This document shows positions 1 through 39,107 of a stretch of DNA of 39,107 nucleotides, piece after piece. The position numbers and the translations under genes are program-made. Origin of the DNA: Bacteroidota bacterium. GTDB lineage: Bacteria; Bacteroidota; Bacteroidia; M30B66. The DNA lies in assembly GCA_947460255.1 (NCBI GenBank), contig CANHIS010000025.1, positions 1 to 39,107 on the forward strand. The letters run 5' to 3'. Positions within the stretch are counted from its first letter, which is position 1, and each line of letters begins with the position of its first letter. The notes under the pieces are model-generated. The model was not told the DNA's origin. It was given only the letters and a program-made list of their open reading frames with translations, and did not search any database.

Positions 1-91
1 AGTAAACCAACACTGTTTGTGCTGAAATATCATTGAATACAGCAAATACAAAGATCGAAACCCAAAAGAAAAGTATGGACATGTGTTTCAT
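1..91 (-). CDS. N-terminus of an exported protein (partial, runs off left edge)
   Basis: Reading the minus strand from an ATG at 91 gives 30 uninterrupted codons to the window edge. They start MKHMSILFF, continue with a hydrophobic core and end DISAQTVLVY. This is a textbook signal peptide: a short positive n-region, about 15 hydrophobic residues, and an S-A-Q site typical of Bacteroidota signal peptidase I cleavage. A second ATG at 82 is an alternative start. The mature protein lies outside the window, so no function can be given. The gene is divergent from the one at 208, leaving about 116 bases between the two starts for both promoters. Confidence 0.6.
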   Translation of the reverse strand, partial: MKHMSILFFWVSIFVFAVFNDISAQTVLVY

Positions 92-207
92 CAACAAGGA
101 TGTTTTAGATTCTGCAACAGGCTAAGTTATTTAAAAATAAACCAATATTTACTTGTGAAAGATAATTCAATGCGCTGATTCATCCATTTTTATAAATTTA
201 CCGAAGC
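92..207. promoter_or_regulatory. Divergent intergenic region, probable promoters for both flanking genes
   Basis: This AT-rich spacer separates two divergent signal-peptide genes. On the plus strand TAAATTTA (near 193-200) matches the Bacteroidota -7 element TAnnTTTG at all but the last base, a few bases before the ATG at 208. On the minus strand the complement of GAAAGATA (near 157-164) reads TATCTTTC, again one mismatch. Neither has a clear -33 TTG at ideal spacing, so the sites are tentative. Confidence 0.3.
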
Positions 208-3200
208 ATGAAAATGTTTTATCGACTCACAATTTTTTGTTTTCTCTTCCTGATGCAATCTCGCGCAGACGCTACGCATTTAATGGGAGGTGAAATAACC
301 TGGGCATGCCAAGGCGATGGAACTTACATTTTCACCTTAAAACTTTACCGCGATTGCAATGGAAACGAACTCGCTTTGCCAATCGCTTTGAGGGTTCACA
401 ATCACCCAACCATCAGTTCAATTCCCTTGAATTTGATATCGGTGAATGATATTTCTCCAGTTTGTAGTGGATTAAGTTTTGTTTGCGGCGGAGCTGCCGA
501 CGATGACGGCGAGGTACAAGAAATTGTGCTCAGGTCGAATCCTATCAGTTTAGCTGGTGTACCGCCACCTCAAGGTTGGGTTTTTACGTTTGATGAATGT
601 TGTAGAAACTTAGCCATTACGAATTTGAGTTTCGATCCCCAGCCTAATTTAGGATTTACACTTCGTGCTGTAATGTATCCGTTTAATGGATTGAATGAAT
701 CTCCATGCTTCGATTCTTCGCCTGTATTTGCTCAGGTTCCAGCTTTGGTAATTTGCGTGAATAATCCCTTTGTATACAATCATAATGCTTACGATGTAGA
801 CCAAGATTCACTCGTGTATTCTTATGCTCCATCTTTAGATTGGCTTCAGGGTGAGGATTTTACATCTACAGTTCCGCCTAATTTGGTCTTCACTCCAGGG
901 TTTTCTCCGATTGCGCCTTTTGGACCAGCAGTGCCAACGACGCTCAATTTTTCGTCAGGTGAAATCACTTTTACGCCGAACCAAACTGGAAATTATGTTT
1001 CTGTAGTAAATGTTAAAGCCTACAAATGTGGCCAATTGGTCGCCGAAATTTTTCGTGAAATTCAAATTGTAGTAACTGCCTGTGGTAACAACAATCCACC
1101 AATTGTTAGTGCGCCATTTGTTGATCCCGTTACAAGTTTACCCAGTTTTACGACAACTGTGCAGGCTGGTGATTTGGTGAATTTTACCATTAACGGCATC
1201 GACAATGATATATCGATTATTGGTGTTCCTCAAATGCTTCGCGTTACTGCATCAGGAGGAAATTTCGGTACGGGATTTACCAATCCCAACGCAGGATGTA
1301 ACAATCCTCCATGCGCAACACTTAATCCTGCGCCGCCTGTTTTGGTTGCCAGCAACAGTTCAATTACCTTCAACTGGCAAACAGATTGTTCGCATATCGC
1401 AAACAACGACAATTGCCTAGTTAGTTCAAATACATACAAGTTTCTTATTCTTTTTCAGGATGATTTTTGTCCTGCTCCATCGTATCAAGATGCTACCATC
1501 ACGGTAATTGTGGAAGCACCGCCAGTGCCAGATTCTCCGTCGTTGCGGTGCTTAGAAGTTGAAGCAAATGGTGATGTGACTTTGTCGTGGATTCCACCGT
1601 TAGATCCTGACAATGAGTTTAATAGTTATCATATATTTCATTCCAATACACCAACTGGTCCATTTACTGTAATTGACAGTATTTTCGATATTAATCAAAC
1701 CAATTACACACATGTTGGAGTCAATGCAAATGCGGCTTCTAGCTATTATTATATACGCACTCGTGGTGGTTGTAATGGAATTATTTTTGCCACTCCATCA
1801 AGCACTTTGCAAACCCTTTTCTTGAATGTTTCCGATGCTGGATCGGGTCAAATCGACTTGCTTTGGAATCCATTGTCAAATCCCGCCTTGCCAACAACAA
1901 CGTTGCCTTATCAGGTTTTTAAACAATTTCCACCTGCTGCATTCTCCAATTTTTCAACATCGGCCACAACGAGTTTTGATGATTCAATGACAGGTTGCCT
2001 CCAGGATATTTTTTATCGTGTCGAAATCCCAGATGCATCAGGCTGTGTGAGTGTTTCTAACTTGGATGGCGGGCCATTTACCAACGATTTGGCTCCATTG
2101 CCTCCAACCTTAGATTCGGTAAGTGTTAATCCTGTTACCAATGAAATTCTTTTGGGCTGGTCGCCTTCACCCTCCGGGGATACTGAGTTTTACATCATCT
2201 ATCAAGTGCTAGGTTCCGATTCGATCGCTATTGATACGGTGCCTTCAACCACAAATTTTGCAACCATTTCTGGATTGAATCCTCAAGACGAAAGTGAGCA
2301 GTTTTTTATCACAGCATTGGATGATTGTAATTTGGAAGGAGCTCCATCTGAAGTGCACGCCACCACGCATTTGCGTTTCAATCTACTATCATGTGAAGGC
2401 AGAGTACTCTTGAATTGGAATTCTTACAATGCTTGGATAGGTAACAGTGCAGATTATGAGGTCTTTGTGTCTTTAAACGGTTCTGCATTTCAATCCAATG
2501 GAAATATCTCTGGGAATGATGGTCAAAACATCTCGTTTTCCTTAACCGATCTAGTGGCCGATGGCGATTACTGCATTTTTATTCAATCTAGCCCTGCAGG
2601 AAGCAATGAATCCAGTACATCCAATGAAATTTGTTTCAATGCCAATATTCAAGATTTGCCCGATTTTACTTATTTAAGACGTGCTACAGTCTTGTCGGAT
2701 GGAAGTGCGTTTTCAACTTGTTTAATCGACACAGCCTCAGATATTTCATATTTCAAGGTTTTACGTGCTCCTTGGCCAGGAATTGTTTTCGATACATTGG
2801 TAACGCTACCACTTCCACAGAATTCTAATTTACTTTCTTACACAGATTTAACTGCTCAAACGAGCGCTCAGAGTTATACATATAAATATGTCTTGGTCGA
2901 TAAGTGTGATAATCCATCAGGTATTTCAAATCCAGGAAGAACGATTCATTTAAGTGGTGTAGCGGCAGATGGATTTATCAATAAGTTAAAATGGAATACC
3001 TATGCAGATTGGGACGCAGGCGTTTCCGGATACACTTTGTATCGCTCGATAGATGGAGGCTTATCGTATAGTGAATTATTCAGTTCTCCTTCCGATACTT
3101 CGATGAACGATCAAGTAATTGATCAACTCGATACCACAATGCGTTTTTGCTATTGGGTTCGAGCTATCGAAAATCTGGGAAACTCCTATCAAGTAAGAGA

Positions 3201-3519
3201 CACAAGTTGGTCGAATGTACTTTGTTTGGTTCAAAAACCTACCATCTATATTCCCAATGCTTTTATCCCTCAGGGATCACTTCCCAACAACACATTTAAA
3301 GCCAAAGGATTGTATGAAAAACTGGCTCTCAACCACGAATTTTTGATTTTCAATCGATGGGGCGAGGTTATTTTCAGTACCTCAAAAACCGATGAATCTT
3401 GGAATGGTAAGTACAAATCTGCCTATGTTGAGTCTGGGATCTATGTTTACCGAATAAAATTTGAGCTTATCGATGGTTCGAAGTTCGATCAAAGAGGCTC
3501 TGTTTTGGTGATTGATTAG
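208..3519 (+). CDS. Large secreted fibronectin-like protein with T9SS type B sorting domain
   Basis: A surface or secreted protein of 1103 residues with no predicted catalytic role. Residues 1-22 form a signal peptide (hydrophobic FYRLTIFCFLFLMQS, cleavage near ADA|T). The mature start THLMGGEITW is the hallmark of a common Bacteroidota family of gliding-motility-associated extracellular proteins. Fibronectin type III-like segments are seen near residues 437-540, 629-720 and 917-1005, each with an L-W/L-S-W type core strand. From about residue 1013 the protein ends in a type B T9SS sorting domain: IPNAFIPQ, then FLIFNRWGEVIFS, then W-N-G-K and SGIYVYRI. The usual NAFTPNGDGxND stretch is altered to NAFIPQGSLPNNTF, though the rest is intact. 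No SprF/PorP partner lies next to it, unlike the adhesin at 12469. Export by T9SS is inferred from the domain. Confidence 0.85.
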   Translation: MKMFYRLTIFCFLFLMQSRADATHLMGGEITWACQGDGTYIFTLKLYRDCNGNELALPIALRVHNHPTISSIPLNLISVNDISPVCSGLSFVCGGAADDDGEVQEIVLRSNPISLAGVPPPQGWVFTFDECCRNLAITNLSFDPQPNLGFTLRAVMYPFNGLNESPCFDSSPVFAQVPALVICVNNPFVYNHNAYDVDQDSLVYSYAPSLDWLQGEDFTSTVPPNLVFTPGFSPIAPFGPAVPTTLNFSSGEITFTPNQTGNYVSVVNVKAYKCGQLVAEIFREIQIVVTACGNNNPPIVSAPFVDPVTSLPSFTTTVQAGDLVNFTINGIDNDISIIGVPQMLRVTASGGNFGTGFTNPNAGCNNPPCATLNPAPPVLVASNSSITFNWQTDCSHIANNDNCLVSSNTYKFLILFQDDFCPAPSYQDATITVIVEAPPVPDSPSLRCLEVEANGDVTLSWIPPLDPDNEFNSYHIFHSNTPTGPFTVIDSIFDINQTNYTHVGVNANAASSYYYIRTRGGCNGIIFATPSSTLQTLFLNVSDAGSGQIDLLWNPLSNPALPTTTLPYQVFKQFPPAAFSNFSTSATTSFDDSMTGCLQDIFYRVEIPDASGCVSVSNLDGGPFTNDLAPLPPTLDSVSVNPVTNEILLGWSPSPSGDTEFYIIYQVLGSDSIAIDTVPSTTNFATISGLNPQDESEQFFITALDDCNLEGAPSEVHATTHLRFNLLSCEGRVLLNWNSYNAWIGNSADYEVFVSLNGSAFQSNGNISGNDGQNISFSLTDLVADGDYCIFIQSSPAGSNESSTSNEICFNANIQDLPDFTYLRRATVLSDGSAFSTCLIDTASDISYFKVLRAPWPGIVFDTLVTLPLPQNSNLLSYTDLTAQTSAQSYTYKYVLVDKCDNPSGISNPGRTIHLSGVAADGFINKLKWNTYADWDAGVSGYTLYRSIDGGLSYSELFSSPSDTSMNDQVIDQLDTTMRFCYWVRAIENLGNSYQVRDTSWSNVLCLVQKPTIYIPNAFIPQGSLPNNTFKAKGLYEKLALNHEFLIFNRWGEVIFSTSKTDESWNGKYKSAYVESGIYVYRIKFELIDGSKFDQRGSVLVID

Positions 3520-3577
3520 ATTAATTGCCTGTATTTCAATGATGTTTTACGTTTTGAGATAATTTTTTCTGAAATTC

Positions 3578-3607
3578 TTTGGAAATAAAATTCATTTGTT
3601 ACTTTTG
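3578..3607 (+). promoter_or_regulatory. Promoter of tRNA-Gln (Bacteroidota consensus)
   Basis: TTTG at 3578-3581, 18 bases, then TACTTTTG at 3600-3607. This matches the Bacteroidota primary sigma consensus TTTG-N17-23-TAnnTTTG completely, at ideal spacing. Transcription would start about 3612-3615, a few bases before the tRNA 5' end at 3620. Confidence 0.8.
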
Positions 3608-3619
3608 CCCCCACTAAAC

Positions 3620-3692
3620 TGTCCGATGGTGTAACTGGCAACACGTCTGATTTTGGTTCAGAAGAGTCTAGGTTCGAAACCTAGTCGGACAA
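3620..3692 (+). tRNA. tRNA-Gln (anticodon TTG)
   Basis: A full cloverleaf can be folded by eye. The acceptor stem is TGTCCGA (3620-3626) with TCGGACA (3685-3691) and discriminator A at 3692. The D stem is GTGT/ACAC around AACTGGCA. The anticodon stem is TCTGA/TCAGA around the loop TTTTGGT, so bases 34-36 are TTG, which reads CAA (Gln). The T stem is CTAGG/CCTAG around TTCGAAA. The 3' CCA is not encoded, so it would be added after transcription. An open reading frame starting at 3653 overlaps this gene and is not real. Confidence 0.95.
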
Positions 3693-3693
3693 C

Positions 3694-3728
3694 AAAAAAC
3701 CCTAGCTTTATGGCTGGGGTTTTTTTAT
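3694..3728 (+). terminator. Rho-independent terminator after tRNA-Gln
   Basis: AAAACCCTAGC pairs with GCTGGGGTTTT (one G-T wobble) across a short TTTATG loop, followed by a run of T. It starts just after the mature 3' end of the tRNA. Confidence 0.85.
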
Positions 3729-3785
3729 TTAATTCGGTCATGTTTGTGACTATCAACATGAATTGCTCAAAACTTTACAACCAAC

Positions 3786-3818
3786 TTGAGAGAGTTTGCC
3801 CGCAGTTTCCTATTTTCG
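3786..3818 (+). promoter_or_regulatory. Possible promoter upstream of the DUF2723 gene
   Basis: TTG at 3786-3788, 22 bases, then TATTTTCG at 3811-3818 (one mismatch to TAnnTTTG). It lies 40 bases before the ATG at 3858, downstream of the tRNA terminator, so a separate promoter is expected here. The match is good but not perfect. Confidence 0.4.
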
Positions 3819-3857
3819 TCGCCTCATTGCATATAAAACATCCGTTATTCGGAGATT

Positions 3858-6800
3858 ATGAAGTCATACAAACTCATCAATAACACATTAGGCTGGCTCG
3901 CATTCGCAATAGCCATGCTTACTTACGGCCTCACAGTTGAACCAACAGCCAGCTTCTGGGACTGTGGTGAATTTATCGCAACGGCTTACAAACTCCAAAT
4001 TGGCCACCCACCAGGTGCGCCACTGTTTATGATTATTGGTCGTGTTGCTACACTTTTTGCATTTGGAGACACTTCGAAAGTTGCATACATGATGAACTTG
4101 CTTTCAGCGGCTGCAAGTGCTGGAGCCATTTTGTTTTTGTTTTGGACGATAACCCATTTGGCGAAAAAGATTTTTGCTGGTAAAGATGGTGAGCTATCAA
4201 CAGGAAACATGATTGCTATTTTCGGAAGTGGTATCGTTGGTGCTTTAGCTTACACCTTTTCAGACACATTCTGGTTTTCGGCTGTTGAAGGTGAAGTTTA
4301 TGCCTTATCATCATTTTTCACTGCTATCGTTTTCTGGGCGATGTTAAAGTGGGAAGAAGTTGCCGATCAACCATATGCTGATCGATACATTATTTTGATT
4401 GCCTATCTGATGGGACTTTCAATCGGTATCCACTTATTGAACCTCCTCACAATTCCTGCACTTGCCTATATCTATTACTTCCGTAGATTCAAGCCATCCA
4501 GATTTGGCCTTGTTTTAACTGGTTTAATTGGAATGCTTTTGTTGGGATTTGTTCAATTTGCCTTTATCCCCAAAACCGTTGGAACGGCAGCTACTTTCGA
4601 GTTACTTTTCACCAATTCACTTGGGATGGGTTTCGGAACTGGCGCCATCTTTTATATTGTTACACTGATTGCTTTAATTTTCCTTTCGTTCAGATTTATT
4701 ACCCGTGAGCAAGAAATTCCAACGGTAATTGCCCTTGGATTACTGCTTTTCATGGTATCGGGAATTTTGATGGGGATTATCATGACTGGAATTTTGGCCT
4801 ACCTCGTTTTGGTGAGGAAAAACAGTTTCAGAATGGCACATACGTTAACTGCATGTATAACAGTAATGCTCATTGCGTATTCAAGTTATGGAATGATTAT
4901 CATTCGTTCATCAGCCGATACGCCGATGGATGAGAACAACCCTGAAAACGTTTTTACGCTGCAGAGTTATTTGAATCGTGAGCAATATGGAACGCGTCCA
5001 CTTGTTTATGGTCAGTATTTTAACGCACCACTTCATCCTGACAAAGACAAGCGATACAAGCCAGGTAATACCGTATATGCTCCAGATTATAAATCAGGAA
5101 AATACATCGTTGTAGCAACTTCAAAAGATACTGAGGAACCAGTTTACGATCCGAAATTTTGTACGATTTTCCCAAGAATGTGGAGTTCTCAATCTTCCCA
5201 CGTTCGTGGATATAAATCATGGACAGATATCAAAGGAGATCCCAAAAAGGCCCCGTCTTTCGCACAGAATCTCTCTTTCTTTTTCAAGTACCAACTTGGT
5301 TTTATGTACTTCCGTTATTTTGCTTGGAATTTCATAGGAAGAACCAATGATGTTCAAGGTCAAGGAAAGCCTGCATCCGAAGGTGGTTGGAAAAGTGGAC
5401 TTAGCTTCATCGATGATGACAGATTAGGAACGCAGCACAATCTTCCGCCAGTTATGGCGAACAATAAGGCCAACAATAGCTTTTACTTTTTACCTCTAAT
5501 TCTTGGTTTATTGGGGTTGGTTTTCCAATTGTCGAGATCGAAAAAGGACTTTACAGTAGTGATGCTCTTTTTCATTTTCACAGGTATTGCTATCATCATT
5601 TTCTTGAACCAGTATACCAACGAGCCTCGCGAACGAGATTATGGTTTTGCAGGATCATTTTATGGTTTTGCAATTTGGATCGGTTTAGGTGTTGCTGCTA
5701 TCTACGATTTCTTAAAGAAGTTCGCTCCGGCCCCAATCGTTGCAGGTTTGTCGACTGTTGCATGTTTAATTGCAGTGCCTGGAATTATGGCAAAAGGTGG
5801 ATGGGATGATCACAATCGATCAGACCGTTATACTGCACGTGATTATGCAATTAATTACTTGCAGTCGTGCCAGAAAAATGCAATTCTATTCACTAACGGT
5901 GACAATGACACTTTCCCACTATGGTATGCCCAAGAGGTTGAGGGAGTTAGGACTGATATCCGCGTTGTGAATTTGAGCTTGTTGAATACTGATTGGTACA
6001 TCGACCAAATCAAGCGTAAAGCTTATGATTCTGATGCGGTTCCATTGTCATTAACTCAAGAAAAATACCGTCAAGGCAAAAGAGAGCAAATACTTATTGT
6101 TGATCAAGGTCTTCCTGGCTATCAGAACATACGCCAAATGATGGATTTCATTGCAAGTGATGATGAGAAGAATAAGTTTGCTTACAGCGAAAGATTATTT
6201 GATTATTTCCCTTCAAATAAATTCAGTATTCCAGTAGATTCAGCGAAAGTGGTTAGCAATGGAACCGTTCCGAAAGAATTGGCTGGAAGCGTTGTACCTC
6301 GAATTGATTTCACGATCGATAGAAATTACATTTTGAAAGCCGAATTAATGATTTTGGATCTTTTGGCAACGAATAATTGGGAACGTCCTGTATATTATGC
6401 TATTACAGTTGGCGATGACAGTTACCTTGGATTGCAAGATTATTTCCAACTCGAAGGCCTTGCATATAGAATCGTTCCAGTGAAAAGTCAGCCAATTGCC
6501 CGCGGCGATGATTACGGTCGAGTGAATACTGCGCTCATGTACGACAACATGATGAACAAATTCAAATGGGGAGGCGTTGACAAAAAGGAAATCTACATGG
6601 ATGAAAATAATCTTCGTATGACGATGAATCTTCGTTCAAACTTTGGCAGACTGGCTTCGAATTTAATTATGGAAGGCAAAAAAGAGCAGGCTGTAAAAGT
6701 GCTCGATCGTTGTTTCGAGGTTTTACCTGAAAACAATGTGCCATATACATTCTTTGTCATTCAACTTGCAGATGCATATTACAAAGCAGGCGAAAATGTA

Positions 6801-7055
6801 AAAGGTGATAAAGTGATGACAAAGTATGCCGCAGATTTGGAAACTGAACTTAAGTATTACTTTGATCAAAAGCCTCACATTTACAAGGATTATGATTCTG
6901 AAGTTCAAAGAAGCATGTCAATTCTTAAGTATTTGTTAGACACCTTGAGACGCAACCAAAGAACAGATATGATTAACAAAATTGAGCCAACTTTTAGATC
7001 ATTAGAAGGCCGATTTATGGGAGCTTCTGGAGAGTCAATTTCTCAAGGCCAATAA
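3858..7055 (+). CDS. DUF2723 family integral membrane protein (GT-C glycosyltransferase-like)
   Basis: A 1065-residue polytopic inner membrane protein. The N-terminal block, residues 10-180, carries the DUF2723 signature: WDCGEFIATAYKL followed by GHPPGAPLF, with acidic residues in the first luminal loop. This is typical of GT-C glycosyltransferases that use lipid-linked sugar donors. Many hydrophobic helices follow to about residue 360, with a second group near 545-660. The soluble C-terminal part has the conserved Bacteroidota stretch NGDNDTFPLWYAQEVEG near residue 679 and helical, TPR-like repeats near 920-1010. The human DUF2723 protein TMEM260 is a protein O-mannosyltransferase, so a role in glycosylating exported proteins is a reasonable inference, but donor and acceptor are unknown. 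The deacetylase gene starts 3 bases after this stop codon, implying co-transcription. Confidence 0.85.
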   Translation: MKSYKLINNTLGWLAFAIAMLTYGLTVEPTASFWDCGEFIATAYKLQIGHPPGAPLFMIIGRVATLFAFGDTSKVAYMMNLLSAAASAGAILFLFWTITHLAKKIFAGKDGELSTGNMIAIFGSGIVGALAYTFSDTFWFSAVEGEVYALSSFFTAIVFWAMLKWEEVADQPYADRYIILIAYLMGLSIGIHLLNLLTIPALAYIYYFRRFKPSRFGLVLTGLIGMLLLGFVQFAFIPKTVGTAATFELLFTNSLGMGFGTGAIFYIVTLIALIFLSFRFITREQEIPTVIALGLLLFMVSGILMGIIMTGILAYLVLVRKNSFRMAHTLTACITVMLIAYSSYGMIIIRSSADTPMDENNPENVFTLQSYLNREQYGTRPLVYGQYFNAPLHPDKDKRYKPGNTVYAPDYKSGKYIVVATSKDTEEPVYDPKFCTIFPRMWSSQSSHVRGYKSWTDIKGDPKKAPSFAQNLSFFFKYQLGFMYFRYFAWNFIGRTNDVQGQGKPASEGGWKSGLSFIDDDRLGTQHNLPPVMANNKANNSFYFLPLILGLLGLVFQLSRSKKDFTVVMLFFIFTGIAIIIFLNQYTNEPRERDYGFAGSFYGFAIWIGLGVAAIYDFLKKFAPAPIVAGLSTVACLIAVPGIMAKGGWDDHNRSDRYTARDYAINYLQSCQKNAILFTNGDNDTFPLWYAQEVEGVRTDIRVVNLSLLNTDWYIDQIKRKAYDSDAVPLSLTQEKYRQGKREQILIVDQGLPGYQNIRQMMDFIASDDEKNKFAYSERLFDYFPSNKFSIPVDSAKVVSNGTVPKELAGSVVPRIDFTIDRNYILKAELMILDLLATNNWERPVYYAITVGDDSYLGLQDYFQLEGLAYRIVPVKSQPIARGDDYGRVNTALMYDNMMNKFKWGGVDKKEIYMDENNLRMTMNLRSNFGRLASNLIMEGKKEQAVKVLDRCFEVLPENNVPYTFFVIQLADAYYKAGENVKGDKVMTKYAADLETELKYYFDQKPHIYKDYDSEVQRSMSILKYLLDTLRRNQRTDMINKIEPTFRSLEGRFMGASGESISQGQ

Positions 7056-7058
7056 AAT

Positions 7059-7679
7059 ATGAATCTCATTCAACAGCCTCCGTTTATGCTCAGATGGGCA
7101 TATCCGGGGGCTGTTTGGCGTTTGTCTAAAACAGAAAAAACAGTTTACCTTACTTTCGATGATGGTCCAATCCCAGATGTAACACCGTGGGTTTTAGAGG
7201 TGTTGAAGCAAGAAAATGTTAAGGCGACATTTTTCTGTGTAGGTGAAAATGTAGAGAAGCACCTTGAAATTTACAATGCTATATTGAAGGATGGTCATCG
7301 TGTTGGGAACCACTCTTTTCATCACATCAGAGGACGATTATTTAAATTGAACGACTATCTCGAAGACGTACAAAAAGCCGCTGATTTTATTTCATCAAAC
7401 TTGTTTCGACCACCTTACGGAAGTTTGACTATTGGGCAATACAATGCATTGAAAAAGTGTTATAAAATCATTTTTTGGGATGTATTAACTGAAGATTACA
7501 ATCAGGATAAAACGCCAGAAGATTGCCTGAATAATGTTAAAAAGTTTACTCGAAATGGGTCGGTGATCGTTTTTCACGATTCAATTAAGGCTGCTGAACG
7601 GTTAAGGGATTTTCTATCTGCTGCTATTCAGCATCTTAAGCAACAAGGTTATGCATTTGGCTTAATTGATGAGAAGTAG
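7059..7679 (+). CDS. Polysaccharide deacetylase, NodB homology (CE4) family
   Basis: A metal-dependent N- or O-deacetylase domain of 206 residues. All five CE4 motifs are visible: TFDDGP (catalytic and metal-binding Asp, near residue 32), GNHSFHH (the HxxxH metal pair, near residue 84), RPPYGS (near 118), the FWDV...EDY segment, and IVFHDS near the C-terminus. There is no obvious signal peptide; the N-terminus (MNLIQQPPFMLRW) is only mildly hydrophobic, so its compartment is uncertain. Substrates in this family include chitooligosaccharides, peptidoglycan and other acetylated glycans; which one applies cannot be told. It follows the DUF2723 gene with a 3-base gap, which suggests work on a shared envelope glycan. 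Confidence 0.88.
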   Translation: MNLIQQPPFMLRWAYPGAVWRLSKTEKTVYLTFDDGPIPDVTPWVLEVLKQENVKATFFCVGENVEKHLEIYNAILKDGHRVGNHSFHHIRGRLFKLNDYLEDVQKAADFISSNLFRPPYGSLTIGQYNALKKCYKIIFWDVLTEDYNQDKTPEDCLNNVKKFTRNGSVIVFHDSIKAAERLRDFLSAAIQHLKQQGYAFGLIDEK

Positions 7680-7713
7680 TTAAGTTTTGGGGTGAAATTC
7701 CTTTTATTTGTAG

Positions 7714-8874
7714 ATGCTTGAAACGCAAAACATGGCGACGAATTTTGAAGAAATCCGCCCATACCATGACAATGAAGTTCCTGTTGCAATAGAGAGATTG
7801 CTTAATGAGCCATCATTTCATACAGCAATGCGATTTGTTTTTCCAGAGAAAAGTCCTGAAGAATTAATTGCAAAATTGAAGCTCATCCGATCTGTTGATG
7901 AATTTCAATCCGATTTCGTAGCGCATGCAGTTCGCAATATTCAATTAAGTACCACTCGCGGGGTTAGGCATGAAGGTTTGGATAAATTGAGTAAAAGTGC
8001 TCCTTATCTGTTTATTTCAAATCACCGTGATATTGTCTTGGATTCAGCATTTTTAAATTATTTGCTGCTCACAGAAGGATTTTCAACCACAAGAGTTGCC
8101 ATTGGAAATAATCTCTTGCAAAAAGGTTGGATTACTGATTTGGTGAAATTGAATAAGAATTTTATTGTACATAGAGATATTCCTGCAAGACAAGCGTATG
8201 ATTTTTCAATGCGATTGTCGAATTACATTAGACATTCAATTGCGGTAGAGCACTCTTCCATTTGGATTGCTCAGAAAGAAGGGAGAGCAAAAAATGGCTT
8301 GGACAAAACCCACGCTGGATTATTGAAAATGTTTGGAATGTCGGGAACTGGAATTCCAGCCGAAGATTTCGCGCAACTGAATATTGTGCCGATAAGTATT
8401 TCATATGAACTTGAACCTTGCGCAGGGATGAAGGCATTTGAAATGTTTTCCAGATCTGAAAAAGGAACCTATGAAAAAGCTCCTGGTGAGGATTTGCTCA
8501 GTATGAAAAATGGAATTGTACAGAAAAAGGGTAGAGTAGTGTATTCATTTGGACGGCCATTTATTACTAGTGATTTTGAATCAATTTTCTCGGAGAATAA
8601 TCGAAATGACGCATTAAAAAAAATGGCTTCATTGATTGATAATGAAATTTATAAAAATTACCATTTATTCCCATTTCATTTTTTGGCATTTGATTTATTG
8701 AATAAGATAGATAAATATATTTCGAATTATACTAAATCGGATGTTGAATTGTTTGATTTACATATCAAGGAGCAATTATCATCGTGCGATGCATCTCTTG
8801 AAGAGCTTCTGCCTTTCTTTCTTCAGATTTATGCTAATCCAGTTCAAATGAAATTTGAGCAATCACTAATTTAA
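7714..8874 (+). CDS. PlsC-like 1-acylglycerol-3-phosphate acyltransferase family protein
   Basis: A 386-residue acyltransferase-fold protein. The catalytic block is SNHRDIVLDS near residue 103, where H and D correspond to the HxxxxD dyad of glycerolipid acyltransferases but are five residues apart rather than four. The second block, KEGRAKNGLDKT near residue 190, corresponds to the EGTRS glycerol-phosphate-binding motif. No membrane helix is obvious, so peripheral membrane association is likely. The C-terminal 120 residues have no motif I recognise. A second in-frame ATG at 7732 (MATNFEE) is as good a start as the one at 7714. The gene lies 34 bases after the deacetylase on the same strand and may belong to the same unit. 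A role in phospholipid or other lipid acylation is inferred from the family. Confidence 0.8.
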   Translation: MLETQNMATNFEEIRPYHDNEVPVAIERLLNEPSFHTAMRFVFPEKSPEELIAKLKLIRSVDEFQSDFVAHAVRNIQLSTTRGVRHEGLDKLSKSAPYLFISNHRDIVLDSAFLNYLLLTEGFSTTRVAIGNNLLQKGWITDLVKLNKNFIVHRDIPARQAYDFSMRLSNYIRHSIAVEHSSIWIAQKEGRAKNGLDKTHAGLLKMFGMSGTGIPAEDFAQLNIVPISISYELEPCAGMKAFEMFSRSEKGTYEKAPGEDLLSMKNGIVQKKGRVVYSFGRPFITSDFESIFSENNRNDALKKMASLIDNEIYKNYHLFPFHFLAFDLLNKIDKYISNYTKSDVELFDLHIKEQLSSCDASLEELLPFFLQIYANPVQMKFEQSLI

Positions 8875-8964
8875 TTTGTATTGAATAATATTTACTTCTG
8901 ATTAATATGAAAATAAATTTGAATAGAAACATTAAATTGCTTTTTCTGTAAAAATAAAATTTGA

Positions 8965-9222
8965 TTAAAAATCAATTCGTGTTTTCGTTTTATCACAACT
9001 TAATTTAATCAGTTCAAAATCATTTTTATTTATTTCTAGATATTCTTTGTCTGTATTTAATATCATTTCTCTAATTTTAACTTTCTCTGGATATTGATGA
9101 GCCCTGTAATTGTTAATTGAATAATATTTTCCAGTGATTTTTAATTCAATAAATTCAATATCGCTAATTATTTGGTAAACCACTTGGTTGTTATTCAATG
9201 ACCTATACTGAGGGAATTTCAT
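8965..9222 (-). CDS. Small hypothetical protein (85 residues)
   Basis: The open frame starts MKFPQYRSLN and ends KTKTRIDF. It is rich in I, K, N and E, has no signal peptide or membrane helix, and has an alternating polar/hydrophobic pattern that looks like a small folded beta or alpha/beta protein. It is the only reading frame in the 417-base gap between the acyltransferase and crtI. On the minus strand AATATTTG, about 20 bases before its ATG, is one mismatch from TAnnTTTG. I do not recognise the family. The DNA is very AT-rich, so a chance frame cannot be excluded. If it is not real, the gap holds only promoter DNA for crtI and nothing else I can identify. Confidence 0.45.
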   Translation of the reverse strand: MKFPQYRSLNNNQVVYQIISDIEFIELKITGKYYSINNYRAHQYPEKVKIREMILNTDKEYLEINKNDFELIKLSCDKTKTRIDF

Positions 9223-9291
9223 TTTTGTATTTCTTTGAGAACAAATATTGTGGAATTTTGTTAATTAGCATCATCATCTAAGACAATATTT

Positions 9292-10767
9292 ATGGCCAAA
9301 ACTGCCATCGTAATTGGTTCCGGTTTCTCAGGACTTTCCGTTTCAGCTTCTCTTGCTCAGAAAGGTTATCAAGTCACTGTGCTAGAAAAACACTCGACAC
9401 CAGGAGGCCGAGCTAGACAATTGCATGATAGTGGCTACACCTTCGACATGGGGCCAAGTTGGTATTGGATGCCCGACGTTTTTGAAAAGTATTTTGAATC
9501 GTTTGGAAAAAAAGTCTCTGATTTTTATCAACTCCACAAATTAGACCCATCGTATTTTGTTTATTGGGGTAAAAATGATTACACAGCTATACCATCAGGC
9601 GAGAAGGCTGTAATTGAATTGTTCGAAAGGATAGATCCAGGAAGTGGTGTTCGATTAAAACAATTCCTTAAAGAGGCTAAATACAAATATGAAGTAGGCA
9701 TAAATAAATTGGTTTATAAACCAGGCAGAAGTTTATCTGAATTTGCTGATCTTGAGTTATTAGCTGGCGTATTAAAACTCGATGTTTTTAAAAGCATTTC
9801 TAAACACGTTCGGAAAGTAACTCAGAATAAGCGTCTAATCCAGTTAATGGAGTTTCCCGTTTTGTTTCTTGGTGCCTTGCCAGGAAATACTCCAGCACTT
9901 TATAGTTTGATGAATTATGCAGATATGTCACTTGGTACATGGTTTCCGCAAGGTGGAATGTTCGAAATAGTTAAAGCCATGTATGCAGTTGCGGAGGAGC
10001 AAGGAGTGAAATTTATTTTCAACGCTGATGTGCAAGAGTTGATATTCGAAAATAATACAATAAAATCTGTAAGGGTAGGGGAGAAGATTTTTTCTGCCGA
10101 TGTGATAGTTTCATCAGCGGATTATCATTTCACTGAAACAAAATTAATCCCTGAAAAGCTCCGTTCGTACAGTAATAAATATTGGGAAAGCCGCGTAATG
10201 GCTCCGTCTTCATTAATTTATTATGTTGGATTAAATAAAGAACTAGATCATCTTGCTCACCACAATTTGTTCTTCGACGAGTCATTGGATTTTCATGCAG
10301 AAGAAATTTACACAAATCCTAAATGGCCTACTGCTCCTTTGTTTTATGTTTCGCTAACTACGAAAACAGATAAATCTGGAGCTCCCAAAGGGCACGAAAA
10401 TATGTTCATTTTAATTCCAGTTGCTGCAGGATTAGTCGATTCAGATGAAATTCGTAAGAAGTATTTTGATATGGTTATTGATAGAATGGAACAATTAACC
10501 GGACAAACAATAAAATCAAATATTGAGTACTATAAATCTTTCGCGTATAAAGATTTTGTTGGTGAATATAATTCCTTCAAAGGGAATGCTTATGGCTTAG
10601 CAAATACACTTAGGCAAACAGCCATTTTAAAACCTTCTTGCAAAAGCAAAAAAGTTTCTAATCTTTATTATACTGGTCAACTGACCGTACCTGGTCCTGG
10701 GGTTCCTCCTGCATTGATTTCGGGTAAAGTTGTTGCAAAGGAAATTTCAAACGATTTTCCATTATAA
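9292..10767 (+). CDS. crtI: CrtI-family phytoene desaturase
   Basis: FAD-dependent desaturase of the CrtI/CrtD family, 491 residues, the usual length. The N-terminus has the dinucleotide-binding fold: GSGFSGLSVSASLAQKG, then VLEKHSTPGGRA near residues 33-44. The mid part FLGALPGNTPALYSLMNYAD and the PQGGM stretch are typical of bacterial phytoene desaturases. The C-terminal flavin-binding motif YYTGQLTVPGPGVPPALISG lies near 460-480. It introduces double bases of conjugation into phytoene during carotenoid synthesis; such pigments (zeaxanthin, flexirubin-independent yellow) are common in Bacteroidota. The expected partner crtB (phytoene synthase) is not adjacent: the next gene is a peptidase. 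A CrtD-type hydroxycarotenoid desaturase is the main alternative. Confidence 0.85.
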   Translation: MAKTAIVIGSGFSGLSVSASLAQKGYQVTVLEKHSTPGGRARQLHDSGYTFDMGPSWYWMPDVFEKYFESFGKKVSDFYQLHKLDPSYFVYWGKNDYTAIPSGEKAVIELFERIDPGSGVRLKQFLKEAKYKYEVGINKLVYKPGRSLSEFADLELLAGVLKLDVFKSISKHVRKVTQNKRLIQLMEFPVLFLGALPGNTPALYSLMNYADMSLGTWFPQGGMFEIVKAMYAVAEEQGVKFIFNADVQELIFENNTIKSVRVGEKIFSADVIVSSADYHFTETKLIPEKLRSYSNKYWESRVMAPSSLIYYVGLNKELDHLAHHNLFFDESLDFHAEEIYTNPKWPTAPLFYVSLTTKTDKSGAPKGHENMFILIPVAAGLVDSDEIRKKYFDMVIDRMEQLTGQTIKSNIEYYKSFAYKDFVGEYNSFKGNAYGLANTLRQTAILKPSCKSKKVSNLYYTGQLTVPGPGVPPALISGKVVAKEISNDFPL

Positions 10768-10993
10768 TTTTGTTTGCTCTTGGTTAAATTTGAACTAGTG
10801 AAATCTGCATATAACAATTAGAATTCAATTATTGTCTTTATTGATAACAATACTATTATAATTATGAGTTCTTAATCGGCTGATATTTTGAATTGAATCA
10901 TACTTATTTAACAGCAATATAAACGTTATTTTTTTTAGTTTAAAGTGCGTATTTATTGTTTCCTTTCTTATCTTGCTGCCAACATTGTTAGAT

Positions 10994-12286
10994 ATGAAAA
11001 GAGCATTTTTGTTTTTCTTACTTTCTGTATTGAGTTTCCAACTTTCCTCACAATACATTGAGCGTTGCGGATATGAAATCCATAAACAGAATAGAATTAA
11101 TTCGGATTCAGATTATTCAACTAAAAGAAGTTTAATTGAGCAACAAATTTCCAATCATGCTGTAAACTCCTCTGTACGATCTTCTGAGATTTACCGAATT
11201 CCTGTTGTTATTCATGTGATCTATAACAATGAAACTCAAAATTTGTCAGATGACAAAATTCTTGAACAGTTAGATGTTTTGAACAATGATTTTGGAAGGT
11301 TGAATGAAGATACAATTAACACTAGAACTGAATTTCTTCCAGTTGCAGCATCTACCGGCATCGAGTTTTACCTTGCTCAATGGGATCCACAAGGAAATCC
11401 TACCTCTGGGATAACTAGGACTCAAACCAATCAAGCTTCATTCTTTAATCTGCAGTTTGATTTAAATCGAATGAAATCAGCATCAACGGGAGGAGTTGAT
11501 GCATGGGATGTAAATCAATACCTCAATATTTGGATTTGCAATCTTGCAATACCGATTATTAATACACCATTCATTCTTGGATTTGCAACTCCGCCTGAAG
11601 GAGCACCTAATTGGCCGTCAGGTTCAGCAGCAGAAGAAGCAAACTATGATGGAGTTGTTCTCCATTATGAAGTTGTAGGAGAGAATCCAAATGCAACTGG
11701 AGCATTAGCTTCTGTGAATAGAGGAAGAACAGCCACCCATGAGATTGGGCATTATCTGGGATTACGACATATTTGGGGAGATGCGCAAGGCCAAGATGGT
11801 TGTGAGGTTGATGATGGTATTGAAGATACTCCTAATTGCGCCGACGCTCAGCAGCAAACTTGCGATTTCAATTCAAATTCATGTTTAGATAGTCCTACTG
11901 ATTTTCCTGATCAAATTGAAAACTACATGGATTATTCAGATGAGAATTGCATGAACATGTTCACGATTCAACAGGCTAATGCTATGCGATTTGTCATCGA
12001 AAATTTCCGTCAAGATTTAATTTTAACGAACAGAGAACAGAATAATCTATCAAATTCAATCAAGTTGTTCCCTAATCCTACAGCCGATATTCTTCATTGG
12101 CAGGTTTTGAATTCAGCAAACATTGTCATTAATCAAATTCAAATTTTAAGTGTTGACGGAAGAATAGTCAGAATAATTTCCGATGGAAGTACAAGCATCA
12201 ATTTGATCGATCTTTCACCTGGAATCTACTGCATAAAGTTCCATGCTATCGGATTTGAGTCATCTTTAAGATTTCTTAAACTTTAG
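10994..12286 (+). CDS. Secreted M43 (pappalysin-like) zinc metallopeptidase with T9SS type A sorting domain
   Basis: The ATG at 10994 (MKRAFLFFLLSVLSFQLSS) is chosen because it opens a clean signal peptide; the frame extends upstream only to a TTG at 10973. The protein has 430 residues. A typical M43 propeptide-side segment (IPVVIHVIYNNE) near residue 65 is followed by the extended zinc site HEIGHYLGLRH near residue 249 (HExxHxxGxxH, catalytic Glu) and the Met-turn region ENYMDYSDENCMNMFT near 315. The last 75 residues are a type A T9SS sorting domain: LFPNPTADILHW, a VDGR turn, LSPGIYCIKF and the final FLKL. It is therefore predicted to be exported and possibly cell-surface anchored. It precedes the giant adhesin by 182 bases on the same strand. 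Substrates are unknown. Confidence 0.88.
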   Translation: MKRAFLFFLLSVLSFQLSSQYIERCGYEIHKQNRINSDSDYSTKRSLIEQQISNHAVNSSVRSSEIYRIPVVIHVIYNNETQNLSDDKILEQLDVLNNDFGRLNEDTINTRTEFLPVAASTGIEFYLAQWDPQGNPTSGITRTQTNQASFFNLQFDLNRMKSASTGGVDAWDVNQYLNIWICNLAIPIINTPFILGFATPPEGAPNWPSGSAAEEANYDGVVLHYEVVGENPNATGALASVNRGRTATHEIGHYLGLRHIWGDAQGQDGCEVDDGIEDTPNCADAQQQTCDFNSNSCLDSPTDFPDQIENYMDYSDENCMNMFTIQQANAMRFVIENFRQDLILTNREQNNLSNSIKLFPNPTADILHWQVLNSANIVINQIQILSVDGRIVRIISDGSTSINLIDLSPGIYCIKFHAIGFESSLRFLKL

Positions 12287-12437
12287 AAAAACCTAGATTT
12301 CACGACTCTTTACGCTGGTTAAATTGTTCACAAGTCTCGTTTTAATTATGTAACCTTTTGAAATATAAGATCTTATAACTGTTCATTTTTGCGTAAAATT
12401 GAATTGTAATTAGGTTTTTTTATCTCGCCAATCTGTT

Positions 12438-12445
12438 TATTTTTG
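12438..12445 (+). promoter_or_regulatory. Probable -7 element of the adhesin cassette promoter
   Basis: TATTTTTG matches TAnnTTTG exactly, 23 bases before the ATG at 12469, giving a short leader of about 18 bases. A related sequence, CATTTTTG, sits near 12384-12391 in the same spacer. No well-placed -33 TTG is seen; the region at the expected distance is a run of T. The 182-base spacer has no visible terminator for the upstream peptidase gene. Confidence 0.5.
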
Positions 12446-12468
12446 CCCGTCGCCTAAAACCACTTTGT

Positions 12469-15400
12469 ATGATACGAAGCTTTTACATTGCCTTATTCTC
12501 CGCTTTATTGATTGCTTGTTCGGTTAACACCCTAGCAGCTTCAAACAATAATGCTGGCCATAATGCGCCTGCCCTTGAAGAAGTGAGAGGAGGTGCAACC
12601 ATCACTACGCTCCCTGTTTCTGCAACATCCATTTGTGAAGGATCTGCAATTGTAATTGACTTTACAGCAACCGGAGCAACTTTTGATGTCGCCAACACTT
12701 TCACAGCCCAACTTTCAGATGCGGTTGGAAGCTTCAATACACCAATTGAAATTGGTTCAATTGTGCTAGGAGGAAATTCTATTCCGAGCAATACATATAT
12801 ATTCGGCGTTATTCCTTCCTCTGTTCCGCCTGGAACAGGATATAGAATCAGAGTTGTGTCTTCTTTGCCTATCGCTACGGGAACTGACAATGGAACAGAT
12901 ATCACAATCTCAAACTCTGTCGCACCTTCAGTTCCGTTTGTTTCTATTAATGGTCCAACCGATTTTTGTTTCGGTTCAGCAACTACCTTTTTAACTTCTA
13001 GTCAACCATCTAACAATCTTTGGTTTCCTGGTGGTACGAATACTAATCCTTTCATTGGTGTTGTTTCTTCGGGCTGTTATTATACTCAAGTAGTGGCTGG
13101 TAATGGTTGCCAAACAAATTCAGTTCCAATCTGTATAAATGTTAACACTCCAATTTTCACTTTTCTAGCTTATTTTGAGAACGGTGCTATCGCTTCTACT
13201 GCAGATACAACTGTAACCATCTGCGATGGTGACTCAGCCGAGATCGGAATTTTAATTGAAGGTGGTGTTGCGCCATTTGATATTTCTTATACATCAGATG
13301 GAATTGCAATTACTACAGTAGATAATGTAGGTGTGGAAATCAGTCCTAATACATATACATATAGTTTTTACACTACTCAACCGGGAATTTTCCAAACAAT
13401 TGGTGTTACAGATAACTTCCCTACCAACTGTGGTTCAAACGGAAGTTCTGGAACAGTAATCGTTCAAACAGCTCCACTCCCAGTTACTTCATTCTCCTAT
13501 GAACCATTTTGTGGCACTGAATCAGGTGCTCCTGTAGCTGCTCCAGGTTTCTTAGGTGGAGGTCTCTACTCTTTTGATCCACTTCCTTCTGATGGTGCAT
13601 TAATTAACCCAACTACTGGAGTTCTTTCATCAACGGTCATTGGAGCAACATATTCAGTTAAGTACTCTGTAAATGGCCCATTCTGTGAAGCAAATTCTAC
13701 AGTAACTGTTACAGTAGATTCTTCTGATATCGTCGCTTTCACAATTGATCCTTTCTGCTCAAGTAGTTCATCTTCTGCACCTATAACTGAGCCTGGTTTC
13801 GCTGGTGGTGGTGTTTACGGATTCTTTACTACTCCATCTGATCAAGCTACTATCAATGCAGTGAGTGGTATTATTTCAAATGCTTCTCCACTTACTTCAT
13901 ATAATATAGTATACACTTCACCTGCTGGAGCATGTCAGACTTCTGATTCAACTTCAGTTACAACATTGGATTCTCCAGTGTTAACTGGAACAGTAATCGA
14001 CAGCGAATGTGGTGAGTCTATTGGCTCTATCGACGTTTCAATATCTGCTGGAATCGCGCCTTACACGGTAAGTTGGTCAAATCTTGCAACCACAGAAGAT
14101 CTTTCTGGGCTTGCCGCTGGATCTTACACAATTACAGTAACTGATGCTCAGAACTGTGTAATAGATTCAGCATTTACGATTATCAACAGTAACCAACCGG
14201 AGCTTGTTTTTGATGTAACTGATGCTACTTGCGGTGCAACCAATGGAGCAATCAACCTAACTATAAACAATGGTGTTGGACCTTATGAGATTTTATGGAC
14301 GCCAGGAGACCTTACAACAGAAGATCTTTCTGCTCTTCCTGCTGGTACTTATTCTGTTGAAGTAACTGATTTAACTTCAACATGTGATGTCGCAGGTTCT
14401 GCAATTGTTAATTTTGAAGGAGCTCCTCAAGCAACATTTGTAGCTGAGAATTCTCTTTGTGGTCAATCTGTTGGCTCAATTGATTTAACAGTTACTGGCG
14501 GAACAAGCCCAATTATCCACAATTGGAGCAACGGTGAAACAACTGAAGACATCAATAACTTGGTAGCAGCAACTTATACTGACACCATTTCTGATGCAAA
14601 TGGTTGTTCAACTATCGTTTCTGTGAATATTATTAATGAAAACCAGTTCACTCTTTCTTCAACTGTTGTTAACCCAACTTGTGCAGATACTGCTAGTGGT
14701 TCAATTGATTTAACAGTTAACGGCGGTGACTCTCCTTTTAGCTTTAATTGGACACCGAACAATACCAATGTAACCGAAGATGTTACTGGTCTTTCAGCAG
14801 GTACTTACCAAGTAGTCGTTACTGATAACGCGGGTTGTATCGATTCTCTCTCTTCAACTATTCAAGCTCCACCTTCGCTTACTGCTACTGCTGTTATTAC
14901 TGATGCAGCATGCGGTCAAGCAATTGGAGTTATTAACGTTACAATTACTGGTGGTTCAGGAACATATAATTTCCTTTGGAGCACTGGAGCTGAAACTGAA
15001 GATATTTCAGGTTTAGCTGCTGGAGTTTATCAATTTGCTGTTTCTGATGATTCTGACAACTCTTGCAGCATCATCCAGTCATTCACAATCGTTAACGGTA
15101 ACGAGCCTGAACTTGTTCTTGCTTCAACTGCTACTTCTTGTGCTGCTAACACTGGAACAGTATCATTGCTAGTGAATGAAGGTTCTGGAGATTTTTCATA
15201 CGCATGGTCAGGTCCAAATGGATTTGTTTCATCAGTTGAAGATCTTACAGGTCTTGCGTCTGGAAGCTACATTATCACTTTAGTAGACAATTTGACTACC
15301 TGCGAAATCATCGATTCAATTTCTGTTGATCCAGCCAATTCTCCTCAAATAACAGCTGTAGTCGCTAATACAACATGCGGTCAAAACAACGGACTAATCG

Positions 15401-18400
15401 ATATCGAAATTGAAGGTGGAACAGAACCATTCGTAATTACATGGAATGGAGAAGTTTCAACTTTAGATCAAATTAATCTATCTGCAGGTAATTATTTACT
15501 TGAAATTACGGATGCCAATAATTGTCAGTTTGCTCAAACTTACACTATCGAGCCTAGTGTTGAACCAACATTAACTTCTGAGTTTTTAAACCCATCTTGT
15601 GGAAACGACACAGGTAGTGTTGATGTTACAATTATCAATGCTACCAATGCAGTGATTTACAATTGGACAAAAGACGGCGTTGCGTTTTCAACTTCTGAAG
15701 ACCTTCTAGCTTTAAGTCCAGCACAATACGTTCTAGTTGCGTCAGATGCAGCTGGTTGTGTATTAAGCGATACTTTCCTTTTGGTATATCAAAATCAGCC
15801 AACTCTTGCATTTACTGCAGAGCCAGCAGTTTGTGGAGAACCATCAGGATCGATTAATGTGACAGTATCTAGCGGTACAGCTCCTTTTGTTTATCAATGG
15901 ACTGGAGCTAATGGGTTTAATTCTTCTTCAGAGGATCTTACTGACTTAACGGGAGCTTGTTACGATCTAATCGTTACTGATTCATTAGCTTGTGTTGCTT
16001 CAATTCAAGCATGTGTGCCTTCATTCAATTCGCCGGTAATCAACTCTACTGTTACTCAGCCTTCATGTGGTGAGGCAAATGGTTCAATTGCGCCAATAGT
16101 TTCTGGTGGTTTAGCACCTTATACTTTTGAATGGTCAGGAACATCGTTTTCTGTTGACAGCTTGTTCGATAACCTTGGTGAGGGAACTTACTTTTTAAGT
16201 CTTACAGATGCCAATGGTTGTGTATCAAATGATACAGTTACCTTAATTAATTCTGGTATCCCTGTATTAACAGCAAATATTGACGATCCAGAATGTGGAA
16301 CTAATGATGGTGTTATTACTGTTGCAGTAACTGGTGGTACGGCTCCATATTCATATTTGTGGACTCCAGGCGGTTCTACTGATGCCACTATTTCAAATCT
16401 TGCAATTGGTACATATAGTGTTCAAGTTACTGACGCTTCTGGATGTATCGCCTCAGGTCAATATTCTTTGGTTAACCTCAATGGTCCTTCTATTGAATCT
16501 TCAGTTACAAGTGCTCTATGTGGGGAAAGTACTGGAGGTATAAACATCACTGTTACTGAAGGTTCTGGCGATTATTCATACAATTGGACTGGAAATGATG
16601 TTGTTGCTAATTCTGAAGATCAAACTAATTTATCTTCAGGTGCTTATATTGTTCTTGTTACAGATATTACTAGTGGATGTCAGGCTACTTCCACAATTCA
16701 AATTGAAAACAGTAATCTTCCAATTTTAAATCTTGTCTCTGTTGGTACCTTGTGCGGAGCTAATTCTGGATCTGTGCAGTTAACAGTTACTAATGCTGTT
16801 AATCCTACTTTTAGTTGGGTTGGTCCAGACGGATTCACATCTACAAGTGAAGACATCAGCAACTTAAATATTGGTGTCTACACTGTTACCGTTTCTGATG
16901 GAAATTGTGAGGTTACCGGATCTGTTACTGTGAGCCCAACAAAATCAGTTTGGAGCCAGAATGTAAACATCATTGCTGGAAGCCAATACAACTTCCAAAT
17001 GTTCGCTCAAAATGTAGTTGCAAATTCTCCTGCTCAATTGAGAGTTTTTGTAGGAGCTAATAATTTGGGTTTAATTACACCAACAGGATTAGCTACTTGG
17101 AGCCAATTCAATGGATCCTTTACAGCTACAACATCTGGTTTAACAGAGGTTAAAATTGTGAATCAGAATTTATCGCCTTCTGGAAATGACTTTGGTATAG
17201 ATGATATTAGCTTGATTGAAGTTTGTCCTCCAGTACCTCCAATCGGTTCTAATTGCGGTAACAACATTATAGTGAATGGTGATTTTGAAGCTGGCAATTC
17301 AAGTTTCTTATCTCAATATACTTTTGTTGCTAATGGAGCTCCAAATAATGAACTTATTCCTGAGGGACTTTACAGTGTTGCACCAAGCGGAAATGCTGTT
17401 CATCCGCAATTTTTGGGTACAGGCCGTTCAGGTAATTTCATGATCGTTAATGGTAATGAGCCTGAGAATCCTGTTTTAAGTTTTAGTACAGTTGGCGCTT
17501 CTTGTAGCGTAAACAATGGTTCGATTAACTTGACAGTTACGAATTTTACGGTACCTATTTCTTATCAGTGGGCTGGTCCAAATAACTTTAGTGCTACAAC
17601 CCAAGATATTTCTGGTTTAGCACCGGGGCTTTACACTGTTACAGTAAATAGTGGAGCTTGTAGCCAAGTAGGTTCTGCAACTGTAGGTTTCTCTAATCTG
17701 CCTACGGTAGCTTTTACTGCAGTTCCTGCAGATTGTGGATCCGACAATGGAAGTGTTGACTTAACTCTTTCAAATACTACTAACCCAACAATATCATGGG
17801 TTGGGCCAAATGGATTTGTTTCTTCATCTGAAGATCTTGTAAATCTTGAAGAAGGTTCTTATATCGTAACTGTCACAGATGCCTCTTGTATCGTTAGTGA
17901 TACAGTTGATGTGACAACCAATGAACCCCTTGTGGCGTTTGCTGTTGTTCCAACTTCTTGCACAGCTCCAATTGGTTCAATTGATTTGACGATTACAAAT
18001 GCTATCGCTCCTTCTGTAAGTTGGGTTGGTCCTAATGGGTTTACAGCATCTACTCAAGACATCTCCGACTTAGTAGAAGGTACGTATACGGTTACTGTAA
18101 CTGATGGAGAGTGTGTGGTTGTTGATTCTGTGGAACTTATTTCTAATGCTCCTGTTTTAGCGCTTAGTTCAACTCCTTCAACATGCGGGACATCTAATGG
18201 CTCAGTTAATTTAATCATTACAAATGGTGTACTTCCTATTGTTAACTGGGTTGGTCCAAACGGGTTCACATCCACATCAGAGGATCTTTTGTTAGTAGCT
18301 TCTGGAGTGTATTCTGTTATTGTAACTGATGGTGATTGTGTTGTAGAAGATTCGATCGAAGTTATTACAGATGAGCCCGTTTTAGTTTTGAATGCCGTTC

Positions 18401-21400
18401 CTACAGTTTGTGGAACTTCTACAGGATCTATTGATCTCACAGTTACTAATTCAGATAGTCCGGTTTATAGTTGGAGTGGGCCCAATGGCTTTACAGCATC
18501 CACGGAAGATATCACTGGATTATCAGCTGGAACATATACTGTTATAGTAACTGATGGTATTTGTACTGTTGAAGATTCTATCGAGGTTACAGAAACAGGA
18601 AGTTCAATACTTGCAACACTTACCTCTGTAGGAACTTCATGCGGACTTTGCAATGGTTCAGCAGAAGTAACAATTACATCTGGTCAAGCACCATTTACTT
18701 TTGAATGGTCGAGTGGAGAATCGGTTTTCAACCCTAGTTCCCTTTGTTCAGGTGATGCAATAGTTACAATTACTGACGCAGGAGGATGTACTTCAGATTT
18801 TTCTGTAAGCATTTCTGCATCAGTAGCACCAACAATTTCATTTACACAAGAAGGATCAACTTGCGGAGCTTCAACAGGTTCAATTGATTTAACTGTTGCT
18901 GATGGTCAATCTCCATATTCATATACATGGACTGGTCCTAACGGCTTTACAGCAACTACTGAAGATATTTCTAATATTGAGGCAGGTAGTTATACTGTTG
19001 AAGTTTTAGATGCTTCACTTTGTTCAGTTAGTGAAACAATTACAATTTCCAACACCAATTCTCCAATACTTTCCTTTATTGCAACCAACGCAAATTGTGG
19101 AGAAAGCATTGGTGCGATTGATTTGGTTCTAGAAAACACAACTGCGCCAACTTTCGTTTGGACTGGTCCTAACGCATTCACAGCAATCACTGAAGATATT
19201 ACTGGGTTGGCATCTGGAACATACGAAGTAACTGTAACTGACGGACTTTGTATTGTTTCTGGAACTCAGGAAATTACTAATTTGGATGGCCCAACGGCAA
19301 GTTTGTCAGCGTCAATTGATACATTGTGTAATGGATCAAATTCAATACTTACATTTGAATTTACTGGTGGAGCGCCTTACACGTTTACTTACACGGACGG
19401 AATTTTACCTGTAACGGTAAACTCCTTCAATGGACCGACCTTTACAGCAACAGTAAGTCCATCGTCGAATACCACTTACAGTCTTACATCAATTGTTTCA
19501 GATGTAAACCCTACTTGTCTTGGAAGCATTAGTAATGGTTCTGTAAGCATTGTAGTTAATTCTACACCTCCACAACCAACAATTACTGCGAGTGGTTCAC
19601 TTATTTTCTGTGAAGGTGGTTCAGTAACTTTAACTTCGAGCAGTCAGGTTAACAATTTTTGGAATATCACCGGACTTGACCAATTCAATCAAGCTATTAC
19701 CGTTACAACTTCTGGTGCTTATTCTGTAGCTGTTGTTAATGATTTTGGTTGCGCCGATACATCTGAATCAATTGTTGTTGAAGTTCTTCCTGCTGATCAA
19801 ATTTCAGCTAACAATGACACTACAGTATGTGCAGGGTCTGTGCTTCAGTTCAATGCATCTGGAGGCACCAACTATGTATGGTCACCTTCAATTTACCTAA
19901 GTGGAACAATAATCGCGAACCCAGTTTGTATTCCATTTGAAACTACTACATATGTAGTAACAGGTTCAAGTACATGTGGCTCAGGTTCAGATACAATTGT
20001 TGTAACAGTTAATCCAATTGTTGATACAGACCTCGGGGAAGATATTACAGTGTGTCAGAATGAAACATTAGTTCTTTCAGTTGAAAATGTGGCTGGAGCT
20101 TCTTACTTATGGGGACCAGCTGAAGCAATTATAGGGTCAAACAGCTCAGCTTCAGCATCTATCAATACTTCAATTTCAACTGAGGTGTATGTACAAACTA
20201 CAAACACAAATGGTTGTGTATTTTCTGACACAATTCAAGTAAGCATCACTTTGTCAAATCAAACTTTCAACATTACTGCGAATGGCCCAACAACATTCTG
20301 CGAAGGTGAAAGTTTGGTACTTCAAGCTAGTACTGGAAATCTTGTAAATTGGAGTAATGGCTTACAGAATTTTGATCAGATTCTTGTTACAGAGTCGGGT
20401 AGTTATTCGGCTGTTTTCTCAGGAGGAAATTGTCCAGCATTTTCCGATACAATTGAAGTTACAGTTATTCCAGCTCCAGCTATTGATATCCTCGCGCAAG
20501 GTTCAACAACCATCTGCGACGGAAGCTGTGTAACATTAAATGCTTCTGAAACTGCAAATATCACTTGGACTTCTCCAGATGGGTCTACTTCTACAAACGC
20601 TTCACTTCAAGCTTGTGATAACGGGTGGTATTTCCTATCTCGAATTGAAAATGGCTGCACTGGAATAGACTCTATTCTTATTTCTGTAGCTCCTGCTTTG
20701 GTTATTCCTTCAATAACACTTGATGGTTCTAATGTTCTTTGTGATGGACAGACCACTGCAACTTTAACAAGCAGCTACGCATTAGGTAACCAGTGGTTCT
20801 TGAATGGTGACCCAATAGCAGGAGCAACAAGTAACTCTATTGAGGTATCAGCTGCAGGAAGTTATACTGTTGTTGTTACTAGCCCAGAAGGCTGCACAGC
20901 AATATCAATTGCACAAGGTATAACCGTTAAACCGGTCGTTCCTATTGATGTAACAGCAGCTGATACGGTTGTTTGTAATGATGAAGTTGTTAATATTCAA
21001 CTTTCAGCTACAGGAGGATTTGTAAGTTACTTCTGGGATGTAACCGGAGAAACTACATCTTCAATTACTGCTATTAACACAGGTATCTTTACCGTAACAG
21101 GTACCACTGCAGATGGTTGTGTATCTAACGCTTCAATTCAAATTATCAATAATTCACCATTTGAATTGAATTTGTTTAGCCCGATTTTCTTCGACGATTT
21201 TAACGTTTCTGCGCAAGGTGCTGAAGACGGTTCGATCGATCTTTCAGTCTTTGGTGGCTCAGGTGTATTTACTTATGATTGGTCAAATGGTGGAACTACC
21301 TCAGATCTTTCTGGCCTTTCTGGAGGAGTTTATTCGGTAACTGTTGCTGATGAACAAGGTTGTACCGTTTCTGACTCAATTAATTTGAAAGAGCCTGAAG

Positions 21401-21672
21401 CTATAAAGTTACCAAATGGATTTACTCCGAATGGTGATGGCTTTAATGATTTCTACGTAATTAAAGGAATTCAAGGCTACCCAGGAAATAAAGTAAATAT
21501 CTTTAACCGCTGGGGTAACTTAGTATTCAGCGCACAAGACTACCAGAATAATTGGGGTGGAGTGAGCAATGATGGTAACCTTCTGCCGGATGGTACGTAT
21601 TTCATCGTCGTTGATCTAAATAAAGAAGGAACCGACAACGTTGAAAATTACATTGACCTTAGAAGAAATTAA
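12469..21672 (+). CDS. Giant SprB-repeat cell-surface adhesin with T9SS type B sorting domain
   Basis: A 3067-residue SprB-like surface protein. A signal peptide spans about residues 1-24 (MIRSFYIALFSALLIACS, then NTLAA). The N-terminal region to about residue 510 holds Ig-like segments, including two related copies with PFC...PGF.GGG. Residues 512-1492 and 1666-2271 are arrays of SprB-type repeats (CG..xGSIDLTVTGG...PY.Y.W...TEDLSGL.AG.Y.VTVTD..GC). I count 21 here plus one more just before the C-terminus. Between the arrays, residues 1493-1665 form a domain with reversed halves (separate entry). Residues 2272-2899 are further Ig/PKD-like domains with FCEG cores. The end, from about 2979, is a type B sorting domain: LPNGFTPNGDGFNDFY, VNIFNRWGNLVFS, LPDGTYFIVVDL. 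SprF and PorE-like genes follow, matching known adhesin-SprF-anchor cassettes. In Flavobacterium, SprB is moved along the cell by the gliding motor; a motility or adhesion role is inferred here. Confidence 0.9.
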   Translation: MIRSFYIALFSALLIACSVNTLAASNNNAGHNAPALEEVRGGATITTLPVSATSICEGSAIVIDFTATGATFDVANTFTAQLSDAVGSFNTPIEIGSIVLGGNSIPSNTYIFGVIPSSVPPGTGYRIRVVSSLPIATGTDNGTDITISNSVAPSVPFVSINGPTDFCFGSATTFLTSSQPSNNLWFPGGTNTNPFIGVVSSGCYYTQVVAGNGCQTNSVPICINVNTPIFTFLAYFENGAIASTADTTVTICDGDSAEIGILIEGGVAPFDISYTSDGIAITTVDNVGVEISPNTYTYSFYTTQPGIFQTIGVTDNFPTNCGSNGSSGTVIVQTAPLPVTSFSYEPFCGTESGAPVAAPGFLGGGLYSFDPLPSDGALINPTTGVLSSTVIGATYSVKYSVNGPFCEANSTVTVTVDSSDIVAFTIDPFCSSSSSSAPITEPGFAGGGVYGFFTTPSDQATINAVSGIISNASPLTSYNIVYTSPAGACQTSDSTSVTTLDSPVLTGTVIDSECGESIGSIDVSISAGIAPYTVSWSNLATTEDLSGLAAGSYTITVTDAQNCVIDSAFTIINSNQPELVFDVTDATCGATNGAINLTINNGVGPYEILWTPGDLTTEDLSALPAGTYSVEVTDLTSTCDVAGSAIVNFEGAPQATFVAENSLCGQSVGSIDLTVTGGTSPIIHNWSNGETTEDINNLVAATYTDTISDANGCSTIVSVNIINENQFTLSSTVVNPTCADTASGSIDLTVNGGDSPFSFNWTPNNTNVTEDVTGLSAGTYQVVVTDNAGCIDSLSSTIQAPPSLTATAVITDAACGQAIGVINVTITGGSGTYNFLWSTGAETEDISGLAAGVYQFAVSDDSDNSCSIIQSFTIVNGNEPELVLASTATSCAANTGTVSLLVNEGSGDFSYAWSGPNGFVSSVEDLTGLASGSYIITLVDNLTTCEIIDSISVDPANSPQITAVVANTTCGQNNGLIDIEIEGGTEPFVITWNGEVSTLDQINLSAGNYLLEITDANNCQFAQTYTIEPSVEPTLTSEFLNPSCGNDTGSVDVTIINATNAVIYNWTKDGVAFSTSEDLLALSPAQYVLVASDAAGCVLSDTFLLVYQNQPTLAFTAEPAVCGEPSGSINVTVSSGTAPFVYQWTGANGFNSSSEDLTDLTGACYDLIVTDSLACVASIQACVPSFNSPVINSTVTQPSCGEANGSIAPIVSGGLAPYTFEWSGTSFSVDSLFDNLGEGTYFLSLTDANGCVSNDTVTLINSGIPVLTANIDDPECGTNDGVITVAVTGGTAPYSYLWTPGGSTDATISNLAIGTYSVQVTDASGCIASGQYSLVNLNGPSIESSVTSALCGESTGGINITVTEGSGDYSYNWTGNDVVANSEDQTNLSSGAYIVLVTDITSGCQATSTIQIENSNLPILNLVSVGTLCGANSGSVQLTVTNAVNPTFSWVGPDGFTSTSEDISNLNIGVYTVTVSDGNCEVTGSVTVSPTKSVWSQNVNIIAGSQYNFQMFAQNVVANSPAQLRVFVGANNLGLITPTGLATWSQFNGSFTATTSGLTEVKIVNQNLSPSGNDFGIDDISLIEVCPPVPPIGSNCGNNIIVNGDFEAGNSSFLSQYTFVANGAPNNELIPEGLYSVAPSGNAVHPQFLGTGRSGNFMIVNGNEPENPVLSFSTVGASCSVNNGSINLTVTNFTVPISYQWAGPNNFSATTQDISGLAPGLYTVTVNSGACSQVGSATVGFSNLPTVAFTAVPADCGSDNGSVDLTLSNTTNPTISWVGPNGFVSSSEDLVNLEEGSYIVTVTDASCIVSDTVDVTTNEPLVAFAVVPTSCTAPIGSIDLTITNAIAPSVSWVGPNGFTASTQDISDLVEGTYTVTVTDGECVVVDSVELISNAPVLALSSTPSTCGTSNGSVNLIITNGVLPIVNWVGPNGFTSTSEDLLLVASGVYSVIVTDGDCVVEDSIEVITDEPVLVLNAVPTVCGTSTGSIDLTVTNSDSPVYSWSGPNGFTASTEDITGLSAGTYTVIVTDGICTVEDSIEVTETGSSILATLTSVGTSCGLCNGSAEVTITSGQAPFTFEWSSGESVFNPSSLCSGDAIVTITDAGGCTSDFSVSISASVAPTISFTQEGSTCGASTGSIDLTVADGQSPYSYTWTGPNGFTATTEDISNIEAGSYTVEVLDASLCSVSETITISNTNSPILSFIATNANCGESIGAIDLVLENTTAPTFVWTGPNAFTAITEDITGLASGTYEVTVTDGLCIVSGTQEITNLDGPTASLSASIDTLCNGSNSILTFEFTGGAPYTFTYTDGILPVTVNSFNGPTFTATVSPSSNTTYSLTSIVSDVNPTCLGSISNGSVSIVVNSTPPQPTITASGSLIFCEGGSVTLTSSSQVNNFWNITGLDQFNQAITVTTSGAYSVAVVNDFGCADTSESIVVEVLPADQISANNDTTVCAGSVLQFNASGGTNYVWSPSIYLSGTIIANPVCIPFETTTYVVTGSSTCGSGSDTIVVTVNPIVDTDLGEDITVCQNETLVLSVENVAGASYLWGPAEAIIGSNSSASASINTSISTEVYVQTTNTNGCVFSDTIQVSITLSNQTFNITANGPTTFCEGESLVLQASTGNLVNWSNGLQNFDQILVTESGSYSAVFSGGNCPAFSDTIEVTVIPAPAIDILAQGSTTICDGSCVTLNASETANITWTSPDGSTSTNASLQACDNGWYFLSRIENGCTGIDSILISVAPALVIPSITLDGSNVLCDGQTTATLTSSYALGNQWFLNGDPIAGATSNSIEVSAAGSYTVVVTSPEGCTAISIAQGITVKPVVPIDVTAADTVVCNDEVVNIQLSATGGFVSYFWDVTGETTSSITAINTGIFTVTGTTADGCVSNASIQIINNSPFELNLFSPIFFDDFNVSAQGAEDGSIDLSVFGGSGVFTYDWSNGGTTSDLSGLSGGVYSVTVADEQGCTVSDSINLKEPEAIKLPNGFTPNGDGFNDFYVIKGIQGYPGNKVNIFNRWGNLVFSAQDYQNNWGGVSNDGNLLPDGTYFIVVDLNKEGTDNVENYIDLRRN
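14002..16944 (+). repeat. SprB repeat array, block 1 (about 13 units)
   Basis: Thirteen units of roughly 75 residues, each beginning near an x-C-G motif and a G-S-I-D/N-x-T-V strand, then a W core, the T-E-D-L/I motif and Y.V.VTD..GC. At DNA level several units share stretches such as GGTTCAATTGATTTAACAG (14474 and 14699 regions). Each unit carries two Cys (start and end), consistent with one disulfide per unit. The units are diverged enough to be old copies rather than a recent expansion. Confidence 0.85.
16945..17463 (+). other. Jelly-roll-like domain with halves in reversed order (apparent circular permutation)
   Basis: Seen: the first part runs SVWSQNVNIIAGSQYNF to GNDFGIDDISLIEV (16945-17223), and the second runs CGNNIIVNGDFEAGNSSF to SGNFMIVNGNEP (17254-17463). 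Known: in related Bacteroidota surface proteins the order is the opposite, with VNGDFxxG...GxxMxVNG first, then VWCQTV.V.P.T.Y.F...GNDFGIDDI, forming one carbohydrate-binding-like beta-sandwich. Here the second half comes first and a CPPVPPIGSN linker joins the natural ends. Inference: a genuine circular permutation, or a rearrangement inside the repeats. Confidence 0.65.
17464..19280 (+). repeat. SprB repeat array, block 2 (about 8 units)
   Basis: Eight further SprB-type units. Most belong to a subtype with W-V/T/S-G-P-N-G-F-T/V followed by STSEDI or TTEDI, which is also found in a few units of block 1 (near 15200 and 16820). Spacing is shorter than in block 1, close to 70 residues. Two Cys per unit are retained. 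One unit (near 18640, TSCGLCNGS) has an extra Cys and lacks the TEDL motif. Confidence 0.8.
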
Positions 21673-21707
21673 TAATCAAACCAGATTCTGAACCAAAAAC
21701 AATTAAA

Positions 21708-22625
21708 ATGAAGAGAATAGCTACAGTGATCGGTATGCTGATCTTCTCCATCTTCGCAAATGCGCAGCAGGAGTTACAGGTCAGTCAGTACATGTTCAAC
21801 GGACTGTTCCTGAATCCGGCTTATGCCGGTACCCATCCTTACTGGAGCGGTACAGCCTTGCACCGCCAGCAATGGCTAGGATTCTCAGGTCGTCCTTGGT
21901 CTACAACAGTTGCAGTTGATGGTCCTATCAAGGACAAAAACATGGGTTTAGGCTTCATGATTATTAATGATAACATTGGTTTAACTACTAATAACGATAT
22001 TTCTGCTGCCTATTCCTACAGAATTAAAGTGTCTGAAGGATCAGAGCTTGCGCTCGGACTTCGTGCTGGTATCAGAAATACAATGTTTAACGTAAGTAAA
22101 CTTGAGAACATCCCTGACGCAGGAGACCCACTTTACAATGCAAACGAAAGTGTTTGGGTTCCAAAGTTTGATTTTGGAGCATATTGGTATGGCGATCGTG
22201 GATATTTAGGTTTATCTGTACCCAATATCTTGGCTATTGATTCTAGGAAATCAGACAATTCAGATGCTGGTCTTCGTCGCCATTTTTTCCTTAATGGTGG
22301 TTATGTTTGGGACGTAAACAAATCAGGTTCTGTGAAGTTTAAACCTTCTTTCTTAGTGAAATATGAGCCTTCTGCTCCTGTTTCATTTGATTTAAATGCA
22401 CACTTCCTATTTAATGATCGTGTTTGGTTAGGAACATCCTACCGTTATAATTCAGCAGTAGTATTCATGGCTGAATATCAGATTACTGAAAAATTAAGAG
22501 CAGGTTTCGCTTTCGATGCAACTACTTCTGCAATTCGTCAGTATCAAAACGGCACTTTGGAATTTATGCTGGGTTATGATTTCACTCAGAAACTAGTAAA
22601 AATTAAACACCCACGTTATTTCTAA
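21708..22625 (+). CDS. sprF: SprF/PorP family outer membrane protein, adhesin partner
   Basis: A 305-residue PorP/SprF-type outer membrane beta-barrel. The signal peptide (MKRIATVIGMLIFSIFANAQ) ends in the usual A-Q site. The family start is intact: QVSQYMFNGLFLNPAYAGTH, then HRQQWLGFSGRPWST and KNMGLGFMIINDNIGLT. The end is LEFMLGYDFTQK followed by a short tail KIKHPRYF. Known members are needed for secretion and surface attachment of type B sorting-domain proteins such as SprB. It lies 35 bases after the giant adhesin and 22 bases before the OmpA-like gene, so the three form a cassette and probably one transcript. The first 200 bases are clearly richer in G+C than the rest (30, 30 and 35 G+C per 60 in the three lines 21721-21900, against 17 of 60 at 21961-22020), which suggests mosaic origin. 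The sprF name reflects family and context, not orthology. Confidence 0.88.
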   Translation: MKRIATVIGMLIFSIFANAQQELQVSQYMFNGLFLNPAYAGTHPYWSGTALHRQQWLGFSGRPWSTTVAVDGPIKDKNMGLGFMIINDNIGLTTNNDISAAYSYRIKVSEGSELALGLRAGIRNTMFNVSKLENIPDAGDPLYNANESVWVPKFDFGAYWYGDRGYLGLSVPNILAIDSRKSDNSDAGLRRHFFLNGGYVWDVNKSGSVKFKPSFLVKYEPSAPVSFDLNAHFLFNDRVWLGTSYRYNSAVVFMAEYQITEKLRAGFAFDATTSAIRQYQNGTLEFMLGYDFTQKLVKIKHPRYF

Positions 22626-22647
22626 ATCCTGATCAAGTTAGCAAATC

Positions 22648-24558
22648 ATGAAAAAAACATACTCCATTTTCATCCTGGGCTTAGGATTTATTCTGGGCGG
22701 ATGCGGAGCCAGTCATTGGATTAAGAAGGGTAACCAGAGTTATGATGCCTACGCTTATGCCGATGCTGTTCCAAACTATAAGAAAGCATTAGATAAAGAT
22801 GGTAATAACTATCAAGCTAAGAAAAAGCTTGCAGATAGCTATCGCCTCATGAATAAGCCTTCAATGGCTGAAGAGCTTTACAAAGATGTGGTTGCAATGC
22901 CAGAAAATGAGGCAATCAATCACTTTCATTATGGTAAGGTTCTGATGCAGCGTAAAAAATACGCAGAGGCTAAAAAATCTTTCGAAGAATATGCAAAAGC
23001 ATTTCCCGATGATAAAGTAGCGAAATCGCTTATTGATGCAGCCGCTAATCCTCAGAAATTTGATAGCAAGATGGATACTTGCGCCTATGAGTTGAAATTG
23101 ATTCCAGTTTCTGGATTGGTTACTGCTCTTGGTGCTTCACCGTATAACTTCGGTTATGTTTTTGCTGGTGAAGGTGCTATTGCTGAAGAAGCTGGGGCAA
23201 AAGGTAGAAATCCATATACTGGAAATGCTTATATGGATATGTACTTTATGAAGAAGGACAAGGCTGGGAAATGGTCTGCTCCTGAAGCATTGAAGGGCGG
23301 CGCTAATGCTGAATTCCATGATGCGTTTCCTTCTTTTACACCTGATGGTCAAACGATGTATTTTACACGTACCCAACAAGAAGGAGGTAAAATGAAGTTG
23401 AATAAGGAGAACGTTTCTAATCTTGAAATTCTGAAGGCTTCTTTTGTTGATGGCGAGTGGACGAACGTAGAATCTTTCATTCACAATTCTCCGGATTTCT
23501 CTAACGGTCATCCAGCTTTAAGTTCTGACGGAAAAACTATGTTCTTCAGTTCTGATCGTCCAGGTGGATATGGTGCTACCGATATTTACATGTCAAAGTG
23601 GAACGGTACTTCATGGGATGCTCCAGTGAATCTTGGGCCAATGATCAATACTGCAGGTCGTGAAGTAATGCCTCATATCGGATTTGACGATAAGCTATAT
23701 TTCTCTTCGGATGGACATGCTGGTTTAGGTGGGCTTGATATCTTTTCAACTTCTCAAAATGGAGGAAGTTGGTCTATGCCTTCAAACGTAAAGTCACCAA
23801 TCAACTCTTCTGATGATGATTTCTCTTTCACTTTAGATGCAGAAGGAAAAATTGGAAATGTAACATCTTCTCGTTCTGGAGTAGACATGATGTATGAAGT
23901 TATTTACAAGGATCTTGTCATTCCTGTTGAAGTTTGCTTACTTGATAAAGAATCACGCAAGCCAGCATCTGGTTTGATGGTTTATGCTACGAACAAAGAC
24001 AATGGTCAAGTGGATAGCACTATGGCAGGAAGCGATGGTAAAGCATACTTTCGTTTGAAAGGTAATTTTAACTATACCATCAATGCTAGAAGTGCAGCTT
24101 TCTTGACTAACAGTTTTGAATTATCTACAAAAGACCGCAGTTGTGCTCAAGTAATCAAAACTTGTGATGAAAGTAAGGTTCTAGAAGTTGAAGCTCCAGA
24201 TTTCGCTAAAGAATATGATATCAGAGATATCTACTATGATTACAACAAGTGGAACATCCGACCAGATGCTGCAATTCAGTTAGATAAATTGGTAACTCTT
24301 TTAGAGAACAATCCAACATTCAAAATTGAACTTGGATCTCACACAGATTGTCGCGGTTCTGAAGAATACAATCAAAAGCTTTCTGAAAATAGAGCAAAAG
24401 CAGTTGTTAAATATTGCACCCTTAGAGACATTGATCCTAAGCGTTTAACTTTCAAGGGCTATGGTGAATCTGTTCCTAAATCAGCATGTGTTTGTGAAAC
24501 TTGCACTGAAGAAGAATGGCAAAAAGACCGCCGTACTGTTTTCAAGTTAGTTAAGTAA
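22648..24558 (+). CDS. PorE-like OmpA family lipoprotein (TPR, PD40 propeller, regulatory-like domain, OmpA)
   Basis: A 636-residue periplasmic lipoprotein. The lipobox L-G-G-C lies in the N-terminal signal (FILGLGFILGGCGAS). Domains in order: TPR helices near 25-140; WD40-like PD40 propeller blades near 185-400, with repeats such as DAFPSFTPDGQTMYFTR, GHPALSSDGKTMFFSS and IGFDDKLYFSSDG; a carboxypeptidase-regulatory-like beta-sandwich near 425-490; and an OmpA peptidoglycan-binding domain near 520-636 (IYYDYNKWNIRPDA, LGSHTDCRG, NRAKAVVKY). The OmpA loop contains a CVCETC cluster before the final RRT.F strand. This is the architecture of Porphyromonas PorE, which links T9SS components to peptidoglycan. 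Here it is the third gene of an adhesin-SprF cassette, so anchoring the adhesin or its SprF to the wall is the likely job. A terminator follows. Confidence 0.88.
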   Translation: MKKTYSIFILGLGFILGGCGASHWIKKGNQSYDAYAYADAVPNYKKALDKDGNNYQAKKKLADSYRLMNKPSMAEELYKDVVAMPENEAINHFHYGKVLMQRKKYAEAKKSFEEYAKAFPDDKVAKSLIDAAANPQKFDSKMDTCAYELKLIPVSGLVTALGASPYNFGYVFAGEGAIAEEAGAKGRNPYTGNAYMDMYFMKKDKAGKWSAPEALKGGANAEFHDAFPSFTPDGQTMYFTRTQQEGGKMKLNKENVSNLEILKASFVDGEWTNVESFIHNSPDFSNGHPALSSDGKTMFFSSDRPGGYGATDIYMSKWNGTSWDAPVNLGPMINTAGREVMPHIGFDDKLYFSSDGHAGLGGLDIFSTSQNGGSWSMPSNVKSPINSSDDDFSFTLDAEGKIGNVTSSRSGVDMMYEVIYKDLVIPVEVCLLDKESRKPASGLMVYATNKDNGQVDSTMAGSDGKAYFRLKGNFNYTINARSAAFLTNSFELSTKDRSCAQVIKTCDESKVLEVEAPDFAKEYDIRDIYYDYNKWNIRPDAAIQLDKLVTLLENNPTFKIELGSHTDCRGSEEYNQKLSENRAKAVVKYCTLRDIDPKRLTFKGYGESVPKSACVCETCTEEEWQKDRRTVFKLVK

Positions 24559-24576
24559 GAAGACGTACCCCTATTG

Positions 24577-24602
24577 AAACGGTTATAATCGTTTATAAAC
24601 GG
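24577..24602. repeat. Overlapping inverted and direct AAACG repeats
   Basis: AAACGG at 24577-24582 and again at 24597-24602, with CGTTT at 24590-24594 between. CGTTTATAAACG (24590-24601) is a perfect 12-base palindrome, and AAACG/CGTTT around TTATAAT could instead form a longer hairpin. It sits between the stop codon of the OmpA gene and its terminator. It may be an operator or a structured 3' end; no function is known. Confidence 0.5.
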
Positions 24603-24604
24603 AT

Positions 24605-24640
24605 AAAAGGCCTCACTTATGTGGGGCTTTTTCTTTTTTT
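24605..24640 (+). terminator. Rho-independent terminator of the adhesin cassette
   Basis: AAAAGGCCTCAC pairs with GTGGGGCTTTT with one bulged G and one wobble, around a TTAT loop, and is followed by a T-rich run. It closes the cassette and overlaps the ATG at 24619, arguing against that codon as the comEC start. Confidence 0.8.
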
Positions 24641-24645
24641 ACAGG

Positions 24646-26685
24646 ATGAAAATACGTCCTGCCTTCAAGTTGATTTGGGCTATTCAACCCTTATCAAGAT
24701 TTTTACTTTTGTTTATTATTGGTTTGTTAGTGGCTTACTGGCAGCCAATTGATGAATTTTTAGTTCTACTTTTTTTAGCTTTCACGTTTTTCTTATCTGC
24801 TATAGTATATCGAAGTAAGAAGCATCGTTACAAATTTTTGGTTGGTTATTTTTTGTCGCTTTTTATTTTATTGTCTGGAGTCTTTTTAGGCAATACTCAT
24901 TACACAGACTTCAGTGGCTTATCCAATGCAGTTTTGTATAAAAAGCAATTCTATCTAATTAAGGCTACCTCTGAACCAATCATCAAAGATTCAGTTCTTT
25001 CGTTTAATGCTGATTATTATCTATTAGACTCAACTGGAGTAATTCGTAGCACCCATTTCATTAGTACGAGATCTTCTGTATTTCAGGAGGAAGGTTTAAA
25101 TATTGAAATCGGACAATTTGCTATAGTGAATACTAAACTAGATTATCCGCCAAAAACTTCTTTGCCTGGAGAATTTGATTATCAAGACTATTTAAAGAGA
25201 AAGGGTGTCTTGGCAATTTCAAGATTTTCCTCCGATGATTTATTAATACTACCACTTAAAGAGTTCTCATTTAAACAGTTCTTTATTGCGCTTAGAAACA
25301 ATTTGATTCAAAAGCTTCATGTTAACGGTTTATCCGGAGATAGACTTGCTATTGCTTCGGCATTATTGCTTGGCGCTAGATCGGAAATTAGTGAGGAATT
25401 AAATGAAGCTTATAGCCAAAGTGGTATTACCCATATTTTGGCAGTTTCTGGAATGCATGTAGGATTAGTATTTGCTGCAGTTTCATTCTTCTTGAGAAAA
25501 ACTAAAAGGAAACTTTTGGTTTGTTTATTGTCACTAACATTCTTGTGGAGCTATGCTTGTTTAACTGGGTTGTCTCCCTCGGTAACAAGAGCAGCATGGA
25601 TGTTTTCATTTATTGTGTGCGGAAAACTATTCAGATCAGGCCACCAAAAGTGGAATTCCATTTCTGCGTCAGCTCTGCTAATGTTGGTTATCGATCCTTT
25701 TATTTGGCTTGATGCAGGATTTCAACTTTCTTTTTCTGCTGTTTGGGGAATTGTGGCCTTAGGTAAACTTCCTGATAATTTTAACGGATTGAATAAATGG
25801 CTAAAGCTTCCTCTTGAAGCTGCTTGGATTAGCTGCATTGCACAATTATGCACCTTGCCTGTTAGCCTTTTCATTTTTGGGAAATTTCCGATTTATTTCC
25901 TTTTGGCCAATCTCTTCACTGTGCCTTTATCAACCGTGCTAACCTATTTAGGAATACTTTGTTTTCTTATGTTTCCTTTGCCAATTTTGGCTAAATTATT
26001 TTGCTCAATACTGTGTTACGGTATTGATTTGATGAATTTTATGGCCTCTTTTATTTCTGATTTACCTTTTTCAACTTTTGATGGACTATATATAAACCTT
26101 GTTCATAGTGCTTTAATCGGCTTTTTGATTTACCTATTTTCTTCTTCGTTTTTATCAATCAAAACGAAAATTACTGTTAGCTTAAGATTGATTTCACTCT
26201 CTTCATTGGTTATGCTTCTGCTTTGTTTTTTGCCCGTTAAGAATTTTACTTCATTCTATTATTCCTCTAATAAATTTGGAATAATCACCTACAATCTTAA
26301 TGCTGCTAGAAACTATGGGTTATTTAATGATGATGATGATTTTAATGAAGGAACTAATGCATTGATTTCTTTTGAAAGACACCTTTATAGGAATTCTAGG
26401 AATCTGCTTTTCAATGATTATCACTTGTCAAACCGAAGAAATTATAGCTTCTTAGTAAATACCAGCATAAATAGGTGTTTATCCTTAATTTTTGTCAATC
26501 CATCGGATCTCGAACTAAATCCGTTTTGCTTAAACTTTCCCAAGCATTTTAAAACATATATAATTTTGATGCCCGGTGGAAAGTACAAATGGAGGCAATT
26601 TTGGAAGCTAGTATCCTTACGAAAACGAATTAAGGTGATTGAAATGCATTCTAAGCGTTTGAAATTTAATCGTTTAAGCGATTGA
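24646..26685 (+). CDS. comEC: ComEC/Rec2 family DNA internalisation protein (no beta-lactamase domain)
   Basis: An inner membrane protein of 679 residues that moves single-stranded DNA into the cytoplasm during natural transformation. The start at 24646 (MKIRPAFKLIW) is preferred over 24619, which lies inside a terminator. The N-terminus has membrane helices and the DUF4131-type domain (residues about 15-190, with the LPGEFDYQDYLKRKGV segment). The Competence domain follows with its signature ILAVSGMHVGLVF near residue 270, SPSVTRAAWMF near 310, FQLSFSAVWGI near 360, and several hydrophobic helices to about 540. The remaining 140 residues (with an acidic DDDDD run) are soluble and do not show the HxHxDH metallo-beta-lactamase motif found in many Firmicutes and Proteobacteria; short ComEC proteins are usual in Bacteroidota. 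No other competence gene is nearby. Confidence 0.85.
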   Translation: MKIRPAFKLIWAIQPLSRFLLLFIIGLLVAYWQPIDEFLVLLFLAFTFFLSAIVYRSKKHRYKFLVGYFLSLFILLSGVFLGNTHYTDFSGLSNAVLYKKQFYLIKATSEPIIKDSVLSFNADYYLLDSTGVIRSTHFISTRSSVFQEEGLNIEIGQFAIVNTKLDYPPKTSLPGEFDYQDYLKRKGVLAISRFSSDDLLILPLKEFSFKQFFIALRNNLIQKLHVNGLSGDRLAIASALLLGARSEISEELNEAYSQSGITHILAVSGMHVGLVFAAVSFFLRKTKRKLLVCLLSLTFLWSYACLTGLSPSVTRAAWMFSFIVCGKLFRSGHQKWNSISASALLMLVIDPFIWLDAGFQLSFSAVWGIVALGKLPDNFNGLNKWLKLPLEAAWISCIAQLCTLPVSLFIFGKFPIYFLLANLFTVPLSTVLTYLGILCFLMFPLPILAKLFCSILCYGIDLMNFMASFISDLPFSTFDGLYINLVHSALIGFLIYLFSSSFLSIKTKITVSLRLISLSSLVMLLLCFLPVKNFTSFYYSSNKFGIITYNLNAARNYGLFNDDDDFNEGTNALISFERHLYRNSRNLLFNDYHLSNRRNYSFLVNTSINRCLSLIFVNPSDLELNPFCLNFPKHFKTYIILMPGGKYKWRQFWKLVSLRKRIKVIEMHSKRLKFNRLSD

Positions 26686-26856
26686 ATAATCCTATCCGAC
26701 AACTTGTTTTTTTTGTTCTTGTAGACCGAGATTAATCACTCTATTTTTGAATTGTATCCTAAAGATTAAAAAATAGCAAATATTGCAGAACAATTTGGCG
26801 ATATATTTCTTAATCTTGTGCGATTCTTTAGTCGAACACAAACTTCAGAAACATAA

Positions 26857-28998
26857 ATGATGAAACATTTTACGTTCAAGTTGTTATCAGGTGCGCTAAT
26901 CATACTAGCAAACCCCATTTCAGCTCAAAAAGCCAAACCTGCTTTTCAACCATGTGGCACGCAGGAAATAATGGAATCCGATATGCAAAAGCATCCTGAA
27001 TTAAGGACGCAGTATAACGATTTCATGAAACAATTAAGTCATGTTAAAACTTCAAATGTATCTAGCAGTCGAGCTGAAAAAAGGATCATTCCAGTAGTTT
27101 TTCACGTGATTCATCAATGTGGGCCAGAAAACATTTCTAAGGCGCAGATTCTTGATCAGTTGAGAACGCTAAATGATGACTTCGCAAAACTCAACGAAAC
27201 AATCAATCAAACTCCTGAATGTCATGCTGCTGTTGCTGCGGATTGCAATATTGAATTCCGTTTAGCTACAAAAGACGACCAAGGAAATTGCACAGATGGA
27301 ATTGTAAGAGTAGCATCTACTAAAACCTATGAAGCCAACAACGACAATGGTGTTAAAAGTGTTAGTCGTTGGAATTCTGACAAATATTTGAATGTTTGGG
27401 TAGTTAACTCTATCGGAAGCGTTCAAGGTACAGGTGGAGAGGTTCTTGGATATGCACAATTTCCAGCAGGTGGCCTTCTTTCTACAGATGGTATCGTACT
27501 TCGTTATGATTGTGTTGGTTCTATTGGGGCTGCTCAAACTGGTCCATTTGCACCAAGATTCGGTCGTACAATGACGCATGAAATTGGCCACTGGTTAGGT
27601 CTTCGCCACATTTGGGGAGATGCAGATTGTGGAAGCGACGGAGTAGATGATACCCCAATTGCACAAGAGCCTAATTACGGTATTTGCTGGAGCGATTTTC
27701 CTTATCACTTGCTAACTTGCACATCAGATTCTCTAGACGAATGCGGTGAAATGTTTATGAATTACATGGATTACTCTGATGATCAATGTATGAGTATGTT
27801 CACAGAAGGTCAGAAAGCAATCATGGATGCGACACTTGAATCATTCCGTTTTACCATATCAAGCGAAGCAAATCTAATCGCTACCGGAACACGCGATGAA
27901 GACATTGCAAACCTAGTTGTTTGTAATCCTGTTGCTGATTTTTGCGATAACAGAAGATTAGTTTGTGCTGGTAGCAATGTAACTTTCGAAGATGCTACAT
28001 TCAATACTGAAACTTATACTAGAAATTGGAGTTTTGAAGGTGGGACTCCAGCAACCTCAACTGCTGTTTCTCCAACTGTTTCTTATGATGTTGCTGGTAC
28101 ATATGATGTAAGTTTAACTTCTACTTCATCAGCTGGAGACAACACTAAGACTAAAACAGAGCATGTTATTGTAAGCCCTGATGCAGCTGTTTATGGACAA
28201 GGACCATTTGAAGAGAATTTTGAGAATGCAAATACGATGAATGATTTTGTGATTTTCAACAATGATGGATCAAATGCTAAATGGGAATATACAACCCAAG
28301 GTGGTTTCGGCTCAACCCGTTCTGTGAGAATCAGAAACTTCCTTAATACAGCAACTGAGTCAGATGACTTAATTACGCCATCTTACAACTTAACAACTGT
28401 GAATTCACCTAGCCTTCTTTTTAGAGTGGCATGTGCAGAAAGAGGAGGAGAGCCAACTGATCAATTGAAAGTTTATTTTTCTTCCAATTGCGGCCAAACA
28501 TGGGGTTCGCCAAGAATTATCAATTTTGCTGATTTCAATACTGCAGGATTGTACACAAGTGAATTCGTTCCTACCAATGATTCTCAATGGAAAACATTCG
28601 CATTTTCAATGTCATCTCTAGCAACTCAGGAAAATGTAAGAATTCGCTTTGAGTATGTAGCAGGTACAGGTGACCGTGCAAACAATCTTTACTTAGACGA
28701 TATCAACATTGGTACTGCTTTGGGCGTTAATGACTTAGGATACGATTTAGGATTATCTGTTTTCCCAAATCCAACCAACGATCAAACGAATTTAGTGTTT
28801 GAATCTCCTAAGCCTTCGACTATAGCAATTAGTGTATTTGATATTCTTGGACAGCAAGTTACATCTGTATTTAACGGAAATGTTGGTTCGGGAGCTCAGA
28901 ATTTCTCAATTAACATGAGCGATTTGAGTGCAGGTCTTTACACAATTCGCTTAGACGTTGATGGTACAAGCATTTATCGCAAAGTGATCAAGAAATAA
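26857..28998 (+). CDS. Secreted M43 zinc metallopeptidase with PKD and MAM-like domains and T9SS type A sorting domain
   Basis: A 713-residue exported peptidase. The signal peptide is MMKHFTFKLLSGALIILANPISAQ. The peptidase domain spans about 65-340: IPVVFHVIHQCGPE, the zinc site HEIGHWLGLRH near residue 240 (HExxHxxGxxH) and the Met-turn NYMDYSDDQCMSMFT near 308. A PKD-like domain covers about 365-445 (VCAGSNVTFEDAT, SPTVSYDVAGTYDVSL). A MAM-like or 'choice-of-anchor' beta-sandwich follows near 450-625 (FEENFENANTMNDF to NNLYLDDINIG). The end is a type A sorting domain: LSVFPNPTNDQTNLVF, FDILGQQV, LSAGLYTIRL, VIKK. It shares catalytic architecture with the peptidase at 10994 but has extra domains. 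It is a single-gene unit bounded by a strong terminator. Confidence 0.9.
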   Translation: MMKHFTFKLLSGALIILANPISAQKAKPAFQPCGTQEIMESDMQKHPELRTQYNDFMKQLSHVKTSNVSSSRAEKRIIPVVFHVIHQCGPENISKAQILDQLRTLNDDFAKLNETINQTPECHAAVAADCNIEFRLATKDDQGNCTDGIVRVASTKTYEANNDNGVKSVSRWNSDKYLNVWVVNSIGSVQGTGGEVLGYAQFPAGGLLSTDGIVLRYDCVGSIGAAQTGPFAPRFGRTMTHEIGHWLGLRHIWGDADCGSDGVDDTPIAQEPNYGICWSDFPYHLLTCTSDSLDECGEMFMNYMDYSDDQCMSMFTEGQKAIMDATLESFRFTISSEANLIATGTRDEDIANLVVCNPVADFCDNRRLVCAGSNVTFEDATFNTETYTRNWSFEGGTPATSTAVSPTVSYDVAGTYDVSLTSTSSAGDNTKTKTEHVIVSPDAAVYGQGPFEENFENANTMNDFVIFNNDGSNAKWEYTTQGGFGSTRSVRIRNFLNTATESDDLITPSYNLTTVNSPSLLFRVACAERGGEPTDQLKVYFSSNCGQTWGSPRIINFADFNTAGLYTSEFVPTNDSQWKTFAFSMSSLATQENVRIRFEYVAGTGDRANNLYLDDINIGTALGVNDLGYDLGLSVFPNPTNDQTNLVFESPKPSTIAISVFDILGQQVTSVFNGNVGSGAQNFSINMSDLSAGLYTIRLDVDGTSIYRKVIKK

Positions 28999-29016
28999 TC
29001 TATTTACAATTTCTTT

Positions 29017-29045
29017 AAAACCCCGGTCCGCAAACCGGGGTTTTT
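29017..29045 (+). terminator. Rho-independent terminator after M43 peptidase gene
   Basis: AAAACCCCGGT pairs perfectly with ACCGGGGTTTT around CCGCAA, followed by TTTG. An 11-pair stem with no mismatch; the strongest terminator in the window. Confidence 0.92.
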
Positions 29046-29094
29046 GTTTATACCAAATTTGAGTTTGCCTCGTTTTAGCTAAAAAAAAATAGAC

Positions 29095-29892
29095 ATGTCA
29101 AAATCATTAATTGCCCTTTTCGTTTCTTCAGTTTTCACAATTCAAGCCTACTGTCAAGATATTCTAACTTTGAGAGATGGCAGAACTTTTAAGGTTTCCG
29201 TTGTAGAGGTTAGTAAAAAGGATGTTTCTTACAGGAAATTCGATAATCCTAAAGGTCCACTTTACAGAGCTGAAGTGAAGGACATTGCGAGGATAGATTA
29301 TGAAAGCGGCGCTTCTGATGAATTTGCACAATCAAACTCATCTTCCTATACTAAAGTGCAAAACAACTCAGGAATTCAAACTTATGACCCAAAGAAATTA
29401 GGAAGAAACATTATTGCAATTGATGCTCTTTCACTTCTGTTTCAGAATATTTCTCTGAGTTATGAGCGCATTATAGGCGACAATGGAAAGTTAGGTTTAT
29501 TCGTACCTGTTTCTATTAACATGAGTGGACCATCTGATAATACGGGCATCATCAATAGCCGAAATATTTTTTATTCGGGTTTAGACGCACATTATTATCC
29601 ACTTGGGCAAGGCGAATTTAAGTTTTTTGTAGGGCCGTCTTTGCGCATCGGAACTGCAAGAATCTCAAATGATTATTATGAGCCTGCATTTGATATTTAC
29701 ATCAATGAATCAATGAATTCAAGCTATTTCAGCTTCTTAGTGAAATTAGGAATTCAGTATAATCCAGTGCCTGAACTTTCGTTAGGTACTTCATTAGGAA
29801 TTGGCACCAGAAGATATTTTTACAATATTCCTAATGGTAATGTGGCAGGTAGTACGGGCTTCTTCAACTTCACTATGGGATACCGCTTTTAA
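29095..29892 (+). CDS. Probable outer membrane beta-barrel protein, function unknown
   Basis: A 265-residue exported protein. The signal peptide is MSKSLIALFVSSVFTIQAYCQ. Residues 22-75 form a small beta-rich domain (ILTLRDGRTFKVSVVEVS, then VKDIARIDYESG) of a kind often found at the start of Bacteroidota envelope proteins that read 'D-G-x-x-x-x-G-x-V' strands. From about residue 105 the sequence alternates like transmembrane strands (IAIDALSLLFQNISLSYERI, LGIQYNPVPELSLGTSLGIG) and ends FNFTMGYRF. An aromatic C-terminal residue is usual for barrels inserted by BamA. No specific family or substrate can be named. It converges on the saccharopine dehydrogenase-type gene with one base between stop codons. 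Confidence 0.75.
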   Translation: MSKSLIALFVSSVFTIQAYCQDILTLRDGRTFKVSVVEVSKKDVSYRKFDNPKGPLYRAEVKDIARIDYESGASDEFAQSNSSSYTKVQNNSGIQTYDPKKLGRNIIAIDALSLLFQNISLSYERIIGDNGKLGLFVPVSINMSGPSDNTGIINSRNIFYSGLDAHYYPLGQGEFKFFVGPSLRIGTARISNDYYEPAFDIYINESMNSSYFSFLVKLGIQYNPVPELSLGTSLGIGTRRYFYNIPNGNVAGSTGFFNFTMGYRF

Positions 29893-29893
29893 G

Positions 29894-31216
29894 TTATTCC
29901 TCGGTTTCCTTAAATTTCAAACCGAATTTCATTTCGAGTTCTTCTAGAATAGGATTATAAAGCTCTGGTATTACTGGAGTTAATAATCCTTTTTTACTAA
30001 ACTTGCCCGAACAAATCAATTTCACTGCGATCGCTAATGGTAGTCCTACTGTTTTAGACATTGCAGTTCTGAGGCTGTTTTCGCCTTCAATATAAAATGT
30101 GCTGCTGAGCTTTATCTTTTCATTGCCTTTTTCACCCACAACAATGTGCTGCATCACAACCATGTCTTTATCATTAGGTTGCAATTTCCATTTCTTTTCT
30201 AATAGATCCTGAACGATCATTGCAGGTGTACCTTCGGTTCGATTTATTTTTTCATCAGAAAGCAATCCTGTCCAAATAAATTTGGAAACTGCGTTTTGAT
30301 TTCCTTGTGCTAGACTTAGCAATTGATCTACAGTGCTTTCAGTTCCTGAATTAAAAAAGGCTTCAGTGAACTCTTTGTAGGTTATTCCTTCGTGAAGTGG
30401 AAAATTGTACGAATCGTCTGTTAATCCTAGCTGAACTAAAAGATTCCAAGCCTCTGTAAAACCAGCAAATCTTAATGTTCCTCTGATCATTGTCTTCAGG
30501 TCTTTCAAACTATATACTTCTCGATATCCAATTGAATCTCTGTTTGGATATCCATCATAATTTAGACCGTTGATTTCGAATGATGTGCTGTTTGAAAACA
30601 ACCTATGATATGGTAAAAAACGGAGTTTACCGTCTTCTAAGAATCGCGCAGTGCCTTGACCTGCAACAATAACGTTTCTAGGATTCCAGCTGAATTTATA
30701 CTTCCATGGATTTTCGCCCAAACAATCAGGAGCGACCAAACCGCCGCAATAAGAATGAAACTCGGTAATCGTGAAGCCACGTGCTTTTAGATTCTCGAAA
30801 ATTTTCATTGCCGACATGTGATCTATTCCAGGATCTAAACCGCACTCATTAAGAAATATCAAACCCTTCGATTTGACTTCTTCCCCAACTGCCTTTAATT
30901 CAGTGCTTTCATAGGAAGCTGTTGCAAGATGAATACCTAATTTCAAACAATCTCCAGCAACAAAAGGATGCATAAATGCTGGCAACATCGAAACAACAAT
31001 GAATGATCCTGAAATTAAAGCTCGACGTTGTTCTTCGTCTTGAAGATTGGCAGCTACTAGTGTTAACTTTGGATACAGGGTTTTGTAATGGACTAAATGC
31101 TCAACAGATTGATCGGCAATGCGAATCGTGAAAGATTGATCATTTGACCATTCCAATAGATAATCGATGAGATAACCAGCCGACCGACCAGCTCCCAAGA
31201 TTAGTATTTCAGGCAT
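29894..31216 (-). CDS. Saccharopine dehydrogenase (L-glutamate-forming type) family protein
   Basis: A 440-residue cytoplasmic NAD(P)-dependent oxidoreductase. The N-terminal Rossmann fold shows ILILGAGRSAGYLIDYLL and an acidic residue after the second strand (IRIADQS). The family blocks are clear: LNECGLDPGIDHM near residue 123, SYCGGLVAPDCLGENPW near 155, and KFSWNPRNVIVAG. The C-terminal domain ends with the usual IPELYNPILEELE. These enzymes interconvert saccharopine with glutamate and aminoadipate semialdehyde in lysine metabolism. The family also contains related dehydrogenases of other function, so lysine degradation is likely but not certain. The lipoprotein gene lies 3 bases upstream on the same strand, suggesting one transcript. 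Confidence 0.85.
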   Translation of the reverse strand: MPEILILGAGRSAGYLIDYLLEWSNDQSFTIRIADQSVEHLVHYKTLYPKLTLVAANLQDEEQRRALISGSFIVVSMLPAFMHPFVAGDCLKLGIHLATASYESTELKAVGEEVKSKGLIFLNECGLDPGIDHMSAMKIFENLKARGFTITEFHSYCGGLVAPDCLGENPWKYKFSWNPRNVIVAGQGTARFLEDGKLRFLPYHRLFSNSTSFEINGLNYDGYPNRDSIGYREVYSLKDLKTMIRGTLRFAGFTEAWNLLVQLGLTDDSYNFPLHEGITYKEFTEAFFNSGTESTVDQLLSLAQGNQNAVSKFIWTGLLSDEKINRTEGTPAMIVQDLLEKKWKLQPNDKDMVVMQHIVVGEKGNEKIKLSSTFYIEGENSLRTAMSKTVGLPLAIAVKLICSGKFSKKGLLTPVIPELYNPILEELEMKFGLKFKETEE

Positions 31217-31219
31217 GAA

Positions 31220-31738
31220 TTAGTTGGTCTTGATGTTCACAAAGCCACCATTAGTTACATCTACATTGGTGGTTACGAAAGTGGTAGGGTTAACGAAGGC
31301 ACCTTCAAAACTGAATCCTCCAGAACAAGTTACTATTCCGTTCTTAACGTAATAATCATTAATCACAATTAGGCCAGTATCTGATTTAAACACTCTATCG
31401 CTCGCATCTATAAACCTGCAACGATTTAATGTATCAGCATTTGGCAATTCAAATTCACCTAACTCACTGCCAATGAATGAGATAATTATTTGAGAATTAT
31501 CTGAACGAGAAATTGTAATTTCATTTTTAATTCTACCGTCGGTTGTTGGTGTTACCTTAAATGTAGAACGTGTATAGGTAGTGTACGAACCATTCACATC
31601 TGCAGATCCAATAACTGCAGGCGGTGGAGTAGGCTCTTCTTCCTCTTTACAAGCGTTTAAAGAGACTAAAGAAATTAGTGCCATTGAAGCAAAGAGAACA
31701 TTGATTGCGGATTTCAAACGACGAACGTTTACAAACAT
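31220..31738 (-). CDS. Small lipoprotein, function unknown
   Basis: The ATG at 31738 (MFVNVRRLKSAINVLF) is preferred because it places a short basic n-region and a hydrophobic stretch just before a lipobox, S-L-N-A-C, at residue 30. The frame opens 17 codons further upstream at 31789, but that stretch would spoil the signal. The mature protein is about 143 residues and starts CKEEEEPTPPPAV, an acidic, proline-rich tether that in Bacteroidota often goes with lipoprotein export to the surface. The rest is beta-rich, with NGSYTTYTRSTFKV and IVTCSGGFSFEGA, and resembles small lipocalin-like or META-like sandwich proteins without a firm match. It sits 3 bases before the saccharopine dehydrogenase-type gene; the link between them is unclear. 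Confidence 0.7.
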   Translation of the reverse strand: MFVNVRRLKSAINVLFASMALISLVSLNACKEEEEPTPPPAVIGSADVNGSYTTYTRSTFKVTPTTDGRIKNEITISRSDNSQIIISFIGSELGEFELPNADTLNRCRFIDASDRVFKSDTGLIVINDYYVKNGIVTCSGGFSFEGAFVNPTTFVTTNVDVTNGGFVNIKTN

Positions 31739-31820
31739 ACTGTGATGATTTAATTCTGTAAATATAATGTGAATCATTTGATAATTCAACTTCTATCACA
31801 ACTGTTATATCTAATCTCTC

Positions 31821-31847
31821 TTGATATCAGCTATTTTCATAGGTTTG
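31821..31847 (+). promoter_or_regulatory. Promoter of the nrnA-FKBP gene run
   Basis: TTG at 31821-31823, 16 bases, then TAGGTTTG at 31840-31847, a full match to TAnnTTTG with a spacer one base under the usual range. It ends only 4 bases before the ATG at 31852, so the transcript would have little or no leader. Confidence 0.6.
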
Positions 31848-31851
31848 CACA

Positions 31852-32880
31852 ATGTTTTTTAACGAGTCTCAACTGACTGAAATTAGAAATGCTATCCTTC
31901 AGTCGCACAATATTTCGATAGTTGTGCATCGCAGTCCAGATGGTGATGCATTGGGCTCAAGTCTAGGTTTGAAACATGTGCTAATGGCATTGTTCTCAAA
32001 ACAAGTTTCAATTATTGTTCCTGATGCTTTCCCTAGCGCATTGGATTATCTGCCTGGAAGTGAGAGTATTGTGGTGTTCGATTCGCAGCAAGAGCTTACT
32101 AATGAAGTTCTTAATGCAACAGATTTACTTTTCTGTTTGGATTTTAACCATCCGGGCAGAGTAGGGGATCTAGAAGAGTTGCTCAAACAAACTGCTGCGC
32201 GGTGCATTGGCGTGATGATAGATCATCATCAACAACCAGAGCCATTCCTTACTTATATAGGTTCTAAAACAAGTGCAAGTTCTACTTGTGAAATGGTTTA
32301 TCAGTTTTGTCGTTCTTTAGGAATGCAAGAAGTCCCAAATCAAGAAATTGCTAAATGCTTGTATACAGGAATTATGACCGACACTGGTTCATTCCGGTTT
32401 AGTGCAACAACCCCCGAAACACATGAAATAGCAGCATCTCTGTTGAAAGCAGATATTCGGCATTGGGAAATTCATGAACACCTTTTCAATCAAAATTCAC
32501 TAACGAAACTTCAAATGTGGGGCTACGCACTCACATCGAAATTGGTAGTTTTACCCGAGTTTAGAACTGCATTTATCAGTTTAAGTGCTGATGAACTTGA
32601 ACGTTTTCAATACCAAGAAGGCGATTTGGAAGGACTTGTTAATTACGCACTTAGTGTTCAAGGAATGAAAATGGGCGTTTTGATGAGTGAACGTAAAGGG
32701 AAAATTAGAATTTCATTCCGATCAACAGGCAGTTTTTCTGTAAACGATTTTTCTAGAGCGCATTTTGAAGGTGGTGGACACGAAAATGCCGCAGGTGGAG
32801 TTTTTTACGGCAAATTGGAAGATGCCATATCTAAATTAACAGCTGCATTGCCCGATTTTTCTGATAAACTGAATGCCTAA
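31852..32880 (+). CDS. nrnA: DHH/DHHA1 phosphoesterase, NrnA-like oligoribonuclease/pAp phosphatase
   Basis: A 342-residue cytoplasmic enzyme of the DHH superfamily. The DHH domain shows VVHRSPDGDALGSSLGL near residue 24 (metal-binding HxDxD-like motif II), LLFCLDFNHPGRV near 92, and the DHH triad in MIDHHQQPE near 123. TDTGSFRFSATTPET near 176 completes the metal site. The C-terminal DHHA1 domain carries the substrate-binding motif FEGGGHENAAGG near 303. NrnA enzymes degrade short oligoribonucleotides and dephosphorylate pAp, the by-product of sulfate activation. The gene heads a run with four FKBP genes, 3 bases before the first. The pairing of a DHH phosphoesterase with a GldI-type FKBP is a familiar Bacteroidota arrangement from memory. 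Confidence 0.88.
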   Translation: MFFNESQLTEIRNAILQSHNISIVVHRSPDGDALGSSLGLKHVLMALFSKQVSIIVPDAFPSALDYLPGSESIVVFDSQQELTNEVLNATDLLFCLDFNHPGRVGDLEELLKQTAARCIGVMIDHHQQPEPFLTYIGSKTSASSTCEMVYQFCRSLGMQEVPNQEIAKCLYTGIMTDTGSFRFSATTPETHEIAASLLKADIRHWEIHEHLFNQNSLTKLQMWGYALTSKLVVLPEFRTAFISLSADELERFQYQEGDLEGLVNYALSVQGMKMGVLMSERKGKIRISFRSTGSFSVNDFSRAHFEGGGHENAAGGVFYGKLEDAISKLTAALPDFSDKLNA

Positions 32881-32883
32881 CTC

Positions 32884-33405
32884 ATGATCTTAAAATATTT
32901 AATTGTTTCATCACTGTTGATTTGTTTCATATCCTGTGGCCAGAAAAATAGACCGCAAAATGAAATGAAAATGCCTTCCCAAGAAGAATCTATTCAAGCA
33001 GGAAAGGCTATGGCCAAGCAAGAAGATACCGAGATAAACGCCTACATCAAAAGATACAATTTGGTCATGGAAAGAACCGGAACAGGCTTGAGATATAAGA
33101 TTTTAAACGAAGGTGTTGGTGTTAATGCGTCTACTGGGATGAAGGCAACAGTGAAATTTAAAACTTCATTGTTAGATGGAACTGTCTGTTATTCATCTGA
33201 TTCTACAGGAAATGAAACATTTGTTGTAGACCGCGATAACGTAGAAAGTGGGCTTCATGAAGGTATTAAGAAGCTCTCAAAAGGAGGAATAGCCAAATTT
33301 ATTTTACCTTCGCACCTTGCGCATGGCCTCACCGGCGACAACAATAGAATTCCGGCAAGAAGTCCTGTAGTGTATGACATTGAATTGATTGATTTAAAAG
33401 AATGA
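32884..33405 (+). CDS. GldI-like FKBP-type lipoprotein, active site degenerate
   Basis: A 173-residue lipoprotein. The signal ILKYLIVSSLLICFISCGQKN has a Cys at residue 19 preceded by F-I-S, a usable lipobox. A charged linker leads to one FKBP domain from about residue 60: GLRYKILNEGVG, then ATVKFKTSLLDGTVCYSS, then GLHEGIKKLSKGG and PARSPVVYDIELID. The fold is clear but key FKBP residues are changed: the Y of HYTG is F/K, FDSS is CYSS, GWDEG is GLHEG (core Trp lost) and AYG is AHG. It may therefore bind rather than isomerise. Flavobacterium GldI, needed for gliding, is an FKBP-type lipoprotein of similar size, and the position next to nrnA fits, but orthology is not proven. The stop overlaps the next start (ATGA). 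Confidence 0.8.
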   Translation: MILKYLIVSSLLICFISCGQKNRPQNEMKMPSQEESIQAGKAMAKQEDTEINAYIKRYNLVMERTGTGLRYKILNEGVGVNASTGMKATVKFKTSLLDGTVCYSSDSTGNETFVVDRDNVESGLHEGIKKLSKGGIAKFILPSHLAHGLTGDNNRIPARSPVVYDIELIDLKE

Positions 33406-34343
33406 CAAAGACAAAATTGAATTTGAAAAACCTAATTCTTGCAAGTGCAGGATTGTTTTTATTGAGTGCTTGTATGAAATCCCGTCATGAAGGGTTTGAA
33501 GAAAGCGAAACTGGATTGTATTATGCAATTCACAAAGAAAGCGGAGCAACCAAAACTCCAAAAGAAGGAGATATCTTATTTTGCAAGATGAAGCTTTTTG
33601 TGAAAGGTGGAGAGGGCAAAGAAGATTCTTTACTTTATAATTCTGATGAAGCACCAGATTTCCCAGGTGGAATTAAATTTATTCAACTCGTGAAGCCCGA
33701 ATATGCAGGAGACTTAATGGAGGGTGTGGCAAAATTGCATATCGGAGATTCGGCATCTTTTATTGTTTCAGCAGATTCGTTTTTTATCGTTTCCAATAAA
33801 TTGGACAAGCTTCCTGCTGGCATTAAAGCAGGTTCTGAATTGCTTTTTCACTTCGGTGTGAAGGATATTAAATCAAAAGACGAAACAATTAAAATGATTT
33901 CTGAAATGCAGGCCAAAAGTTCAGGAATGGATAAAGCCCGCATGGATCAGTTACAAGCCAGTGAGGCAGAAGATTTACGTTTGTATCTAGAAAGAAAAAA
34001 AATCACAGCCAAACCTAACCCAAGCGGATTGATCTTCATTCAAACCGAAAAAGGAAACGGGCAGAAACCAAAGGTTGGCCAAAAAGTTACGCTCAACTAT
34101 AGCGGATACTTGCTGAATGGTAAGAAGTTCGATTCAAGTTTCGACCGTGGAACTCCATTCGAGTTTACACTCGGAAAAGGCGAAGTAATCGCTGGTTGGG
34201 ACGAAGGTGTAGCTATGATGAATGTTGGCGGAACTGCCACCTTCGTGATACCATCTGTGTTAGGATATGGTTCAAATGGGGCTGGAGATATTCCACCGTT
34301 TGCTCCTTTAGTTTTCGAAGTACAATTGTTAAAAGCAGAATAA
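33402..34343 (+). CDS. FKBP-type peptidyl-prolyl isomerase lipoprotein, two-domain
   Basis: A 313-residue envelope lipoprotein; the signal [16 protein letters not shown] has the lipobox L-S-A-C. Residues 30-165 are a degenerate FKBP-like domain ([43 protein letters not shown]) without the catalytic aromatic set. A charged helical linker near 165-200 leads to a canonical FKBP domain at 205-313: [54 protein letters not shown]. All core FKBP12 positions (Tyr, Phe, Asp, Val-Ile, Trp, Tyr, Ile, Phe) are kept, so isomerase activity is likely. It starts inside the stop codon of the preceding gene (4-base overlap), and the next gene has the same domain plan, so tandem duplication is likely. Confidence 0.88.
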
Positions 34344-34351
34344 CCAACAGC

Positions 34352-35263
34352 ATGAAGATTCTTCCATTTGCATTAGCCGCAATTATTAGCTCAACGGCCT
34401 GCGCTCAGCAATTTATTGATGCACCATCGAACAAGGATTTTAAAACCATGCCCAATGGCATTTTATACAGATCCGTTAAAAAAGGCCCGAACAAAGAAAC
34501 TGCTGTAGAAGGCGATTTTTTAAAATTGAACCTCAGCTATTATATGCATCGAGGAGGAAAAAAGGATTCCTTGATTTTTACTTCTCAAAATCTGCCTGAT
34601 AAATTTGTACAAGTAGGTGTTGTTAAACCTATTTACAAAGGCGATTTAATGGAAGGAATGTTCTTCATGGCCCAAGGAGATAGCGCACAATTCATTGTTC
34701 CTGCAGATTCATTTCTATTAAAATCGGCAGGATCTCGCGGTATTCCAGAAGGAATTAAAAAAGACGACAAGTTCTTATTCAGTATCAGTTTGGTGGAAAG
34801 AACTCCAAAAGCAGTTTTCGAAGAGAAACAAAAACAGGCTAACGCCAAAAAAGAAGCAGAAATGAGTCAAAAGAGTTTTGATGAAAAAGCGAAGCGCGAT
34901 GAGTATTTGAAAGCAAATAACATCACACAAGCTCCAAACCCCTCTGGTTTGATTGCGATTATTTCTCAAGAAGGAGCTGGCGCCAAACCTACCACTGGAC
35001 AAAAAGTTACTGTACACTATACTGGTTATTTGTTGGATGGAACAAAGTTCGATTCTAGCGTTGATAGAGGCCAACCATTCTCATTTACCATTGGAAAAGG
35101 TCAGGTAATTCAAGGTTGGGACGAAGGCATTGCGTTGCTGAGCCCTGGTGCTAAAGCGAAACTCATTATCCCATCTTCCATCGGTTATGGTGGAAGAAAT
35201 ATGGGAAGCATTCCGCCATTTTCCACTTTGGTTTTTGATGTTGAATTGCTTAAAGTTGAATAA
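34352..35263 (+). CDS. FKBP-type peptidyl-prolyl isomerase, two-domain, exported
   Basis: The ATG at 34352 ([19 protein letters not shown]) opens a proper signal peptide 8 bases after the previous stop; the frame is open further upstream to 34196 but that part overlaps the preceding gene in another frame. The protein has 303 residues. The A-C-A-Q end allows signal peptidase I cleavage; the Cys has a poor lipobox (S-T-A-C), so soluble periplasmic location is as likely as lipidation. The plan repeats its neighbour: a degenerate N-terminal domain ([30 protein letters not shown]), a charged coiled-coil-like linker rich in K, E and Q near 150-195, and a canonical FKBP domain ([49 protein letters not shown]). 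Confidence 0.88.
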
Positions 35264-35271
35264 AATTAATT

Positions 35272-36066
35272 ATGAAAAATCTTCTATACCTTATTATTCT
35301 TATCGCTGTAAATCAATCATCTGCTCAAGTTGTAAAACTTAAAGTGAATGAGGAATTTGTAACCTCAAACAACATAAAAATCCAACTCACCAAGCAAGGG
35401 AAAGGTAAGTCATTAAATAAGGGAGACAAAGTTAAGGTTCATTACAAAGGCTATTTGGTTGATGGTCGTGTTTTCGATAGCTCGTTGGAGCGAAATCAAC
35501 CTTTTGAGTTTGTTCTCGGAATGAATCAAGTTATAGCTGGATGGGATCAATCGTTTCTTTTTCTCAAAGTGGGTGATCAGGCTAAAATTACAATTCCACC
35601 TGATTTTGGTTACGGCGACACACCAATGCCTAAAATTCCGGCTGGATCATACTTGGTTTTCGATGTAGAAATTATCGAAGTATTCAAAGATTTTGCTCCA
35701 AAGCAATTTACAACCAAAGGCAAAAAAATCCTCACATCACCGAGCGGCCTTCAGTATTGTGTGCTCAAGCAAGGCGAAGGTGCAAAAGCAGAAAAGGGAA
35801 AAACTGTTGAAGTGCACTACACTGGTTTCCTTGAAAATGGCGACATCTTCGATTCTTCTGTGCTGAAAGGGCAACCGATATCCTTTCGACTGGGCGCAGG
35901 TATGGTGATTTCTGGATGGGACGAAGGAATTGCAAATTTAAACGCAGGCGGCATGGCGCTACTTTCTATCCCATATGAATTGGCCTATGGAGAATCCGGC
36001 AGACCTCCATTAATTCCGCCAATGGCACGATTGATTTTTAATGTTGAATTGATCAGCGTAAAATAA
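35272..36066 (+). CDS. Tandem FKBP-domain peptidyl-prolyl isomerase, exported
   Basis: A 264-residue protein with signal peptide MKNLLYLIILIAVNQSSAQ and two full FKBP domains. Domain 1 (about 30-140): VKVHYKGYLVDGRVFDSS, QVIAGWDQS, PPDFGYG, IPAGSYLVFDVEII. Domain 2 (about 155-264): VEVHYTGFLENGDIFDSS, MVISGWDEG, ELAYGESG, IPPMARLIFNVELI. Unlike its two neighbours, both domains keep the core aromatic residues, with only small changes (SFL after WDQ in domain 1). There is no lipobox, so it should be soluble in the periplasm. It is the last of four consecutive FKBP genes, 8 bases after the previous one. It ends 2 bases from the convergent HPt gene with no terminator between. Confidence 0.9.
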   Translation: MKNLLYLIILIAVNQSSAQVVKLKVNEEFVTSNNIKIQLTKQGKGKSLNKGDKVKVHYKGYLVDGRVFDSSLERNQPFEFVLGMNQVIAGWDQSFLFLKVGDQAKITIPPDFGYGDTPMPKIPAGSYLVFDVEIIEVFKDFAPKQFTTKGKKILTSPSGLQYCVLKQGEGAKAEKGKTVEVHYTGFLENGDIFDSSVLKGQPISFRLGAGMVISGWDEGIANLNAGGMALLSIPYELAYGESGRPPLIPPMARLIFNVELISVK

Positions 36067-36068
36067 CC

Positions 36069-36434
36069 TTACATCGATGCTATTTCCTCGCGAATCTGTT
36101 CGAAGATTCGTCCGATCACCAATTCCAGTTTGCTCATTAAAGCAGGGATTTCTTCGAGATTGATTGAATCTTTTCCGTTTTTTTCTAACGTTCTGATGTC
36201 TTCACGAAGCAAATCGATTCCCATCGTATCGATTGATGGCTTGATCTTATGGGCTACAGCGCCTAAAGACGGCCAATTTGAATCTACAATGTGCTGATTC
36301 ATTTCACTCAATGCAGGTGGAATGGTATCAAGAAACAACTGCATCATTTTCTTAACGAAATCGTTGTTTCCATGTGCGATCTCTTTAATCATGGTGAGAT
36401 CGTATAATTTTCCTTCAGGCAACTCAAAACTCAT
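36069..36434 (-). CDS. Orphan histidine phosphotransfer (HPt) domain protein
   Basis: A 121-residue single-domain protein with the four-helix HPt pattern. The phospho-accepting His lies in GAVAHKIKPSIDTMGI near residues 57-72, matching the A-H-K-x-K-x-S...G motif of phosphorelay transfer proteins. No signal peptide, so cytoplasmic. HPt proteins carry phosphate between a hybrid histidine kinase and a response regulator, but neither is in the window, so its partners are unknown. It lies 30 bases downstream of the ClC gene on the same strand and may be co-transcribed with it. A regulatory link between the two is not supported by anything else here. Confidence 0.82.
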   Translation of the reverse strand: MSFELPEGKLYDLTMIKEIAHGNNDFVKKMMQLFLDTIPPALSEMNQHIVDSNWPSLGAVAHKIKPSIDTMGIDLLREDIRTLEKNGKDSINLEEIPALMSKLELVIGRIFEQIREEIASM

Positions 36435-36464
36435 GGGACGGGCTTTTGCACAAATGTAAAATAT

Positions 36465-38261
36465 TCAACTCAGTTCTCTCGATTGTCGGATCAATTTATG
36501 ACGATATCCTGCCAATAAATCGGATTTGAAGATAAACCCCCAGAATGCATCTTGATCCATCACAGGCAAACATTCCATTTCACTGTCTTCCAATTTCTTA
36601 AACACACTTTCAATGTTATCATTCAAGGCAACCTTGTGAGGCGGTTCAAACATGAAATCCCTTACGGAGGTTTCATGATAAAGTTCCGTATTGAATAGCA
36701 ATTCTCTGTTTTTGTCTAACTGTACCATCCCAACAAACTGCTGCTTGCTATTCAATACAGGATAATAATCATCTTGGCTTTTTTGCAACAAGACCACCAA
36801 ATCACCTAAACTGGTATCAGGTTTTAATGTATGGCTTGATTTCCTCACAAACGATTTCAATCGCATGGCCCGCAAAACGGTGATGTCTTTTTTCTGGTCA
36901 CCAATCACACCCTTTTTCGCTAAACGATTGGTGTACACAGAATAAGGTTCCATGAGTCTCGACAAGAAAAAGGAGCTTGCCGAAACAATCATCAAAGGCA
37001 CAAATAAATTGTAACCTCCAGTAATTTCGGCAATCAAAAATATCCCTGTTAAGGGCGCGTGCACCACGCCACTTAGAATTCCTGCCATTGCTGTAGCCAC
37101 AAACGAGGATACAGGTAGCAGAATGAAGCCTGTTTGATTAATTGAATACGAAAAACTAAAACCTAACATTGATCCAGTAAATAGGCTAGGGGCGAAGATG
37201 CCACCGTTACCGCCTGAAGCAATGGTTAGTGATGCTGCAACCACTTTGAAAATTACAATTACTGCTGCAAATCCCGCAAGAAGAGTCCATTCAAGCGGCC
37301 AGTTTTCTAATAAACTGTCTTTTATCAAAAACGAATAATCTCCATTAAGCAGATTTTGAATGGCCGTATAGCCTTCTCCGTACAAGGGTGGAAGCAAAAA
37401 AATTAAGGCTCCTAAGCTCAATCCGCCAACGATTGCCTTGCCGTACAAGCTTTTCCAACTTCCTAATCTCGATTCAATTTTCAAGGTTGTTCGGGTCATA
37501 TAAACCGAAACGAATCCGCACAAAAAGCCAAGCAATGTGTAAAATGGCAGCTGGCTCACCGCCCAATCATCGGTGATAAGATAGAAAAGGCGATCGGAAT
37601 AGAAAAAACGTGAAACCACAGCGGCCGTTGCCGAAGAAAGTAAAAGTGGAATGAAGGCGGGTACTGTGAAGCCTTCCAGCAATACTTCGAACGCGAAAAT
37701 TACTCCAGCAATCGGACAGTTAAACACGGCCGAAATACCTGCTGCTGCGCCACATCCCAAAAGCAATGTTCTTTCGCGGTAATTTAAGTGCGCCAATAAT
37801 CCAATGTTCGACCCGATGGCTGAGCCTGTTACAACAATCGGGGCTTCCAATCCTGCCGATCCACCAAATCCAGCTGTTACGGCACTTGTTGCCAAATGAG
37901 ACCACGTTTTGTGTTGTTCTATCCGTGAGCCTTTTCGTGTGATGTTTTCGATAATGGGCGCCAATCCACGTCCAAGTTTTTCTTTTAGAAAACGCCTGAT
38001 TATCAGTGCTGTTAAAAGAATTCCCATTAGAGGAAGTACAAAATAGATTACTTCATGGTACTTAAATGTTACCGAATATTGAAGATAATCTTGAATTGTG
38101 TGCACTGCATTTTTTAGCAAAACGGCAGCAAATCCGCAAATCAAACCCACCACAATACTTAACCCCATCAAAAAGTTTCGGTTGCTGATGTGCCTCAATC
38201 TCCATTTCAGGAACTTGAATCGGAGCACCATCCAGCTAGAAGCTTGTAAGGGTGAAATCAT
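36465..38261 (-). CDS. ClC-family chloride channel with C-terminal CBS pair
   Basis: A 598-residue inner membrane protein with about ten or more hydrophobic segments from residue 30 to 440, then a CBS pair to the C-terminus (about 455-590, e.g. PDTSLGDLVVLLQKSQDDYYPV and ESVFKKLEDSEMECLPVM). ClC motifs: GRGLAPIIE replaces GSGIPEI; GSAGLEAPIV keeps the external gating Glu of G(K/R)EGP; GGNGGIFAPSLF is the GxFxP motif. In the helix after FNCPIAGVIFAFEVLL, the Glu/Glu pair that carries protons in the E. coli exchanger reads E-V; the Val is at the internal proton-Glu position, as in ClC channels. A channel-like, non-proton-coupled mode is therefore possible. CBS domains may sense nucleotides. An internal ATG at residue 11 (MVLRFKF) is an alternative start. 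Confidence 0.88.
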   Translation of the reverse strand: MISPLQASSWMVLRFKFLKWRLRHISNRNFLMGLSIVVGLICGFAAVLLKNAVHTIQDYLQYSVTFKYHEVIYFVLPLMGILLTALIIRRFLKEKLGRGLAPIIENITRKGSRIEQHKTWSHLATSAVTAGFGGSAGLEAPIVVTGSAIGSNIGLLAHLNYRERTLLLGCGAAAGISAVFNCPIAGVIFAFEVLLEGFTVPAFIPLLLSSATAAVVSRFFYSDRLFYLITDDWAVSQLPFYTLLGFLCGFVSVYMTRTTLKIESRLGSWKSLYGKAIVGGLSLGALIFLLPPLYGEGYTAIQNLLNGDYSFLIKDSLLENWPLEWTLLAGFAAVIVIFKVVAASLTIASGGNGGIFAPSLFTGSMLGFSFSYSINQTGFILLPVSSFVATAMAGILSGVVHAPLTGIFLIAEITGGYNLFVPLMIVSASSFFLSRLMEPYSVYTNRLAKKGVIGDQKKDITVLRAMRLKSFVRKSSHTLKPDTSLGDLVVLLQKSQDDYYPVLNSKQQFVGMVQLDKNRELLFNTELYHETSVRDFMFEPPHKVALNDNIESVFKKLEDSEMECLPVMDQDAFWGFIFKSDLLAGYRHKLIRQSRELS

Positions 38262-38285
38262 ATGTCAAAGCTAAGAAAGCATTGC

Positions 38286-39107
38286 TCAAGGTTGACGACT
38301 TCCCATTTTTAGGGAAAAAATTAATGTAGCTGGACGCATTGGACCATAAACGAATGCCGCATCGCGCGAAATGCCATTGTCGAAGTCGCGCTGGTAGCTG
38401 TTCAGCAGGTTTTGTACACCAACATCAGATTCGATGTAGAAGCGCTTTTTTTGCAACCATCGATAAGTGTACTTTGCGCCAAGGTCTAGAAACTCGGGAG
38501 TTTGTTTCAATTGCTGCTCTCCAGTTTCGCCATCCACAACGTGCGGAACCAGCATTGATCCTGTGAAAACGGCCGAATAACTCATTGAGGATCGCTTGCT
38601 CATTTTTACACTTCCACTCAAAAAACCGTACAAGTTTGGGGTTCTCAAAATTACATCGGTAAATACCTGTTTTTCAGCATCTTCCCAAAGTAATTCATTG
38701 GCTTCATATACCGCTTTTTGGTAAGTTGCTCCAAATTCTAGCGTGTTCTTTTTCCGGCCAACGAAACGAAATTCAAGATTTAAACCAGCTACTTGTGCTC
38801 CACTGCCATTTCGTTTTTCGGCCACCAAAACACCACTGCTGGTCGCTTGTAAGTCGGCCAAAATGAATGGTTGATTTAACTGTGTTACAAACAATTCCTG
38901 AATGAATTCCCACTGTCCATTTGGTTTTTTTAGTTTAAAATCGGAGGTGAAACTTCCACTCAGCGAACGTTCGGGCAACAGGTTTTCGGCAAGCCGGATG
39001 AACCTTGGATTTCCACCCACTACATCAATGTGAAGATCTTCGTCGAACGCTTGCGGTGCACGGTATCCAGATGCTAGATTGAGCCTCAGATCCCAATTGG
39101 ATCTTGC
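38286..39107 (-). CDS. TonB-dependent outer membrane receptor, C-terminal part (runs off right edge)
   Basis: The frame is open to the window edge: 273 residues are visible and the N-terminal part, including any plug and TonB box, lies outside. The visible start reads LNLASGYRAPQAFDEDLHID, the conserved mid-barrel sequence of TonB-dependent receptors, followed by VGGNPRF and alternating amphipathic strands. Typical late-barrel features are GLNLEFRFVGRK, TPNLYGFLSGSVKM, LGAKYTYRWLQ, VGVQNLLNSYQRDFD and the closing RPATLIFSLKMG. Such receptors import iron chelates, vitamins or metals; the substrate cannot be told. It ends 24 bases before the ClC gene on the same strand, so the two may be co-transcribed. 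Confidence 0.88.
   Translation of the reverse strand, partial: ARSNWDLRLNLASGYRAPQAFDEDLHIDVVGGNPRFIRLAENLLPERSLSGSFTSDFKLKKPNGQWEFIQELFVTQLNQPFILADLQATSSGVLVAEKRNGSGAQVAGLNLEFRFVGRKKNTLEFGATYQKAVYEANELLWEDAEKQVFTDVILRTPNLYGFLSGSVKMSKRSSMSYSAVFTGSMLVPHVVDGETGEQQLKQTPEFLDLGAKYTYRWLQKKRFYIESDVGVQNLLNSYQRDFDNGISRDAAFVYGPMRPATLIFSLKMGSRQP

Follow-up and report, generated by a model that had tools for sequence, protein, structure and literature searches.

A probable circularly permuted CBM_4_9-like domain between SprB repeats of a giant type IX-secreted adhesin

The stretch of DNA analysed here (the window, 39,107 nucleotides) is contig 25 of a draft genome of a Bacteroidota bacterium, G000, which consists of 246 contigs. 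It carries an open frame at 12403-21672, in which the open reading frame proper starts at 12469 and encodes a giant adhesin. The gene, its neighbour and the segments of the adhesin discussed below are the following.

12469-21672, + strand: giant adhesin open reading frame, 3067 aa, with SprB repeats, an Ig-like region and a CHU_C/type B T9SS sorting domain
16717-16935, + strand: R1, complete SprB-type repeat directly 5' of the module, from repeat segmentation (identity 0.92 to G001 and 0.78 to G002)
16936-17226, + strand: H2 (VWSQ...GNDFGIDDISLIEVC), corresponding to profile positions 71-167 at the C-terminal side of the normal domain, first in the module
17227-17253, + strand: linker PPVPPIGSN, nine residues between two Cys, which connects the former C terminus to the former N terminus
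17254-17466, + strand: H1 (CGNNIIVNGDFE...GNFMIVNGNEPE), corresponding to profile positions 1-71 at the N-terminal side of the normal domain, second in the module
17467-17697, + strand: R2, SprB-type repeat directly 3' of the module (identity 0.94 to G001 and 0.78 to G002)
17698-18603, + strand: R3-R6, repeats of the R2 subtype, within a block missing from the orthologues in G004, G006 and G008
21708-22625, + strand: PorP/SprF-family gene, immediately 3' of the adhesin open reading frame

PorP/SprF proteins are the usual partners of type B T9SS adhesins. The window's adhesin has SprB repeats, a C-terminus of the CHU_C/TIGR04131 type and an adjoining PorP/SprF gene, and shares these features with the SprB-repeat T9SS adhesins that have such a partner. 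Retention of type B T9SS proteins with PorP-like partners at the cell surface is described in PMC9143113. A permuted domain within an SprB array was not found in a small set of papers searched. Elsewhere in the window, two peptidases of the M43 type (10973-12286 and 26857-28998), both carrying a T9SS sorting tail, flank the adhesin, SprF and OmpA genes, and a row of three FKBP-type isomerase genes occupies 33402-36066.

The module between R1 and R2 was compared with a reference profile of 167 positions made from eight normally ordered copies of the domain. It matched positions 72-167 (124.6 bits) followed by positions 1-70 (97.2 bits), with a hinge at about 71/72, whereas the comparators from the same genome, G000:C33 and G000:C86, showed the normal order. 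All positions of the normal domain were present once, with nothing lost or doubled, and the module rotated in silico was recognized as a single domain over profile positions 1-167 with 229.7 bits. Judged from these profile comparisons, chance is excluded as the source of the match with reversed halves. H2 reads VWSQNVNIIAG...GNDFGIDDISLIEV at about 16936-17226, and the end of H1 runs into the following SprB linker. Since complete SprB-type repeats stand on either side, with no H1 before H2 and no H2 after H1, the module is not part of a tandem; the protein gave no other match to the domain. A sequence-only reading of this DNA had proposed that the halves are complete but reversed and that they represent a circular permutation seated between two SprB repeats, and both proposals agree with these results. 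It had also described a proline-containing linker of ten residues; the prolines were confirmed, and the length is nine residues between the Cys. Both Cys are kept in all four permuted copies known to us, and an equivalent linker, C-PVPP-C, is found in the tandem protein G002:C170 described below. No donor for the block R2-R6 closer than the adhesin gene itself was found elsewhere in the genome.

The same reversed order, with the same junctions and SprB context, was observed in G001 (CAMCXT010000006; 92% amino acid identity), and two reversed modules between SprB repeats were observed in G002 (CANMGM010000028; 79% and 71-72% identity). G001 and G002 are separate assemblies with different isolate names and belong to the same genus as the window genome. 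An assembly error or chimera, for which a repetitive gene in a fragmented draft of 246 contigs gives some ground, is excluded for all practical purposes because the identical order and junctions recur in these two assemblies of other samples. The G001 record (CAMCXT010000006.1) is a metagenome assembly labelled Chitinophaga pinensis that was grouped in the window's genus, and the label looks doubtful. In G002 (locus L042) the two modules lie approximately 2.1 kb apart, the repeat-module-repeat unit being duplicated within the SprB array like a cassette.

The frequency of the permuted order was examined by searches of relatives, the class and the phylum (60, 395 and 395 genomes, overlapping) and by the use of a rotated profile of diverse members; in the larger searches the best eight candidates per genome were scored and part of the matches were opened. 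The rotated profile gave matches in at least 92 of the 395 class genomes. Among the matches listed, part of which were opened, four permuted places were detected, and the permuted order is rare in the domain family at this coverage. Spanning matches in G002:C170, G117 and G232 were considered as permuted copies and rejected, since each proved on inspection to be a tandem of two normal domains. The partial spans in G099, G131, G161, G190, G006, G021 and G049 were each a single normal copy, accompanied in G161 by an extra weak H1-like match. The remaining opened copies were normal, with a short second H1-like match at some loci. A search of a plasmid collection gave no match. The normal-order domain is widespread in class genomes and was also seen in a PEP-CTERM protein and on viral contigs (L146, L149, L150).

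No Pfam or NCBIfam model passed by the tested normal-order members was found. The CBM_4_9 profile (PF02018) gave 12.1-15.3 bits with the module and its near relatives, below the gathering cut-off of 25.9 bits, and weak matches in 8 of 8 wider members, the first at 18.1 bits and thus also below that cut-off. Since the Pfam match is weak and below cut-off, we call the domain CBM_4_9-like and do not assign it to the family; from the profile scores, the normal-order domain apparently represents an unmodelled CBM_4_9-like family. The domain has in common with CBM_4_9 and with CBM4/16/22 the weak profile match, an N-terminal NGxFExG-type motif and, from the predicted structure of the module, the same general fold, and the module differs from them in its permuted order and in a profile score under the cut-off.

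The right end of the module (IVNGNEPE) had been reported to match an inter-repeat linker near 15084 in 25 of 29 bases, and this count is exact (15081-15110). The route for recombination that the match was thought to offer is weak, because the linker reads VVNGNQPDV in G002, where the module end is conserved, and because IVNGN belongs to the domain itself, as the conserved end of one of its strands. The equivalent 30-mer scores 23/30, the best match of a random 30-mer elsewhere in the gene being typically 18-19/30, and about one in ten random 30-mers of the adhesin gene also reach 23/30. The resemblance is therefore not exceptional in this repetitive gene, and the linker is disfavoured as a recombination site. 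The same match and the same repetitiveness could be taken to suggest a phase-variable, reversible switch between normal and permuted order. However, the permuted order alone was found in all three species, inverted repeats looked for in 14000-19600 were absent, and a return to the normal order would require hinge sequence that has been lost; such a switch is unsupported and hardly credible. Natural evolution, phase variation and assembly error had all been left standing by the sequence-only reading, and of these it is a natural circular permutation that our results favour.

The four permuted copies formed one clade (support 98/96), which was also recovered from the single halves (83/84 with H1, 100/99 with H2). 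For the module, dN/dS was 0.08 in the comparison with G001 and 0.06-0.10 in that with G002, which is close to saturation at synonymous sites; for the flanking repeats it was 0.13-0.16. The module is under purifying selection, tighter than that on the flanking repeats. Between G000 and G002, R1, the module and R2 were the best conserved parts (0.78 each), compared with 0.33-0.65 elsewhere, where the alignment is partly incomplete. Full-length orthologues of the adhesin in G004, G006 and G008 are without the module; they have one ordinary repeat at the place taken in G000 by repeat 1, the module and repeats 2-6. The downstream SprF shares 88% identity with its counterpart in G002 (over 196 aa) and 83% with those in G003 and G004, and most SprB repeats likewise place G002 closer than G004 to G000. 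Both observations fit acquisition of the module once, before G000, G001 and G002 diverged. The N-terminal region of the adhesin (12469-14100) shows the opposite of SprF and SprB repeats 1-10, with 68% identity to G004 (L092) and 54% to G002 (L042); recombination or acceleration in G002 is a possible explanation for this conflict.

Structure prediction with AlphaFold2 on a first alignment of four near-identical permuted rows gave a pLDDT of 49 and was set aside. With a deeper alignment of 12 rows, which added half-rows of four relatives from viral contigs (L145, L146, L149, L150), a single beta-sandwich was obtained with a pLDDT of 79 and a pTM of 0.80; the other four models of this run reached 62-64. 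The model has seven strands in H2 and a confident linker region, and the strands of H1 are less certain. Since the other rows are half-rows, the pairing of H1 with H2 is tied solely by the four near-identical permuted rows. The permuted module is predicted to fold as one jelly-roll-like beta-sandwich, and not as two separate domains.

Structural matches of the model were to sugar-binding modules and included the PbXyn10C CBM (Z 10.0, 124 residues, 3.1 Å) and the C-terminal domain of EclA (Z 8.6), with PDB 4mgq as the top match, and CBM4, 16, 22, 36 and 60 near Z 6, with PDB 2xhh and 2xfd among them. Related xylanases are described as carrying ordinary inserted CBM4s (PMC7848910, PMC5041131). 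Alignment with VIA-align to CBM4/16/22 gave Z 5.6-6.5 over 86-96 residues, a level near 6 which alone may reflect a common arrangement. In these alignments model residues 7-102 (H2) corresponded to the C-terminal portion of the target chain, as expected if H1 had moved. Searches of PDB sequences gave no true relative; a dehydrogenase and designed Scone proteins came up, and these matches were judged to be chance.

If the origin is a trimmed tandem, as is probable, the module could also be what remains of two truncated domains, its halves failing to make up a single fold and being tolerated as a spacer. We regard this as very improbable: selection constrains the module more tightly than the flanking repeats, the domain is present in full, both linker Cys are kept in all permuted copies, and the prediction of a single domain is confident. 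A domain swap, in which H2 and H1 would pair with the halves of neighbouring molecules or copies, is improbable to a lesser degree. Two copies do occur in one chain of G002, and half-rows are blind to whether pairing is within or between chains, but the linker is of only nine residues flanked by Cys, G000 has a single copy, and the pTM of 0.80 was obtained for the monomer.

The protein G002:C170 (L043) is a tandem of the order H1-H2-C-PVPP-C-H1-H2. The inner H2-linker-H1 segment gave an uninterrupted alignment of 173 aa to the module (58%), and of the two H1 parts the second is nearer to that of the module (63%) than the first (50%). In the full tree this tandem did not group as the nearest neighbour of the permuted clade, and a tandem as a close relative of the module was found in G002 only. 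Tandem copies of the domain in its normal order are present in two or more lineages (L043 in G002:C170, L049/L111 in G117:C27 and L138 in G232:C143), which means that the precursor of a permutation recurs. The duplication model of circular permutation predicts a tandem intermediate (PMC3320104), and the domain order of G002:C170 is suggestive of the intermediate expected under that model. The normal domain would have been duplicated into an H1-H2-H1-H2 tandem, from which H2-linker-H1 would have entered the repeat array in the last ancestor shared by G000, G001 and G002. The old N and C termini would then be joined by the proline-rich linker flanked by Cys, and the new termini would fall where the VNGN/VWSQ turn used to be, the whole being inserted between two SprB repeats. 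The same permuted domain could have arisen from an excised circle of one H1-H2-linker unit that integrated at a VNGN-like SprB linker, and the right end of the module, IVNGNEPE, is indeed an H1 strand end and an SprB linker at once. However, no copy of VNGN is kept at the left junction and the likeness of the linker does not extend to G002, and we consider integration of a circle unlikely, though not negligible. Trimming of a tandem and integration of a circle would give a near-identical end product. The explanation that we favour as a whole, with good though incomplete confidence, is a complete CBM_4_9-like domain, circularly permuted within the SprB array of a type IX-secreted adhesin and derived from a tandem.

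Circular permutation of carbohydrate-binding beta-sandwiches has a precedent in CBM36 and CBM60, which Montanier et al. 2010 (JBC 285:31742) reportedly related in this way (PDB 2xhh, 2xfd), and the kind of event is therefore already known. The resemblance of the module to CBM36 and CBM60 observed here is one of fold. The permutation of CBM36 and CBM60 divides two families, whereas that in the window falls within one family and one genus, in the repeat array of an adhesin, and its normal, tandem, permuted and empty states can all still be found. For many natural circular permutations, a distant pair of structures is all that is known. The saposin/swaposin case likewise involves a permuted domain placed in another protein and the duplication model with its tandem intermediate (PMC3320104), but concerns a helical domain of plant aspartic proteases and not a bacterial beta-sandwich. 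The novelty here lies in this particular case, in how young it is and in the survival of its stages.

In the adhesin stalk, the most likely role of the module is that of a ligand-binding unit, and its ligand is perhaps a glycan. The domain might bind a glycan on a surface or in solution, and the moved chain entry points might re-set it on the stalk with another face outward. That the permutation is very recent, with all stages extant, and that it was kept by selection as a cassette and favoured for re-seating the binding domain in the stalk is a tentative proposal, to which we give rather less than even credence. The ancestral site, the normal domain, the tandem and the permuted form all occur within one bacterial genus, so that naturally occurring sequences lend themselves to tests of the duplication model and of any selective advantage of moved termini. 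Annotation that relies on the order of domain parts may miss complete domains in giant adhesins.
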